Shown here: positions 1-64,000 of the stretch, one piece after another
Position numbering within the stretch: the stretch's first letter is position 1
Layout of the letters: every line of letters begins with the position of its first letter
Assembly (NCBI GenBank): GCA_013816805.1
Contig: JACDDS010000007.1
Location: forward strand, 124,001-188,000
Reading direction: 5' to 3'
DNA length: 64,000 nt
From: Chitinophagales bacterium
GTDB taxonomy: Bacteria; Bacteroidota; Bacteroidia; Chitinophagales; UBA10324
The notes under the pieces: model-generated
What the model was told of the DNA's origin: nothing
Databases searched by the model: none
The model's input: the letters and a program-made list of their open reading frames with translations, nothing else
Translations under genes and position numbers: made by a program

Positions 1-1
1 G

Positions 2-1078
2 TGGCAGCGATCGTTGAACAGCAGGCCTTCATACCTTTCGCAGCAATATCTCCGAAAGAAATTTCCCCTAATACTCAAAGATTCTAACTGGTTAATTAAC
101 GGATCAGTTTTACCGGATCCACGTCTGGTGGCACAGGTTCTGGCTTTGCAACAAGGCGAGGCAATTGCAGAAAATGACCTCCTTGTAGCCGCATGCATTG
201 CATCGTTTGATATAACAGGTAATAGCTTGAATACTACAGAAATTATCAGAGACTGTAAAATTGCGCCCCCTGTATCTGCCATAAGAAGCATCCGCAAGCT
301 CACTGATATTTTTACAAAAAATGGTGAAGCATTAAGAGATGATTTTAAATTAATTACATACAAAAGGAGATCCGCAGCTCTTTACGAGTCTAATAAGATT
401 ACTAACCGGCATCACATTTTTATAGAGGAGGGTGCATCTGTTGAATTTGCATATTTAAATGCGTCCCAGGGTCCTATTTATATTGGTAGGAATGCAGAAG
501 TAATGGAAGGCGCAATGATACGGGGACCTTTTTCATTAGGTGAGGAAGGAGTTGTGAAAATGGGTTCTAAGATATATGCCCCTACTTCAATAGGTCCCAA
601 TTGTAAGGTAGGCGGCGAGCTTAATAATGTAATTATGATTGCCAATTCTAATAAGGCACATGATGGTTATCTTGGAAATGCTGTAGTTGGCGAGTGGTGT
701 AATTTCGGTGCGGGTACAAATAATTCGAATCTCAGGAATGATTACACGTTTGTGAAATTATATAGTTACGTTGAAAAAAGATTCGAGAACACAGAGCTGC
801 AGTTTTGTGGCCTGATCATGGGTGATCACTCTAAATGCAGTATTAATACGATGTTTAATACCGGAACTGTAGTGGGGGTATTTGCAAATATATTTGGCAC
901 CGGATTTCCCCGCAACTTCGTTCCCTCTTTTACATGGGGTGGAAGTAAAGGATTTGAAAACTATAAAATTGACAAGGCGTTGGAAGTGGCAAGACGTGTT
1001 ATGGAAAGAAGAGAGATAACCTTAAGCGAAATGGATGCAGAAATACTTTCTGAAGTTTATAACCTTGAAAACAAATAA
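2..1078 (+). CDS. GlmU-like sugar nucleotidyltransferase, C-terminal part (5' end outside window)
   Basis: The reading frame is open from base 2, before any start codon, with residues W-Q-R-S-L-N-S-R that fit the internal 'REKW' region of the Bacteroidota GlmU-like family, so the true start lies upstream of the window. The middle and end show a left-handed beta-helix of hexapeptide repeats (residues about 130-270 of the visible part: IYIGRNAEVMEGAMIRGPF, VVKMGSKIYAPTSIGPNCKV, GEWCNFGAGTNNSNLRNDY). This is typical of putative sugar-nucleotidyl or acyl transferases related to GlmU. The exact substrate is unknown. tpiA follows 31 bp downstream on the same strand. A TTG at base 14 could be mistaken for a start but is internal to the family alignment. 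Confidence 0.85.
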   Translation, partial: WQRSLNSRPSYLSQQYLRKKFPLILKDSNWLINGSVLPDPRLVAQVLALQQGEAIAENDLLVAACIASFDITGNSLNTTEIIRDCKIAPPVSAIRSIRKLTDIFTKNGEALRDDFKLITYKRRSAALYESNKITNRHHIFIEEGASVEFAYLNASQGPIYIGRNAEVMEGAMIRGPFSLGEEGVVKMGSKIYAPTSIGPNCKVGGELNNVIMIANSNKAHDGYLGNAVVGEWCNFGAGTNNSNLRNDYTFVKLYSYVEKRFENTELQFCGLIMGDHSKCSINTMFNTGTVVGVFANIFGTGFPRNFVPSFTWGGSKGFENYKIDKALEVARRVMERREITLSEMDAEILSEVYNLENK

Positions 1079-1109
1079 TGAGTCTGCCGGACTATAAACT
1101 TAAAACACC

Positions 1110-1868
1110 ATGCGGAAAAAAATTATAGCTGGTAACTGGAAGATGAATAAAACCGTAGATGATGGAATATCTCTTGTAAATAGAACCCTGCAGCTACTTG
1201 AGGCAACTAATTATAATACTCTTATTATTTTTTGCCCCTCCTTTGTTTCTCTTGAAAAAATTGCTACTGCTATAAGCGGAAAAAAAAATATTTTCTGTGC
1301 TGCCCAGAATTGTCATTTTGAAAAGGATGGAGCATTTACCGGTGAAATATCTGCTGCCATGGTTAAATCAGCAGGTGCCCGGTACGTTATTCTTGGACAT
1401 AGTGAACGCAGGCAATATTTTGGTGAGACGGACAATCTCTTGTCTAAAAAAGTAAACGCAGTGTTGGGTGAAGGGTTAATTCCTATTTATTGTTGCGGTG
1501 AAGTCCTTAAAGTCCGGGAAGAAAACAATCATTTTGCTTTGGTGGAAACACAAATCCGGGAAGGCTTATTTCACCTTAGTAAAGAAGACTTTTCAGAAGT
1601 TGTAATTGCTTACGAGCCCGTATGGGCTATAGGTACAGGTAAGGTGGCAACCACGGACCAGGCCCAGGAAATGCACTCTTTCATTCGCAAGCTGATTGAA
1701 GAAAAATATGGGTCTTACATAGCCGATGATATTACGATACAATATGGTGGTAGCATGAAACCTTCAAATGCAAAAAGCCTGTTATCCCAGTCAGATGTTG
1801 ATGGTGGCTTAATCGGTGGAGCTTCTTTAGTAGCTGATGAGTTTGTAGAAATCATTAAGAGCGCCTGA
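1110..1868 (+). CDS. tpiA: Triosephosphate isomerase
   Basis: Interconverts glyceraldehyde-3-phosphate and dihydroxyacetone phosphate in glycolysis and gluconeogenesis (cytoplasm). The 252 aa length is standard for the family. The N-terminal AGNWKMN motif supplies catalytic Lys11, GHSERR gives the electrophilic His97, and YEPVWAIGTGKVA carries catalytic Glu169 and the start of the flexible loop 6. The phosphate-binding GGS (IQYGGSMKP) and GGASL motifs near the C-terminus are also present. All catalytic residues are intact, so the enzyme should be active. It is probably co-transcribed with the preceding GlmU-like gene and is convergent with comEC, whose stop codon is only 26 bp away. Confidence 0.97.
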   Translation: MRKKIIAGNWKMNKTVDDGISLVNRTLQLLEATNYNTLIIFCPSFVSLEKIATAISGKKNIFCAAQNCHFEKDGAFTGEISAAMVKSAGARYVILGHSERRQYFGETDNLLSKKVNAVLGEGLIPIYCCGEVLKVREENNHFALVETQIREGLFHLSKEDFSEVVIAYEPVWAIGTGKVATTDQAQEMHSFIRKLIEEKYGSYIADDITIQYGGSMKPSNAKSLLSQSDVDGGLIGGASLVADEFVEIIKSA

Positions 1869-1894
1869 TACCATATTGCATTTTATAGGTTTAT

Positions 1895-4006
1895 TTAGAG
1901 ACTTATTTTAAGTGCGCCTTTTGATGCTACATTATAGGTATCGATATGCAGACCATTACATTCCTTCATCCATTTATTAAGTCTGTAAGTACTATTATCA
2001 CCATTGTAAATTATAAGCGGAGTATCGAACCAGCTTGTAATCTCATTAACAGAAACATCTGCATTTCCTGAAATAATAACTGCATTCAGCTTCATTCTGT
2101 AACTAGAAGAATTGAATGGTAATTTTTTATTTATCTTAAGCAATCTGTAATTATAGAACTGAAAAAATTGATCCCTGTTCCATAAAGTACCCTGTAAAAA
2201 AGCTGTTTCATCTGAAGCAGAATCACTTGGGATAAAATCTGTAATCGTTGTGTTAGACAATTGCCAGTGGTGTCTCAAATAGAATTGTTCCTGCTCATTG
2301 AAGAGACTATCTGACTTCATAGCTACTGCATTTCCACCGTTGTTAAATTCAAGACAACTTTTCCCCACAAAACTATAGACAGTAATGGATTTTTCATTTT
2401 TAATATGAAGAAGATTATAGGCGCTGATTATAAATAGTATGCAAATTGTAATTGTGATTCCAAATAAATATAACTTTTCTCGGGTAATTAGCAGTCGAAT
2501 GAGCAGCAGTATAAATGTCGCAAAAAGTAATGATTGCCATATTGTAGATGAAGAGAGATACAGAACGGAAAAAGGCAGTTCGCGAATGTTACCGATATAG
2601 TAATTTAAGAAATGGACCATACCATATGTTAAAGAGCCTAATATTTTTGCCAGCGGTTGTATAATTTGGAATACAGCTAATGCTATGCCTGTATAAAGTA
2701 CTAGGGCGCTCAAAGGAATTACAAGCAAATTGGCGAATAGAAAATAGGCAGGAAATTGGCTGAAATAAAAAACAGTGAGAGGGAGAGTAGCAATCTGGGC
2801 AGCTAATGAAACAGCAATCGTTTTCCAAATAAAATCAACAGTTTTATTAGTTCGATACAGCCATCGGTTGATATGCGGAAATAGTTCGCTAATTCCTAAA
2901 ACAGCAATATAGGAAAGCTGGAATCCGACATCGGTAATTAGCAATGGTTTAAACATTAATATTATAAATGCAGAACAGGCAAGCATATTTAATGTGCTGA
3001 TAGTTCGATTTGAATTTTTGCCGATCGTAAAAAAAGTGAACATCATGGCGGCACGTACCACCGAGCCTGATAATCCTGTGAGTAATGCAAACGTCCAGAT
3101 TAATATAATTATGATTAAAGACTTGACCTGTTTTCCATATCTCTTTTTTTCAAGGATGAACAGCATACGGTTAAGGAGCGAAAACAGCAGTGCCACATGC
3201 AATCCGGAAACAGCGAGCACATGGATTACACCCGCCGCCGCATACGATTGCATGATATCAAAAGACATCTTGTCACGATAGCCTACAACCAGGGCTTCCG
3301 TTACAGCAGCATCCTGAGTGTCAGGAATGTATTTCTGAAAGGCCTCAATACTTTTATCCCGTAGCCAAAAAGTGAGATCGAATAACGGATTGGATTGATT
3401 TATTGGTAATAACTTCCAATTGTCTTTTTTTAAGTAAGCACTCGCATAAATGTTATTGAAATAAAGAAACTTCTTATAATCGAATTCATCAGGATTTTTA
3501 GGAGGTGGAATAGCTTGAAAAGCATTTTTTATAAGCAATATATTGCCATAATATAATTTTGAAGCAGCAGTATCTTTTTGAAGATACAATATTGCTTTAC
3601 CGCAGGTAGAATGCTGATATGATCCTTGCCCGATTGATAATACTTCGGCAGTTACCTTAAATGATTTATTTTTTTCAATAGGAGGTTCCAGCAGCCGAAC
3701 GATCGCTGCATTTCCTTTATCATAAAAGTGCGTGTAATGCTCAGGACGATTTTGATCAATACTTAAGAAAGCAATTTCATTTCCGGAAAGAAAAAGACAA
3801 ACCTGAAAACCGAGTCCGGTAATCCAACCATTTCTATATGCCCGGACTTTTTTATTCTTATAGATAAGGTGTAAAAAAATACAAAGCACGTAATTGAGAA
3901 CCAGCACAATGAACGAGATATGCAGATGTCCAAACACATAGGCCAGTATGCCTATTATGAAAGGAATAAGGAACCGGACAAAAGGAAAAGATTTCCATTC
4001 AATCAT
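1895..4006 (-). CDS. comEC: ComEC/Rec2-family DNA-uptake channel, Bacteroidota short form
   Basis: Predicted inner-membrane channel protein for import of single-stranded DNA in natural transformation. The 703 aa protein has an N-terminal pair of hydrophobic segments, then a DUF4131-like soluble region (about 60-200, with NPDEFDYKKF at 171-180). The multi-spanning Competence domain covers about 230-520, with the hallmark HVLAVSGLHV at 262-271 and TGLSGSVVRAA further on. The C-terminal 150 residues are not a metallo-beta-lactamase domain (no HxHxDH), unlike Bacillus ComEC. This short architecture is common in Bacteroidota. No other competence gene lies next to it. Confidence 0.88.
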   Translation of the reverse strand: MIEWKSFPFVRFLIPFIIGILAYVFGHLHISFIVLVLNYVLCIFLHLIYKNKKVRAYRNGWITGLGFQVCLFLSGNEIAFLSIDQNRPEHYTHFYDKGNAAIVRLLEPPIEKNKSFKVTAEVLSIGQGSYQHSTCGKAILYLQKDTAASKLYYGNILLIKNAFQAIPPPKNPDEFDYKKFLYFNNIYASAYLKKDNWKLLPINQSNPLFDLTFWLRDKSIEAFQKYIPDTQDAAVTEALVVGYRDKMSFDIMQSYAAAGVIHVLAVSGLHVALLFSLLNRMLFILEKKRYGKQVKSLIIIILIWTFALLTGLSGSVVRAAMMFTFFTIGKNSNRTISTLNMLACSAFIILMFKPLLITDVGFQLSYIAVLGISELFPHINRWLYRTNKTVDFIWKTIAVSLAAQIATLPLTVFYFSQFPAYFLFANLLVIPLSALVLYTGIALAVFQIIQPLAKILGSLTYGMVHFLNYYIGNIRELPFSVLYLSSSTIWQSLLFATFILLLIRLLITREKLYLFGITITICILFIISAYNLLHIKNEKSITVYSFVGKSCLEFNNGGNAVAMKSDSLFNEQEQFYLRHHWQLSNTTITDFIPSDSASDETAFLQGTLWNRDQFFQFYNYRLLKINKKLPFNSSSYRMKLNAVIISGNADVSVNEITSWFDTPLIIYNGDNSTYRLNKWMKECNGLHIDTYNVASKGALKISL

Positions 4007-4384
4007 TAACGAAATTTAATGAATATACATGGAAGAAGAATGGTTAGAAATGTATTATAAAAGTGAAAAATTAATTTTATTTACGAAAATTTCTATTTCA
4101 CTCAAGTAATAACAGAAAAAATAAATCAATACAATCAGAATATGATCAAAAGAGCTTTACTGATTACACCACTTGTTATCTCCTCAGTTATTCTTTTGCA
4201 AAAGATGTCGATCAGAACTTTGCAACAAGGGTGGCACGGAATTTTGTTTGAAAGTGGAGGATTGAAGAATATAAAACTGAAATAGTTAAGAGGATAAGTT
4301 AACCTCTACAATCTTAGTTCTGGAAAATAACTGTTAAGTATATTCAAGTGAATATTAACAGCATTATAAGGCTGAAAAATAGAA
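4007..4384. other. 378-bp AT-rich spacer, no convincing gene
   Basis: This gap separates comEC from the sialidase-like gene. The only open stretch is a 47-codon plus-strand ORF at 4142-4285 (MIKRALLITPLVISSVILL and on) that starts like a signal peptide but ends after about 25 further residues with no recognisable domain. It may be a decayed secreted-protein start, but I cannot assign it. No terminator-quality hairpin was seen. Confidence 0.5.
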
Positions 4385-6268
4385 TTATTTTACAATGGTA
4401 ATTTTTTCTGCTAAATTCAACTGTTCTGTGCGTATATTCAACAGGTAAATGCCATTATTTAACTTCGGAAAGTTAAAGGCGTTATTTTTCAGCAGAACCT
4501 TATCAAAATTAAAAAGAGATCTGCCCTGGAGATCGCTTACTGTTACAGAAGCTTGTTGACCGATTAGAGCAGGGCTATCAAAATGAATAATTCCTTTTGA
4601 AGGATTGGGATAAAGGTTGATAAGGGAGTTATTAACTGCATCATCAATACCTAAAATCTGCTCTGCAGGAATTTCTGAATAGATAATTTTATTTTCTTTT
4701 CCTGTATTGCAGTTATCAGGAAAACCATAAGTCGTGCTAAGTCCTGCACATTCATCACGCTGGTAAGTAAATTGAATAGTGTGGTCAATCCGGCGGGCCA
4801 TAGAACAAAAGATGCCCTCATTATTAGATGGAAAAACTACATCTGAAGGATAAGACCATGTTAATCCACCATCCCGTGAAGAAGTCAGGTAGGTATGTCG
4901 TACATCTTTTCCTGTTGCATCAGGATCATTTTCAACTACGGCTGCATATGCCAGGTAAAGGTTTCCATCTGCATCAATGGAAGCGTTTGGCTGGGAAGCC
5001 AGCCCTGAATTAAAGGTGCCAAAATCTGTAACATCCAAAATTCCATTACCATTTAGATCTAAGGCACCCGCAATGGTACGTGGTGAATTGTCACCCATGC
5101 TTTCATCATAGTATAAAATACCATTTGAAGTGGGAATATAGCTTATCGTATGATCTGTAACATCACTGTTAAAGATGCGCACATATCCTGCCCAAACATG
5201 CACACTGCCGCTATTATCAATAAGCACCGAAAGCGATCCATCATTTGAATCAAGAGTATCTGCAATGCCATCTCCATTTACATCGGTGAGCTCATCATTA
5301 AAGTGTGAAATAGGAAACTTCATAATAATGTGACTGCTCCATGTACTTCCGTTATCTGTCGACTTCAGTAACAACAGGTCATTGCCGAAACCTCCGGTCA
5401 CAATGGCTACGCTGCTTCCATTCGCATCAATTGCATAATTATCAGGACGGATCCTAAAATATTCTCCTGGTCCAATATCATTTATAGTTTGGTTGGAAAT
5501 ATCCCAGGTGGTTCCATCATCCACAGAGCGCGAATAAAGCAGTGCACCATCCTGGCTGTTGTATAGTTCACCTCCGCGTGATTGGGGTAACGTTAAAGAA
5601 ATGACGTGAAGTGTAGTACTGCCCGTGTTGCCGCTTACCATGCGCGGCCACCATACTCCGCCAATTGCTGATGTAGGTAAAATATTTAGATTTTCAGACC
5701 AGAGATTGGTAAGGGGATTCAATAAACGCGAAAGCTGAAGCTGACCATAGATCAGATTATGTGTTAATATAAGTACCTGGCCGGCGCTGCTGCGTGTAAC
5801 GCTGGGCCATCCATTTTCGGTAATTTCAATCCGATGTGTAGGGATAGCCTCCCAGTTAGTGCCATCGGAGCTATTATACCCGGTACCTCGAAGTAAATAC
5901 GTGGGATCGTCAGCCGGAGCAAAATTCCAAACAGCATTAAGCGTCGCATTATTGTCCCTGAAAAAACTATTGCAAATAGAAGCGTTAGTTTGTAAATCAA
6001 AATAAGTGTTGCCAATAATGGTACTTGTAATTGTTCTTGGATCTGTTTCTTCCTTCGTAAAATCTGTATTAAAGGAATGTTTCGAACGCTGGGAAATTTC
6101 CGAATTAAGATCAGCATGTTGCTCTTTAAAAAATGCGTTTTTTTTCTGAAGAGAAAAGGGGATGCCGGCCGTTTTAAACTGCCATGGGCTGGTTGATAGT
6201 TGAGCCATTATAAAACCGGGATTTATTACCCAGCAATTAATCACAATAAATCCAATAATTTTTTTCAT
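4385..6268 (-). CDS. Secreted sialidase/BNR-like beta-propeller protein with T9SS type A sorting domain
   Basis: I place the start at the internal ATG that gives an MKKIIGFIVINCWVINPGF signal peptide (627 aa). An upstream in-frame ATG at 6292 would add eight residues. The body contains BNR/Asp-box-like elements (SxDxGxTW: SVDDGTTWD, STDNGSTWS, SRDGGLTWS), which mark sialidase-fold propellers. Two Asp/Asn-rich calcium-loop motifs resembling dockerin or EF-hand loops are also present (DVNGDGIADTLDSNDG and LDLNGNGILDVTDFG). The C-terminal 80 residues (INLYPNPSKGIIHF ... NGIYLLNI ... EKITIVK) form a type A T9SS sorting domain, so the protein is predicted to be exported and surface-attached or released. 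The catalytic residues of true sialidases were not identified, so an enzymatic role is unproven. Confidence 0.85.
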   Translation of the reverse strand: MKKIIGFIVINCWVINPGFIMAQLSTSPWQFKTAGIPFSLQKKNAFFKEQHADLNSEISQRSKHSFNTDFTKEETDPRTITSTIIGNTYFDLQTNASICNSFFRDNNATLNAVWNFAPADDPTYLLRGTGYNSSDGTNWEAIPTHRIEITENGWPSVTRSSAGQVLILTHNLIYGQLQLSRLLNPLTNLWSENLNILPTSAIGGVWWPRMVSGNTGSTTLHVISLTLPQSRGGELYNSQDGALLYSRSVDDGTTWDISNQTINDIGPGEYFRIRPDNYAIDANGSSVAIVTGGFGNDLLLLKSTDNGSTWSSHIIMKFPISHFNDELTDVNGDGIADTLDSNDGSLSVLIDNSGSVHVWAGYVRIFNSDVTDHTISYIPTSNGILYYDESMGDNSPRTIAGALDLNGNGILDVTDFGTFNSGLASQPNASIDADGNLYLAYAAVVENDPDATGKDVRHTYLTSSRDGGLTWSYPSDVVFPSNNEGIFCSMARRIDHTIQFTYQRDECAGLSTTYGFPDNCNTGKENKIIYSEIPAEQILGIDDAVNNSLINLYPNPSKGIIHFDSPALIGQQASVTVSDLQGRSLFNFDKVLLKNNAFNFPKLNNGIYLLNIRTEQLNLAEKITIVK

Positions 6269-6477
6269 TGGTAGGTTCTGAAAGCTCGCCAAAATAAGAG
6301 GAAAAAATGAAAGATTACAAATTTCAATTCATTAAGGACAACGATGGTGTCGTAAAGTTTAATTTAAAACGATATTAACCGAATACTATCTTTACAAACT
6401 CTAAGGTTTTTATTTTCTGATTATACACATATTACCAAAGACAAATCTTTTGACAACACATCTAATTAAATTTAAAA

Positions 6478-7029
6478 TTGCAGCCGCGTATAATACTCGA
6501 TAGTAAGCGATTCGCGTTAACCATCAACAGGCTCTGCTATCAATTAATAGAAATACACAGGGGCTTTGATGCAACTGTAATTATAGGCGTGCAACCAAGG
6601 GGAATTTATCTCTCTAACCGTATATACGCACAACTTTCAGAAATCACCGGTAAAAGGATTTTAAGTGGCATTGTTGACCCTACCTTTTATCGTGATGACT
6701 ACAGAAAGGCTGAAAAACAGCTCATTCCAAAATCTACTACGATTAAGTTTTCACTGGAAAATAAAAAAGTAGTCCTCATTGATGATGTATTATTTTCCGG
6801 ACGAACGGTTCGTGCAGCTATGGATGCATTGCTTGATTTTGGACGTCCTTCAAAAATAGAGTTGTTGGTGCTTGTTGACAGAAGATTTACCCGTGAACTT
6901 CCAATACAGCCTGATTACACAGGTAAAACAATTGATTCCCTTACATCAGAAAATGTAAGAGTGGAATGGCAGGAGATTGAGGGGATGGATAGAATCTGGA
7001 TAGTTCCTGCTAAAACAGATGAAGGATGA
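6478..7029 (+). CDS. pyrR: PyrR bifunctional pyrimidine regulator / uracil phosphoribosyltransferase
   Basis: PRTase-fold protein of 183 aa with the PRPP-binding signature VVLIDDVLFSGRT at residues 98-110 and the GVQPRGIYL loop at 37-45. In the PyrR family such proteins bind pyr mRNA in a UMP-dependent way and/or convert uracil plus PRPP to UMP. The start is a TTG at 6478. The frame has a stop (TAA at 6463) shortly upstream and no ATG or GTG between, so TTG is the only reasonable start. The gene overlaps pyrB by four bases (ATGA), which indicates translational coupling. I did not find a convincing PyrR-binding anti-antiterminator loop in the 185-bp leader region. Confidence 0.93.
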   Translation: MQPRIILDSKRFALTINRLCYQLIEIHRGFDATVIIGVQPRGIYLSNRIYAQLSEITGKRILSGIVDPTFYRDDYRKAEKQLIPKSTTIKFSLENKKVVLIDDVLFSGRTVRAAMDALLDFGRPSKIELLVLVDRRFTRELPIQPDYTGKTIDSLTSENVRVEWQEIEGMDRIWIVPAKTDEG

Positions 7030-7955
7030 ATGCATTAAGTGTAAAACATCTTTTAGGAATAAAGTATCTGACTTATGAAGACATACAGCTCATATTTAAA
7101 ACAGCGGAGGAGTTTAAGGAAGTTCTTAACCGGCCAATAAAGAAAGTTCCCTCACTTCGCGATACTACTATTGTAAATCTCTTCTTTGAAAATTCCACGC
7201 GTACAAGGATTTCATTTGAGCTGGCAGAAAAACGGCTTAGTGCAGAGGTCGTTAACTTTTCTTCATCCACTTCGTCAGTGAAAAAAGGAGAAACGCTCAT
7301 TGATACAGTGAATAATATACTGGCCATGAAAGTAGATATGGTAGTAATGCGACATCCCAGTGCGGGAGCACCAGTTTTTTTATCAAAATATATCAATGCA
7401 AATATTATAAATGCCGGAGATGGAACACATGAACACCCTACCCAGGCGCTTTTAGATGCCTTTTCTATAAAAGAAAAATTGGGAGGTCTAAAGGGGAAAA
7501 AAGTTGCAATCATTGGAGATATACAGCATTCCAGAGTTGCACTTTCCAATATCTTTTGTCTGAAAAAATTAGGAGTCGAAGTGATGGTAACGGGACCGCC
7601 TACTTTAATCCCGATGCACATTGAATCCCTTGATGTGAAAGTGGAATATGACGTTCGTAGAGCTTTGGAATGGTGCGACGTAGCAAATATTCTAAGGATT
7701 CAGCTGGAACGTCAGGAAATACAGTATCTGCCATCTCTTCGGGAGTACGCCCTGTTTTACGGGATCAATAAAAAATTACTGGATGAAATCGGAAAAGAAA
7801 TTTTTATAATGCATCCCGGCCCTATCAACCGCGGAGTTGAAGTAACGAGCGATGTGGCGGATTCAAAATATTCAATTATTCTGAATCAGGTAGAAAACGG
7901 GGTAGCGATCCGTATGGCAGTTTTGTACCTGCTCAGTGGCAGAAAGAATGATTGA
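7026..7955 (+). CDS. pyrB: Aspartate carbamoyltransferase catalytic subunit
   Basis: Catalyses carbamoyl phosphate plus L-aspartate to N-carbamoyl-L-aspartate, the first committed step of pyrimidine synthesis. The length is normal at 309 aa. The carbamoyl-phosphate loop ENSTRTRISFE (Ser57-Arg61), the HPTQALLDAF motif (137-146) and the mobile-loop PGPINRGVE near the C-terminus are all present. The start codon overlaps the pyrR stop. No pyrI regulatory subunit or other pyr gene follows: the next gene, yraN, is convergent. The window therefore contains a minimal pyrRB operon. Confidence 0.97.
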   Translation: MNALSVKHLLGIKYLTYEDIQLIFKTAEEFKEVLNRPIKKVPSLRDTTIVNLFFENSTRTRISFELAEKRLSAEVVNFSSSTSSVKKGETLIDTVNNILAMKVDMVVMRHPSAGAPVFLSKYINANIINAGDGTHEHPTQALLDAFSIKEKLGGLKGKKVAIIGDIQHSRVALSNIFCLKKLGVEVMVTGPPTLIPMHIESLDVKVEYDVRRALEWCDVANILRIQLERQEIQYLPSLREYALFYGINKKLLDEIGKEIFIMHPGPINRGVEVTSDVADSKYSIILNQVENGVAIRMAVLYLLSGRKND

Positions 7956-8021
7956 GTATTGCAAAGAAGTAAACGCACAATTGACAACGGTTGATTAATG
8001 GTATTACTTAAGGAGTAAGAA

Positions 8022-8387
8022 TTATACTTCATAAGGAAAAAAGGCATCCTGGATATGATAAATGTTTGGAAGGTCATTCTTGAACGTTATGGAGATAACA
8101 TCAAATCGCACATCCATATCCAGGTTATTTCTTTCTAAATATTCGTCTGCTGCACGGGCAAGGTTTTTTTGTTTTTCTATTCCAACAGCCTCTTCAGGAA
8201 AACCAAACTGATCACCTGTGCGTGTCTTTACTTCAACAATTACCAGCGTGTTAGGTTGTTTCGCTATTATATCCACTTCAGTATGAGAAAAGCGCCAATT
8301 GATCTCCAGAATCACATAACCTTTTTTTTCAAGAAATTCTAAAGCGAGAATTTCTCCTTTTACACCCAATTCATTATGTTTACTCAT
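8022..8387 (-). CDS. yraN: YraN/UPF0102 family nuclease-like protein
   Basis: Small (about 121 aa) protein with a Holliday-junction-resolvase-like PD-(D/E)XK core: TEVDIIA, then IVEVKTRTGDQFG. These give the expected D...ExK triad (Asp46, Glu59 and Lys61 in the 128-aa numbering from the upstream ATG at 8408). I prefer the ATG at 8387 because it yields MSKHNELGVKGE, which matches the usual family N-terminus, whereas the upstream ATG adds an atypical MRSFFKL. The cellular role of the UPF0102 family is not firmly established. The gene is divergent from the isomerase gene at 8426. Confidence 0.88.
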   Translation of the reverse strand: MSKHNELGVKGEILALEFLEKKGYVILEINWRFSHTEVDIIAKQPNTLVIVEVKTRTGDQFGFPEEAVGIEKQKNLARAADEYLERNNLDMDVRFDVISITFKNDLPNIYHIQDAFFPYEV

Positions 8388-8425
8388 CAATTTGAAGAAT
8401 GATCTCAACTAAAATTAAGTAAATT

Positions 8426-9406
8426 ATGATGGATAACCTGATTGCGGGCTTTACGAAGCAAATGGCTGAAGCAATTGAAATTGGACGTAAAATAGAGTTA
8501 ACGCCACGGCATAAAGATATACGGAATATAGTGATAGCAGGCCTGGGCGGATCAGGCATTGGCGGTAACCTGGTAGCAGGTTTAATTGCAGGGAAAATGA
8601 AATTACCCCTTGTGGTTTGTAAGGATTATTTTTTGCCGGAATTTGCGAATGAGCATACTCTGTTAATTGCCTCTTCTTATTCAGGTAACACCGAAGAAAC
8701 GCTGCATGCGCTTGAGGAAGGTATTAACCGGGGCTGTAAAATAGTTTGTATATCATCAGGAGGTTCTTTGATCAGCATAGCAAAGAAGGCGGGATTAGAT
8801 TATGTAATTATACCAGGAGGAAAGCCGCCGCGTGCTTGTTTAACATATTCATTTATTCAGCAGCTTTTTATCTTTTACTACTATGGATTGATTGATGATG
8901 GATTTGTAGTCGGTATCCAGGAGGCAATTATTCATTTGGATAAGGAAGAAAAGCATATTCAGAAACTTGCAAAACAGATTGCAAAAAAGCTGAACAAAAA
9001 AATTCCGATCATATACAGCGCAGCTAATATGGAGGCTGTTGCGATGCGCTGGAGGCAGCAGCTTAATGAAAACTCTAAAGTGCTTTGCTGGCACCATGTA
9101 ATCCCTGAAATGAATCACAACGAATTAGTTGGCTGGAGAACACCGGGAAAGTTTGCAGTACTCTTATTAAGGAATGATATCGATTATACCAGAACTCAGC
9201 ACCGGATGAATATTGTTAAAAATATTATCTCGCAATACACCCGGCACATTATCGAAATCTATTCCAAGGGCGATAGCTTCATTGAAAAATCCCTCTACCT
9301 TATCCACTTAGGGGATTGGGTTTCCTGGTATCTTTCAAGTTTAAGAAAAGTAGACGCTTCAGAGGTGAATGTTATTGATTATCTGAAAATGGAGCTGGCA
9401 AATTAA
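8426..9406 (+). CDS. Bifunctional phosphoglucose/phosphomannose isomerase family protein
   Basis: Protein of 326 aa with a SIS domain: the glycine-rich GLGGSGIGGNLV motif is at 39-50 and the sugar-phosphate-binding SSYSGNTEET at 83-92. A C-terminal domain carries the conserved EMNHNELVGW segment and a late Lys-rich end. This matches the archaeal/Bacteroidota PGI/PMI type that isomerises glucose-6-P and mannose-6-P to fructose-6-P. It is distinct from classical Pgi. Two ATGs in a row begin the ORF and either could be used. lipB follows about 100 bp downstream on the same strand. Confidence 0.9.
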   Translation: MMDNLIAGFTKQMAEAIEIGRKIELTPRHKDIRNIVIAGLGGSGIGGNLVAGLIAGKMKLPLVVCKDYFLPEFANEHTLLIASSYSGNTEETLHALEEGINRGCKIVCISSGGSLISIAKKAGLDYVIIPGGKPPRACLTYSFIQQLFIFYYYGLIDDGFVVGIQEAIIHLDKEEKHIQKLAKQIAKKLNKKIPIIYSAANMEAVAMRWRQQLNENSKVLCWHHVIPEMNHNELVGWRTPGKFAVLLLRNDIDYTRTQHRMNIVKNIISQYTRHIIEIYSKGDSFIEKSLYLIHLGDWVSWYLSSLRKVDASEVNVIDYLKMELAN

Positions 9407-9508
9407 TTGTCCGGAACATAGTCTTAATAATTACCTGAATCCGCTGAGCTAATCATTTATTAGTTCGGAAACGGATTTATTTTATTAGTGTTACAATGCT
9501 ATATCAGC

Positions 9509-10267
9509 ATGCAAAACGATTTACAGACAACAATATCAATCCAGTATCCGAATACATATCGTACAATACACTTACAGGATCTGGGTGTAATTGATTATAA
9601 GTCCGCATGGGATTACCAGGAGAAATTATTCAATGGAATTATTGAGAAAAAGATTGCCTTGCGTAATTCACCTGATCCGGAATACATACCAGTTCACCAT
9701 TTGATTTTTTGTGAGCACTTTCCTGTTTATACTCTTGGAAAAAGTGGTTCTATCAAAAATTTATTGGTAAACCAGGATTTACTGAATGAAAAGAAAATTT
9801 CTTTTTTCAAAATTAACCGGGGAGGGGATATCACCTTTCATGGCCCCGGACAGATTGTGGGATACCCTATTCTTGATCTTGATTATTTCTTTACCGACAT
9901 CGGCAAATACCTTCGAATAATCGAGGAAGCCATTATACTTACCCTTTGGGAATATGGTATTGCGGCAGGAAGATCCAGTGGTGAAACAGGGGTTTGGCTT
10001 GATGCTGCATCACCATCAAAGGCACGTAAAATTTGCGCTATTGGAGTTCGCTGCAGCCGATGGGTTACAATGCATGGATTTGCTTTTAATGTAAATACAG
10101 ATCTTGATTATTTTAATCTTATTATTCCTTGCGGTATTAGTAATAAGGGAGTTACATCTATGAGAAAGGAGTTAGGAAGGGAAATAAATATGGATGAGGT
10201 AAAGGATAAATTGAAACCCCATTTTTTTAATCTGTTTAACGCAGATTTAGTTTTGGTTAATTCATAA
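9509..10267 (+). CDS. lipB: Octanoyltransferase (lipoyl-ACP:protein transferase)
   Basis: Transfers octanoyl groups from octanoyl-ACP to lipoyl domains, the first step of lipoate synthesis. The family hallmark RGGDITFHGPGQIVGYP occurs at about 104-120. The catalytic pair is present: Lys174 in ARKICAIGVR and Cys208 in LIIPCGI (numbering from the ATG at 9509). A GTG further upstream (9488) would add seven residues but lacks support. The 252 aa length is normal. lipA is not in the window. Confidence 0.95.
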   Translation: MQNDLQTTISIQYPNTYRTIHLQDLGVIDYKSAWDYQEKLFNGIIEKKIALRNSPDPEYIPVHHLIFCEHFPVYTLGKSGSIKNLLVNQDLLNEKKISFFKINRGGDITFHGPGQIVGYPILDLDYFFTDIGKYLRIIEEAIILTLWEYGIAAGRSSGETGVWLDAASPSKARKICAIGVRCSRWVTMHGFAFNVNTDLDYFNLIIPCGISNKGVTSMRKELGREINMDEVKDKLKPHFFNLFNADLVLVNS

Positions 10268-10365
10268 AAATTGTTCACCGGCAACCTTCACCGGATGATG
10301 CATTAAACCCCTACCGCGAATATTCAGGTGCATCAATTATTTTTGCAATTATTTTATCGCATTAG

Positions 10366-11499
10366 ATGAAAGCCCTGAAAAAAATAATTTTAGGCATTGC
10401 AATATTGATCGCTGTAATTTTTATAATCACGGCTGTCACAGGTAATACTTATATATATAAAGCACTTATTTATACATATGCTGACATTGATGACTATAAA
10501 TTATTTTACAACCGGACCGTTGAAAATGGACCTCCTCAGCCATGGCCTGTTTCCAGCACCTACAATAAAATAAAGCCCGATCCGGGGTTGCAGCGCCAAC
10601 TGGATTCAACCAGAGCTGTGGCATTCCTTGTACTAAAAAATGATTCATTACAGTTTGAAGAATATTCGGATGGCTATGGACCCGATACTTTTTCCAATTC
10701 ATTTTCCATGGCTAAGTCTATCATTAGTATTTTAATTGGAATAGCTAAAGAAGAAGGTAAAATAATCTCTCTCGATGATCCTATCGGCAATTATATTCAT
10801 GATTTTAAAGATTCCTCTATTGCTGGAATCACCATACGTAATTTATTAATGATGACCAGTGGCAGCAGCTGGGATGAAAATTATTCGGGGCTATTTTCAC
10901 AAACCACAAAGGGGTATTATGGTACTGATTTGTATGGGCAGATGGTTACCTTAAAACCCCATGAAAAACCTGGTAAAATTTTTTCGTACAGAAGCGGGGA
11001 TACAGAACTCCTTTCCCTTGTGCTTAAAAATGCCACTGGAAAGACAGTAAGCGAATATGCTTCTGAAAAGTTATGGAAACCATTGGGTGCGGAACATCCT
11101 GCTTTATGGTCGCTGGATCATAAAGACGGATGTGAAAAAGCCTATTGCTGCTTTAACAGTAATGCACGCGATTTTGCCAGGATAGGGGATTTATATTTGC
11201 ACAAAGGAAACTGGAAAGGGAAACAAATTGTGTCCCAGGATTATGTGGTGCAGTCTCTTTCGCCCGTTGGCTTAAAAGATGACGAAGGAAAAACAACCGA
11301 TTATTATGGTTACCAATGGTGGATTATGCCGGAGCGTCCTGGTGTATTTTATTGCCGGGGCTTGAATGGTCAATACATAATAGTAGTTCCGGATAAACAC
11401 CTGGTTATTGTGAGGCTGGGTCATTTGAGGGCACCACCGGAAGGCTCCTGTTTCAAAGATGTACGTTTGATGATAGACTGGGCGTCCCAAAATTTTTAA
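10366..11499 (+). CDS. Membrane-anchored/exported serine hydrolase, beta-lactamase class C family
   Basis: 377 aa with an N-terminal hydrophobic segment (residues 5-25, an uncleaved anchor or signal), so the enzyme probably faces the periplasm. The nucleophile motif SMAK lies at 114-117 and the YRS element at 208-210 corresponds to the Tyr-x-Ser/Asn motif of the family. The FSYRSGDTELLSLVL segment resembles 6-aminohexanoate-dimer hydrolase (NylB)-like and esterase-like members rather than true AmpC. The substrate cannot be inferred. The next gene begins 8 bp after the stop, so the two may be co-transcribed. A -7-like TATTTTTG at 10338-10345 sits suitably upstream but lacks a good -33 box. Confidence 0.88.
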   Translation: MKALKKIILGIAILIAVIFIITAVTGNTYIYKALIYTYADIDDYKLFYNRTVENGPPQPWPVSSTYNKIKPDPGLQRQLDSTRAVAFLVLKNDSLQFEEYSDGYGPDTFSNSFSMAKSIISILIGIAKEEGKIISLDDPIGNYIHDFKDSSIAGITIRNLLMMTSGSSWDENYSGLFSQTTKGYYGTDLYGQMVTLKPHEKPGKIFSYRSGDTELLSLVLKNATGKTVSEYASEKLWKPLGAEHPALWSLDHKDGCEKAYCCFNSNARDFARIGDLYLHKGNWKGKQIVSQDYVVQSLSPVGLKDDEGKTTDYYGYQWWIMPERPGVFYCRGLNGQYIIVVPDKHLVIVRLGHLRAPPEGSCFKDVRLMIDWASQNF

Positions 11500-11506
11500 A
11501 GAACAG

Positions 11507-11911
11507 ATGAAGAAAGATATTCCGTTTGAAAGGGTGGAAGATGTTGCCATGGCAGTAGTTCCTGAAACTTCTGAAGTGGGAGTAGAAGAATGGATTGTAT
11601 ACCTGGTAAATCTAAAAAAAAGTCCCATTGATGGTGTCCTTATCAGCTCCAAAGGATACGGCAATATTGACGGAAAAAATGTTAAAACCAGCACGCTCAG
11701 GCAATTCTTTGAAAAAATAGCCGCGGAGGATTATGTAAAAGTGGAATGGATTGATGAGCGGTTATTTGGTATCAATAATGAGTTTTGGGTGAGCTTTTGG
11801 TATCAGGGAATCCTCTTTGACAAGCGTTACGTTTTTGTAACAGAAAGTATTATTAAAAACAATTTCACGGAAATTCCGCTCATAGGAAAAAGAGGAGTAA
11901 TGATTAAATAG
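11507..11911 (+). CDS. Conserved Bacteroidota protein of unknown function (134 aa)
   Basis: Short acidic protein with no signal peptide and no known catalytic motif. It contains the patterns VEEWIVYLVNLKK, IDGVLISSKGYG and KTSTLRQFFE, and ends in PLIGKRGVMIK. I recognise this pattern as a widely conserved Bacteroidota hypothetical family. Some database entries appear to call it a phenylalanyl-tRNA synthetase-related protein, but nothing in the sequence supports an aminoacyl-tRNA synthetase role. It starts 8 bp after the serine hydrolase gene. The function is unknown. Confidence 0.8.
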   Translation: MKKDIPFERVEDVAMAVVPETSEVGVEEWIVYLVNLKKSPIDGVLISSKGYGNIDGKNVKTSTLRQFFEKIAAEDYVKVEWIDERLFGINNEFWVSFWYQGILFDKRYVFVTESIIKNNFTEIPLIGKRGVMIK

Positions 11912-11999
11912 TTATGGTTTTAATCCTCTGTTATCCTTTCTTGTATCAAAGATGGGCAGAAATTTTCTTACTTATTCTCTTCTTTAAATTACCAACAGA

Positions 12000-13046
12000 T
12001 TGCAAAAGAATACCGGTATAGATAATTCCCTGGTTGATCCAGTCGAAGAAGGCCTATATGAGCACTATCGCATTGTTGCTGATAAAGGCCAATCCCCTTT
12101 GCGCATAGATAAATTTTTATTTAATCGTATCGAATCGGTATCAAGAAATAAAATTCAGAAGGCTGCTGAAGACGAAATGGTTTTTGTGAATGACATTGCA
12201 GTTAAATCTAATTACAAGATAAAACCGGGCGATGTAATCAGGGTAATGTTGCCTGAACCTAAGATGGAGCATGATGTAGAGCCTGAAAATATTGCGCTCA
12301 ACATTATATATGAAGATGATGATATAGTTGTGGTGAACAAACCACCTGGATTAGTAGTACATCCCGGAGTAGGGAATTATACCGGGACTCTGGTAAATGG
12401 TCTGGTCTATCATTTTCAGAACTTACCGGCTCAGAAAAAAAATGAATTCAGGCCGGGCCTCGTGCACCGCATAGATAAAAATACCAGCGGTTTATTGGTG
12501 GTTGCAAAAAATGAACATGCAATGAATTTTTTGGGCAGGCAATTTTCTGACCATAGCATACAGCGAACCTACCAGGCTATCGTATGGGGAACTTTCAAAC
12601 AGTTGCAGGGAACAGTCACCGGCAATATCGGGCGATCACTGAAAAACAGAAAAATGATGGATGTATTTCCGGATGGTGATTATGGAAAGGAAGCTGTGAC
12701 ACATTACACGGAATTACAAAACCTTAGCTATGTATCCCTGATTGAATGCAGGCTGGAAACGGGTCGTACCCATCAGATAAGGGCGCATATGAAGTTTATC
12801 AGCCATCCTGTTTTTAATGATGAAACTTACGGCGGTGATAAAATTGTGAAAGGAACCGTGTATTCAAAATACAAACAATTTGTAGAAAGTTGTTTTCAGG
12901 TTATTCCAAGGCATGCACTGCATGCGAAATCTTTAGGATTCATTCATCCTTCTTCCAGGCAATTTGTCTTTTTTGATTCAGATTTACCGGCAGATTTTTC
13001 CACGGTGTTGAAAAAATGGCAAACTTATATGAAAGCGAAAATGTGA
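12000..13046 (+). CDS. RluA/RluD-family large-subunit pseudouridine synthase
   Basis: 348 aa with an N-terminal S4 RNA-binding domain (about 34-95; LRIDKFLFNRI, VFVNDIAVKSNYKIKPGD). The RluA catalytic domain carries VNKPPGLVVHPG (113-124) and the active-site motif HRIDKNTSGLLV (156-167), with Asp159 as the catalytic aspartate. The architecture matches RluD, which modifies 23S rRNA helix 69, but specificity among RluA paralogues is not certain, so no symbol is given. The start is a TTG at 12000. A TAA lies in frame five codons upstream and there is no ATG or GTG between. A strong palindrome follows the gene at 13137-13174. Confidence 0.92.
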   Translation: MQKNTGIDNSLVDPVEEGLYEHYRIVADKGQSPLRIDKFLFNRIESVSRNKIQKAAEDEMVFVNDIAVKSNYKIKPGDVIRVMLPEPKMEHDVEPENIALNIIYEDDDIVVVNKPPGLVVHPGVGNYTGTLVNGLVYHFQNLPAQKKNEFRPGLVHRIDKNTSGLLVVAKNEHAMNFLGRQFSDHSIQRTYQAIVWGTFKQLQGTVTGNIGRSLKNRKMMDVFPDGDYGKEAVTHYTELQNLSYVSLIECRLETGRTHQIRAHMKFISHPVFNDETYGGDKIVKGTVYSKYKQFVESCFQVIPRHALHAKSLGFIHPSSRQFVFFDSDLPADFSTVLKKWQTYMKAKM

Positions 13047-13136
13047 AACATCTATTGTGGAGATTCTGAAATTTTTTATCCTAAGCAATTACAGTAAACC
13101 AAACACTCTCACGATGTTAGAAAGCTGGTTGAAAAT

Positions 13137-13174
13137 AAACAAGGGTCGTTTCACATGTGAAACGACCCTTGTTT
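13137..13174. terminator. Perfect 38-bp palindrome, bidirectional terminator candidate
   Basis: The two 19-bp arms (AAACAAGGGTCGTTTCACA and its exact complement) meet with no spacer. The palindrome lies between the convergent ends of the pseudouridine synthase gene (stop at 13046) and the SBBP gene (stop at 13194). T-rich DNA flanks both sides. In RNA it would fold into a hairpin of about 17 bp, which suits termination from both strands. A protein-binding dyad is the alternative, but the convergent position favours termination. Confidence 0.8.
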
Positions 13175-13193
13175 TGTTGTAAAAATTAATTCT

Positions 13194-15644
13194 TTATTGT
13201 TTTCTGCTTATTAAAATCTTACGTGATATTACAAATTCATTTTGTTTAACAGCTATAATGTATAAACCTTCAGGAATTTGATTTACCGGTATATTAATAA
13301 AAGGATTTTCTTCAGAAATTAATAGCTGCTTATCCAATAAAATGCGTCCATTCACATCATGAATGATTACTTCTGCCTTCCCTTCCTCTGAATTAAAATT
13401 GCTGATTTGAATATAATCAGACGCCGGATTAGGACCAATAAGTATTTTAGAAGATAGTATATTATACACTGCAGAATTAATTCTTGGCGGAGGAGGATTA
13501 GTATTTATGTCGATTTTAAACACAGCCAAATCATCTTTGCCTCTGGCAAAGGTCTGCCACGCATTTGAAGAAACGGGAAGAGGTCCAACACTATTTACGT
13601 CCAAATAAATCATACCGAAACTATCTATTTCAATATCATAGGAATTATCATCTACACTATCTCCCAGGTAAGATGACCACATACGATATCCCGAAGAATC
13701 AAATTTTACAATCATAACATCCTGTCCACCGCCGATTGTGTCTTGCAAGGCATCCGTTGTTGCAATGTTATTTTCACTCTTTGTTCCACCGCTCAGATAC
13801 AAATTAGCCTGCGAATCGATCGTTAAACCGAAAAATAAATCAATGCTGATTCCGCCAAAATAGGTTCCCCATAGGCGTCTTCCATCGGGTGTAAATTTTG
13901 CAAGAAACCCATCTTGCGAGCCCCCAAGATTCTGTTGATAGCTTCCGGATGTCGAAATAACATTTGGCTCCGTACTGTTTGTCCACCCGGTAAAATAAAT
14001 ATTCCCGAGTCCATCGCACTTCACTCCTCTTCCATGTTCGCCACCTGTACCTCCATAATAAGTGGACCAAAAATATTTTCCTGAAGTATCGAATTTCGCA
14101 AGAAAGGCATCATTAAGGCCACCAAATTTTGTTTGTAAACCATTCGATATAAAATTTTTCTTACTCTTAGCTGTACCCACAAAATAGACATTTCCAAAAG
14201 GATCAAGACATAGAGCATGCGCCCGATCCTGGCCGATGCCACTGAAATATGTACACCAAATCTTTGTACCATTCTTATCATATTTAGCAAGAAAAGCATC
14301 TCCGGAACCGGCATAACCAGGCTGATAAGCTCCTTCTGTAGCTACATTATTGTCGCTTGTCACAAAACCGCAGAGATAAATATTCATGTTTGCATCACAT
14401 ATTAAGCTTCTCCCGTTTTCAGGTTGAGCATCGTTAATGCCGCCAAGCAATGTATCCCAAATCAGCATCCCTGAGCTTGAAAATTTCGCAATTACTACAT
14501 CGCTTGTTCCCTGCAGGGCTAAAAATGTATTTGGAATAGATGTCGGAATATTCTGACTCTTAGCAAATCCGGTTATCAATATATTATCTTCTGCATTGCA
14601 ACAGACACCATATGCTACATCCTGGCCATTGCCTCCAAAATAAGTTGCCCATTCTATTTGAGTACCATCTAAACTGAACTTTGCTAACAGCATATCCCTA
14701 TTACCACCATAAGTTTGCATGAACGCACCATTGGTTGCTACATAAGAACTGCTCTGCGTTGAGCCGGTAAGAATTACTTTGTTTTCATTGCTTAATGCTA
14801 TCTCGCTTTCAGTATCCCAATTTTCAGAGCTTTTTCCACCAAAAAAACTTCCCCAAACGATTACCGGATCAATGATGAGTGTTTTAGTGTTGCTGTGCGG
14901 GGCATTAAATGAAAGAGTATGATTTTTTAACCGGAAAGAAACAGCTGCAGGCGAAGGGTCTTCGAGCCAATAACCGTTTAATCCGGTTTCTTTAATGAAT
15001 CTATTTGAAGTATAAATATCTAAATTGAATGGATTCTCTAACTTAATAGCACTTAAACCTGAATAACTCATCATTATCCGTCGGGCATCTCCACCAGGAT
15101 GCACAATGAATGAATATTCCGGATAAGATCCATTTTCTGACGAATGAATTTCAAAAACCAAATCGATATGTGGATAGATATTTTTATAAGTGATGCGATT
15201 AAATGAAGGGACATTGGTAATAATATTCCCCGATGTATAATAATTGAGAACGGTTCCGGTACCATTATCGGGCCTAATTTCCGGATGCATGTCTGCTCCT
15301 TTTAGTGATACATCTATGCGGCACGATGAAACCCGCGATATTTGTGCATCCTTCCATTCCTGATATTCATCGGGATCGGTGAATCCGCTTTCAGGAAAAG
15401 CGTTTATATTAACTGTTTCATGAAGCAACTCATAACTAAACCCGGAAGGAGTGAGCGCAAGATGGAAATCACCATTAGTATAAATAAATGAAACCTTGTG
15501 ATTTACATTCCCATCCTGATCAATAACCTGTCCTTTGTTTTGTACAAAACCATCCGTGTGAAACCGCAATTTATCTTGCGACTCTGAACGTGCGTGCAGT
15601 TGCCATAAAGGAATAATTATGCAGATAATTAAAATAGTTTTCAT
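13194..15644 (-). CDS. SBBP-repeat secreted protein with T9SS type A sorting domain (paralogue B)
   Basis: 816 aa. There is a signal peptide (MKTILIICIIIPLWQLHA), then an N-terminal domain beginning FVQNKGQV (about 30-260) that resembles the DUF7948-type domain often found ahead of SBBP repeats. About eight to nine beta-propeller-like SBBP repeats of about 50-55 aa follow (pattern WGTYFGG...D..Y....D..GN(I/V)Y..G.T.S), to about residue 710. The C-terminal sorting domain is about 730-816 (KILIGPNPASDYIQI ... EGLYIIAV ... ISRKILISRKQ). It is a clear tandem paralogue of the gene at 16015-18459, with matching repeats in the same order. A structural or adhesive surface role is likely, but the ligand is unknown. 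Confidence 0.9.
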   Translation of the reverse strand: MKTILIICIIIPLWQLHARSESQDKLRFHTDGFVQNKGQVIDQDGNVNHKVSFIYTNGDFHLALTPSGFSYELLHETVNINAFPESGFTDPDEYQEWKDAQISRVSSCRIDVSLKGADMHPEIRPDNGTGTVLNYYTSGNIITNVPSFNRITYKNIYPHIDLVFEIHSSENGSYPEYSFIVHPGGDARRIMMSYSGLSAIKLENPFNLDIYTSNRFIKETGLNGYWLEDPSPAAVSFRLKNHTLSFNAPHSNTKTLIIDPVIVWGSFFGGKSSENWDTESEIALSNENKVILTGSTQSSSYVATNGAFMQTYGGNRDMLLAKFSLDGTQIEWATYFGGNGQDVAYGVCCNAEDNILITGFAKSQNIPTSIPNTFLALQGTSDVVIAKFSSSGMLIWDTLLGGINDAQPENGRSLICDANMNIYLCGFVTSDNNVATEGAYQPGYAGSGDAFLAKYDKNGTKIWCTYFSGIGQDRAHALCLDPFGNVYFVGTAKSKKNFISNGLQTKFGGLNDAFLAKFDTSGKYFWSTYYGGTGGEHGRGVKCDGLGNIYFTGWTNSTEPNVISTSGSYQQNLGGSQDGFLAKFTPDGRRLWGTYFGGISIDLFFGLTIDSQANLYLSGGTKSENNIATTDALQDTIGGGQDVMIVKFDSSGYRMWSSYLGDSVDDNSYDIEIDSFGMIYLDVNSVGPLPVSSNAWQTFARGKDDLAVFKIDINTNPPPPRINSAVYNILSSKILIGPNPASDYIQISNFNSEEGKAEVIIHDVNGRILLDKQLLISEENPFINIPVNQIPEGLYIIAVKQNEFVISRKILISRKQ

Positions 15645-16014
15645 AGCTGTAACAGGGTTTTAAATAAGTGTTAAAATTTTCATTTTGAAAAGTGCTTCTA
15701 AAAATGGTTAATAGAAAATATGTTAGTGAAGTAGAAATTAAATCATCTTGGTGAATAATCATCAAATAATCTCTATAAATCGGACATTTTATAGTGCGAA
15801 CAGGAAAAAATAACCGACCAAGATAAGAGGCATTATAAAGTAAGCAGTATAAGCTCTGAGAGCAGGTTATAAAAAAATCTCTATTAAAATTTAACTTTAA
15901 ATGTTTCAATTATTATGTATTTATTTTATTGAAGCTATAAGCCTTCCAATAAAATAACCGCAAGACTTTTTTGACCTCTTGCGGTTTATTATTACGCATA
16001 CTAACTGTTTATAT
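15645..16014. other. AT-rich spacer between tandem SBBP genes
   Basis: No gene seen. It holds the terminator-like hairpin of the upstream paralogue (15956-15986) and a 13-base motif, CTCTATAAATCGG (15771-15783), that recurs upstream of the other paralogue at 18537-18549. Confidence 0.6.
15956..15986 (-). terminator. Rho-independent-like terminator of SBBP paralogue A
   Basis: Ten-base-pair perfect stem (AACCGCAAGA with TCTTGCGGTT), 11-nt loop, followed on the minus strand by ATTTTATT. It sits 29 bp after the stop codon of the 16015-18459 gene and would separate the tandem paralogues into two transcription units. Confidence 0.75.
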
Positions 16015-18459
16015 TTATTGCTGATGACTGATCATTACTTTAACTGAATAAGTAATTTGATCATGTTTAAAAATGACAACATAAAAACCATTTTTAAGTT
16101 CATTCACATTCAACTTAATTTCTGGATTTTCCTGCTGCACATTTATTTGCTTACTTATTACTACATGGCCGGATAGATCAACCACCTTTATTTCTGCATT
16201 ACCTGATACTGACTCAATATTTTTGATGGTAATATATTCCGAAGCAGGATTGGGAGAAATGCCGATTGTTGTTGAAATATTATTTTTTAAGATTTCGTTT
16301 TCCCGGTTTATAGGGGCGGTTCCCGGGTTCACATCAATCTGAAAAACGGTTAAATCATCCGCACCGCTCACGGTGGATTGACCTGTTGTAACCGGCAGAG
16401 GTCCCCAGGTATCTATAACGAGATAAAGCATTCCGGAGCTGTCTCTCTCAATGTCATAGCTCGCATCATTTGCATTTCCACCGAAGTACGATGTCCATAT
16501 CCTGTTTCCATTCCCGTCAAATTTAGCGAACATGGCATCCTGAGGACTTGCGATTGTCTTCTGGTATGCATCTCCATAAGAAATATCTGAGCTGCTGGTG
16601 GTTCCGCATAAATATAGATTTGCTTCATCGTCGATTGTCAGGCCGTAGAATAAATCCTGGCCCGATCCACCGAAATAGGTACCCCAAAGCCTGTCTCCCT
16701 CCGGATTGAATTTGGCAATAAAGCCATCGGTGCCATAATTTCTGCTTTGGAAACAATTTAAAGAGGCAATATTTTCACTGCTGTTTGTCCATCCTGTGAA
16801 GTATACATTGCCTGATAAATCACATTTTATACCCCTGCCGTGCTCACCTAGTGAACCACCGTAGTAAGAAGACCAAAAATAATTTCCATTGATATCAAAC
16901 TTAGCAAAAAAGGCATCTACATTACCGCCTTTAGCAGTTTGAAAACCACCGGAGATCCAGCGACTTTTATTGCTGCTTTGCGCCGTACCTCCAAAATAAA
17001 GATTGCCTGAATTATCAAGACACAATACATGACCCCTGTCCTGGCTGGTACCGCCTAAATAAGTGCACCAGATTTTCTCACCGTCCTTTGAATATTTCGC
17101 GAGTATTGCATCACCTTCTCCTGCATAAACGGTTTGATGTGCATTGGTTGTTGCCACTCCGGTGCTGCTGGTAACATATCCGCAGAAATATACATTGTCT
17201 GCATCATCACAAATAAGGCTTCTCCCATTTTCAGGGTCCGTATCATCCGATCCTCCAAGCAATGTACTCCAAATCAATATTCCGCCGGAATTAAATTTCG
17301 CTAAAAGAACATCGCTCCGACCCTGCAGCTTTAGAAACACATTGGGAACCGGCGTCATTACATTGGAGCTTTTTACGAAGCCGGTTATTAAAATATTGTC
17401 ATGTCGATCACAACATACACCATAAGCAATGTCCTGGTTGCTGCCGCCGAAGTAAGTAGCCCATTGTAATGTATGAGAGCCATCGGAGCTGAATTTGGCA
17501 AGAAGCATATCCCGGCTACCTCCAAATGTTTGCATTTGGGCACCTATAGTTGAAATATTCGTTGTGCTTTGAGTGGATCCCGCAAGGAGTATATTACTTT
17601 CATTATCGAGCGTTATTTCACTTTCCGTATCCCAGTTTTCAGAACTTTTCCCTCCAAAGTATGTTCCCCAAAGTACAGCCGGATCGATAACAAGTGTTTT
17701 ACTTTTAGATTCAGGAACATTAAACGAGAGGGTATTTTCTTTTAATTGAAAGTAAACATTTGCTTCTGCATCATCTTCCAACCAATATCCGCGCAAGCCA
17801 CTTTCTTTTACATATCCATTAACCGCATTAATAGATAAAGTACGGTAGTCATCCAAATGAAGATTTCCGCAACAAGCGTAATTCATTTCTATTTTTTTAG
17901 CATTACCACCAGGATGAACAATAAATGAATATTCAGGATAATCACCATTTTCAGATTGCTGATTTTGAAAAACAAGGTCAATATGCGGATATATATTTTT
18001 GTAAACTATCCGATTGAACGACTGCACGTTGGTAACCGCGTTTCCATTGGTATAATAGTTCAGGCTCACTCCCGTATTTTCATCCATGCAGATTGGCGCC
18101 TCAGAATTGGAACCCTTTAGTGTTACATCTATTCTGTTTACGGATGTCTGTGTCGGTTGATTATCCCGCCATTCCTTTAATTCATCATTGTCAGTAAACC
18201 CGCTTTCTGGAAAACCCTCTGCAGAGGACTTTTGCTGAATAACCTCATAGCTAAATCCTCCGGGTTTCAGTGTTAAATGAAAGTCATCCCGGGCATAAAG
18301 AAATTTTACGGTGTTATTTACTTTTCCATTCTGATCATAAACCTGCCCTTTATTTTGAACAAATCCGGAAACGTGCAGATGATAAGAACTCTTGTGTGTT
18401 TGCTGCGCCTGTAATTGCCAGAAAGGAAATAGGAACAAGGCAAATAATAACTTTTTCAT
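16015..18459 (-). CDS. SBBP-repeat secreted protein with T9SS type A sorting domain (paralogue A)
   Basis: 814 aa with the same layout as its neighbour: signal peptide MKKLLFALFLFPFWQLQAQ, FVQNKGQVYDQNGKVNN domain, about eight to nine SBBP repeats (WGTYFGGKSSENWDTESEI, WATYFGGSNQDIAYGVCC, WSTLLGGSDDTDPENG and so on), and a T9SS tail (IGISPNPASEYITI ... NGFYVVIF ... SVKVMISHQQ). The two proteins align along their whole length, including the odd AYGVCC and ENGRSLICD segments, so this is a tandem gene duplication that has since diverged. It is predicted to be exported through the T9SS and displayed at the cell surface. Confidence 0.9.
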   Translation of the reverse strand: MKKLLFALFLFPFWQLQAQQTHKSSYHLHVSGFVQNKGQVYDQNGKVNNTVKFLYARDDFHLTLKPGGFSYEVIQQKSSAEGFPESGFTDNDELKEWRDNQPTQTSVNRIDVTLKGSNSEAPICMDENTGVSLNYYTNGNAVTNVQSFNRIVYKNIYPHIDLVFQNQQSENGDYPEYSFIVHPGGNAKKIEMNYACCGNLHLDDYRTLSINAVNGYVKESGLRGYWLEDDAEANVYFQLKENTLSFNVPESKSKTLVIDPAVLWGTYFGGKSSENWDTESEITLDNESNILLAGSTQSTTNISTIGAQMQTFGGSRDMLLAKFSSDGSHTLQWATYFGGSNQDIAYGVCCDRHDNILITGFVKSSNVMTPVPNVFLKLQGRSDVLLAKFNSGGILIWSTLLGGSDDTDPENGRSLICDDADNVYFCGYVTSSTGVATTNAHQTVYAGEGDAILAKYSKDGEKIWCTYLGGTSQDRGHVLCLDNSGNLYFGGTAQSSNKSRWISGGFQTAKGGNVDAFFAKFDINGNYFWSSYYGGSLGEHGRGIKCDLSGNVYFTGWTNSSENIASLNCFQSRNYGTDGFIAKFNPEGDRLWGTYFGGSGQDLFYGLTIDDEANLYLCGTTSSSDISYGDAYQKTIASPQDAMFAKFDGNGNRIWTSYFGGNANDASYDIERDSSGMLYLVIDTWGPLPVTTGQSTVSGADDLTVFQIDVNPGTAPINRENEILKNNISTTIGISPNPASEYITIKNIESVSGNAEIKVVDLSGHVVISKQINVQQENPEIKLNVNELKNGFYVVIFKHDQITYSVKVMISHQQ

Positions 18460-18722
18460 AAATAGGTTGATATATAGTTTTGTAATATATAATCGGGTTC
18501 AAACCTACTTCTGTCTGTACCTAATGTCTGACATAACTCTATAAATCGGTTATGCAACACGATAAATGGTGGGGAGAAGGCCGATTAATCAAGCAGATCA
18601 AACACTAACAGAACAATTGTTTGCATTCTTAAAAGAAAAGCCCACGTAAAGAACAACAGAGAACTGAAATTATTGATTGTTGAAAACTTAATTAAAAGAT
18701 ATGCTTAAGGAGTGAATGGTTT

Positions 18723-20588
18723 TCAGGCATATTCCGATAACTCTAACCAGCGGTTGGATTTCTTATCTAAGGAATCAATAAGATTATTTATTTCAGATGA
18801 ATATTTTTGCAGCTGTTCGTAGGGTAGAGCCGTTTCTAAAAAGCCGGTCAATTCTTTTTTACGTTTTTCCAAAGCGGCAATATCCAGCTCCAGTTGCTCT
18901 ATTTCACGCTGCTCTTTATAACTGAGCTTTATTTTTACATGAAGCTTTCCTGGTGATATTGTTGAGTCTATTTTTTTTATCTCTTCCGATGCTGCATCTG
19001 ATTGTTCGTCCAATGCTTTCCATTCAAGGTATTCAGAGTAGTTACCCGGAAAATCAATAACCAACCCCTTTCCTTCAAAGACTAAAAGGTGATCTGTGAT
19101 TTTTTTCATGAAATGCCGGTCGTGTGAAACGATCAGCAGGCAACCGGGAAAATCATCTAAAAAATCTTCCAGCACATTCTGAGTGATGATATCCAGGTCA
19201 TTTGTCGGTTCATCGAGGATCAGGAAATTCGGATTTTTCATAAGGATGGTGAGCAGATACAATCTTCTTTTTTCGCCGCCGCTAAGCTTTGAGACATACA
19301 CGTATTGCTGATCGGGATTAAAAAGGAACCTTTCGAGCAGCTGTGAAGCAGTTAAGGTTTTTCCCTTGTTGAGGGTAATGTAATCTGCTACTTCACGCAC
19401 TACTTCGATCACGCGCTTCTGTTCATCAATTACCATCCCTTTCTGAGAGAAGTATCCGAACAACACGGTTTCACCAACCACTATTTTTCCTGAATCGGGC
19501 TTTTCAAGTAGAAGGCATAAATTGAGAAAGGTGGTTTTGCCAACACCATTCTTTCCGATCACACCGATCCGTTCACCTGTCTTAAACTTATAGCTGAAGT
19601 CTGAAAGAATTCTTAGATCATCAAATCCTTTGTGCACATGATGAAATTCTAAAACCTTTCCGCCGAGGCGCGTGATCTTGATTTCAGCCTTCATCTCGCT
19701 TTCATCTATTTTCTTCGATGCCCGCTCTTTCAACTCATAGAAAGAATCTATACGTGATTTGGATTTTGTAGTTCTCGCCTTTGGCTGTTTCCGCATCCAC
19801 TCCAGTTCCTTACGTAATGTATTTCTGGCCTTATCAATATTCTGTGATTCATTTTCTTTTCGCTCGGCCTTTTTCTCTACGTAGTACTGGTAGCTGCCCT
19901 CATAGTAATATATTTTTCCATCGTCGAGCTCAATAATTTCTTTGCATACATTATCCAGGAAATCACGGTCATGAGTTACCATCAGTAATGTATTGCAGTT
20001 CTTATCGAGAAAATGTTCCAGCCACTCGATCATAGTTAGATCAAGGTGATTTGTCGGTTCATCAAGGATTAAAAATTCAGGTTCATGAAGCAAAAGCCGG
20101 GCAAGCGCGACTCTTTTCCGTTGCCCGCCACTAAGTGTTTTCACCAGTGATGAATAGGCATGGATATCCAGGCGTGATAAAATTTCTTTTGCTTTTGCCT
20201 CAAAGTTCCATGCATCATGCTCGTCCATCAATTCGAGCGCATGCTGCATTTCCGGACCCTGGCTATTATTATCCAGGCAGAACTCATAAAGCTTTACTGC
20301 ATTTATAACGGGGTGATCGGTATCGAAAATATTTTCAAGCACGGTTTGATCTTCACGAAGGGCAGGTTCCTGTTCTAAAAATCCCAGGCGTAAATTTTTA
20401 CGGAGTAGCACAGACCCAGTTTCCGGCTTTTCTTCTCCGGTAAGTATCCGCAGCAAGGATGTTTTTCCCAGGCCATTTTTAGCAATCAACCCTATTTTCT
20501 GCCCTTTGTTGATGCTGATGGTTAATCCGCTGAATAATTTTTTATCGGCAAAGGAGCGCGAAATATTTTCTGCAAAGAGGTAATTCAT
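18723..20588 (-). CDS. ABC-F family ATPase (Uup-like)
   Basis: 621 aa soluble protein with two tandem ATP-binding domains and no membrane segment. The first has P-loop AKNGLGKTS (36-44) and LSGGQRKRVALARLLL followed by LILDEPTNHLD. The second has GKNGVGKTT and LSGGEKRRLYLL followed by LILDEPTNDLD. The linker is Arg/Lys-rich and the C-terminal 60 residues (EQREIEQLELDIAALEKRKKE) form a coiled coil, the arrangement of Uup, which binds ribosomes or branched DNA. A role in ribosome rescue or tuning is likely. Antibiotic protection is possible but not indicated. A relic of a different ABC-F gene lies at 34.4 kb. Confidence 0.92.
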   Translation of the reverse strand: MNYLFAENISRSFADKKLFSGLTISINKGQKIGLIAKNGLGKTSLLRILTGEEKPETGSVLLRKNLRLGFLEQEPALREDQTVLENIFDTDHPVINAVKLYEFCLDNNSQGPEMQHALELMDEHDAWNFEAKAKEILSRLDIHAYSSLVKTLSGGQRKRVALARLLLHEPEFLILDEPTNHLDLTMIEWLEHFLDKNCNTLLMVTHDRDFLDNVCKEIIELDDGKIYYYEGSYQYYVEKKAERKENESQNIDKARNTLRKELEWMRKQPKARTTKSKSRIDSFYELKERASKKIDESEMKAEIKITRLGGKVLEFHHVHKGFDDLRILSDFSYKFKTGERIGVIGKNGVGKTTFLNLCLLLEKPDSGKIVVGETVLFGYFSQKGMVIDEQKRVIEVVREVADYITLNKGKTLTASQLLERFLFNPDQQYVYVSKLSGGEKRRLYLLTILMKNPNFLILDEPTNDLDIITQNVLEDFLDDFPGCLLIVSHDRHFMKKITDHLLVFEGKGLVIDFPGNYSEYLEWKALDEQSDAASEEIKKIDSTISPGKLHVKIKLSYKEQREIEQLELDIAALEKRKKELTGFLETALPYEQLQKYSSEINNLIDSLDKKSNRWLELSEYA

Positions 20589-20809
20589 TCAATTTAAATG
20601 TGGCGCAAAATTAACTGATATGCATTTGTTTAATGGTACGTATGCGCGACCAAGCTGAATTATAATAGTATAAAAACTTCCTTTATTTTATATCTTTCAT
20701 TTAATACTCGCAGAATTAATCTCTTCAACGAAACCTATTCAATGAAAACATTTTTAGTACAGTTGTTTTTACTTTTATCAGTGGATGCCTTATATGTCAC
20801 TTTTATTCC

Positions 20810-21321
20810 ATTGATCAGATTGGAGGATTCTAAAAAGTGGGTTTAGAATCAATTATTATTGATGCACGACATGACGATAAAATTTTTATACTTCGCCACG
20901 GAGTTATTGGCGAAAAAAAAATCAACCAGTTATTCCCGGTGTTTCCATTCACAATATTTCTGGTACAAAGAATGTAACAATCATCCCTGGGACAAGATAC
21001 CGGCATTATGCGCCTCAAATTCCAGTATACTTCACAGATGAACTTCAACTTCTTTCTGCAGATGCAATATTGCTTCATACAATAGAACAATCAGAAGAAT
21101 TTTGACAGGAGCACCGAAATAAAATGTTTTCAGATAATATATATCTTGTTAATCTCCCTTCAATAAATAATTTACCGGCTGTTGCGGAGCATTTATATTA
21201 AAGCTCAGCTTCTATAGATCTGCTGCAGTTGCCAAAAGCATATATGCTGAAAACTGACTGGCGAATTTCTTCACTAGGCAAAGCAATAGCAAACAGGCTC
21301 GAAAAAATAGTTCACAAGTGA
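20810..21321 (+). pseudogene. Decayed sua5 (L-threonylcarbamoyladenylate synthase) C-terminal half
   Basis: Frame at 20810-20974: DQIGGF, stop, then VGLESIIIDARHDDKIFILR, matching the Sua5 'DGG..VGVEST(V/I)ID...ILRPG' region. After a frameshift near 20955, the next frame gives VTIIPGTRYRHYAPQIPVY, the Sua5 signature 'PGMKYRHYAP', then DELQLLSADAILLH. After in-frame TGA and TAA codons it ends in LGKAIANRLEKIVHK, which matches the 'GLG.AI.NRL.RA' tail. The N-terminal YrdC catalytic domain is missing. Three stops and one frameshift make this a clear pseudogene. Sua5/TsaC activity is normally essential for t6A tRNA modification, so an intact copy should exist elsewhere in the genome. Confidence 0.8.
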
Positions 21322-21854
21322 GAATTGAAAAAGTTAATTTGAAGCTAAGACAGCTTGCAATTTTAAATTTATGAGCAGGAACTTTTTCATTGTTCAGTTG
21401 TTTAAATTTTTCATTGTTCAGTTGTTTAAATTAAAGATTCGCCTTTTCCTAAAGAAGTTTTTGTTATCTCCCTCTGATAAATTATTGCTGTTCGCCGGGT
21501 AAATGAAGGGGTAGCATATTTGAGTAACCAAATCATAACGCTTAACCTTACTTGCAGTAACCATTTTATTTATGTAAATTACATCCTGTTGAAAAATATT
21601 TAAGCAGCTACGAATACAAAGCAACAGGAATTCTATCTCATTTTTTATTGTAGAGACTATTCTTCTCTTGTTGTTGTTGTCGGTTCAGAATCTAAAAATT
21701 TCAATCCGGCAAGTTAAAATTATTCATCGTCAATGTTTAGAAATACAGAACCTGATTGATTCACAAGTGTTACAATGATCAGGTGATTTTAATATAAATA
21801 TATAATCGTTATCAGCAATTCTAATCCTAATTTAAAATAATAAAATCATTCCTA
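21322..21854. other. AT-rich spacer with a short tandem duplication
   Basis: No gene is convincing here. A 24-bp unit is perfectly duplicated in tandem at 21383-21430. The last 120 bases before the giant SBBP gene are extremely AT-rich and probably hold its promoter, but I could not identify a clear -33/-7 pair. Confidence 0.5.
21383..21430. repeat. Perfect 24-bp tandem duplication
   Basis: The unit TTTTTCATTGTTCAGTTGTT plus TAAA is present twice with no mismatch (21383-21406 and 21407-21430). It lies in noncoding DNA just after the sua5 relic, and replication slippage is the simplest origin. Confidence 0.9.
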
Positions 21855-24800
21855 ATGAAAAATATACTTACTTCTTTTCTTCTGATAATCAGTATTAACG
21901 TGCATGCCCAACTCACACCTGTCTGGACAAATTCGCAGGTGGGCAGCGGCGATAATTCTGATCGCTATGATGCCATTGTGCAAGATGGCACCGGAAATAT
22001 TTACCTCGGTGGTTATACCTTCAATAGTGGTCAGGATAAAGACTATCTTCTCGTAAAAATGAATTCAAGCGGCGACACGCTTTGGACTCGCCAATATAAT
22101 GGCGCAGGAAATGGTTATGATAAAATTATCTACATGGGCATTGATGGATCTAACAATGTTTATGTCACCGGCGAATCCTATGGCGGCACTATCAACAAAA
22201 CTGATATTCTCACACAGAAGTATGATGCAAGTGGTAGTTTGCTATGGTCAAGAGCATACAATTCTTCGTTTAACCAGGACGATGCCCCGCTGGGGATTTC
22301 AGTGGATAACAGCGGCAATGTTTTCATCAACGGATCAAGCGACGGGGATTCTACTTATAACCAAAATGACGACATCCTCACTCTGAAATATAATACCCAA
22401 GGTGCTCTGCAATGGGCTATCCGTTATAATGGAACCGGCAACGGAACAGATCGGGGCAATGGCGTGGTAAGTGATAATACCGGCGGATGTATTATTACCG
22501 GAAGAACAGCTTCTTCGGTAGATGATGATGTGATTACTATCAAATACAGCACAACAGGCACACAGACATGGAAGACTGTTTATAACCGGGGCTCCGGGAA
22601 TGATCGCGGTGCATCTATTACCAGTGATGCATCGGGAAATCTTTACGTTACCGGGCGCACTAAGAACTCAAATAATTATGATGTGCTGGTTATAAAATAT
22701 AATTCTTCCGGCGTATCCCAATGGACAAAATTTTATGACGGCGGCGATGATGATTATGGTAATAAGATTCGGGTGAATAGTGCAGGCGAAGTTTTTGTTG
22801 CCGGACAATCTGATGTGAATTCATCCTCAAACATTAATTATGATATACTAACTGTCAAATATAATTCATCAGGCGGCCAGCAATGGGCAAAGACTTTTGG
22901 AAATGCTGTGCTTAACAATGAAGATGCAAGTGACCTAATTGCTGATGGTTCAGGAAACGTGTTTGTAACAGGAAAAAGCGATGTAAATTCATTAGCATCT
23001 GTTGAAGCAGATAATTTTATAACTGTAAAATATAACTCATCAGGAGATCTTCAATGGTCAGCTTTTTATGCAGGTACTGATGCAGGTAGTGATGATAATG
23101 CAGAAGGATTTGTGATGGATGTATCCGGAAACCTGATAGTCGTTGGAGGAACACAAAACCTCACTACTCAAAAGGATGCAACGGCGATTAAATACAACTC
23201 AAATGGTTCTTCAGTATGGATAAAAAATTATAATGGCAAGGGCGATTTCACCGATAAAGTGCAGGCGATGGTCATTGATTCTAAAAAAAATATTTATGTC
23301 ACTGGTTATGTTTTCACCGCCGGACAAAGCAAGGATCTTTTTGTCTCTAAAATTAATTCAGCAGGAATCACACAGTGGAAGATCACTTATGATTTTAGTC
23401 AGGATGATGACCAGGGAAGGGCCATCACAGTGGACAACTTAGGAAATGTATTTGTATGCGGCAGCAGCAATGGGGACGGCACCAGCGATGATTACATAAC
23501 CATGAAGCTGGACACTCTTGGAAATATTCTGTGGACTGCACGTTACAATAATGTTGGAGAAGCAGATGTGGCAACATCCATTGGAGTAAATCTATCAAAC
23601 GGCAACGTGTATGTTACCGGCTATAGCGATAAAAACGTTTCTTCCTTTGTTACCGATTATGATATAGCTACTATCAAGTATAGTTCTGCAGGATCACAGT
23701 CAGCTGTAAAGAGATACAACGGCACAGGTGATGGCATAGATAAAGGAATTAAGATTATTGTGAACGAAGGCAATATATATGTAACCGGGCAAAGCTCGAA
23801 TGGAACTGATTATGAAGTTGTAACAATAAAGTATGATGGTTCTCTAGCACAACAATGGCTTACTAAATATAACGGTGCTAACGGCAAAGATGATGTTCCA
23901 AATGATATGTTTTATGATGGCAGCAGTTCTTTGTATGTAACGGGAAACACCGGCACTTCCACTCATGGTGATGATTATCTTACAATAAAATACAACACAA
24001 ATGGGGCACAACAATGGGCATCTACTTATAACGGCAACGGCAATTTCACTGATCATTCTAATGCAATAATTGCAACTACTTCCGGAGTTTATGTGACAGG
24101 GAGAAGTGCACCTTCAAGTGCCGGTGATACTGCTGACCTTGTTACAATAAAATATGATCTTTCCAGCGGGGCACAGAAGTGGTTGAACCGGTATAATGGT
24201 TCTGCATCTCTTGTAGATCGCGGCAATGTGATTGCTGCTGATAAATTCAATAATATTTATGCTTCAGGAGAAAGCGCCGACTTAGAAACAGGTAGTGACT
24301 TTATCACAATTGTATATGATGTTGCAGGAAACGCTAAATGGACTGCCCGGTACAGTGGTTCTGCCAATTTCAATGATGCATCAAAATCTATCGCAGTTGA
24401 TGGTTCAGGTTACGTCTATGCTGCAGGCTATGCGACCGGAAGGGGCACTAATGGATTTGATGCACTTACTTTGAAATATTGTCCCATTCCCGCTGCCAAT
24501 GCCGGCCCAGACGTGGCAATCTGCAGTGGTAAGAGCACTACTCTAAATGCTACAGGCGGATCGATCTATTCATGGTCTCCTACAACAGGATTAAATAATG
24601 CGAATATTGCAAACCCTAATGCGAATCCAAAATCTACCACATCTTATGTAGTAACGGTAGACAATGGACTTGGATGCGGAACCGCAAAAGATACCGTAGT
24701 GGTCACTGTCAATCCTCTGCCCACTGCCACCATAACTGCAAGCGGATCACTTTCTATTTGTGCAGGTGACAACGTGACTTTAACAGCCAATTCAGGAGCC

Positions 24801-25229
24801 GGCCTTACTTATCAATGGAAAAATGGCTCCACTAAAATTTCAGGTGCTACTAACATCAGTTACACCGCTAAAACTGCGGGTACTTATAAAGTAACGGTGA
24901 CAAATTCAAACGGTTGTAGCGCAACTTCTTCAGGAAAAAAAGTGCAAATTGTTTGCAAGGGAGAGAATCTTTCATCGCAAGATGAGCTTTTTAATATCAC
25001 TGCATCACCAAATCCATCTTCCAATTATTTCACGGTTAAGTTCACTAACAATGGAAATACATCGGTTACACTTGATGTATTCAACCTTATAGGTCAAAAT
25101 ATTTTTCACCTTTCGGGAGTGAGTGAAACTGAATTAAATGTTGGTAAAGACTGGAAAGCAGGAATATATCTGGTTAAAATAAACAATGGTACTGAAGAGC
25201 GGGAATTGAGATTAATAAAGTCAGAATAA
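21855..25229 (+). CDS. Giant SBBP-like beta-propeller protein with Ig-like domains and T9SS sorting domain
   Basis: 1124 aa with signal peptide MKNILTSFLLIISINVHAQ. Residues about 30-875 consist of roughly 16 repeats of about 52 aa with the core 'YNG.GN..D....I..D..GN(I/V)YVTG.S......D..T.KY...G..QW'. Next come a PKD/Ig-like segment (about 878-955; CSGKSTTLNATGGSIYSWSP), a second Ig-like segment (about 955-1040; TYQWKNGSTKISGATNISYT-like), and a type A sorting domain (ITASPNPSSNYFTV ... AGIYLVKI ... ELRLIKSE). It is rich in Asn-Gly, Asp-Gly and Asn-Ser pairs. It is the first gene of a plus-strand block, with its paralogue starting 26 bp downstream. A surface or adhesive role is inferred only. 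Confidence 0.9.
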   Translation: MKNILTSFLLIISINVHAQLTPVWTNSQVGSGDNSDRYDAIVQDGTGNIYLGGYTFNSGQDKDYLLVKMNSSGDTLWTRQYNGAGNGYDKIIYMGIDGSNNVYVTGESYGGTINKTDILTQKYDASGSLLWSRAYNSSFNQDDAPLGISVDNSGNVFINGSSDGDSTYNQNDDILTLKYNTQGALQWAIRYNGTGNGTDRGNGVVSDNTGGCIITGRTASSVDDDVITIKYSTTGTQTWKTVYNRGSGNDRGASITSDASGNLYVTGRTKNSNNYDVLVIKYNSSGVSQWTKFYDGGDDDYGNKIRVNSAGEVFVAGQSDVNSSSNINYDILTVKYNSSGGQQWAKTFGNAVLNNEDASDLIADGSGNVFVTGKSDVNSLASVEADNFITVKYNSSGDLQWSAFYAGTDAGSDDNAEGFVMDVSGNLIVVGGTQNLTTQKDATAIKYNSNGSSVWIKNYNGKGDFTDKVQAMVIDSKKNIYVTGYVFTAGQSKDLFVSKINSAGITQWKITYDFSQDDDQGRAITVDNLGNVFVCGSSNGDGTSDDYITMKLDTLGNILWTARYNNVGEADVATSIGVNLSNGNVYVTGYSDKNVSSFVTDYDIATIKYSSAGSQSAVKRYNGTGDGIDKGIKIIVNEGNIYVTGQSSNGTDYEVVTIKYDGSLAQQWLTKYNGANGKDDVPNDMFYDGSSSLYVTGNTGTSTHGDDYLTIKYNTNGAQQWASTYNGNGNFTDHSNAIIATTSGVYVTGRSAPSSAGDTADLVTIKYDLSSGAQKWLNRYNGSASLVDRGNVIAADKFNNIYASGESADLETGSDFITIVYDVAGNAKWTARYSGSANFNDASKSIAVDGSGYVYAAGYATGRGTNGFDALTLKYCPIPAANAGPDVAICSGKSTTLNATGGSIYSWSPTTGLNNANIANPNANPKSTTSYVVTVDNGLGCGTAKDTVVVTVNPLPTATITASGSLSICAGDNVTLTANSGAGLTYQWKNGSTKISGATNISYTAKTAGTYKVTVTNSNGCSATSSGKKVQIVCKGENLSSQDELFNITASPNPSSNYFTVKFTNNGNTSVTLDVFNLIGQNIFHLSGVSETELNVGKDWKAGIYLVKINNGTEERELRLIKSE

Positions 25230-25255
25230 TTTTTCAACAAGTAAAATATCCGGCA

Positions 25256-28162
25256 GTGAAAACAATTTTATTGATTGCAGTTTTAACGATTGTATCATTT
25301 AAATTGTTTGCTCAACCCTCTCTTGCATGGGTATCGCAATACAACGGACAGGGTGATTATTCTGATCGCTTTACTTGCATCGTTTCTGATGCAGCAGGAA
25401 ATATTTACACCGGTGGAAGTACGGTGAATATCAACACCGATCGTGATTACCTCATTCAGAAGATGGACGCAGCAGGAAATGTGATCTGGCGAATGAGTTA
25501 TAATGCTTTCGGAAATGGAGCTGATGAAGTTCAGGCAATTACGGTAGATGCTTCGCAGAATGTTTATGTTACCGGCTTCGGAAAAACCATTGATGCTGGA
25601 AACGATTGTCTCACGATGAAGCTCGATGCAAACGGCAACACTATCTGGAGTCAGTTTTACAATTATGATGTTGCTAACGGATACGACGAGGCAAATTCAA
25701 TTGCACTTGATGGAAACGGAAACGTAATTGTTACAGGACAAAGTGATGAAGATGCTACAGCCATTTCTAATGATGATTACGTCACAATAAAATATTCCAG
25801 CGATGGAAACCAGCAATGGGATGTGCGTTACAATGGATTAGGAAATGGAATTGACCGCGCGGTAAAAGTATTGGTTGACAATTTAAATAACATCTATATA
25901 ACAGGCAGGAGCTACAATGGTATAGACGATGATTATGCCACCATCAGTTATGATGAAAATGGAAACCAGCAATGGCTCATGTACGGAGATCGCAGTTATA
26001 ATGATCGTGCCCAGGCAATGTCGATCGATGCTGAAAATAATATTTATGTAACCGGCTGGAGCAGTAACGGAAGCAATCACGATTACTATACGATAAAATA
26101 TAATTCGTCCGGTACCCAACTGTGGGCTAAAGTTTTTGATAATGTGGATAATGATGAGGCGACAGCAATTTTCGTTGACGCTTCAGCCAATGTGTATGTA
26201 ACAGGTCAGAGCGATGGAGATGCAACGGAATTTGTGAATTTAGATTATCGAACCGTAATGTATAATACAAGCGGGCAGCAACAATGGAGTGAATCATACG
26301 ATGGTGCTGCCGGAAATGATGATATTCCAACATCCATTTCGGTTTCCGAAGGCAAGGTGTATGTAACAGGTTATAGCGATGCTGATAATACTCCCGTAGT
26401 TTCAAATGACATTGTTACTATTCAATATTCTTCAACCGGAACGCTGCAATGGGCAACTGTTTTTTCAGGCAGTGGTGGAAATAGAGATGTTGCCAACGCG
26501 ATGATTACTGATGTGAATGGGAATACTTTTGTTGCCGGGTATTCAGAAAATAATGCGGCGCAGCGGAATGCTATAGTATTGAAATGTAATAATGCCGGAT
26601 CACAACTTTTTGTAAACACGTTTGATGGTATAGGTGACAATTCTGATAATATTCGTGACTTGAAAATTGATGCGGAGGGAAACTTGTATGCAGTTGGCTA
26701 TACTGTTCGCCGCGAACACAACCGTGATTTTCTGAGCATAAAACTTACTCCAGAAGGTGACACAGTGTGGACCCGATATCTTAATGGCACTTCTCCTGAT
26801 AGTGAAGACGAAGCTGACGCATGCGCAATTGACAACAACCACAACATCATTGTTGCAGGATTTACAAAGAACAGCGGAACATCGGGAGATTATACCATAA
26901 TAAAAATCAATTCATCAACGGGCGACAGCTTGTGGCTTCGCTTTTATGATTCTCCTGCACACGATTATGATAAAGCGTATGACATGAAAACTGATGAATC
27001 AGGAAATATTTATGTAACCGGAAGAACTGACAGCGATCCTTCAATTAATTCCAATGATGAAGCAACCACTTTAAAGTATGATGAGGACGGAAATTTGGTC
27101 TGGGAAAAAACATATGCGGGCGCAGGCAACGGACCTGATCGCGGAAGTTTTCTGCGCGTTGCTCCCAGTGGAAATGTGTATGTAGTAGGAAGAACATTTA
27201 ATGGATCTGATCACGATATACTTGTGGTCAAATACAATAATGATGGTGAACAGCAATGGATAAAGACGTATGATGGCGGCGTTGGCAATGAAGAGCCGAA
27301 AGGAATGGAGCTTGATGCAGATGAAAATGTATATCTCGTTGGCAACAGTGCTTCCTCAGGAAATGATTCATCTGATATTATTACACTAAAATATTCATCA
27401 GCAGGGGATATGCAATGGATACAGAAAATTAACAACAGTGGTGGTGATCTGGCAAGTGACATCGCTCTTGATCCAATTGGAAATGTCACAATCACAGGAA
27501 CAACAGATGCAGATAATTCTGCGGCAGTAAATCTCGATGCTGTTACAGTTCAATATGATGCAAACGGCAATGAACTATGGATGAAAACTTTCGACGGTAG
27601 TAATCACCTCAATGATGTTGCGGATGCAATTGCTTCAGATCAATTTGGAAATATTTATCTGGCATTGCACATGAATAACGGCACCATGTTGGATTTGAAT
27701 TATGATATTTCTATAATCCGGTATAATGTGAATGGCACTGTTGCGTGGCAAACTTTATGGGGAGGAAGCTCAGATACGCTTGATGCTGCAAATCTGATTT
27801 ACCTCGTTAATAACGATCTTTATGTCGCAGGCAGCACATGGAAAAAAGATAACCAGCGTGACATAGTCGTGCTGAAATATTCGTCGGTTACCGGAATAGA
27901 AAGTACTATCAAACAAATTAAAAGCTTTTCCATATTTCCTAATCTTTCATCGGATTTCATAACCGTCACCTCAGATAATTCCGCTTTAGAAAAAAAAATT
28001 CAGCTTGTTGATATGGCAGGAAGAACAATTTTCGAAACATCATTTCATGAAGCACTAATAAAAATTTCTCTTACAAATGAAATTCAACAGGGGATGTACC
28101 TCTGTAACATTCTTTCCAATAATAAAATTATTTATTCAGAAAAAATTATTTACCAACGTTAA
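25256..28162 (+). CDS. Second giant SBBP-like T9SS protein (paralogue)
   Basis: 968 aa starting at a GTG that gives MKTILLIAVLTIVSFKLFAQ, a normal signal peptide. No ATG fits the signal peptide better. About 16 to 17 repeats of the same 52-aa type occupy residues about 25-880 (for example WDVRYNGLGNGIDRAVKVLV, then NIYITGRSYNGIDDDYATI). The C-terminal domain (SFSIFPNLSSDFITVTS ... QGMYLCNI ... SEKIIYQR) is a type A T9SS signal in which the usual 'PNP' is PNL. It lacks the Ig-like segments of its neighbour. The next gene, the P-loop protein, starts only 10 bp after the stop, which suggests one transcript. Confidence 0.9.
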   Translation: MKTILLIAVLTIVSFKLFAQPSLAWVSQYNGQGDYSDRFTCIVSDAAGNIYTGGSTVNINTDRDYLIQKMDAAGNVIWRMSYNAFGNGADEVQAITVDASQNVYVTGFGKTIDAGNDCLTMKLDANGNTIWSQFYNYDVANGYDEANSIALDGNGNVIVTGQSDEDATAISNDDYVTIKYSSDGNQQWDVRYNGLGNGIDRAVKVLVDNLNNIYITGRSYNGIDDDYATISYDENGNQQWLMYGDRSYNDRAQAMSIDAENNIYVTGWSSNGSNHDYYTIKYNSSGTQLWAKVFDNVDNDEATAIFVDASANVYVTGQSDGDATEFVNLDYRTVMYNTSGQQQWSESYDGAAGNDDIPTSISVSEGKVYVTGYSDADNTPVVSNDIVTIQYSSTGTLQWATVFSGSGGNRDVANAMITDVNGNTFVAGYSENNAAQRNAIVLKCNNAGSQLFVNTFDGIGDNSDNIRDLKIDAEGNLYAVGYTVRREHNRDFLSIKLTPEGDTVWTRYLNGTSPDSEDEADACAIDNNHNIIVAGFTKNSGTSGDYTIIKINSSTGDSLWLRFYDSPAHDYDKAYDMKTDESGNIYVTGRTDSDPSINSNDEATTLKYDEDGNLVWEKTYAGAGNGPDRGSFLRVAPSGNVYVVGRTFNGSDHDILVVKYNNDGEQQWIKTYDGGVGNEEPKGMELDADENVYLVGNSASSGNDSSDIITLKYSSAGDMQWIQKINNSGGDLASDIALDPIGNVTITGTTDADNSAAVNLDAVTVQYDANGNELWMKTFDGSNHLNDVADAIASDQFGNIYLALHMNNGTMLDLNYDISIIRYNVNGTVAWQTLWGGSSDTLDAANLIYLVNNDLYVAGSTWKKDNQRDIVVLKYSSVTGIESTIKQIKSFSIFPNLSSDFITVTSDNSALEKKIQLVDMAGRTIFETSFHEALIKISLTNEIQQGMYLCNILSNNKIIYSEKIIYQR

Positions 28163-28172
28163 ATAGATAGCC

Positions 28173-29210
28173 ATGCGAATCAAGAAAACAATTGTAACAA
28201 AAGACATTCAGTCTTACACGGTCAATGAAAAAATAGTAACCACGCATCACCCTATCAGCGGCGACGTTGCGATTTTTGAAATAGTTACATTGGGTAAACA
28301 TGAAACCGTACAGGGCGAGGAGAAACGAAATGTAGCCATCTTTGAAGGTGACTTTATTATGGCGGCTTTTGCTGATCGCTATGCAACCTCACAGTTTGAA
28401 GGCTATGTGCCTGCAGAGCCCCTGCCGCTTTATGACATTCTTGCTGCCGGCGGCGCGGTAGGCGTTGTGAAATCAAAAAATTATGCGTTAAAAGACATTG
28501 AGCCAACCAAGGTGCGAATTGTCGGATATGTATGCGATGAAAAAGGGAAGGTGATAAACAGTCGGTGGTATAAAAAACAGCGTGTATCATTCTCTGCCGA
28601 GATTCCGAACAATGCAAAAGTGATTCTCTCCATCGGCTCCACTATGGACAGTGGTAAAACAACCACTGCCGGTTGCATAGCTCGTGGACTAAAACGAACA
28701 GGCAAGCGCGTAGCGTTCATGAAATTTACAGGCACTGTTCATACCAAAGATCGTGATTTCGTTTATGATGCCGGAGCAGACGTAGTAACTGATTTTTCTG
28801 ACATGGGATTTCCTTCAACCTATATGGCAGATAAAGAAGAGTTGCTCGATCTATATGAGTCATTGCTTGCAAAGCTTTATTCAGAAAAACCAGATTATAT
28901 TGTTGTAGAAATTGCAGATGGCTTGCTGCAGCGCGAAACAAATTTTCTATTGAATTCAAAAGAATTTATATCAACAATCAACTCGGTGGTGTTCAGCTGC
29001 GGTGACAGCTTAAGCGCGTTCCAGGGAATTGAAGTTTTAAATGAATTGCACATCACGCCCGCATTTCTAAGCGGTCGCTTCACCATGAGTCCGCTGCTGA
29101 TCCAGGAAGTGCAGGAACACAGCGGAATGCCTGTACTCGACATGTTTCAGATTATGAGCGGTGAGTTTAATGATCTCTTAATTTCACACAGGATGGTGGT
29201 AGCTGCCTGA
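28173..29210 (+). CDS. P-loop NTPase-like protein of unknown function
   Basis: 345 aa, no signal peptide. The N-terminal half (about 1-145) is a mixed alpha/beta region with no recognised motif (GDFIMAAFADRYATSQFEGY, YDILAAGGAVGVV). The C-terminal half opens with a Walker A, IGSTMDSGKTTTAGCIA (GSTMDSGKTT at 155-164), and continues with GKRVAFMKFTGTVHTKDRD and a Walker B-like DYIVVEIADGLLQRE (241-255). The fold resembles SIMIBI-class enzymes such as dethiobiotin synthetase or MobB, and distantly DUF1611, but I cannot place it in a characterised family. It follows the giant T9SS gene by 10 bp. No function is assigned. Confidence 0.78.
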   Translation: MRIKKTIVTKDIQSYTVNEKIVTTHHPISGDVAIFEIVTLGKHETVQGEEKRNVAIFEGDFIMAAFADRYATSQFEGYVPAEPLPLYDILAAGGAVGVVKSKNYALKDIEPTKVRIVGYVCDEKGKVINSRWYKKQRVSFSAEIPNNAKVILSIGSTMDSGKTTTAGCIARGLKRTGKRVAFMKFTGTVHTKDRDFVYDAGADVVTDFSDMGFPSTYMADKEELLDLYESLLAKLYSEKPDYIVVEIADGLLQRETNFLLNSKEFISTINSVVFSCGDSLSAFQGIEVLNELHITPAFLSGRFTMSPLLIQEVQEHSGMPVLDMFQIMSGEFNDLLISHRMVVAA

Positions 29211-29355
29211 AGCTTAAATAAGATTGATTTGCCTTCCGCAACACTCCTGTGCGAATCATTAAATTTGCAGATGCTAAAATAAATCCGGAAAAAAATTTGT
29301 GGCAACTCAGCTAACCGTCTATTCTGGAAAATGATTGTACAGTGAATGATAAATT

Positions 29356-31059
29356 ATGCAAAGTAAGCGCAAACTCATAATTGAATTTTTTCAGCGCAAT
29401 AAGCTTGTGGTGGTCTTCACCTTCCTTGCGAACATCATCAGTAGTTTGCTTAATGTTCTTATACCTCTCAGCATAGGCAGATTTTATCAATTGGTGCTGC
29501 ATGATAATTCTGTAAAGGGAAAGCTATTCAATGCACTTCACATTTCACTGCATTCTGTTTCTGACTTTTTTCTCTTCTTTATTCTTATCATCATAGCAAA
29601 ATCACTCATCACATTCGTAGAAAAATTTTTTACGGGAATGATAGGCGAGCGATTCTCACGAGACTTGCGCGAGCTGCTTTTTAAAACCCAGCTTTCACAA
29701 TCGGTTGCCATAAATCAAATAAAACCAACAGGAAAATATTTGCTTCGATACAGCGGCGATTTGCTTTTCATTCAGCACTTCATCACTAAGGGAGTCATTC
29801 AATTCACCGGGGATGTGATCTTCATGCTCGCTTCCGTCGCTGTGCTCTTCTCCATTAACGCAACGCTCACACTCATAATGCTTGCAGGTATTGCTGTTGC
29901 ATGTACCACCATCATTCTGCTAAATAAAAAAGTGAGAATGGCAACACTGAACAGGAGAAATCAGCGCTCAACGTTGCTGGGATTTGTAGCCAACAGAATG
30001 CAGGCATTCTTAACGATTAAAAGTTTCAATCGCGAAGTTCCGGAAGAAACTCAGTACAATAAAAAGTCAGCGAAGCTTTACGGATTCGGAATCACTTACT
30101 GGAAAATTTATTCAGTAATTCAGGCATTGTTGCCGCTATTGATGTTTGGCACACTCACCGTGCTGCTGTATTTTGTGAGCTTGAAGAGGGAAGTAAAACC
30201 ATACGGAATTAACCGCGGTGATGTGCTTGATTTTGTGCTGCTGTTTCTTTACATGCAAGGGGTGATTAAAAGAATTTTGAAAGCGAATATGGTCTGGAAT
30301 ATGGGAAATGTATCATTCACCAAGCTGCTTCGTATTCTAAATTTAGCTGGTGAACGGAAATCCGGAGATCGTGAAATTGCAGAAATTTCAGGGAGAATTT
30401 CTTTTGAAAATGTTTGTTTTCAATATCCAAATGCTGACCAACCAATTTTAAAAAATATATCATTTACAATTGAACCAGCTACTATAACATTTATTAAAGG
30501 AAAGCAGAGCTCCGGCAAAAGCACCATAATGAAAATGATTCAGGGTATCTATCAACCTACATCAGGTAAAATATTTCTTGATCAATACGATTACGATTTG
30601 ATTACGCCAAATACTGTTCGCCGCAACATAGCTATTGTTTCTGATGAAGCGCCGCTGATTGGTAACACGGTATTCAAAGCCGTCTCATACAGCAGGGCTG
30701 ATGAAAAGAGAGTAAGAGCTTCGCAATGGTTGCAGCGTCTGAATTTTAATGTGGCGGAAACTGAAGCAGAAAACCTGGATTACCATCTTGATGATTTTGG
30801 AAAAAACCTTTCTGCCGGTCAACGCAAGCAACTGATATTTGCCCGTGCATTGATGACACGAAAAAAAATTTTGCTGCTCGATGAAGCATTCGATGATCTG
30901 GATCCTGAATCAAAAAAGATTATTGTTGAACGCATCAACAAGCAAAAAAGGAAACGAACGATGATCATTGCGGCAAATAATCTTCCTGATGAATTAGAAA
31001 TTGATCAGGTGATTAACCTCAATGAATTTTGCTTTGAAGATCAAATAGCAATATCATAA
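29356..31059 (+). CDS. ABC exporter, fused membrane and ATPase domains, with atypical switch residues
   Basis: 567 aa half-transporter with about six transmembrane segments (residues 15-310) and one ATP-binding domain. There is no N-terminal C39 peptidase. Walker A is GKQSSGKST (382-390), the signature is LSAGQRKQ (485-492) and Walker B is KILLLDEAFDDLD with catalytic Glu510. The position of the H-loop histidine reads AANN (539-542) and the Q-loop position reads VSDEAPLI, so neither the switch His nor the Q-loop Gln is present in its usual context. The layout resembles type 1 secretion or peptide exporters. The substrate is unknown. The gene lies 145 bp after the P-loop gene. Confidence 0.87.
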   Translation: MQSKRKLIIEFFQRNKLVVVFTFLANIISSLLNVLIPLSIGRFYQLVLHDNSVKGKLFNALHISLHSVSDFFLFFILIIIAKSLITFVEKFFTGMIGERFSRDLRELLFKTQLSQSVAINQIKPTGKYLLRYSGDLLFIQHFITKGVIQFTGDVIFMLASVAVLFSINATLTLIMLAGIAVACTTIILLNKKVRMATLNRRNQRSTLLGFVANRMQAFLTIKSFNREVPEETQYNKKSAKLYGFGITYWKIYSVIQALLPLLMFGTLTVLLYFVSLKREVKPYGINRGDVLDFVLLFLYMQGVIKRILKANMVWNMGNVSFTKLLRILNLAGERKSGDREIAEISGRISFENVCFQYPNADQPILKNISFTIEPATITFIKGKQSSGKSTIMKMIQGIYQPTSGKIFLDQYDYDLITPNTVRRNIAIVSDEAPLIGNTVFKAVSYSRADEKRVRASQWLQRLNFNVAETEAENLDYHLDDFGKNLSAGQRKQLIFARALMTRKKILLLDEAFDDLDPESKKIIVERINKQKRKRTMIIAANNLPDELEIDQVINLNEFCFEDQIAIS

Positions 31060-31107
31060 AATGGAAATTCAGATACGTTTCGCATATCTCAATTATTTAA
31101 CCCAGGA

Positions 31108-31560
31108 GTGGTGATCAAAAACAACAATTTTCGCTATATAGTGTCTGCCAAACGGTGCAGCCAGATCATCCTTCTCTGCATTGTTGTTGCAAGCACATTG
31201 TGTTCTTTTTCATCGTGCCAAAAAGAAGCCGGCATTGGCGGTGATGCTTCAATTAAAGGTTCTCTGTTTGTTAAGCATTACAACACCACCTTCACACAGT
31301 TCATCAGCGAATACCCCGGTGCAGATGTGTATGTGTATTTGATTTTTGGTAATGACATCAGCTACGACAAGAGAATAAAAACTACGTACGATGGTAAGTT
31401 CGAATTCAAATATCTATATAAAGGTGATTACACACTTTATGTTTACTCTCTTGATTCAACACTCACAGTTCCGGGAAGAAGCGTTCCTGTAATTGAAAAC
31501 ATAACCATCACTGACAGAAAACAAACGGTGGATGTGGGCACGATAAATATTTTTCAATAG
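31108..31560 (+). CDS. Small lipoprotein with carboxypeptidase-regulatory-like fold
   Basis: 150 aa starting at GTG. It has a lipoprotein signal (IILLCIVVASTLCSFSSC, lipobox FSSC), so it is predicted to be lipid-anchored in the outer membrane or periplasm. The mature part has the pattern 'GADVYVYLIFG...TTYDGKFEFKYLYKGDYTLYVYS', typical of a prealbumin or CarboxypepD_reg-like beta-sandwich as found in Bacteroidota surface lipoproteins. The next gene starts 6 bp after its stop. Its function is unknown, but context suggests it belongs with the exporter and barrel genes around it. Confidence 0.75.
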   Translation: MVIKNNNFRYIVSAKRCSQIILLCIVVASTLCSFSSCQKEAGIGGDASIKGSLFVKHYNTTFTQFISEYPGADVYVYLIFGNDISYDKRIKTTYDGKFEFKYLYKGDYTLYVYSLDSTLTVPGRSVPVIENITITDRKQTVDVGTINIFQ

Positions 31561-31565
31561 CGATC

Positions 31566-32171
31566 ATGACTCACTTTTGTCTCTGTTCCCTTGTGCCTTC
31601 TTTGCGGCATTTCATATTGCAATTTTTAATTTTAATCGCTCTTCTTCATGCAAATCCTTTGTTCTCTCAAAGTCAAGTGGATATAAAAGCCAGGAAGATA
31701 AAATCCATCAGCACGGTTACAATTGATACAAGAAAAGGTGACTCGATCATCAAGAAGAATACCTTACGCTATGATGCCCGTGGCAACGTGATAGAGAGCA
31801 TTGACTTCGATGCAAATGGAAATATGAAAGATCACGAGCAGTTTCACTTCAACCGTCATAATGATGAAGTACAATACATTCATCTTTCACCGGATAACCT
31901 GGTGCTGATGAAAACAGAAACGCAATACGACAAGTGGAACAACTTGGTTGGAAAAATTTCTTATGATGCAACCGGCAACATCACCGAAAAAATTGATTAC
32001 ACTTACAATACCTTGAACGATTTGGTATCTGAAGCTTTGAGCAACAAAGAAGGGAACATTATTCGCAAAACTGTTTATGAATACGACAGCAAAGGCATGC
32101 TGATTTCAAAAAAAATCTATAATGAGAAGGGTGGATTAATTTACTCCAGAAATTATTCTATCGAATACTAA
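31566..32171 (+). CDS. Secreted YD/RHS-repeat-like small protein
   Basis: 201 aa. Signal peptide ends around ANPLFSQSQ. The mature part is made of short beta-hairpin repeats resembling YD/RHS repeats: LRYDARGNVIESIDFDANGN, TQYDKWNNLVGKISYDATGN, YEYDSKGMLISKKIYNEKGG. There is no toxin domain or RHS core-closing motif, so it is not a full RHS toxin. Its stop codon overlaps the start of the DUF2490 gene by one base (TAATG), indicating translational coupling. An extracellular or periplasmic location is expected; the role is unknown. Confidence 0.75.
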   Translation: MTHFCLCSLVPSLRHFILQFLILIALLHANPLFSQSQVDIKARKIKSISTVTIDTRKGDSIIKKNTLRYDARGNVIESIDFDANGNMKDHEQFHFNRHNDEVQYIHLSPDNLVLMKTETQYDKWNNLVGKISYDATGNITEKIDYTYNTLNDLVSEALSNKEGNIIRKTVYEYDSKGMLISKKIYNEKGGLIYSRNYSIEY

Positions 32172-32866
32172 TGACTGAAAAAATCACGAATAGGTTTTCA
32201 TACCTTGTAATTGTTTCAGTTTTGTTAATTTTTCTATTACAAAAAGATTTAAGCGGTCAGCAAAAAGATTTTCAGGGTATAGTAGGATTAGGGTTGGAAA
32301 AGAAGGCCTCTCCGTCGTTTTCGTTTAACCTCTATAGCCAACAGCTATTCAATCAAAATTTATCAGAGCTTGGCAGCGCATTTATGGAGGCAGGAATAAC
32401 TTATAAACTCAACCGGAATATTGCTTTCGGTGTAAACTACAGGTTCATTCAGCAGCGCGATCTTAATAATATTTATCACCCACGACAAATGATTTATGGT
32501 GATATTTCTTATTCAAAAGGGTTAAAAAAGTTTTCGGCATCTCTTCGTGCAAGAATTCAGAATTCATATTACCCGATCGTGATCAACGAAACCAGGCAAA
32601 ATTCACTTTTATACAATCGTGATAAGTTAACGATCCGTTACAGGTACAATTATTATTTCTCGCCTTTTATTTATGGAGAGCTATGGTATCCTGTTAATCA
32701 CCCAACACACGATAAAGTTGACAGGATTCGCGGTGCGCTGGGATTTTACTATATCTTTAATGATCACTTCAAAACTGAGCTTTACTATTCTATAACACAT
32801 GAGCTAAATCAGTCAAACAAGAAAAGGAATTATGCGATTAGCTTTTCATCATACTTCCGGATTTAA
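32171..32866 (+). CDS. DUF2490-family outer-membrane beta-barrel protein
   Basis: 231 aa with an N-terminal signal (FSYLVIVSVLLIFLLQKDLSGQ). Alternating amphipathic strands rich in Tyr and Phe follow (GITYKLNRNIAFGVNYRFIQ, LTIRYRYNYYFSPFIYGELW, LGFYYIFNDHFKTELYYSI), ending in an aromatic C-terminal strand (YAISFSSYFRI). This is the usual picture for small DUF2490 porin-like barrels in Bacteroidota. It is coupled to the preceding YD-repeat gene. The cargo or ligand is unknown. Confidence 0.85.
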   Translation: MTEKITNRFSYLVIVSVLLIFLLQKDLSGQQKDFQGIVGLGLEKKASPSFSFNLYSQQLFNQNLSELGSAFMEAGITYKLNRNIAFGVNYRFIQQRDLNNIYHPRQMIYGDISYSKGLKKFSASLRARIQNSYYPIVINETRQNSLLYNRDKLTIRYRYNYYFSPFIYGELWYPVNHPTHDKVDRIRGALGFYYIFNDHFKTELYYSITHELNQSNKKRNYAISFSSYFRI

Positions 32867-32896
32867 ATTTTCATTTGCTGGTCGCTGCTTTAAATA

Positions 32897-33994
32897 ATGA
32901 AGATAGCTTTTGCAATGCACAGGATAAAAAAAATGAAAGCGCATCCTTGTGGTTTTGCAGAATTAATTCTAATAACATTCATTCTTCTTTCTTCTTTTTC
33001 AAAAAATATGTTTTCTCAATCAACAACTCAACAAGTGAATCATCCGGTTGCAATTGCTGTACACGGTGGAGCAGGAGCACTAAAAAAGCTTAATCTCACT
33101 CCTCAGCAAGAGCAGGCTTACAAAGACACCATGGCAGTTGCGCTGCAATCAGGTTATGAAGTGTTGCAGAACGGAGGAACGAGCGTTGATGCCGTGGTGG
33201 TTGCAATAAAAGTAATGGAAGATTGCACGTTGTTTAATGCAGGTCGTGGGTCAGTTCTCACACATGAGGGATCCATTGAAATGGATGCTGCGATTATGAA
33301 TGGAAAAAATCTTAAAGCAGGTGCAGTGACGGGAGTGAAGACGATTAAGAATCCAATTACGGCAGCAAAAAAAGTTCTCGACAGCAGCAAGTTCGTTTTG
33401 CTTTCGGGAGAAGGGGCAGAAAAATTTGCACGATATCAGGGCATTGAAACAGTAGACACTTCTTACTTTTTCACACCTTACCGTCAGTTGCAATTGCAAA
33501 AAGTAATTGTTGGTGATACAACTCCGCTAAATCTAAATGATACAACCGGAATGATACGTCCTGCTGATAAAAATGAAGAAGATAAATTTGGAACAGTCGG
33601 GTGTGTTGCGATTGACCGCTACGGAAATCTTGCAGCGGGAACTTCTACCGGCGGAATAGTAAATAAAAATTTCGGACGCATTGGCGATTCGCCGTTAATA
33701 GGTTGCGGCACTTATGCAAACAATAAAACGTGTGCTGTTTCATGCACCGGACATGGTGAAGATTTTATTCGTAATGTGGTTGCGTATGATATTTCAGCCC
33801 TAATGCAATACCGGATTATTAGCCTGCATGATGCTGCCAACTACGTCATCAAAACCAAGCTCACTCAAAAAAAGGGCAGGGGCGGTTGCATTGCCATTGA
33901 TCGCTCCGGTCATATTGAAATGCCGTACAATACTGAAGGGATGTTTCGCGGATACATTACTACCCATCGCCAATTGAAGGTGATGATCTATTGA
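32897..33994 (+). CDS. Isoaspartyl peptidase / plant-type L-asparaginase (Ntn hydrolase), exported
   Basis: Cleaves beta-aspartyl (isoAsp-X) dipeptides and often asparagine. The IAVHGGAGAL start of the fold is at 53-62 and NAGRGSVLT at 114-122. The autoprocessing site FGTVGCVAI has nucleophile Thr233, and the GTSTGG and GCGTYANN oxyanion/substrate motifs follow. A hydrophobic leader (ELILITFILLSSFSKNMFSQ) precedes the catalytic domain, so it is probably periplasmic. The true start may be the ATG at 32933 rather than 32897, as both give this signal peptide. It is the last gene of the plus-strand block. The catalytic residues look intact. Confidence 0.93.
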   Translation: MKIAFAMHRIKKMKAHPCGFAELILITFILLSSFSKNMFSQSTTQQVNHPVAIAVHGGAGALKKLNLTPQQEQAYKDTMAVALQSGYEVLQNGGTSVDAVVVAIKVMEDCTLFNAGRGSVLTHEGSIEMDAAIMNGKNLKAGAVTGVKTIKNPITAAKKVLDSSKFVLLSGEGAEKFARYQGIETVDTSYFFTPYRQLQLQKVIVGDTTPLNLNDTTGMIRPADKNEEDKFGTVGCVAIDRYGNLAAGTSTGGIVNKNFGRIGDSPLIGCGTYANNKTCAVSCTGHGEDFIRNVVAYDISALMQYRIISLHDAANYVIKTKLTQKKGRGGCIAIDRSGHIEMPYNTEGMFRGYITTHRQLKVMIY

Positions 33995-34079
33995 GAATAT
34001 ATTGTGCGGATAATTGTAATGTATTCTGATATTCAGCAAGGCTTATTTGCAATAGTTTCTGTTTAGTAAAATAGTGTGC

Positions 34080-34220
34080 CAAAATTGGAGTAACACTTCG
34101 CGGTCTAATCTTTCCTGTATAATCTCAAGGTGAAGCATTCCGAGAAAGCCACATCGAAAACCAAAACCTAAAGTAGCAGAGGATTCGGGCTCAAAGGTAA
34201 GCGAGGCATAATGAAGATTT
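34080..34220 (-). pseudogene. lepA (elongation factor 4) fragment
   Basis: One minus-strand frame gives [20 protein letters not shown] followed by [18 protein letters not shown], a near-exact match to the highly conserved LepA block '[38 protein letters not shown]'. Only about 47 codons remain, with no start, GTPase domain or C-terminal domain. Adjacent frames are closed. It is a gene relic, not a functional gene. An intact lepA presumably exists elsewhere. Confidence 0.8.
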
Positions 34221-34397
34221 AAATCTCAAAACAACTCAAGCACAAAACATAATTTTTTTTACCAATAACCTTCCACGAATGATACTTACTTCTGGCGGAT
34301 ATTTAGGTATTAGTGCCACTATTCCGAAATCAAGGTTGCACCTTGGTCCAAATTGCTCTGCAAGTGCAGGCGGCTTCCGAAGCTGGATGCAGGAAGG

Positions 34398-34520
34398 TGC
34401 TTTCATTTGTTGACCTATAGATGGATGATCGGTATCGAAGAAATCTTTGAGTATTGGTTGGACCATCACGAAGTGCAGATTCTTGTTCTAATAACTTAGG
34501 CAATTTTCAGGAGAAACAGC
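34398..34520 (-). pseudogene. ABC-F ATPase gene fragment
   Basis: Minus-strand frames read AVSPENCLSY, then (after a frameshift) LLEQESALRDGPT, then (after a second frameshift) ILKDFFDTDHPSI. Together they align with residues around LGFLEQEPALREDQTVLENI and FDTDHPVI in the intact ABC-F protein at 18723-20588. The relic differs at many positions, so it comes from a distinct ABC-F gene, not a recent copy. About 180 bp of unassigned sequence separates it from the lepA fragment. Confidence 0.75.
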
Positions 34521-34543
34521 GTGATATAATGTTTGAAAATAAA

Positions 34544-34574
34544 AAAACGGTGAGCCATAGTGGATCCCCGTTTT
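34544..34574 (-). terminator. Terminator of the M16 peptidase operon
   Basis: Minus-strand hairpin with outer stem AAAACGG/CCGTTTT and an imperfect inner stem (GATCCACTATGGCTC), followed by a run of seven T. It sits 27 bp beyond the stop of the second M16 gene (34601) and fits an intrinsic terminator. Confidence 0.75.
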
Positions 34575-34600
34575 GAAATAACATTGAGTTCTATTGGTCT

Positions 34601-35932
34601 TTAATAAGGCTTATTCTTATATACGGTGGTTTGTACAAAATCTGTTGGCTGCACATCCGCTTTATGTCCAAGATAGGTCCACATAATGGCACCGGTATTC
34701 TGGTCAATCACACGGTTAAGATCTTTCAGGGTAACTGCGTTTGCCCTTGTTACAAATTCATCGTACATCTTTACGTTTCCGCGCAATGCCCATCTGCCAA
34801 TGGCATTAGATTGACCGGCAGATGTTTCTAACCCTGATAGATATGCAGTAAGGAATTGTTCTTTCTTGTCTGTTAATTCCTCAGGCTTAAACCCTTCCCG
34901 CTTCACACTATTTAACAGGTCTACCATTACGGAAATGGCTTTTTTAGGCGTGTCGGTAGAGATATAAAGCATGCTGTACGGACTGGTAATAGCATTGGAA
35001 TTAAAATATGCAGCAGGTGCATAAGACAGGCTTCGCTTGGTTCTCAACTCTACAAAAAAGCGATCGTACATGATATTCATCGCCATCATCATGGGAATGC
35101 CATCAGGCGAATTCAGAAGCGGTCCTGACATTACACCACATAGATAATTAGTAGAAATATCGCGGTCTACAATATTTTGACCTGAAGTGCTAAGCACTAC
35201 GCGCGATCCTTTCTTTGCCAAGCTTTTACTAGTTAAAGAAGCCAGTGTTGCTTTCACTTTTGAAGTTACATCATCTTCAGAAATATTGCCCACCACCACC
35301 AGAAAGCAACGACCCTTTCCAATTACGCTGCTGTAATAGGATTTCACATCATCTACCGTCAGGCCCGTTAAAGAAGCAGAGGAGCCCTGGGGATCTTTTT
35401 CATAATTCTTCTGCTTGAAAGACATCTGTAAGGCAAGCTTTTGAAGATATGCGTCAGGGTTTGCCTCGGCTTGTTTGGCACTCGCTATCATTTGATCCTG
35501 TATAAGCTTGAACTCATAAGGATCAAAAGCAGGATGCATAACCGCATCCGTAAACAGTGCCCAGGATTCATCCCAAAAAGGCTTAACACACGTCATGTCA
35601 ATATCGCCATAATCAAGTGTGGCCTGAAAACCGAATTCGGTGCCTATTTTTTCAGCAGCAGTTTTGAATGCCACTTTGTTTTTAGAAGTAGTTCCACCAT
35701 TAACTGCCAGGTTATATGCCATGGCCTCTACTCCTTGTTTATCGAGGGTATAATTTGCAGTACCGCCATCAACAAATAACCTGACACTTATTACTTCTTT
35801 AGGAGTGTGCTTAAAATACACTTTTAAACCATCAACATTTAATTCTTCAACACCATTCTGCGCAAATGCATCTGTCCACATAAGCAGACATAATGTTGAC
35901 GAGAGAACTATGTTCAATGAAATTCTTTTCAT
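34601..35932 (-). CDS. M16-family peptidase-like subunit lacking the zinc motif
   Basis: 443 aa with signal peptide (LNIVLSSTLCLLMWTDAFAQ) and the two-lobe M16 layout: N-terminal LKVYFKHTPKEVISVRLFVD, then a C-terminal VVVGNISEDDVTSKV region and RTKRSLSYAPAAYFNSNA. The inverted zinc motif HxxEH expected near residue 70 is replaced by AMAYN, so it cannot bind catalytic zinc. It is the partner of the active-type M16 gene 23 bp upstream, paralleling heterodimeric M16B enzymes in which one subunit contributes only substrate binding. Predicted periplasmic. Confidence 0.88.
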   Translation of the reverse strand: MKRISLNIVLSSTLCLLMWTDAFAQNGVEELNVDGLKVYFKHTPKEVISVRLFVDGGTANYTLDKQGVEAMAYNLAVNGGTTSKNKVAFKTAAEKIGTEFGFQATLDYGDIDMTCVKPFWDESWALFTDAVMHPAFDPYEFKLIQDQMIASAKQAEANPDAYLQKLALQMSFKQKNYEKDPQGSSASLTGLTVDDVKSYYSSVIGKGRCFLVVVGNISEDDVTSKVKATLASLTSKSLAKKGSRVVLSTSGQNIVDRDISTNYLCGVMSGPLLNSPDGIPMMMAMNIMYDRFFVELRTKRSLSYAPAAYFNSNAITSPYSMLYISTDTPKKAISVMVDLLNSVKREGFKPEELTDKKEQFLTAYLSGLETSAGQSNAIGRWALRGNVKMYDEFVTRANAVTLKDLNRVIDQNTGAIMWTYLGHKADVQPTDFVQTTVYKNKPY

Positions 35933-35955
35933 GCTTTCTATTGTTAAAGTTTAAT

Positions 35956-37329
35956 TTAATTCATTAGATCATTATAACTATTTATTTTCATTGCATCCTG
36001 CATTTGGGGTGGAAGCAAGATGCCGGATACTTTGGAGTGCCCTTTTATATATTTATGGATATAGTCTTGTATATCCTGGCGTGTTACCTGCTTTACCATG
36101 TCATTATATGTTGTATAATAATCTATACTGGCTGAAGCCCACCAGAAAGTAACAGTATGCACGTACGAGGATGTTTTTTCTTTGTTATACGTATCCTGGA
36201 TAATTAGTTGATTTTTTGCAGTTTCTAATTGTTCATCAGTAAAATAATCAGCATTGTCGAACTGATTAATTTCGCCTTCCAGTTTTTTCATACACTCTTT
36301 AAGGTGCACGGGATTGGGCACACAAAAAAGCTGGATGGGGCCTGTATACTTAGCAGACTGATAGCTTAAACCAGCCTGGAGTGCAAGGCCGCTATCTACT
36401 AACTCACGCTGGAATTTTGAAGAAGCAAGGCCTAAGATCGTAGAGAATATATCAGCAGCATATGTTGATTTCACATCATTTCGCGTATCGGGACCATGCC
36501 AACCCTGGAATACGATAGGCACTCTGGCATTCTGATTGGTGAGCACAAAATTTAACGTGTCGCCACCCAGGGGCTTTACTTCAGGAATGGGCCATTTTTG
36601 AAAAGCATCAAAGCCGGATGGCTGCCAGTCACCAAATATATTTTTTACCTTATCAAAAACCTCGTTATGGTGTACATCTCCGGCTATAACGAGGATGGAA
36701 TTATTAGGCCAGTAATATTTCCCCTGGATAACTTTCATTTTTTCCTGTGTGGCAGATAGAATAATCTGATGGTCTCCGATAGGATTTTTCCTGCTATATA
36801 AGCCGCCCCACATCTTGCGGTTAAATTTATCTTCGAGCGAAAAAGTAGGATCAGACTCTGCCCGTTGAAATTCTCCATCTACAACCGGATCTTCCTTTTT
36901 CATTTCTGAAGGAAGGAAAAGAGGATAGCGTATGGCACTGTTCATAAACTGCAAGCCGGCATCCAGGTTGTGCACAGGCATAGTGAAGAAATAATTAACA
37001 CGCTCCTCTGAAGTAGTCCCGTTGAACTGAATGCCTAATTCATTTACACGCTTCAGATAGGCTTCCTGTGAGGGAATATCTTTGTTTGCTTTAAAAAACA
37101 TGTGTTCGTAAAGGTGAGAGAGCCCGTTGAATTCATCGGATTCTGTATAGCTCCCGTTTTTCACACATATCTCTATTGTTGATAATGGAACGCTATTATC
37201 TTCTACCACTAATATTTGCAGCCCATTGTCGAGTGTACTTAAAAAGAAATTAGGAGGTAAATGATTTTGCGCTTTGGTAATGCTGCAAAATACGAACAGG
37301 AACACTAAAATTAATTGGTAACGCTTCAT
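35956..37329 (-). CDS. M16-family zinc metallopeptidase, catalytic subunit
   Basis: 457 aa with signal peptide MKRYQLILVFLFVFCSITKA. The inverted zinc motif HLYEH is at 72-76 (His72, Glu75, His76) and the downstream Glu lies in the VDGEFQRAE region (about 150). The second domain has IVFQGWHGPDTRNDVKS and the Arg/Tyr-type SGLALQAGLSYQSAKYTG segment. It lies upstream of, and is probably co-transcribed with, the non-catalytic M16 subunit. A candidate Bacteroidota -7 box (TAGATTTG, minus strand, 37369-37362) lies about 33 bp upstream. Likely role: degradation or processing of peptides in the periplasm. Confidence 0.92.
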   Translation of the reverse strand: MKRYQLILVFLFVFCSITKAQNHLPPNFFLSTLDNGLQILVVEDNSVPLSTIEICVKNGSYTESDEFNGLSHLYEHMFFKANKDIPSQEAYLKRVNELGIQFNGTTSEERVNYFFTMPVHNLDAGLQFMNSAIRYPLFLPSEMKKEDPVVDGEFQRAESDPTFSLEDKFNRKMWGGLYSRKNPIGDHQIILSATQEKMKVIQGKYYWPNNSILVIAGDVHHNEVFDKVKNIFGDWQPSGFDAFQKWPIPEVKPLGGDTLNFVLTNQNARVPIVFQGWHGPDTRNDVKSTYAADIFSTILGLASSKFQRELVDSGLALQAGLSYQSAKYTGPIQLFCVPNPVHLKECMKKLEGEINQFDNADYFTDEQLETAKNQLIIQDTYNKEKTSSYVHTVTFWWASASIDYYTTYNDMVKQVTRQDIQDYIHKYIKGHSKVSGILLPPQMQDAMKINSYNDLMN

Positions 37330-37361
37330 GTTTATATGATTTTAACGAAAATTTCAGGCAG

Positions 37362-37392
37362 CAAATCTAATAACTAATTACACTGGAAAAAA
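37362..37392 (-). promoter_or_regulatory. Candidate Bacteroidota promoter of the M16 operon
   Basis: Minus strand TAGATTTG matches the -7 consensus TAnnTTTG exactly. Nineteen bases upstream, TTTT stands where the -33 box TTTG is expected. The predicted start point leaves a 5' leader of about 25 nt before the ATG at 37329. Confidence 0.4.
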
Positions 37393-37500
37393 TCGATTAG
37401 TCGAACACAAAGAAATATATGTCGAAAACTGAAGTATACTTACACAATTAATATAAAACAAAGTGTATCAATATAAATTAGTACTAAACGTATAAAAGAG

Positions 37501-40500
37501 CTATCGCTGCTTTTTAAACAATTCCTTCAGCTTGTCAAATTCCTTTTGAAATGAAAGTGAGATCCCATTTTTGGTTTTATACCTTTCGTCTACTACATCA
37601 TACTGACTTTTGCTGAATGCTTTGGCAACAATTCGCCCATCAGGTGTTACTTCATAATCGAGTGCAAAATCTCCCGCGAAGTTGTTTGTATTAGAAGTGC
37701 TTCCGCTTTGCGGCTGTCCGCCAAAATCAAAGTTGCCACCTGCCTCCAGCGCCAGACGGTCATTAAAAAGCCGATAAGTAATGGCAGCCTGCAGCTCATT
37801 TCTTTTTGTAACGTCGTTCGGATTGGTAGCATTCAGACTTGATTCATAAGAGGAATAATCGAATTTAAAATTTACGTCCTTATTGATTTGGGATGTCCAG
37901 TAACTGAGCTGATTCAATAAGAACTCACTCACACTATTGTTTACATCAGTACCTACATTTTGATTACCGAGGCCTGAAGCAGTGGGTAAAAAACGACCTA
38001 ATACCATTAAGCCAAAGACCTGCTTGTTTAATTCATTTTGATCCTGCTTCACCTTTTCTAATTGCTGGTAAGCAGTGCTGTTGATCGTGTTAATATCCGG
38101 AAGCCTGATATCAAAAGTAATATCCGGTAATAATAAGGAACCTGTAAGCTTGAGATAAACATCCACCGGTAATCGCTGTTCAAGCTCTTTTCGATCCTGT
38201 TCATTAAAAGATACAGAAGTGCCCGAAACCAGGTCTGCCACGGAAGCGCGTGTTTTATAGATAGCGGAAATGTTGATCTGTGCATCATACGGATTACCGG
38301 AAAAGGAAACCGTTCCTCCTCTCTCTATAGTGAAGTATTTATTGAAGAAGTTGAGTTTTGTAAATAAGTAATCTCCTTTTTGAATGTTATAAGTGCCATA
38401 CATATTGAAATCACCCCGGGTATCAATCTCCATGCGGATATTTCCAAGTCCCGTACCCCTTACAATATCACCTGCTTTTTTATCGAAGATGATTTGGATA
38501 TTGGCATCCGGAGTAAGATCAAGGTTAAAATTGAGCGTTAACCCCGGCTTGATTTCTGAGATTCCTCTAAAATTATTTTCTGGTACTCCGTGCTTTTTGA
38601 ACCGGATAAATGATTGATTCGATACCGAAGTCGTATAATCAACAGGTACTGCAATGGAAGACCCTTTTTTAGAAGAAATCACGGCCCGGATCTCCATATT
38701 ATCCGGAGGTCCTAAAAACTGAATAAGGCCTCCAACTTCAGCAGTGCCATAAAAAAGGTCATTATCCTTTTCAGTTGTTTTTAAACCAAGGATACGATTA
38801 CTGAAAACCGACAAGTTTAAATTAAAATTACGCAGATGATCGTGTACAATTTCTCCGTGTGCAATCGCTATATCATTATTCTCGTCGTATAATTTTATTG
38901 AATCCAGTTCAATATAATCTTCATAAAATGTTATTTTTTCATTTTTAAGATGATAGGTGGTTTGGAGGTAATTCACTTTGGTGCTTAAAGAAGGAATAAA
39001 GAGTTGACCTGTAAGCAAAGGATTTGTGAATGTTCCGCTAAGCAATAATTTACCTTTTGCATTACCACGGCTGTCAGAAAGAATATCAGGAATAAAGCTT
39101 TCACCGAGTCTCAGGTCCATCCGGTTTATATTAATGCTGAGATTAAGCTGGCTATCGACCCGGCCCGGATTAAGAACACCTTCCACCTGAAAGTCGTAAG
39201 CGCTATCCTCTGTTTCAAGATTAACAAGCACCATGTCGCCACGTGGTTTAAAATCGATATCCGATTTAACCCTTTTAATATGCTGATTATTCAGGGTTAA
39301 ATTATCCATAATAGTATTGGCCCGAAAGCGAGGCTTATGAAATATATTCAGCGCCTCCATGCTGCCGCTTAAATTGCCTTTCAAATCAATACCTTCTATA
39401 CGAACAAAGTTGTATAAATCAACCATAGGCAGGTCTTGAAAATTGAAATGCAGGTTTGTTGCTCGTTGCTGAAAATCTCCATTGGATATAGTCAAAAAGC
39501 GATTTTCATTCGAAATGGTAAAATTGAAGAATTGTAATTGCTCCAAAGAGTACGTTACCAGGTTATTATCTGAAACCTTCCAGATCAGATGATTCAAAAT
39601 AAAATTGCTGGGTAAAAAATGAATGCGAATACCAAAAGTATCGCCTGTGAGCGCAGCAAACACATTCAGTGAATTCTTTTTGGTTTCCTCAGTTCTTAAA
39701 TTAAAATGCATGGTATCATTTCCCACACTACTTTCAAAAACCGGAGTAAAAATGTGTATTGAATCCCCGATTTTCATGTCTGTAGCCATTGAAACAAAAT
39801 GAAAAGAATTGCCGGATGTGGTTGCATTAAAATGCAGTGAATCGAGCGACAGGGTTTGATATTTTAAGAAAGGTATGAAGCCGGTAAATGCAATGGTATT
39901 GGTAGTGGAATTGAAATGGCCTTTTACAAAAGAATTATTTATACCCTGCCATGAGGGAACAAAAAAAGAAAAGGCAGGTTTTGAATCCTTCACATTTATA
40001 TCAAAATCAAGATCTTCCAGCACCATGTCATGGCGATACCTCAACGGCAGCGAAGGAAAATACTGATTCAGCACAAATAAAAAAGTGTTAGGAAGTTCTG
40101 TGAGTGTTAAAGCACCTTTAAAATTAGCTGAAACAGGCTGTGATTTAAATGAAAATGTCTTCACGCCATTAGACTCAGTAACATGAAGTGCAATGGTATC
40201 CATGAAAAGCGTTTGGTCTGCTTTAGAAAATGTGGTATTTATGGTTTTAGCATATCCAATAAAATTATCGATATTATTCCCTGTCATATTTATATCTATC
40301 TGCGTGGAGAGACTATAATTTTCACGGGAAAGTTTTAACTCGTTTAGCCTTGCATTATTTATTAATGCCTTAAAATCAAAGACCGGCAAAGCCTGGTTAA
40401 GATCCACACTCCCTGTAAAATCAAGGTGGATATTACTGTCAGCCATCAGCACCTTACCGGTAAAGTATTTTTTTTGAAATTCACCGTTCATCAGAATATT

Positions 40501-42225
40501 CTGATACTGATAGTTATTAAAAGTAAGTTTTGAAATAGAGCCATTCAGTTTAGCATCTATATTTTCTAAGGATAATCCCTCACCTTCAATAAGGGCATCA
40601 AAGCTTACCGGCCCAAATAAACTATCATTACCACCGTAAGCGCCGATATTAAAATCTCTCGCTATAAGATGGCCGCCATAAGTTGCATTATCGAAGCGCG
40701 TATTCAGTTTCATATTTACATCTGAAGTAAGCTCACCGATCGCCGTATTGAAATTTCCGTAGGCAACAAAATCATTAAAAAAACCAGTGAAAGATCCTTT
40801 AAAGCTCACTTTGCCCAGGCGTGACAATTGGCCAGGAAATGAGATTGCCGGAATAAGTTTCCTTATATCCTGAAAATCGGTTGTAAGGCGCTCTGCATGG
40901 AAATCAATATATGTTTCTTCTGTTTCCGGTAATCCATTTAAATCAAAGTCACCTTCCAGTTCGGTAACACTGCCAGTATGTAGTTTTAAATTCTTTCCGT
41001 GAATATGGTCAACTGTTCCCTCAAATATTCCGTTAGCCTGCACTAATTCCTTATTGCTTTTTAACTGGGGAAAGAAATAAGAAATATCTGTCGTCGAAAT
41101 GGTAGAAGATTTTAAAATTGCTTTCATCACCACGCTGGAATTATAATCGAAAAAAGAATGAAAATTCAGGTAACTCATTGAGAAAAAATTGTTCAATTCA
41201 CTATTCGGCGTTATTATGCTCAACATTTTTGCTTCTGCACTTTTAGGCGTAACCCGGGCCTCACATTTCATATGGTTTACTTTAAAACCACTTTTTTCTT
41301 CAAAGCTTATATTATCAATTTTTGCTTTTATGGTGTCCATTATCATCGAAGCATTTGAAAACTGCAGGTTCAAATCTTTATAAGATTGATGAAAGCTGTC
41401 GAATTGATTTTGGGTAACCGGTTCAGCAGTATCGTCATATGTAAAGCGGGAATTTTTGAACTGCAGGTTTTTTACAAATAGTTTTACCGGTTGAGTATTT
41501 ATGTGAATAACTGCTGTATCGGGTAACAGGTGAGCAGAAGTAACAACAGGATTACCTGGTATTTCTAAGGGAGCAATTTTTGAAACTTGAAGATCCGCAT
41601 TTTCGAAGAGTAGATCTCTGAGCTCAATCTGCGGCTGATTCAGGTCTAGCTTTTCAATTTCAATATTTGTCTTCGGGAACTGAAAGTTTAACATAGTTCC
41701 GTTAGGTTCGTCGAGCAACACCAGGTGCATCTTTTGCAATTCAACTCTGTCCAGTTGCAGGTATACCAGTGCATTTTCTTCGCGGCTTGATGATGAATCA
41801 GTGGAAGCAGAAGAGGTTGTATCTCCTAATGCATCTATAATAAATTGGAAGGTGTAGTCACCGTTACGCCCGCGGTGCAGATAAACCTGGGAATTATTCA
41901 GATCAATTTTATTAATGACAAACCGCTTTTCCAGTAAATTAATAAAAGCGACTTCAACATCTATATTCTGAGAATAGATAAGGGTATCGTTATTTAAATC
42001 TTTTATTAGAAAATTATTGAGTGAAAACTTATGAAATAGTTTATATGAAACATGATCAATCCTGACGTCTGTATTAAGTTTTTGGGAAAGATATTTTGTG
42101 AACCTTTGTGTCAGGTAATTTTGAAAATCGGTATCGTTAAGCTTCGCCGAAAGCAGCCCGCTCAGTACAAGAATAGTTCCGAGCAATATCAGAAATGCAT
42201 TCCCGATTTTTTTAAGAATATTCAA
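37501..42225 (-). CDS. tamB: TamB-type translocation and assembly module protein
   Basis: 1574 aa with one N-terminal membrane anchor (IGNAFLILLGTILVLSGLLS). A very long beta-taco region of repeated amphipathic strands follows (AsmA/TamB-like), ending in the conserved C-terminal TamB domain about 1240-1574: RGTGLGNIRMEIDTRGDFNM, GTYNIQKGDYLFTKLNFFNK, VDVYLKLTGSLLLPDITFDI. In known systems TamB spans the periplasm and works with an Omp85 partner in outer-membrane protein insertion or phospholipid transport. The Bacteroidota partner TamL is encoded at 53937-56237 in this window. It is divergent from tsaD, a neighbourhood I recall as common in the phylum. Confidence 0.92.
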   Translation of the reverse strand: MNILKKIGNAFLILLGTILVLSGLLSAKLNDTDFQNYLTQRFTKYLSQKLNTDVRIDHVSYKLFHKFSLNNFLIKDLNNDTLIYSQNIDVEVAFINLLEKRFVINKIDLNNSQVYLHRGRNGDYTFQFIIDALGDTTSSASTDSSSSREENALVYLQLDRVELQKMHLVLLDEPNGTMLNFQFPKTNIEIEKLDLNQPQIELRDLLFENADLQVSKIAPLEIPGNPVVTSAHLLPDTAVIHINTQPVKLFVKNLQFKNSRFTYDDTAEPVTQNQFDSFHQSYKDLNLQFSNASMIMDTIKAKIDNISFEEKSGFKVNHMKCEARVTPKSAEAKMLSIITPNSELNNFFSMSYLNFHSFFDYNSSVVMKAILKSSTISTTDISYFFPQLKSNKELVQANGIFEGTVDHIHGKNLKLHTGSVTELEGDFDLNGLPETEETYIDFHAERLTTDFQDIRKLIPAISFPGQLSRLGKVSFKGSFTGFFNDFVAYGNFNTAIGELTSDVNMKLNTRFDNATYGGHLIARDFNIGAYGGNDSLFGPVSFDALIEGEGLSLENIDAKLNGSISKLTFNNYQYQNILMNGEFQKKYFTGKVLMADSNIHLDFTGSVDLNQALPVFDFKALINNARLNELKLSRENYSLSTQIDINMTGNNIDNFIGYAKTINTTFSKADQTLFMDTIALHVTESNGVKTFSFKSQPVSANFKGALTLTELPNTFLFVLNQYFPSLPLRYRHDMVLEDLDFDINVKDSKPAFSFFVPSWQGINNSFVKGHFNSTTNTIAFTGFIPFLKYQTLSLDSLHFNATTSGNSFHFVSMATDMKIGDSIHIFTPVFESSVGNDTMHFNLRTEETKKNSLNVFAALTGDTFGIRIHFLPSNFILNHLIWKVSDNNLVTYSLEQLQFFNFTISNENRFLTISNGDFQQRATNLHFNFQDLPMVDLYNFVRIEGIDLKGNLSGSMEALNIFHKPRFRANTIMDNLTLNNQHIKRVKSDIDFKPRGDMVLVNLETEDSAYDFQVEGVLNPGRVDSQLNLSININRMDLRLGESFIPDILSDSRGNAKGKLLLSGTFTNPLLTGQLFIPSLSTKVNYLQTTYHLKNEKITFYEDYIELDSIKLYDENNDIAIAHGEIVHDHLRNFNLNLSVFSNRILGLKTTEKDNDLFYGTAEVGGLIQFLGPPDNMEIRAVISSKKGSSIAVPVDYTTSVSNQSFIRFKKHGVPENNFRGISEIKPGLTLNFNLDLTPDANIQIIFDKKAGDIVRGTGLGNIRMEIDTRGDFNMYGTYNIQKGDYLFTKLNFFNKYFTIERGGTVSFSGNPYDAQINISAIYKTRASVADLVSGTSVSFNEQDRKELEQRLPVDVYLKLTGSLLLPDITFDIRLPDINTINSTAYQQLEKVKQDQNELNKQVFGLMVLGRFLPTASGLGNQNVGTDVNNSVSEFLLNQLSYWTSQINKDVNFKFDYSSYESSLNATNPNDVTKRNELQAAITYRLFNDRLALEAGGNFDFGGQPQSGSTSNTNNFAGDFALDYEVTPDGRIVAKAFSKSQYDVVDERYKTKNGISLSFQKEFDKLKELFKKQR

Positions 42226-42294
42226 ATGAAAAGTTTACCATTCAGCCAGCGATAAAATTACTTCATATTTTCACAAGCAGGATTTATATAAATC

Positions 42295-43326
42295 ATGAAT
42301 GTCACGCTATTAGCTATTGAATCTTCCTGTGATGAAACGTCTGCATCAATTTTAGAAAACGGCATTATTTTATCGAACGTGGTCGCCTCGCAAAAAGTAC
42401 ACGAGCAATACGGAGGAGTGGTTCCTGAACTGGCAAGCAGGGCACACCTGGTGAACATTATTCCGGTTATTGAAGAAGCATTTAATCTGTCACGGATTAA
42501 CAGAAAACAGTTGAATGCTATTGCATTTACTGCCGGCCCGGGTCTTATAGGCTCGCTGATGGTGGGGAGCTCTTTTGCTAAATCACTTGCGCTTGCCTGG
42601 AATATTCGCCTCATAAGTGTCCACCATATGCAGGCACATGTTTTGGCTAATTTTATTGTCAGCAGAGATGATGTTAAACAGAACACAATCCATAAACCTG
42701 CTTTCCCGTTTCTGTGCCTTACGGTTTCTGGCGGCCATACCCAAATTGTATTGGCAGCAGATTACCTGGATATGAAAATCGTGGGAGAAACAAATGATGA
42801 TGCAGCCGGGGAAGCATTCGATAAAACAGCAAAGTTATTGGGTCTTCCTTATCCAGGCGGTCCGCTCATTGACACCTATGCAAAAGCAGGAGATCCAAAG
42901 CGTTTTTCTTTTCCTGAGCCCAAAGTTCCCGGTCTGGATTTTAGCTTTAGCGGGTTAAAAACTTCCATACTTTATTTTTTACGGGATCAGGTAAAGGAGA
43001 ATCCCGATTTTATAAGGGGGAATTTAAACGATATATGCGCTTCTGTTCAATCACGAATTGCTTCTATTTTAATTAACAAGCTCGAAATGGCTGCCCTTCA
43101 GTTTGGTATAAATGAGATTGCAATAGCAGGAGGTGTTTCTGCTAACTCAGGGTTAAGAAAGGAAGCTCAGTTACGAAGCGAAAAAAATAACTGGAACCTC
43201 TATATTCCCCGATTGGAATATTGTACCGATAATGCCGCAATGATTGCAATGGTGGGTTACTATAAATACATTGCAGGAGATTTTGCCTCATTAGATGCTG
43301 CTCCACAAGCCAGAATGGAATGGTGA
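42295..43326 (+). CDS. tsaD: tRNA N6-adenosine threonylcarbamoyltransferase
   Basis: Transfers the threonylcarbamoyl group to A37 of ANN-decoding tRNAs, the last step in t6A formation. 343 aa, normal length. ASKA-fold motifs: LAIESSCDETSAS at the N-terminus, EQYGGVVPELASRAH (38-51), metal-binding HHMQAH (110-115, His111 and His115), LTVSGGHTQ, and the C-terminal YCTDNAAMIA. Its pathway partner that makes threonylcarbamoyl-AMP (Sua5/TsaC) appears in this window only as a pseudogene at 20.8 kb, so an intact copy is expected elsewhere. Confidence 0.97.
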   Translation: MNVTLLAIESSCDETSASILENGIILSNVVASQKVHEQYGGVVPELASRAHLVNIIPVIEEAFNLSRINRKQLNAIAFTAGPGLIGSLMVGSSFAKSLALAWNIRLISVHHMQAHVLANFIVSRDDVKQNTIHKPAFPFLCLTVSGGHTQIVLAADYLDMKIVGETNDDAAGEAFDKTAKLLGLPYPGGPLIDTYAKAGDPKRFSFPEPKVPGLDFSFSGLKTSILYFLRDQVKENPDFIRGNLNDICASVQSRIASILINKLEMAALQFGINEIAIAGGVSANSGLRKEAQLRSEKNNWNLYIPRLEYCTDNAAMIAMVGYYKYIAGDFASLDAAPQARMEW

Positions 43327-43347
43327 CAAAATCTTAAAATGTAGATA

Positions 43348-43641
43348 ATGAAGGTTTTTTTTTGGATTATGTGGGTTATCATTGTTGTTATAGAATTATT
43401 TTTAATAAAAGGGCTGATCAATACCCTTTTTCAGCTGCATCCTTTGGATGCTTCTTCCTTAACATCGATGATATTCTTTATCTTGATTGGGGCATGTTTA
43501 ATAACAGGAAGTTATTATTGGTATCGCATCGGCAAGTTAAAATGGGCTTGCCTATTGCTAGATTTACCGCTTATTGCACTTGTATTCTATGTTGTTATTT
43601 TCCTGTTCCTTCCTCTATTGATGGGCGAGCGTATGAATTAA
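43348..43641 (+). CDS. Small integral membrane protein, unknown function
   Basis: 97 aa with three hydrophobic helices (about 4-25, 38-60 and 67-90). No recognised motif; similar short Bacteroidota proteins carry no function. It starts 22 bp after tsaD and is likely co-transcribed. A longer overlapping frame exists but lacks membrane-protein character, and this frame has the natural hydrophobic pattern. Confidence 0.65.
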   Translation: MKVFFWIMWVIIVVIELFLIKGLINTLFQLHPLDASSLTSMIFFILIGACLITGSYYWYRIGKLKWACLLLDLPLIALVFYVVIFLFLPLLMGERMN

Positions 43642-43751
43642 GGACTGATTACATCTGCCTGGATACAGTTCTTTTATTGCATCGGAATTAATACCTTTTC
43701 GCCTGTAAAATTAATTTTGCCTTATTTGATAGTAATTAAAATGAATCTGAA

Positions 43752-45155
43752 ATGAAAATAAAATATACACTTTTAATTGTTGTCCTTAACGCTTTTGTAA
43801 GCCTGCAATCTTTTGGGCAATCTTCTTACGCCGATACTACTTTCACAAATTACTTTCGTGAAACTCATGGCTTTATTGCCGGTGATGCCACGATATCTAT
43901 TGCACTTCCAAATGGTAAGTCCATGTTTCTTTTTGGAGACAGCCACATCAATGATTTAGATACCTCTAATAATACCATTCCCTGCTTGTTCCAGGTTCAC
44001 AATTGTTTTACCATTCTGGATTCAGCGGATCCTAATCATATGAAAACATATATTGATACAACCAAAAGCGGTGTCAACCAAACTTATTTTAAAATAGGCA
44101 CAGTTGGCAACAGCTGGTTTTGGCCCGATCATGGTTTTGTGAGGGGAGATACCGTTTATGTTTTCCTGGGAAAATATAACAGCCTGCTTGCTTTTCTTGG
44201 GCAATACATTGCAAAAGTTACATTGCATGATTTTACTCTTGTAAGCATGACCAGGCTACCGGATATGAATGGAATTATTTTTGGGAAAGCGGTAATTTAT
44301 AATCCGGATGATGATAAATATTATCTCTATGGAAATAAGGTTAATTGGATTGTGTATGAGCCATATGTCGCCAGGACCAGTTTCGATAACCTGATGTCTG
44401 GCGCCTGGGAATTTTATACGGGAAGTGATTGGTCATCAAGTGCAAATGCTGCTAAAAAAATTTCTAATCAGGTAGTGTCACCAACTTTCGGTGTAGTCAG
44501 GGATAAAGATTTTTATTACATTATCACACAGGAAAATGGCTATCTCACCTGCGGACTTGGCCGGAATATTTATGCATATAAAAGTTCAGGCCCTACCGGA
44601 CCATTTACAAATCAAATCTTGCTTTATACTATAGAAGATCAGCTTTTCGGACATTACATGCTCACTTATAATGCTTTTCCCCACCCCGAATGGACAAAAA
44701 ATAATGAACTGTTAATTTCTTATAACCTGAACGATAAAGTTGATACAACCGGTACGGATGCATGCCCTTCTCAGTGTAAAAATGTGTTCAGGGATCATTT
44801 CGACCCTGATACTTATCGCCCGAAATTTATCCGGGTACCGTTGTCTTTGCTGGAAGAAAATGGCCTCATAACAAGTGCTTTTAAATTAATTGCTAAAGCC
44901 ATTATTCCAAATGTACTTGATCTCACTCTTGAGCCTGCTTTACCGCAAAGCTGCCGCATTTCTATATTTAATAAAATGGGCAAGGTGGTATATGAAAGTG
45001 AAATATTACAAATGCAGGCTGGAGTAAATCATTTTCAAATAGCAACAAATCAATTTCCGCCAGATATATATGTAGTTGCGGTGAATTCTGTTTTTACCAA
45101 TAACCAGGTGCCTGCGCAATGGGAAAGGAAAACATTTTTAAAGGTGGATAATTAA
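43752..45155 (+). CDS. Secreted beta-propeller protein (DUF4185/DUF5005-like) with T9SS-like tail
   Basis: 467 aa with signal peptide ending SLQSFGQ. The body has the five-bladed-propeller pattern seen in DUF4185/DUF5005 and glycosidase-like proteins: GDATISIALPNGKSMFLFGD, WFWPDHGFVRGDTVYVFLGK, FGHYMLTYNAFPHPEW. A CPSQCKNVF segment suggests a disulfide. The last 85 residues (ISIFNKMGKVVYES ... PPDIYVVAVNS) look like a degenerate type A sorting domain. Carbohydrate binding is possible from family resemblance, but no catalytic residues are identified. The stem of a perfect hairpin covers the stop codon. Confidence 0.75.
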   Translation: MKIKYTLLIVVLNAFVSLQSFGQSSYADTTFTNYFRETHGFIAGDATISIALPNGKSMFLFGDSHINDLDTSNNTIPCLFQVHNCFTILDSADPNHMKTYIDTTKSGVNQTYFKIGTVGNSWFWPDHGFVRGDTVYVFLGKYNSLLAFLGQYIAKVTLHDFTLVSMTRLPDMNGIIFGKAVIYNPDDDKYYLYGNKVNWIVYEPYVARTSFDNLMSGAWEFYTGSDWSSSANAAKKISNQVVSPTFGVVRDKDFYYIITQENGYLTCGLGRNIYAYKSSGPTGPFTNQILLYTIEDQLFGHYMLTYNAFPHPEWTKNNELLISYNLNDKVDTTGTDACPSQCKNVFRDHFDPDTYRPKFIRVPLSLLEENGLITSAFKLIAKAIIPNVLDLTLEPALPQSCRISIFNKMGKVVYESEILQMQAGVNHFQIATNQFPPDIYVVAVNSVFTNNQVPAQWERKTFLKVDN

Positions 45156-45177
45156 TCAATATTATTTGATTAATTAT
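45148..45177. terminator. Perfect 12-bp hairpin at the end of the DUF4185-like gene
   Basis: Arms ATAATTAATCAA and TTGATTAATTAT with a six-nt loop, flanked by T-rich DNA. The stem covers the stop codon at 45153-45155 and could terminate transcription from the left. Its AT-only stem makes it weak. Confidence 0.5.
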
Positions 45178-45431
45178 TATTTCAGATCCACATCCATAAT
45201 CTTACCTGTGCCTTCAAAGCTTATGCTCAGCCCGACTAAATGGCCAGGTTCTGTTAAATACGAATCTGTAAAAACAGGTTTATTATTTAAATAGATTGTT
45301 ACTTTTTTATCTTTTACCTCACAGGTTATTTTTTGAGGCCATAAAAAATCACAATCAAATTCTGACGAATCATGATTTTTTCCACTCGTTTCTTTATTGA
45401 TGGTATATACTGAGATATTGGAGGTGCATCT
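45177..45431 (-). pseudogene. C-terminal tail of a LamG-like or zinc-ribbon-containing gene
   Basis: A minus-strand frame reads CTSNISVYTINKETSGKNHD, then DCDFLWPQKITCEVKDKKVT, then IYLNNKPVFTDSYL and GLSISFEGTGKIMDVDLK before a stop. This beta-rich 'FEGTGKIKDV' ending is common in Bacteroidota proteins with a concanavalin-like C-terminal domain. No start codon or upstream region exists: similarity stops abruptly at 45431, five bases from the plus-strand propeller relic. It is a 3' gene remnant. The family assignment is by pattern recall only. Confidence 0.55.
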
Positions 45432-45435
45432 CCAG

Positions 45436-45847
45436 GATGTTTACTTTGGAGGGTGGAACACTTATATTCACGCTCCTAATGCCGAAACAGGACGTGAAAT
45501 CTTGAGATTAAAACGGCGATGATACCGATATTTATAGCCAGACCGGCATTACAAGTTCTCCGCTTATCTCTGACAGTATGCTCAATTTTGGTTGCCGGAA
45601 TTCCTATTTAAATGCCCTGAATGCGATAACAGGAAAGTAAATCTGGCATCGGTTTAATGACCATGGCTGGATCACGGTGAGTCCGGTTGTTTACGGCAAT
45701 AAAATTATTTATGCATCGGGAAGCAGCCGCTACTCTGTAGCGTTAAATAAAATTACAGGAGATTCAATCTACCAGCTCAACATTAAAAGAGCTGTTGTAT
45801 TGTGTGTGGAGTCATGTGATGGAAACTTTTATGCCTTGCAAAAGTGA
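45436..45847 (+). pseudogene. PQQ-type beta-propeller (BamB-like) gene remnant
   Basis: Consecutive frames give DVYFGGWNTYIHAPNAETGR, then (frameshift and stops) SQTGITSSPLISDSMLNFGC, NSYLNALNAITGK with a TAA replacing the usual Lys/Glu before IW, then TVSPVVYGNKIIYASGSSRY and ALNKITGDSIYQL, ending DGNFYALQK. These match the repeated 'VYFG..D..LYALDA.TGK.IW' blades of PQQ-like propellers. There is no start codon, there are several stops and at least one frameshift. The remnant ends exactly at the stop of the convergent delta-60 gene. Confidence 0.75.
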
Positions 45848-47377
45848 TCATTGTTTTACCGCAGCGACACTTACCTCGTGCAGCCCGTCTGTAATAACGA
45901 GGAAATAATTTCCGGCGGGTAATGATTTATTCATATGCAACATTTCATGATGAATGCCTTTAGAACGAATCTGATCAGAAAAAATATTTTGAATGGTACT
46001 ACCGCTTGCATCGGTTAGCCGGGCAGCCAGCTTTTCATCCTGCAACAGCGCATATTCAACAGTTGCAAAATCGTGGAATGGATTAGGAGAAATGGAAATG
46101 GAATTTAATATTGCAGGTATACTCTGAACAGCAGTTCCAAAGCCATCTGTATATCTTGCCACTGCTATGCTGGTTCCTGCGCTATCATCAACCACACCTG
46201 CTGCAACTACCTTACCATCGGGTTGCAAGGCTATAGCATGCGCACTCGAACTGTTTCCGAAAGAAGTGGTCAGCTTTCCCTTGCTTCCGAAAGATTTGTC
46301 TGCAGAGCCATCCGGGTTGTACTGAGCTAAAGCAAAATCACCTTCTAAAGCAACATCAGACTCACCTGCAATTACAATTTTTCCCTCGGGAAGAATGACC
46401 ATGGCATTTCCCAGGTCAAAATTACCGCTGAAGTCAGTGATGGCTACGCCATCAGTACCAAAGGAACTATCGACCGAGCCGTCGCTATTATATTGAATTA
46501 AGGCAAAGTCATTGTGTGAGTATCCGCATAGCAAGATTTTTCCGTCGGCCTGCACCCCAACGCCTTTTCCAAAGCCGTGTTCATTAGCAACTATTCCATT
46601 AACTCCGAAAGTACTGTCGGGAAATCCGTTTTCATTATATCGCACCAGTGCGAAGTTGACATAGCCTTCCACATTTGCATATCCGCCCGACACTATTTTT
46701 CCGTCCTGCTGCAACGCTACAGAATACGCTGCATCATCGCCGGAGCCTATCGGAGTTACGGTTTTACCACCGCTCCCAAAAGTGTCATCAAGTGATCCAT
46801 CGGTAGTAAATCTTACCACCTCATGGTCCAGGTCGTAGGGATAACTGGCCCCTGCATCCACTATTTTTCCATCCGGCTGAAGTACTATGGCATGCCCAAT
46901 ATCATATCCTGCAAAGTCCATATTTACAATCCCGCTTTTCCCGAACGTATTGTCTATGGAGCCATCCGGAAAATACCTCACTAAAGTAAAGTTCGAGGCG
47001 CCGTTGCTTCCATAAAATCCTGCCAGAATAATTTTTCCATCAGGTTGTATGGCAATAGAATTTGCTTCACCATTTTCAATACCTAAATCGGTAACTACCA
47101 CACTATTTGTTCCGAACGTATTATCCGGTGTCCCGTCTGGCATATAACGGACCAATGCAAAATCTTTAAAGAGAACATCATCCGCTGCAGATCCGCCCAC
47201 CAGAATTTTTCCATCTGACTGTATGGCTACTGCATTTCCTGCACTGTACCGGTGACCTGTATTAATGATAAGGGTACCGTTGGTACCGAAGGTGCTATCA
47301 AGGGTTCCTGCTTGTGAAAAGGCTGAAATCGAACGAAACAGAGACATTAAAATTATTAGAGAAGAAATAATTCTCAT
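45848..47377 (-). CDS. Delta-60 repeat secreted protein with T9SS sorting domain
   Basis: 509 aa with signal peptide (IISSLIILMSLFRSISAFSQ) and seven or so delta-60 repeats of about 58 aa (LDSTFGTNGTLI ... AVAIQSDGKILVGG.. ... LVRYMPDGTPDNTFG), the pattern of TIGR02608-type repeats that fold into a propeller. The final 75 residues (ISISPNPFHDFATVEY ... AGNYFLVITD ... VAAVKQ) are a type A sorting domain. A TAAATTTG match to the -7 box lies on the minus strand at 47452-47445. No enzymatic motif. A surface or extracellular location is predicted. Confidence 0.9.
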   Translation of the reverse strand: MRIISSLIILMSLFRSISAFSQAGTLDSTFGTNGTLIINTGHRYSAGNAVAIQSDGKILVGGSAADDVLFKDFALVRYMPDGTPDNTFGTNSVVVTDLGIENGEANSIAIQPDGKIILAGFYGSNGASNFTLVRYFPDGSIDNTFGKSGIVNMDFAGYDIGHAIVLQPDGKIVDAGASYPYDLDHEVVRFTTDGSLDDTFGSGGKTVTPIGSGDDAAYSVALQQDGKIVSGGYANVEGYVNFALVRYNENGFPDSTFGVNGIVANEHGFGKGVGVQADGKILLCGYSHNDFALIQYNSDGSVDSSFGTDGVAITDFSGNFDLGNAMVILPEGKIVIAGESDVALEGDFALAQYNPDGSADKSFGSKGKLTTSFGNSSSAHAIALQPDGKVVAAGVVDDSAGTSIAVARYTDGFGTAVQSIPAILNSISISPNPFHDFATVEYALLQDEKLAARLTDASGSTIQNIFSDQIRSKGIHHEMLHMNKSLPAGNYFLVITDGLHEVSVAAVKQ

Positions 47378-47799
47378 TTTATGGATTTAAAAAATGGTGG
47401 ATTGAATTATGTATCGATAGGTTATTAACTATAAGAAATCAGTACAAATTTACGGTGAATTTTTTTTTATTGAACACGGCGTGAATATCACAGCCCTTGT
47501 TTTATAAAGCATATGTTAGGTGAAGTGCATAGAAAGTTCGTGAGGCAGATTGTGAACTATTCTTACTGATAGAGAATAAGCTAAAGTTAAGTGCAAGTTA
47601 GGTATTGACGCCGTATCCTCTGCTAGAGCGATGGTTTAGGGTAAAGGTTTAAGCGCACCTTCGGCTGGATAGGCTGATTGTAATACTATGACAACGTTTT
47701 AATGGAAAGTGCAATTTAGAATCTCGAAGTACCAATTAGCACGACTATTTGTCGAACTTTCTTGTTGCTTGATGAAACCCGCACCTCTTGGTGTTTTAG
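47378..47799. other. 420-bp spacer between the delta-60 gene and tRNA-Leu
   Basis: No ORF with a recognisable domain, no strong hairpin. It has a T9 run at 47461 and many short closed frames. The only hint of function is the TAAATTTG promoter-like box at 47445-47452 on the minus strand. Confidence 0.5.
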
Positions 47800-47881
47800 T
47801 GCCCGGGACGAGATTCGAACTCGTACGCCTTTCGGTGCCACCCCCTCAAGATGGTGTGTCTACCAATTTCACCACCCGGGC
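47800..47881 (-). tRNA. tRNA-Leu (anticodon GAG)
   Basis: 82-nt class II tRNA on the minus strand. It has acceptor GCCCGGG/CCCGGGC, D-arm GTGAAATTGGTAGACAC and anticodon stem CCATC/GGTGG with loop TTGAGGG (anticodon GAG, reading CUC and CUU). The variable arm is long (CACCGAAAGGCGT), the T-arm is ACGAG-TTCGAAT-CTCGT, and the discriminator is A. The 3' CCA is not encoded, so a CCA-adding enzyme is required. Confidence 0.95.
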
Positions 47882-47968
47882 TTTAAAATCAATTGCTTAA
47901 TTGATAATAATGGTTTTCTCAGCAAGGAATAAGACCGCGAAAATAAAAACTTCTTTCAGTAAATCGTA

Positions 47969-50545
47969 TCATCTCAGTAACGTCACGCTTCCTTTCCTCT
48001 GAACCGGTAGGCCACTTAAAAGAGACTTTCCCGCAAGGAAATAAATATAGGTACCAATAGGTTGATGGATCCCTTTACTTTTTCCATTCCATCCTGCAGT
48101 AAGATCATTCGACTCGTAAATTACCTGACCCCAGCGGTCTAAAATTTGAAACACTCCGGTTTCAAAGTCTCCGCTTACAAAAGGCTTGAAAAAATCGTTG
48201 ACACCATCACCATTTGGAGTGAATGCATTGGGAAAAATAATCACTACGTCTTCATTCACCCTTACCGTCACCGTTCCGAAATCTTTACAACCTTCCACAG
48301 ATGTTACTTCAACCGTGTAAGTAGTTGTGACATCAGGAGTAGCGACAGGGGAGGAAATATGGCTGTCACTCAGGGACGCAGCCGGAAGCCATTCATAAGT
48401 ACCACCGCCAAAGGCATACAATTGTATGCTGTTTCCGCTTATTACGGATGTATCCGGAATGGTGGTCAATACAGGTGGAACAGCAACTGAAATGGTTATG
48501 TATCCCTGCCGGCTTACAGGGCATTTGCTGGTATCGACTATAGTTACTGTGAAGACAGTAGTAATGTCAGGAGTAATCATTTGAGTGGATGAAGCAGGAT
48601 CTTGTAACCCATTCGGAGAAGACCAGTTATAAGATGTTCCGCAACAGGCAGAAAGTTCAATGGTGCTGCCTTTGCAAATGGTATCATCCGGACTAAGCTC
48701 AAATGGCAGGATAGGCTTAACTTCTATTGTAACCGTATCTGTGCTGGAGCAGGAACCGGTAAAGGTTCTGAAAAGATACGTTGTGGTAGATAGAGGGGAG
48801 GCAATTGGATTTGAAATGGTATAAGCATTCAATCCGGTTTGAGGAGTCCATGTAAAATCTGCGCCACCTGAACCAGACAACTGGACTGCAGCGCCGTAGC
48901 AAATTGTGGTATCGGGGCCTGCAGTGGCTGTAACCGAGTTTATCACATTTATATTGACGGTATCGGTGTTAGTGCAATTAAAGCTATCTACAATTGTAAG
49001 GATATAAGTGGTATTGGTATCAGGACTGATTTTCGGACGGGCAATTGTGGAATTACTAATGCTGTAATCCGGAAACCAGGAAAAGAATCCATTCCCTGAG
49101 CCTTTTAACTCAATGGAGTCGAGTCCGCAAATCAGCGTATCGTTACCTGCAGAAACGAATGGAGGGGAATGCACCACAATTGTTTTAAAAAATGTATCGG
49201 TACAACCTGCAGTATTCGTGACTATTAATTGAGCACTATAAGAGCCGGGGTTAGTATACACGTGATTTGGGTTCTGTAAACTCGAAGTAAGGCTGTCTCC
49301 AAAATTCCATTGCCAGGTATCTATAGTTCCGTAGGTGTTAGTGGATTGATCTGTAAATAGAATATCTGCAGGGGAACAGGCATCGGGTGCAATAAATGCT
49401 GCATTCAAAACAGGGTAAATACGAATCTCGGAGACGGTGGTATCACCACATTCAGATCCGGGGTTTGCATATAATGTAATGGTGTAAGTACCGGTATCAG
49501 GGAAAGTATAAGATGGAGAATACAGGTTTGAAGTATCGTTTGTAAACCCAGGAACTCCAAAATCCCAATGATAATACTGCGCACCGGCACTGCTATTGTC
49601 AAAGTTAACGGTAAGGTTACTACACTCGCTTACAAGATCAGGAGTGGAAGCAACCACACTTTTTATGCAGGGGACTATTTCAAATACAAAATCACGGAGG
49701 TGGGTCGACAATAATCGTTTATTCCGGTATTCTGAAACACAAACCCCGACCACAAATTTCCCAACTATAGTGGGTGTGCCGGTGAGTAATCCTGTTTGGG
49801 GATCAATGGCCAATTGAGGATCTCCACCTATCGGGTTTTGGGCGGAAAAAGGCGCAATAAAGGGGACCGGAGTCGATGGGAGTGGAAACCCCACAGTGTC
49901 ACGGGGAATCTGCAAAGGAGCGCAAAGATTATAAGCCAGCGAATCACCATCCGGATCCGTTGCAGAATGGTCAAATATCAATGGCTCATTTACACATAAA
50001 AAGGTAGGTGGATAGTTATTAAAAACAGGGCTGCTATTCGTTAATGATCCACTTAGAGCAGGGATATTCTGCTCATACGAACCACCAATTACCAGGCCTG
50101 GTGGTAAATTGGTGAGTCCTAACACACGGGCATAATATTGATAGATAATGGTATAACCATTGGTATTGGAAGGTAATGTTACATTCCATGAGTAAGTAGC
50201 GGTTTCCTTGCAAATATTCGGAGGGACTACGAGACAGGGATTAGCTGCAAGATTCATCAAGGTATCGGAACCCGGAAATGGAATTCTTAAAATGGTATCC
50301 ACTACACCATTGAAATTGTTCACAATAAATATTTTGGCAGGATCATCAAACATAAGTGCATTCGAAGCGGCACAGTCTCTGTACAGGATCAGCGTAATGT
50401 TATACTCGTTGCTGCCTAAATAAGTATATCCAATCTCTCCTCCGATAATATGATTTCCATAGCTGCGGTTGACGGTACAAATTATTATAGCGCCTAAAAC
50501 AATAACCCTGAAAAGATTTGAAAAAATTCCTGATTTTAATATCAT
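47969..50545 (-). CDS. PKD-domain secreted protein with gliding-motility-type (type B) C-terminal domain
   Basis: 858 aa with signal peptide. Residues about 30-290 form a Bacteroidota N-terminal domain (NHIIGGEIGYTYLGSNEYNI). Next come PKD and Ig-like modules (YYHWDFGVPGF, WQWNFGDSLTSSLQNPNHVY), then four or so repeats of about 85 aa (AGNDTLICGLDSIELKGSG, AGPDTTICYGAAVQLSGSGG, with TTYLFRTFTGSC-like endings). The C-terminal CHU_C-type domain contains FPNAFTPNGDGVNDFFKPF and ILDRWGQVIYES, the type B T9SS sorting domain. Type B cargo is typically retained on the cell surface. It follows the FG-GAP gene by 17 bp, probably in one operon. Confidence 0.92.
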   Translation of the reverse strand: MILKSGIFSNLFRVIVLGAIIICTVNRSYGNHIIGGEIGYTYLGSNEYNITLILYRDCAASNALMFDDPAKIFIVNNFNGVVDTILRIPFPGSDTLMNLAANPCLVVPPNICKETATYSWNVTLPSNTNGYTIIYQYYARVLGLTNLPPGLVIGGSYEQNIPALSGSLTNSSPVFNNYPPTFLCVNEPLIFDHSATDPDGDSLAYNLCAPLQIPRDTVGFPLPSTPVPFIAPFSAQNPIGGDPQLAIDPQTGLLTGTPTIVGKFVVGVCVSEYRNKRLLSTHLRDFVFEIVPCIKSVVASTPDLVSECSNLTVNFDNSSAGAQYYHWDFGVPGFTNDTSNLYSPSYTFPDTGTYTITLYANPGSECGDTTVSEIRIYPVLNAAFIAPDACSPADILFTDQSTNTYGTIDTWQWNFGDSLTSSLQNPNHVYTNPGSYSAQLIVTNTAGCTDTFFKTIVVHSPPFVSAGNDTLICGLDSIELKGSGNGFFSWFPDYSISNSTIARPKISPDTNTTYILTIVDSFNCTNTDTVNINVINSVTATAGPDTTICYGAAVQLSGSGGADFTWTPQTGLNAYTISNPIASPLSTTTYLFRTFTGSCSSTDTVTIEVKPILPFELSPDDTICKGSTIELSACCGTSYNWSSPNGLQDPASSTQMITPDITTVFTVTIVDTSKCPVSRQGYITISVAVPPVLTTIPDTSVISGNSIQLYAFGGGTYEWLPAASLSDSHISSPVATPDVTTTYTVEVTSVEGCKDFGTVTVRVNEDVVIIFPNAFTPNGDGVNDFFKPFVSGDFETGVFQILDRWGQVIYESNDLTAGWNGKSKGIHQPIGTYIYFLAGKSLLSGLPVQRKGSVTLLR

Positions 50546-50562
50546 GTAAAATACGTAGCTAC

Positions 50563-52797
50563 TCAGCGGTTGATTACAATCTTTTGTACAGATTCAGATT
50601 GTTCATTTTTAATATGAAGAAAATAAATTCCTGCCGGAAGTGGTGGCAAAAATAATCTTAAAGTTCCTTTGGAAAAATTCTCATTTACGATCATCTTCTG
50701 TTTGCCCATCATATCCACCAGAGATACCTCACAGTTTCCATTGTTTTTAAAAGCATGAGATTCAATGGTAATAAAACCAGTTGTGGGATTTGGATAGAGT
50801 TTATAACTGTTGGATGAAAACACATCGGTCAGTTGAGTGGTGTGCATATCATAATAAGTAACCCCGCCGCGGTAGTTTCCTATCACGAGATCTGCTTGGC
50901 CATCCTGGTCTATATCGCCGCCGGAAATAGCCAGCCGGGATCCTTCGGAAATCCCGGCAAATATGGTATCCCTTTTATCAAAAGTTCCCGCTAGGTTATT
51001 ATCGATGTTGGCATATTTATAGATATGTCCGTTCTCAGCACCTACAAAGAGTGTGTAGCCATTTCCATCTTTCAGATCAATTAAAAAAGGCACACTGTAA
51101 CCCGTAATCGATTGACCATAAGTATAGTAAGGCCGGACATCTACATTTCCCAAAGAAGTAGTGATAAGCTGAAAAGAAGGGATTTGCAAAATGCCTGTAT
51201 TTTCAAAGTAATCAATATTTCCACTTTGCTCCCCAATCAGCAGATCAAGCTTACCATCGCGGTTTACATCCACCAGCTGGGGTGTGCTGAACTGCCCGAC
51301 GTCTATGGCTGCATATTTTGCCTGCATGAAAACAAAATTTGCTGCGCTACCCGGAGAAGTAGTATTTTCAAAATACAGTAATGTACCATCTTCCTCTCCA
51401 AGCAGCATATCATCATCACCATCGTTATCAAGATCTCCAAAAGCCGGATAAACACCGCTCACAAATAATGAAGAAATATTTGCAAAGTCTTTTGTAATAA
51501 GCTGAAAGGAGGGATGGGTCGGGTCTCCGATGTTTTTGTAATATGAAATTTTCCCAAGATAAGGTGCCTGTGAATTGCCATTGTTAAAATATCCCCTGTT
51601 ACCGATCATCAAATCTTTTAGTCCGTCATTGTCTGCATCGAAAAAAATGGGGTAAGCGCCTTCTCCCACATCAATCATATCGCCGACAAGAAAAGTATCG
51701 GATAGGAAATGAAAATTTGCTGAAGCAGTGTTTCCCTGGTTTTGGTAATACCATGCGCACTTGTAGTTTTCAGACCCTCCCTGCGAATTGGGGGCCACGA
51801 GGAAGTCTTTTAACCCATCATTATTCATATCTGCGGCAAAAGGCGCAGGGAAGATGAAAACATCAGCGGGCCGGTCGTAGGAGGGATAAATCGTATCCTC
51901 TGAAACCATGTGGGCATTATCTGCAGAACCGCCGTTTATCATGTATACAATGTTAGTGAATGAAATGTCTCCCTTAATAAGTTCCTTAACACCGTCGCCT
52001 GTATTATCCAGTGAAAGCAATGTTGATCCGGCATGTAGAGAATTGTTATTCTGTTGTTGCCCTTTATGATAAGGACATGGTACACTTAGTGAATCCTGTT
52101 TGCGGAAACCGCTCTCAAAAAAATCACCCCAGCAATCATCATATTTTTCATAGATCAGGCTATCGCATCCGTAACCTCCTTCCTGCGATTGATTTTCAAA
52201 ATACATCACGTAGCCACCGGTACTCTGAAAAGTAAGTATATCAATATCTCCATCGTTATTTACATCTACCATTGCCGGTATATCCACGCTGCTCACAAAC
52301 AGGTTAAGCATATTTCCCTGAAACGGATACACGAGCAGGCTATCTGCAATAGAGAATTGAATGTGATTACTACAGTTATAATATCCTCTGAAGACACGGA
52401 TTCCGGTTGCACCCGAGCTAAGTAAGAAGCTATATGTAAACAGATCTTCAATGCCATCACAATTGTAATCCAGGGCGAGTGTCCAGTTTTCCAGGTGGGG
52501 GAAATCATTCTCAAATTCCGGGTCATAAGTATAATCTAATAAACCGGGTGTTCCATGATTTAAAAAAGTATAGACTTTATTCCCGGTACGGTCAAATACC
52601 AGAAGGTCTTTAATTCCATCATTATTTAAATCAATAGCGGAAAATTGAGGGTTATTCAAACCACCGGCCCATGCATATTTCTTTTCAATGCTATTAATTC
52701 CCTTTACGGGAAGTGAATAGTCTGGTGCATATTGCGAAAACCCAAGTTTGAAAACAAACAATAAAAGAATCGCACCAATAAGTATTCGTGGAATCAC
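50563..52797 (-). CDS. FG-GAP/VCBS-repeat secreted protein with T9SS type A domain
   Basis: 744 aa with signal peptide (LIGAILLLFVFKLGFSQ) and several integrin-like FG-GAP/VCBS repeats with calcium loops: DLNNDGIKDLLVFDRTGN, DVNNDGDIDILTF, DMNNDGLKDFLV, DADNDGLKDLMIGNRG, DLDNDGDDDMLLGEEDG, DVNRDGKLDLLIGEQSG and DIDQDGQADLVIGNYRGG. The tail (KLYPNPTTGFITIES ... AGIYFLHI ... VQKIVINR) is a type A T9SS signal. It is predicted to form a calcium-stabilised seven-bladed propeller. The downstream PKD/type B gene starts 17 bp after its stop, so the two may be partner surface proteins. Confidence 0.93.
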   Translation of the reverse strand: MIPRILIGAILLLFVFKLGFSQYAPDYSLPVKGINSIEKKYAWAGGLNNPQFSAIDLNNDGIKDLLVFDRTGNKVYTFLNHGTPGLLDYTYDPEFENDFPHLENWTLALDYNCDGIEDLFTYSFLLSSGATGIRVFRGYYNCSNHIQFSIADSLLVYPFQGNMLNLFVSSVDIPAMVDVNNDGDIDILTFQSTGGYVMYFENQSQEGGYGCDSLIYEKYDDCWGDFFESGFRKQDSLSVPCPYHKGQQQNNNSLHAGSTLLSLDNTGDGVKELIKGDISFTNIVYMINGGSADNAHMVSEDTIYPSYDRPADVFIFPAPFAADMNNDGLKDFLVAPNSQGGSENYKCAWYYQNQGNTASANFHFLSDTFLVGDMIDVGEGAYPIFFDADNDGLKDLMIGNRGYFNNGNSQAPYLGKISYYKNIGDPTHPSFQLITKDFANISSLFVSGVYPAFGDLDNDGDDDMLLGEEDGTLLYFENTTSPGSAANFVFMQAKYAAIDVGQFSTPQLVDVNRDGKLDLLIGEQSGNIDYFENTGILQIPSFQLITTSLGNVDVRPYYTYGQSITGYSVPFLIDLKDGNGYTLFVGAENGHIYKYANIDNNLAGTFDKRDTIFAGISEGSRLAISGGDIDQDGQADLVIGNYRGGVTYYDMHTTQLTDVFSSNSYKLYPNPTTGFITIESHAFKNNGNCEVSLVDMMGKQKMIVNENFSKGTLRLFLPPLPAGIYFLHIKNEQSESVQKIVINR

Positions 52798-52908
52798 AGG
52801 AAGAATTTATTTTGGAAAATTACATAAAACGAATTGTGTGGTTTTATATTGAATCCTGAAGATTATGTTAAATTTCGCCAATAAGGAAAAGGTCTAAACG
52901 AGGAGAAT

Positions 52909-53790
52909 ATGAAAAAAAGTGGTCTGTATTTGTATTTACTGGGGCTGATGCATGTTCTCTCCAGTAACTGTTTGTTCGCTCAAAGTTTAAAGCAACCTGA
53001 TGAGTTTTTCAACACCAGAGACAGTCTTCCTAAAATATTCCTTGTAGGAACGTTTCACTTTGAATATTATAACCTGGATGCCTATAAAACAGACAAAGAG
53101 AAGCAGATAGATATTTTATCTCCTCAGAAACAAAACGAACTTCAGGAGCTTCTGGATTATTTATCACTTTATAAGCCTGATAAAATTGCCGTAGAATCGA
53201 AACCTGCCTGGAATGCCCAGGCCAAATACCGGGACTATAAAAGTGGTAAAGCTCCTTTGAGCCGTGATGAAATTTCACAGATAGCTTTCAGACTTATGGA
53301 CAGGTTCCACCTAGATACAATTTATTCGATTGACGCAGGTTCCATTTATGATGATATGGAAATATTAAAAGATTCTGCTGTTTTCCACCCCTATTTAGAC
53401 AGCCTGTTTAAAGACTACGATTTTCAGAGTAACGATGCAGTAAGTAAACGCTATATCAACTTCTATAATTATCAAACAACGTTAGCTACAGAAATTCCAT
53501 TGCTTAAATATTTTAAATATATAAACAGTGATGAAATATTAAAACGTAATTATGGCGCCTATCTTACAGGGGACTTTAAGCTTGGCAATAATCGCGGTGC
53601 CGATGCCCTTGCGATGTACTGGTATGATCGCAATCTGCGCATCTTTAGAAACATTCAGAAAATTACTACATCACCACATGACCGGATCCTGGTGCTCTTT
53701 GGCAGTGGACATATGAGCATTTTAAATCAGCTCTTTGATTGCTCTCCGGAGTACGAGTATATCAAATTTAACGACCTGAAAAAAGAGTGA
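52909..53790 (+). CDS. DUF5694-family exported protein
   Basis: 293 aa with signal peptide (LYLYLLGLMHVLSSNCLFAQ). The segment KIFLVGTFHFEYYNLDAYKT and the pattern 'IDILSPQKQNELQELLDYL...KPDKIAVE' match the DUF5694 family, which is distantly TraB/TIKI-like (GTFH ... VLFGSGHM near the C-terminus). The His/Glu residues (GTFHFE, AVESKP, GSGHM) could form a metal-binding site, so a peptidase role is possible but unproven. It is divergent from the FG-GAP gene and convergent with tamL. Confidence 0.82.
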   Translation: MKKSGLYLYLLGLMHVLSSNCLFAQSLKQPDEFFNTRDSLPKIFLVGTFHFEYYNLDAYKTDKEKQIDILSPQKQNELQELLDYLSLYKPDKIAVESKPAWNAQAKYRDYKSGKAPLSRDEISQIAFRLMDRFHLDTIYSIDAGSIYDDMEILKDSAVFHPYLDSLFKDYDFQSNDAVSKRYINFYNYQTTLATEIPLLKYFKYINSDEILKRNYGAYLTGDFKLGNNRGADALAMYWYDRNLRIFRNIQKITTSPHDRILVLFGSGHMSILNQLFDCSPEYEYIKFNDLKKE

Positions 53791-53805
53791 TGCGCATAAA
53801 CATAT

Positions 53806-53849
53806 ACCGTAGTCAATCTTAAAATTATAATTGAAGTGATAAGCTACGG
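53806..53849. terminator. Hairpin between convergent DUF5694 and tamL genes
   Basis: Outer stem CCGTAG/CTACGG enclosing an inner CAAT...ATTG pairing. It lies 17 bp after the DUF5694 stop. The loop is long and the T-tract poor, so it is a weak candidate. Confidence 0.35.
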
Positions 53850-53936
53850 CAACATAAATATTAATACAAGTGTAAACGTGTATTTAATTTGAAGCGAATA
53901 CATACCCAGGTACTGATGATTTGCTCAAGAAAGACC

Positions 53937-56237
53937 TCAGAAGGGATACCCAATTGCCAGGTTAAACAGCAGGTTTTGTTTTCGCCAGTCTTTTGATTTC
54001 GGATCAAAATTATTAATCACCCATCTTTCTCCGGCAATTAGTTTAGGGTTGTAAAGAGGAGTTGCAAGATCCAGACGTAAAATAAAATAGGTGAAATCGA
54101 AGCGAAAGCCAAAACCTGTTCCTAGTGCAATCTCTTTATAAAACCGGTTGGTATCGAAATTAGCGCCCGGCTTATTGGGATCATTCTTTCGAAGCCATAT
54201 ATTTCCTGCATCCGTGAATAATGCGCCTTTCATTCGTTCAAAGATGGTGAAGCGATATTCTGCATTTGCTTCTAATTTGATATCTCCTGCGCTATTAAAA
54301 AAATTAACTGCAGACGTATCATTATATGAGCCCGGGCCTACGGAGCGAACTCTCCAGGCGCGCAGGCTGTTTGTCCCTCCAAGATAAAACTGCTTCACGT
54401 AAGGTATCACTTCAGAGTTCCAGTAGCTGATGGCTTCCCCCGCACTGAAGCGGACAACGAAGACCCGGTTTTGCGTGAACTGAAAGTAGTGACGGAACTC
54501 AGCTTCAGCCCGAAAAAAATTTGCATAATTGGTTCCCAATAAACTGTAATGATTATTTTCAAGGTTGCCATCACCTAATGCTTTATTGGCCAAATAGGTA
54601 ATAGTGCCTGCTGCTTCGAGCGAGATCCTTAACACGGTAAAATTCTTTACCTTCTCTGTGTTCTGGTTTGAAAATATCGCGGTCAGGCTTGGCCCTATGA
54701 TCAACTGATCCTCGAAAGTTTGCTTTAGAAACGGATCACTTTCAAGCCGCTGCTGAAAATCGCTGCTTAGTATCGATGAATTAATGTAGCTGATTGAAAA
54801 CAAGCCGGGAAGAAAGCGATAATATCCCTTTCTTAAATCATAACCATAGGCAATGCTGTAATTCGTTAAAACATAAATACTCGTTTGCTTGTAGTAATTA
54901 ACTTGCAGTGAAAGACGCGTTCGGGGGTTCCAGGTGACAAAAACATTATTTGGTAGAAATCGGGGCAGCGTTAGATTTAGCTGTCCGGAGAGATTAAAGA
55001 TCAGGCTGTCTTTATTAAAAACCGGTATTTGTGTGCCTGCGTTTAAACTAAAATCGAGGACATTTGCTTCGCGAAAAACATTTTTGTTTTTATAGGAAAG
55101 CTTTACTGCAGCCCCGACGTTATCTTCTATATTACTCGCCTCCACTTCCGCGGAGACTGAATGTTTTTTTCCGGGTGTTAAATAGATAAAACAGTCTAAT
55201 TTACTTCCTTCTGTCTCTTTCCACCGGATGCTTATAAACTTGAATATGCCCAGATCAGCAATCCGGTGCAGGGTAAAATTGTAATTATTCCTGGAATAGG
55301 CATCTCCTTCCGAAAGTAATATTGCTGATATAAGGGTGGCCGGTTTTATTACGGACCTTTCATCAATAAAAATGAAATGGCCGTGCAGGGTAGAATCATA
55401 TTTTATATTTAATTGATTTTGTTCGGGATGATAATTTGGAAAAATATAAACGTGCCCGATAAAATATTTTTTTTGGTTTGTGGAATCAGCGGAGGCATTT
55501 ACTTTCACAGATACTTTAACTTTTTTGTTTTCCTGAATAGTATCTGCCTCGAAGTAAATCAGGTCAGGGCGGAAATGGAAGTATCCCTGGTTCTGAATAT
55601 AGATAAAAATACGCTGCTGTTCAGCACTTAGAACCTCACTGTCGAACGCTCCACCTGTCTTTATAAGTGTATTGCCGATTGATTCTTTTACAAGCCCGGC
55701 AATTTCGCTGGAATCAGAAGGGAGAAATACACTGTCAACCGTGTACAGCGGACCGGGGGTAATATAAAATTTCGGCGTAGCAAGTTTTTTTTTGATGGTG
55801 AAATTGTAGCGGGTTTCGGCAAGCAGATATCCCTTGCTTTTAGTGTAATCAAGCATTTGCTGTGCGGAGGCCGGCAGAAATGTAGAATCAAACAAGACCG
55901 GCGGTTCACCGATTTTAGTCATCATATAATACCTGAAGCCATGCTCTTTTTCTGTGTGAAACCGGTTGTAAATGGTAAGGTTTAATTTAAATAAGCCGAG
56001 TGTTTTTTTATTAGGTTGCTGTCGGGCAAGGGCAGAAAGTTTTGTCTGCAGTGATTGATTCGCTTCAATATTTTTACTAACCTTTGATGAACCTGAAGGT
56101 GATTGAACTATAATTTTATTTTCTTTCAGAAGAACCTGGTTGCCGGTAAGATATCGCGTGTTACCACAGCTGCTCCAGGCAATGGACAGGAACAAAGACA
56201 AAACCATGTATATTGCGCGGTGCCATAACGGATGCAT
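53937..56237 (-). CDS. tamL: TamL: lipidated Omp85/BamA-family outer-membrane protein
   Basis: 766 aa. The lipoprotein signal ends in SIAWSSC (Cys24), so unlike TamA this Omp85 protein carries a lipid anchor, the defining trait of Bacteroidota TamL. POTRA-like domains span about 30-390 (ILTSRYNFTIKKKL-type strands, YTVDSVFLPSD, KKYFIGHVYIFPNYHPEQNQ). A 16-strand barrel covers about 400-766, with the lid-loop-associated FYLGGTNSLRAWRVRSVGPG and the end strand LLFNLAIGYPF. It probably pairs with TamB (37501-42225). It is divergent from the TrmH-family gene, with two bases between the start codons. Confidence 0.88.
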   Translation of the reverse strand: MHPLWHRAIYMVLSLFLSIAWSSCGNTRYLTGNQVLLKENKIIVQSPSGSSKVSKNIEANQSLQTKLSALARQQPNKKTLGLFKLNLTIYNRFHTEKEHGFRYYMMTKIGEPPVLFDSTFLPASAQQMLDYTKSKGYLLAETRYNFTIKKKLATPKFYITPGPLYTVDSVFLPSDSSEIAGLVKESIGNTLIKTGGAFDSEVLSAEQQRIFIYIQNQGYFHFRPDLIYFEADTIQENKKVKVSVKVNASADSTNQKKYFIGHVYIFPNYHPEQNQLNIKYDSTLHGHFIFIDERSVIKPATLISAILLSEGDAYSRNNYNFTLHRIADLGIFKFISIRWKETEGSKLDCFIYLTPGKKHSVSAEVEASNIEDNVGAAVKLSYKNKNVFREANVLDFSLNAGTQIPVFNKDSLIFNLSGQLNLTLPRFLPNNVFVTWNPRTRLSLQVNYYKQTSIYVLTNYSIAYGYDLRKGYYRFLPGLFSISYINSSILSSDFQQRLESDPFLKQTFEDQLIIGPSLTAIFSNQNTEKVKNFTVLRISLEAAGTITYLANKALGDGNLENNHYSLLGTNYANFFRAEAEFRHYFQFTQNRVFVVRFSAGEAISYWNSEVIPYVKQFYLGGTNSLRAWRVRSVGPGSYNDTSAVNFFNSAGDIKLEANAEYRFTIFERMKGALFTDAGNIWLRKNDPNKPGANFDTNRFYKEIALGTGFGFRFDFTYFILRLDLATPLYNPKLIAGERWVINNFDPKSKDWRKQNLLFNLAIGYPF

Positions 56238-56239
56238 GA

Positions 56240-56980
56240 ATGCTTTCTAAGTCGTTTGAAAAATACATCAATTCACTAAAACAAAAAAAATACAGGATTG
56301 AATACAAACGCTTTATTGCTGAAGGTGATAAAATAGCCGGAGAATTATTAAACTCCAATTTACCGGTCGAAAAGATATGTGCCACGCCGAATTGGATCAC
56401 CGCTAACGAATCGTTGTTGGAAAAGAGGAAAGCCTTGATTGAAGAGGTAAGCAGTCAGCAAATGAAAAAAATAACCGCACTCTCCACACCGTCGGAGGTG
56501 CTGTTGCTGGCAAAGATTCCTGATTACAAAATAGATCAAAAAGAAGTTTTATCGAACCTCAATCTGGTTCTTGACGGTATCCGGGATCCGGGCAATCTGG
56601 GGGCCATTATACGAATAGCCGATTGGTTTAATATTCCTCAGATCTTTTGCTCGGGAGATTGCGTGGATGCTTATAATCCAAAAGTGATACAGGCATCAAT
56701 GGGTTCCATTTGCCGTATAAAGGTTTTCGAAAAAAATCCGGGTTCACTCTTTGAAGAATATCCAGCCAAAGTCTTTGCAGCAACTTTTAATGGCGAGAAT
56801 ATCTTCCAGGCACAATTATCTGAACAGGGATTTATTATTATCGGAAATGAAGCGCGTGGTATTTCGAAAGAATTAGAAAAATACATAACAAAAAAAATTA
56901 CCATTCCTCAGTTCGGAAAAGCCGAATCACTCAATGCTGCGGTGGCCACGGGAATTGTATGTGCGGCATTCAGAAAGTGA
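56240..56980 (+). CDS. TrmH/SpoU-family RNA 2'-O-methyltransferase
   Basis: 246 aa. The N-terminal substrate-binding domain covers about 1-95 (KYRIEYKRFIAEGDKIAGEL). The SPOUT methyltransferase domain has motif 1 LDGIRDPGNLGAIIRIADWF (113-132), motif 2 FIIIGNEARGIS and motif 3 IPQFGKAESLNAAVATGIV, which form the AdoMet-binding trefoil knot. The target (23S rRNA or tRNA) is not fixed by sequence alone. Its ATG lies two bases from the tamL start on the other strand, so the promoters must overlap the opposite gene. Confidence 0.93.
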   Translation: MLSKSFEKYINSLKQKKYRIEYKRFIAEGDKIAGELLNSNLPVEKICATPNWITANESLLEKRKALIEEVSSQQMKKITALSTPSEVLLLAKIPDYKIDQKEVLSNLNLVLDGIRDPGNLGAIIRIADWFNIPQIFCSGDCVDAYNPKVIQASMGSICRIKVFEKNPGSLFEEYPAKVFAATFNGENIFQAQLSEQGFIIIGNEARGISKELEKYITKKITIPQFGKAESLNAAVATGIVCAAFRK

Positions 56981-57038
56981 ATACGGCACCATCATCAGGT
57001 ATTAGTGTAGCCTTATAATCTTTTTTTCTAACAAGTAA

Positions 57039-57547
57039 TTAAAATAGTGTTGCATGTTCCTCATGGAAAGGTTTTCGGGGATTCTGTTTCATTCGCGCAT
57101 TGATCTGTTCGGCGAGCCATTGAAAATACTCGCCCAGGAAAGGAACGGGCTGTTTCTCACGGATGTCCTGAAACATTACTTTATATTTTTCCCAGGAATT
57201 GGTGACTAATGAGCCAAGTGTTTTATCTACGAGGTAATGTTTATGAGTTTTTCTGCCACAATAATGCCAAGCGATTCCATTTGTTGTGCAAACTGAATCA
57301 GCATCACCCGGTCGTTCACAGGAAGTGCCTGCATTTCTTCCCGGGTGCCAGGCATATCCGTACTTGTAACATACAGGATAAGTTCTGCAAATTCGCGCGT
57401 CTAAAAATTGTTTAGTGTATCGAGTGTAAGACGCTCACGGCGGTCGCGGGCCGAAGCCCTCACATGTGCAATTCCTATTACGAGCGCTATTAAAAATGAT
57501 AATGTAAGCGCAACATTGGCGATTATTGTTAAAATGTCGTTGGTCAT
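57039..57547 (-). pseudogene. Decayed DUF4760-like single-pass membrane protein gene
   Basis: Reading from an ATG at 57547: MTNDILTIIANVALTLSFLI, then ALVIGIAHVRASARDRRERL and TLDTLNNF before an in-frame TAG. The frame continues TREFAELILYVTSTDMPGTR to QQMESLGIIVAEKLI, then shifts frame and ends GSLVTNSWEKYKVMFQDIRE, FLGEYFQWLAEQINARMKQN and HEEHATLF. One membrane helix followed by a helical cytoplasmic domain is the layout of DUF4760-like proteins. One nonsense codon and one frameshift disrupt an otherwise well-kept coding sequence, so decay is recent. Confidence 0.72.
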
Positions 57548-58135
57548 AAAATTTACCAGTTATTTTAAACTTATCGCAAAAGATAAAGATGGAAAGATTA
57601 ACCTAATTTAGTAAATCCTGAATACAAAGACAACTGCGTTTTTGAATGATCACCGGCACCGGAAATCAGGGTTAAAGAATTAAAGCGAAGCGGTAAATCG
57701 TGTAGAAGAACCATATCGTACGGAAGATATTTAAAGGCGGTATCACAGGTTTACTGCAAGCAACTTAAGACATGGATAGTAAAATACCAGCTGAAGTTTC
57801 TGTAGGAATTTAAGGTGACGGCTTCAGATTCAACTATTCAGATATCAGATTGGCAGTGAAATGTCTCTTTAAGGCCTGGGAACTAAAGCAGCAAGGCATT
57901 GCACCGGTTTAAATATAAATTCTACCTATTGGAGTGGTAAATATGCCCGATCCGAAATGTTTAATCCAAATATTTCTTTGTTTAAGGTAAGTTCGTTTAA
58001 TATTAAATTTTATATATAGATGAACTTATTAAACTTATATTATCATACATTTATAATCAAAATAAGACGAAGAAACCAGGATTAACTAAAATAATAAAAA
58101 AAGTAAAAAATAATTTTTTAACCTAAAAAATTAAA
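57548..58135. other. Spacer upstream of the ferritin-like gene, possible unassigned relics
   Basis: Short open pieces exist on both strands (plus: GDGFRFNYSDIRLAVKCLF; minus: YDMVLLHDLPLRFNSLTLIS) that have protein-like composition but no family I recognise. The final 120 bases before 58136 are nearly all A/T and likely contain the promoter of the ferritin-like gene, for example TTTG at 57976 with TAATATTA about 17 bases later, a poor match. Confidence 0.4.
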
Positions 58136-59203
58136 ATGATGACAAACAAATTAGACAACAGGTTTCAAGAAAAAAAATTAAATGAAACTAAATCCAAGCA
58201 TTCCCGTCGTTCTTTCCTTCAGCGCTCGGCGCTTGCAGGGGCCGGACTGGGACTGAGCTCATTGACAGGTTTATCTGCCTTTGCACGTTCTTTTAAATCA
58301 TCAGGAATAACACAGGGAGATGTGGACATCCTCTCGTTCCTTGCCGCGGCCGAATTAATTGAAACTGACCTGTGGGAGCAGTATTGTGAATTAGCCGCAG
58401 GCAATAAGCCTTACGGGGATGCCCTTAGTACGATAGAAGATGAAATGGTTATCTACATATGTGACGTCACCGACAACGAACGGAGTCACGCAAAATTCAT
58501 CAACTCATTTCTGGAAGCCAATGGTTTTGCACCGGTTAACCTCGATCCCTTCCGTACACTGCCAAGCAGTACGGCGAAGGGCGCTAAGAATAAAGGCAGG
58601 CTCACCAATCTTTTGAAAACCAGCGTTGATACGAGCTTTTATCTTCGTTATCGCGACACGGGAAACCCGGATTTTGGTGATACGTATCCGCAGTTTGTTG
58701 ACATCAAGAATGTGCCGCTGATTCCGGTCGATGACAGGAACTATTCAGATAAGGAAATACAGCTCATCGCTAACTCGGCCGCGTTTCATTTTTGCTATAT
58801 AGAGCAGGGCGGAACAAGTCTCTATCCGAGCTTTATCCCTAAAGCAACCGATCTCGATGTGCTTCGCATCCTCACCGGTATTGGGCCAGGAGAAGCGTAT
58901 CACTTCGCAGCATTCCATCAGTCTCTTGAAGGCCTTCCTGAAATCTCCGGACATGGATTAGTATTTCCGGATGTGGAAGAAAACAACATTGGAGCGCACC
59001 ATATCCCGCATCCTTGTAAATTCATCGATACCTCATTGCGTAATGCCTCCGTGGTACGACCCACCCTTACGGTCAATGCCGGCGCGGTAGCTACGGTTAC
59101 ATCTCTTACAAATACAGGGTTGTTCAAAGGACAAAGCCAGGAATTCTTTTCGGCTGCAATGGAACTTGCAGTGGCAGCGGATGCCGCTATGAGGACACTT
59201 TAA
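58136..59203 (+). CDS. Tat-exported ferritin-like domain protein
   Basis: 355 aa. A twin-arginine signal (SRRSFLQRSALAGAGLGLSS, Arg24-Arg25) shows export of a folded protein. The mature part is helical, with the ferritin-like (PF13668-type) pattern DVDILSFLAAAELIETDLWE (about 62-81), DNERSHAKFINSFLEANGF (about 117-135) and GPGEAYHFAAFHQSLEGL further on. Glu and His residues occur where a di-iron site would lie (AELIETD, ERSHAKF, EAYHFAAFHQ). The function is unknown; such genes often occur near surface or stress genes in Bacteroidota. It is followed by a T9SS gene 72 bp downstream. Confidence 0.87.
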   Translation: MMTNKLDNRFQEKKLNETKSKHSRRSFLQRSALAGAGLGLSSLTGLSAFARSFKSSGITQGDVDILSFLAAAELIETDLWEQYCELAAGNKPYGDALSTIEDEMVIYICDVTDNERSHAKFINSFLEANGFAPVNLDPFRTLPSSTAKGAKNKGRLTNLLKTSVDTSFYLRYRDTGNPDFGDTYPQFVDIKNVPLIPVDDRNYSDKEIQLIANSAAFHFCYIEQGGTSLYPSFIPKATDLDVLRILTGIGPGEAYHFAAFHQSLEGLPEISGHGLVFPDVEENNIGAHHIPHPCKFIDTSLRNASVVRPTLTVNAGAVATVTSLTNTGLFKGQSQEFFSAAMELAVAADAAMRTL

Positions 59204-59275
59204 AATGAGGTCTTTCAGAGATAAGTGAAGATCATTTATCATCTATTTTTTACTAACATGTAAAAAACCTAAATA

Positions 59276-60172
59276 ATGAAAACTAAATTTTTTTACACAA
59301 TAGTTGGTGCTCTTTTCTTATGGCACACCACTATTGCACAATCACCCGCCTGGCAGGGGAATAGGGGAGAGAGATATGTGGATGTCAACAGATCTGATAA
59401 AGACTATACTGCAGTTGCATATGCCTCCGGAAATGTTTACAGGATGGGAAGCTTCTCAGGAAGAGTAGATTTTGATCCGGGACCGGGAAGTTTTTATTTA
59501 ACATCTGAGGCCGCAAATGACATGTTCATTCAAAAATCAGATGCCTTGGGCCATTTAATCTGGGTTAAAGACATAGCATTAAGCTCAGTAATGAATGGAC
59601 GATTCATTGCAAGCCGTTCTGATGACGCGGGAAGAGCGTACGTCACGTCTCCCCTGGGAGAAACTTCGGATTTCGATCAGGCAAAATTCTCGGATTTAAA
59701 ACGTAATTCTTATTCTGTGGGGGATATATTTATTTTAAAATTAGATCCTTCAGGCAATTTTATCTGGTGTAATAATATAGCCACATCAGGTCAGAATATA
59801 AACAACTCCTTAACCATTGATGCTACCGGAAACATTTATTCTAAAGGTTCATTTTCTTTCAAACCGGAGCAACCCGATGCGGTGGCTGATAAGGAATTGA
59901 CTACAGGTAATGCATTACTCGAACTTTATCCCAATCCTACCTCTGGCAATTTTATTATGAACCTGCAATTAAACGAAGACGTGAATGAAATTGCTATTGT
60001 GCAGGTCTATGACGCTTTGGGAAGATTGGTAAAATCCAACAATAGTCCTTTTGCGCATGGAGTCTTGTTTGATGAAATGAAACTGGATAACACGTTAGCA
60101 GAAGGCATGTATTCGGTGCGTGTAACTGTGAATAACAAAACCTTGCAGCGGCAGCTGATCTATCAGCGATGA
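59276..60172 (+). CDS. Short SBBP-like secreted protein with T9SS type A domain, possibly internally deleted
   Basis: 298 aa with signal peptide MKTKFFYTIVGALFLWHTTIAQ. Only three to four propeller-type repeats are present (VYRMGSFSGRVDFDPGPG, DMFIQKSDALGHLIWVKD, DIFILKLDPSGNFIWCNNIA, SLTIDATGNIYSKGSF). The protein then jumps directly to a sorting domain (LLELYPNPTSGNFIMN ... EGMYSVRV ... LQRQLIYQR). Relatives usually have six or more repeats, so a large in-frame deletion is likely. A strong terminator hairpin follows at 60231-60257. Confidence 0.85.
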   Translation: MKTKFFYTIVGALFLWHTTIAQSPAWQGNRGERYVDVNRSDKDYTAVAYASGNVYRMGSFSGRVDFDPGPGSFYLTSEAANDMFIQKSDALGHLIWVKDIALSSVMNGRFIASRSDDAGRAYVTSPLGETSDFDQAKFSDLKRNSYSVGDIFILKLDPSGNFIWCNNIATSGQNINNSLTIDATGNIYSKGSFSFKPEQPDAVADKELTTGNALLELYPNPTSGNFIMNLQLNEDVNEIAIVQVYDALGRLVKSNNSPFAHGVLFDEMKLDNTLAEGMYSVRVTVNNKTLQRQLIYQR

Positions 60173-60230
60173 AAAAGCGCGTGCTACAGAAGGATCTGCA
60201 TCGGCAAGAAACGAAGTGTCATAATATTAA

Positions 60231-60257
60231 AAAGGGTGGCTGCTCAAGCTACCCTTT
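60231..60257 (+). terminator. Intrinsic terminator after the short T9SS gene
   Basis: Ten-base-pair stem AAAGGGTGGC/GCTACCCTTT (one G-T pair) with a seven-nt loop, followed by ATTATTTAAT, 58 bp after the stop codon. Confidence 0.75.
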
Positions 60258-60592
60258 ATTATTTAATGGAGAATGGTGATAATCACAGATATTTTTATAA
60301 GTGGACTGGCTGATGTCCGAGTTTTCCAGACGACAGACAAAAATTGCATTCGCTTTTTTATTCTTTAATTGTAGCCTTGTTATTATTAATAACAGAAAAT
60401 CTATTGATCATCTTCTTATAATGTTGTCGGATGGCAAGGACTACAAAGGATATTTTAAATTCTGCTTTTTCAATTTTTATTAGTAGGCAATGCTGAGGGG
60501 ATTGCAGGCGGAACCTAATTCTCCAAAGTCTTATCTTCCTGTAACTGATAATGCCTGGTTTTCGTAGGCAATTGATAAAACTGATTTATTGT

Positions 60593-60814
60593 TTAATGAG
60601 GGCTGATTTCAGCCATCGCATAAACTGATAGTCTAATCACTCTTAGTTGAACAAGAATTCTTTCTGCAACAGTTATTTGTGGGTATGCCTGCTTTAATTC
60701 TTCAAAAGAATAATCTTCAGCAAGCTTTTCCAAAATTAATTCTACTGGTATCTTTAATCACCATTTTTCCAAACATAATTCAGGGTCAGATGATATGTGT
60801 GCTCTCCAGTTCAT
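60593..60814 (-). pseudogene. DUF433 (antitoxin-like) gene relic
   Basis: A minus-strand frame from an ATG at 60814 reads MNWRAHISSDPELCLEKW, then TGA, then IPVELILEKLAEDYSFEELK and QAYPQITVAERIL. This matches the DUF433 pattern 'ISSDPE...GKPVIKGTRIPVELILELLA.GYS.EEIL..YP.LT'. The 'GKPVIKGTR' core survives only in a neighbouring frame (GKMVIKDT), so the gene carries indels around the TGA. DUF433 proteins are often antitoxins paired with DUF5615 PIN-like toxins, but no such toxin gene is recognisable in the flanking 400 bp. Confidence 0.72.
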
Positions 60815-61293
60815 TGGTAATGATTTTTTTAAAGATTCAAATGTCAGGTGAAAAAGCATGTGAATCTTCGCGTGCACTTGCCTTCTTTGTCCGTGGTCGA
60901 CTTCTTTGCAGATCACTTAAACAACCCTTAACTTATGAATGATTTCTTTACTGCAACTACCATTTGTTGGAAAGCGCTGCTTTTAATGATGTCTTTAAAA
61001 AATAATTACAGGTTCTTTGAATTAACTTATCAAAATAAGGATAGGGTTCATGGTACTGATTGGTAGAGTTGTGGACGGCGAGGACACCGATACAGGGCGA
61101 AATAATATGCTTTTTAGCGGGTATTATTTTTAAACAGGGTGATTTATAAATTGTTCATTGCAATGATAGGTTTTAGACCGGTGATAAAAATTTATGTATT
61201 ATTCGATTCTAAATTGTTTTAAGAAAATATTCCATGTATATTTTTTAAAACTTGCTGATTAATTCAGCTAAATTTTAAACTAGAAATTTAAGT
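60815..61293. other. Spacer with no recognised gene
   Basis: All frames are broken into short pieces. The region is AT-rich, especially 61140-61290 ahead of the fpg/nei relic, and may hold its promoter. No hairpin or repeat of note. Confidence 0.45.
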
Positions 61294-62022
61294 ATGCCCG
61301 AAGGTCCGTCTATACTTCATTTAAGAAGCGAGTTGCTGCCTTTTAAAAATAAAATTGTGAAGAAGGCCGGTGGCTATGGTCCAATGCCAACCAAATGGAT
61401 CAATGGAAAAAGACTTTTGGATATCAGTACCTGGGGAAAGCATTTGCTTTTAGTTTTTCCAAACGGAACAGTAAGAGTGCATTTAGGCTTGTTTGGCGAG
61501 GTAATCATTAATGAACGTAAAAAAATTAACCGCTCATTTTTTCTTGAGTTTGCAAAAGATGAAATAAATGGATACGTGGTAGGAGCCGAAAAATTAAAGG
61601 CTTCGCCGGAAGAAGTGTATGACTGGCGGGTAGATATTCTCAGTAAAGATTTTGATGCAGATTATATAAAAATTTAATTAAAGAAAAAAGCAGATAAAAC
61701 GATTGATGATGTATTGATGGATCAAAAAATATTTTCAGGTGTTGGTAATAAAATAAGGAATGAGGCGCTGTACAGGGCCGGCATTCATCCCTTAAGCATG
61801 ATAGGGAAAATACCTGCAGCGAAAATTACAAAGCTGGTAAATGAAGTAGTGAAGTATGCAAAGTTGTTTAACAAAGAGTTAGATACAAAAGGAAAGAACA
61901 CCAGCTTTGCTGTTTATCAACAAACGTATGCAGCTGATGGCAGTGAAGTAACGATGAAAGTATTACCTAAATCTAAACGAAAATTATTCTACTCCGAACA
62001 TAAACAAAAGCTGTACGAATAA
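61294..62022 (+). pseudogene. Fpg/Nei-family DNA glycosylase gene interrupted by a single in-frame TAA
   Basis: Begins MPEGPSILHLRSELLPF, with the catalytic Pro2-Glu3 of the Fpg/Nei family and the STWGKHLLLVF lysine region. It runs 127 codons to TAA at 61675, and the same frame then continues LKKKADKTIDDVLMDQKIFS, GVGNKIRNEALYRAGIHPLS (the helix-two-turns-helix DNA-binding motif) to a natural-looking end at 62022. No other defect is seen. The usual zinc finger is absent from the end, as in a known Bacteroidota subfamily. The gene is either a very recent pseudogene or an assembly/sequencing error. An ATG at 61714 could start the second half alone, but without Pro2-Glu3 it could not act as a glycosylase. 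Confidence 0.85.
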
Positions 62023-62246
62023 TATTTATTACGACCTATCAGCTTTTTTATTTGGATTTATATCCATTAAATACAAAATAAACTATTCACTTTGCCATCG
62101 GTAATTTCATAAATAACCAAGTGGAATTGCCGGAGTTTCACATCCCTATCAATTTTTTGGTCATCACTAAATCTTAAATATTCGAGATGTTATATGATCT
62201 CATTATAGCGCTGAATTAGGTATATTTTGTCTGGATTATATTCTCC

Positions 62247-63485
62247 TTACTCCACCTTCTGCATTTCTTTCCAACTTTGATCAACAAAAACAGACGAAGG
62301 GTCAAAACTTGAATTATTGCTCATGATAAAGCTACTTCCATCGCTCCTGCTCCATGCATGATCATAGCCTGAACTTAATTCTATCTTACCGGTTTCATCA
62401 CGGTAATTTTCCACCTCACGAATGGCTTTTACAAAATTGGTATGTATACGATCGCCTGATTGTTGCGAAGCTTCCCAACTACGCATATTTGCATCCATAT
62501 TACTTATGTTCTGCTGTCCTTTTTTTATGGCATTATCACCCATCTGACGGGTTAGGTCATCATTCATTTTAATTCTGCCAATATGTGCAATGTTGCTTTG
62601 CTCCCTTACCCCAAGCCAGAACTCATCAACTGTTTTTTTCCAGGCGGTATTGGTTCTTATACTGCCCATAATTACACTCAGCATATTCGTTGCCTTATCA
62701 CGTTCACCTGCAGGAAATACAAAAACTGACCGTTCAGAGGCGGAAGTTGTAAAAATTTTGCTACTGCTGCCATTATAAATGTTGGGAATAGTCCCTTCAA
62801 GAATATTTATTCCGCACAGTACTATACCTTCAGTCCCGTTTGTCCATTTTACATTGGCAGTTATGGCACTTGTATAATAGTTTACCTGGCTGGCCCCATA
62901 TCCCATCAGTTCCTGCCTGCTTTTTGCATTATTTTCCTCGATTGATTGCACTCCTCCAGGATTTGCATTTACACTAATCACCTCTGGATTTCCCAGTTCT
63001 TTCCGTGCAAAAACATTTTTAAAATAAGTTTCTGCATTCATTGGCGCGCCATATGAGCAGAACTCTGAGTTTCCCTGCGATTGATTCGGAGGGCCTAGTT
63101 GAGGGTCAAAATTCCATGCTATATTAGGTAACATCTCAAAGATGAATTTGCCATCCGGTGAAGTTGCCTTTACTCTTAGGTTGTTGCCGGCACATGGAGT
63201 GCCTGGCGGAGTCCACATAATGTCCCCATCAAGCTTCCAGGTCTTTGGTATTAAAAGGCTGAAGGCTTCTACTGGCTGGCTGAATCCTACTTTGTCCAAG
63301 ACACGGGCTCTTGTGAATTCAACATAATCTTTTCCTTCAGTATAATTTGAGGATGTGGTTTTTACTTTATTTGATGTGGTGGAATTGTTTTTATTGTTAA
63401 CAGGTTTATTCTGGCTATTGCAACTTACAACACCTATTAGTGCAGCAGAGCAGAATAAAAAATGGTAAAAAATGTAACGTTTCAT
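62247..63485 (-). CDS. Lipoprotein of unknown function
   Basis: 412 aa from the ATG at 63485, which gives a typical lipoprotein signal (YIFYHFLFCSAALIGVVSC, Cys22). An upstream ATG at 63548 in the same frame would add 21 residues with no signal character. The mature protein has a Ser/Thr/Asn-rich linker (about 25-50), then a mixed region with AFSLLIPKTWKLDGDIMWTP, KSRQELMGYGASQVNYYTSA and a helical C-terminal part (WLGVREQSNIAHIGRIKMND). The ending WSRSDGSSFIMSNNSSFDPS is reminiscent of a substrate-binding or inhibitor fold, but no family is recognised. Confidence 0.75.
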   Translation of the reverse strand: MKRYIFYHFLFCSAALIGVVSCNSQNKPVNNKNNSTTSNKVKTTSSNYTEGKDYVEFTRARVLDKVGFSQPVEAFSLLIPKTWKLDGDIMWTPPGTPCAGNNLRVKATSPDGKFIFEMLPNIAWNFDPQLGPPNQSQGNSEFCSYGAPMNAETYFKNVFARKELGNPEVISVNANPGGVQSIEENNAKSRQELMGYGASQVNYYTSAITANVKWTNGTEGIVLCGINILEGTIPNIYNGSSSKIFTTSASERSVFVFPAGERDKATNMLSVIMGSIRTNTAWKKTVDEFWLGVREQSNIAHIGRIKMNDDLTRQMGDNAIKKGQQNISNMDANMRSWEASQQSGDRIHTNFVKAIREVENYRDETGKIELSSGYDHAWSRSDGSSFIMSNNSSFDPSSVFVDQSWKEMQKVE

Positions 63486-63548
63486 GATTGTATTTTTTAG
63501 TTTGTATGAATAGTATTCTATGTTAAAAATAATTAATAAAATAAACAA

Positions 63549-64000
63549 ATAGTTTCATTTAATTATGTGGCTTGTATCAATGTGATTCTGATCAATTACC
63601 CATGCAGTGATATAGAACTTGTAGAAAATCCGGTTGATTATATACATAGTTTTGCAAAATATTATGCTACTGGTGAGCAAGGCATTTACCTGATTAATGA
63701 TGAATGAAATTTTATTCTCAAATATTTAGGAAGCAGCAGGAAGTAAGTCTATCATGTTTTTATTGGAAGCACCGCCGTATCCTGCTCTGCTGCTTGCTCA
63801 TGCATAATAACCGGTTTAGGGAAAATGGAGTTTGGCAAGGACGTTTATGGATTATCCTCACGCATCAGCTCGTTTTTATGAATTAAACCAAAAGGAACCG
63901 GATTAACTTTTCACATTATCTTATGCGGATGAATATAAAACAACGCCGAGTCCTCGCTCCTCACAGCAAAGTATTCGTTTGTATTCGTAAGGTTTATGGC
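63549..64000. other. Probable decayed coding region, unrecognised
   Basis: Plus-strand frames give NYPCSDIELVENPVDYIHSF, ATGEQGIYLINDE, then EAAGSKSIMFLLEAPPYPAL and ASARFYELNQKEP, TLSYADEYKTTPSPRSSQQS in interrupted succession. The pieces look like one former protein broken by stops at about 63704, 63730, 63809 and 63904. I do not recognise the family, and the relic runs to or past the window edge. Confidence 0.4.

Follow-up and report, generated by a model that had tools for sequence, protein, structure and literature searches.

Five described P-loop families lie closest to the protein reported here, namely DUF1611, AAA_26, MobB, CbiA and BioD, all of which we take to belong to the SIMIBI class. 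DgcN, which is tied to DUF1611, is reportedly a D-glutamate N-acetyltransferase. Two other systems serve as further points of reference: ArsA energises ArsB, and PgsB-PgsC-PgsA form a poly-gamma-glutamate system. The gene dgcN is treated in PMC12363236, and the passage of PMC11747546 on EC 2.3.1.312 does not name DgcN. GapMind (PMC7311316) assigns BT3761 to the gap in Bacteroidetes arginine synthesis, and the term 'DUF1611' is absent from its main text; two papers that do contain it appear to be off topic. Degenerate ATPase sites are known in other ABC exporters (PMC7756269 and PMC12038006), the exporters of the latter being heterodimeric. In the open-access literature searched, no title or abstract opening was found that describes the P-loop family studied here.

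This work concerns a 64,000-nucleotide stretch of a Chitinophagales bacterium contig (JACDDS010000007.1; hereafter the window, numbered from its first letter). We demonstrate that a P-loop protein encoded in the window belongs to a two-branch family that is related over its full length, the protein itself matching no named family above its cut-off, and we describe the gene partnerships of both branches. The GNAT-type synthase is nearly absent where the arginine branch occurs, and the ABC ATPase of the partner protein in the export branch is, judged by its motifs, eroding. Tentatively, and with somewhat less than even confidence, we propose a dethiobiotin-synthetase-like ATP-dependent enzyme that would form an amide on an amino-acid amine and hand its product to the membrane partner.

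The P-loop protein and its conserved residues

The protein of 345 aa is encoded by the ORF at 28173-29210 on the forward strand, with the same boundaries as in the initial annotation. Conservation and profile scans divide it into an N-terminal half (residues 1-145) and a P-loop domain. The Walker A motif reported earlier (GSTMDSGKTT) is found at residues 155-164; its core, GSTMDSGKT (155-163), is of the long form G-x5-GK[ST], one residue more than the common GxxxxGK[ST], and this form is kept in 36 of the 37 family rows (the window protein and two duplicated proteins included), with L019 as the sole loss. Further motifs are K184/T186/G187, D193 and E246-x-x-D249-G250. What had been described as a Walker B-like region corresponds to VVEIADG at 244-250, which forms the Walker-B-like end; its E246 is invariant in 16 members and at least 90% kept in each of the two branches. 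Because P-loop matches were found in 10/60 genomes of the relatives set (27-100% identity, the window's own genome included) and 33 positions are invariant across 16 family members, 28173-29210 is more than a chance ORF.

Positions kept at 90% or more in both branches are G30, R69, A71, G77, L90, G94, G97, G155, M158, G161, K162, K184, T186, G187, D193, G201, A202, F208, G212, E246, D249, G250 and G301. Further positions, among them Y70, T112, N129, D207, E255-T256 and P307, show fixation solely in the export branch; the substrate therefore probably differs between the branches, and the proposed amide chemistry may not carry over from one to the other. The N-terminal half had been called unrecognised, and residues 1-145 are indeed without any listed Pfam or NCBIfam match, yet in both branches their conservation goes along with that of the P-loop domain. 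The gene is single-copy in G000, the genome of the window. AlphaFold2, supplied with the window protein and its L001 relative as alignment, returned a pLDDT of 31.9 and a pTM of 0.33.

Distribution and branches of the family

Among 395 Bacteroidota genomes, 38 have a P-loop match (the window's own included), in two score tiers. Eight of 72,556 plasmid records match, namely six from Rhodobacterales (25-36% identity), one from Microvirga and one from Priestia. A scan of genome contigs with the single sequence gave one relative, L001 (Chitinophagales bacterium), and scans of viral contigs confirmed none. The family's reach is described for Bacteroidota genomes, plasmids and one phage-labelled scaffold, with stretches picked by match rank. 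This human-faecal scaffold, L132 (MT835675.1), is labelled 'UNVERIFIED: Bacteriophage sp.', carries the P-loop/ABC pair and may be bacterial DNA. A Microvirga protein of 587 aa annotated 'transposase' (L051) is interpreted as a P-loop gene fused into a mutator/IS256-type fragment.

The export branch and the arginine-operon tier match each other over both halves in hhalign (E 9e-31, 297 columns). The P-loop tree (37 rows; L015, L054 and L132 left outside) separates 18 export-side rows from 17 arginine-operon rows, in which two proteins are entered twice, plus L055 and L066, with support 100/99; several lone rows sit on very long branches and their placement is unsure. L071 and L074, which are in neither this tree nor the exporter tree below, are closer to the window protein than to the arginine-branch query and have neither an ABC partner nor ordered arginine genes. 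On the Priestia megaterium plasmid (L055, 4712-13412), the family member is surrounded by two ATP-grasp ligase genes, an OTCase-like gene, split TPP-enzyme genes, a PEP-mutase-like gene and an M20 peptidase gene (two genes downstream of the P-loop gene), a neighbourhood that may represent a natural-product cluster.

The window locus

In the window, the P-loop gene sits in an eight-gene locus, encoded entirely on the forward strand, that includes two T9SS proteins and an isoaspartyl-type peptidase. Profiles identify the first gene (21855-25229) as coding for an SBBP-repeat/PKD secreted protein and the gene at 25256-28162 for an SBBP-repeat secreted protein, both with a T9SS type A sorting tail. 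It had been noted that the P-loop gene follows a giant T9SS cargo gene at 10 bp. The spacing is correct (the upstream gene ends at 28162 and the P-loop gene starts at 28173), and the upstream protein does have a sorting tail, besides its SBBP repeats, but at 968 aa it is hardly giant.

Downstream of the P-loop gene comes an ABC-exporter-type membrane protein of 567 aa (29356-31059; ABC_membrane and ABC_tran), with Walker A GKQSSGKST and Walker B LLLDEA and without the switch-loop histidine. It is followed by a small protein with a lipoprotein-like start (31108-31560; conserved in the locus and unmatched in Pfam at E 0.01), an RHS/YD-repeat-like protein of 201 aa with a secreted-looking start (31566-32171; conserved in the locus), a DUF2490 protein (32171-32866; profiles and locus conservation), which is presumably an outer-membrane beta-barrel, and an Asparaginase_2 protein of the isoaspartyl/beta-aspartyl peptidase family with a signal-peptide-like start (32897-33994). 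The three start types were assigned by eye. The Asparaginase_2 gene is an additional copy when set against relatives without the cluster: G000, G003, G007 and G010 have three Asparaginase_2 places each, G013 has four (two partial) and G011 two (short contig), versus two in six and none in one of the seven family members tested that are without the P-loop gene.

The run of SBBP protein(s), P-loop protein, ABC protein, small protein, RHS-like protein, DUF2490 and Asparaginase_2 is common to the window, L001 and L012-L016. Gaps are found in L001 (no peptidase match, short contig), L012 (no match to the two small genes) and L016 (one SBBP protein), and the contig of L015 starts within the locus. 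Given this conservation within the bacterial family, chance placement beside a T9SS gene was rejected, and the position of the P-loop gene can no longer be called unexplained: it is constantly accompanied by the ABC-exporter-type gene downstream rather than by the T9SS protein, and no such protein was seen next to more distant P-loop family members. In the window's bacterial family (16 genomes), all six P-loop carriers have the ABC gene at 46-100% identity. One of the ten genomes without a P-loop gene (G004) has the ABC gene at 46%, at the end of a contig, beyond which a P-loop gene may lie; in the other nine, the top ABC match among those listed has 23-25% identity. Predicted promoters and terminators in the window were not above chance, and with a 145-bp gap between the P-loop gene and the ABC gene, their co-transcription is putative.

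Pairing with an exporter-type partner whose ATPase is eroding

An ABC-exporter-type gene lies directly downstream on the same strand in 17/21 P-loop loci (the window, L001, L012-L018, L050, L052-L054, L056, L057, L060 and L132). The exceptions are L058 and L059, in which the P-loop gene overlaps Asparaginase_2 by 4 bp, L051 with its transposase fragment fusion, and L019, in which Walker A is lost. L054 (Paracoccus marcusii plasmid) is included in the 17 although its hydrolase, P-loop and ABC genes (7202-10781) appear split between reading frames; the ABC frame of L054 matches the L050 partner (2e-33) and no Pfam family. One half-transporter gene was seen adjoining the P-loop gene in these loci.

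In the exporter tree (n = 40; L057 and L132 outside), 13 of the 14 linked partners fall on one side of a branch and the 26 other exporters on the other (support 97/94). The L060 partner falls outside the linked-partner branch, and a grouping of all 14 was not rejected (p 0.076). Both the alphaproteobacterial stem and that of Bacteroidota are long, so that some long-branch pull may contribute. Other genes recur around the pair. A related alpha/beta-hydrolase-like gene is located upstream of the P-loop gene in L050, L052, L053, L054 and L056 and downstream in L051; no Pfam family matches the L052 copy at E 0.001. PGA_cap proteins, which belong to capsule synthesis, are encoded close behind the P-loop/ABC pair in L018 (6953-8146) and L060 (2858-5287; an 810-aa form that also matches M36 peptidases), and a CapA-family gene lies some genes from the P-loop gene in L051. 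The PGA_cap and CapA-family genes may point to a product resembling a poly-amino acid.

The switch histidine occurs in 2/15 linked partners (L052 and L060), compared with 25/26 unlinked control exporters, and Walker A is unrecognisable in four of the 15 (L050, L053, L056 and L132). The L057 partner consists of the membrane domain only, with no ATPase domain found; the contig on which it lies measures 826 kb. The P-loop proteins beside these five partners all keep G-x5-GK[ST]. Such a pattern, together with the coupled presence of P-loop and ABC genes in the bacterial family, is what would be expected if the P-loop protein were an energiser or gate of the membrane partner, in the manner of ArsA, with the partner losing its ATPase and a SIMIBI ATPase driving or regulating it. 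We regard this main rival of the amide-forming enzyme as unlikely. The sister branch lies among arginine enzymes and has no ABC partner, L058 and L059 have no adjoining ABC gene, several partners including that of the window retain Walker A and the catalytic Glu, and that of L053 still gives a weak ABC_tran match under the cut-off.

The arginine branch and the first step of arginine synthesis

The proposed amide-forming enzyme draws on the second branch as well. The order ArgG, P-loop protein, ArgC, ArgD, ArgF, ArgB was found in 11 of the 14 stretches L061-L074, from 11 genomes (L061-L065, L067-L070, L072 and L073; not L066, L071 and L074). An M20 deacylase gene is located within 9/11 of these arginine stretches, and directly upstream of the P-loop gene in L066.

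Elsewhere in Bacteroidota, a GNAT protein, which we take to be BT3761-like, precedes ArgG in 10 of the 13 ArgG loci read. The remaining three are an arginine-tier locus, a contig fragment and G063, where ArgJ is present and ArgG has no adjoining GNAT. PF00583 was above its cut-off in 5/6 ArgG-adjoining GNAT proteins tested. A profile made from seven of the ArgG-adjoining GNAT proteins was run against 48 genomes and matched 1/29 arginine-tier genomes (G087), 0/7 export-branch genomes (G000, G003, G007, G010, G016, G054 and G067) and 12/12 others, the latter being a weak control in which seven genomes supplied the profile, three were already known to carry it, G188 and G287 were the only new ones and G063 was omitted. 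The 29 arginine-tier genomes were chosen by score, minus the weak partial matches G183 and G236, and the operon was read in 11. ArgJ is present in two of them (G276 and G437) and an E. coli-type ArgA over the cut-off in none; sub-threshold TIGR01890 (ArgA) matches occur in 29/29, most of them falling in the kinase half and some in the GNAT half. Taken together, 26/29 arginine-tier genomes are without all three synthase kinds tested. G087 holds both the operon P-loop gene and the GNAT synthase.

On the basis of this genomic context, the P-loop gene of the arginine branch is a candidate for the missing arginine step, although unrelated GNATs might perform step one in these genomes. For the export branch, ArgG was not matched in G000 (one query) nor in G016, and its absence from G000 hints at a lost or different arginine pathway.

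Comparison with named families

As the initial annotation stated, the window protein has no recognised family, and it clears no Pfam or NCBIfam cut-off. The suggested SIMIBI character agrees with its best weak profile matches, which are those to the five presumed SIMIBI families named at the outset; unrelated weaker matches occur too. MobB, dethiobiotin synthetase and DUF1611 signatures had been said to fit poorly, and all of them stay below curated cut-offs: 18.5 bits versus 25 for PF07755 (DUF1611) and 17.1 bits versus 27 for PF13500 (AAA_26), while no match to TIGR00347 (cut-off 83.3 bits) was listed at E 0.1. A PF07755 search of G000 at E 0.001 gave 0 matches. PDB matches to antibodies, ribosomal protein S8 and ATP synthase gamma were weak and were treated as chance. 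With no family over its cut-off, the BioD likeness comes down to the motif and the sub-threshold matches.

The long P-loop spacing is found in all nine DUF1611 proteins read and, by alignment, in a solved dethiobiotin synthetase. DUF1611 proteins of the phylum also match the DgcN model NF041892 (1/5 above the cut-off, four under), and the arginine slot is elsewhere occupied by a GNAT. These observations would suit a DgcN-like N-acetyltransferase, in which coenzyme A would be bound by the P-loop and the acyl group would come from acetyl-CoA or succinyl-CoA, but the comparison with the DUF1611 profile in hhalign is weak for both branches (probability 68% and 80%), and in the 68% match the N-terminal alignment is scattered, the N-terminal halves being without convincing correspondence. 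We consider this second rival improbable. Plain DUF1611/DgcN membership was rejected on the score of 18.5 bits, the weak hhalign matches and the unlike N-terminal half. As far as sequence comparison goes, the family appears to belong neither to DUF1611 nor to BioD, and related chemistry may be possible.

That the protein is a nucleotide-binding helper of the MobB or HypB kind, inserting a cofactor or metal into an exported protein, is very improbable: mobB (TIGR00176) is the best sub-threshold NCBIfam match (E 1e-4) and the solved MobB 2f1r the best PDB sequence match (E 0.0028), but 22.4 bits versus a cut-off of 76.2 led to rejection of MobB membership, Walker A exceeds the common GxxxxGK[ST] by one residue, and no cofactor or metalloenzyme genes were seen recurring next to the P-loop gene in the loci listed.

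Proposed function and relation to known systems

An amide- or carbamate-forming enzyme remains best supported, on account of the long P-loop, the position in the slot of an N-acylglutamate synthase and the recurrence of amide hydrolases nearby, namely M20 (arginine operons, L066 and the Priestia plasmid) and Asparaginase_2 (the window locus and L058/L059). The neighbourhoods are observed; from there, we infer that ATP is the substrate and that an amide is formed, as well as what the product is and which way it takes. A cytosolic enzyme of this unnamed SIMIBI-type P-loop family would use ATP to activate a carboxyl (or CO2/acyl group) as phosphate anhydride, as dethiobiotin synthetase does, and the amine of an acidic amino acid would attack this anhydride to yield a bond of the N-acyl, carbamate or isopeptide type. 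The arginine branch would make N-acyl-glutamate, from which the operon's M20 deacylase would later remove the acyl group. In the window branch, the product would pass to the ABC-exporter-type partner and across the inner membrane, a periplasmic isoaspartyl-type peptidase would trim or release it, and the DUF2490 barrel may provide outer-membrane passage.

Several observations count against such a ligase. DgcN, a distant P-loop relative, is named an N-acetyltransferase and not an ATP ligase; in alphaproteobacteria, an alpha/beta-hydrolase-like gene occupies the place in which one might look for the peptidase; neither partner is present in L071 and L074; the 145-bp gap before the window's ABC gene leaves co-transcription putative; and G087 has the GNAT synthase, as G276 and G437 have ArgJ. 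A more far-reaching version, which strikes us as doubtful, would have a SIMIBI ligase or motor that replaced a worn-out ABC ATPase, builds an isopeptide-type or N-acylated amino acid and drives or feeds it through the membrane domain that is kept, as synthesis-coupled or ArsA-like export, with the sister branch as a novel ATP-dependent N-acylglutamate synthase. If the proposal were true, an unnamed ATP-binding family would gain a function, a set of lineages of one phylum would gain a candidate for their apparently missing first arginine step, and exporter-type membrane proteins would be seen to lose their own ATPase while a separate cytosolic ATPase stays.

Compared with known systems, the family resembles BioD (TIGR00347, PF13500) in the long G-x5-GK[ST] P-loop and weak profile matches, but the window protein is far under the cut-off and has an extra conserved N-terminal half of 145 aa, and biotin genes were not noticed alongside. 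DUF1611/DgcN (PF07755, NF041892) shares the P-loop spacing, a similar size and a weak match in the P-loop domain, whereas the Pfam score is sub-threshold and the N-terminal half is unlike. As for PgsB-PgsC-PgsA, L018 and L060 likewise combine a P-loop protein, a membrane protein and PGA_cap; however, no profile over its cut-off makes the P-loop protein a PgsB, and the window locus is without PGA_cap. Like type I ABC exporters, the partner has ABC_membrane and, mostly, ABC_tran, but it differs in the lost switch histidine and, in some cases, in the loss of other ATPase motifs. Finally, no sequence relation was found between the P-loop family and the GNAT-type N-acylglutamate synthase of Bacteroidota, and the window branch has another neighbourhood, but in the arginine operon the arginine branch appears to replace that synthase.
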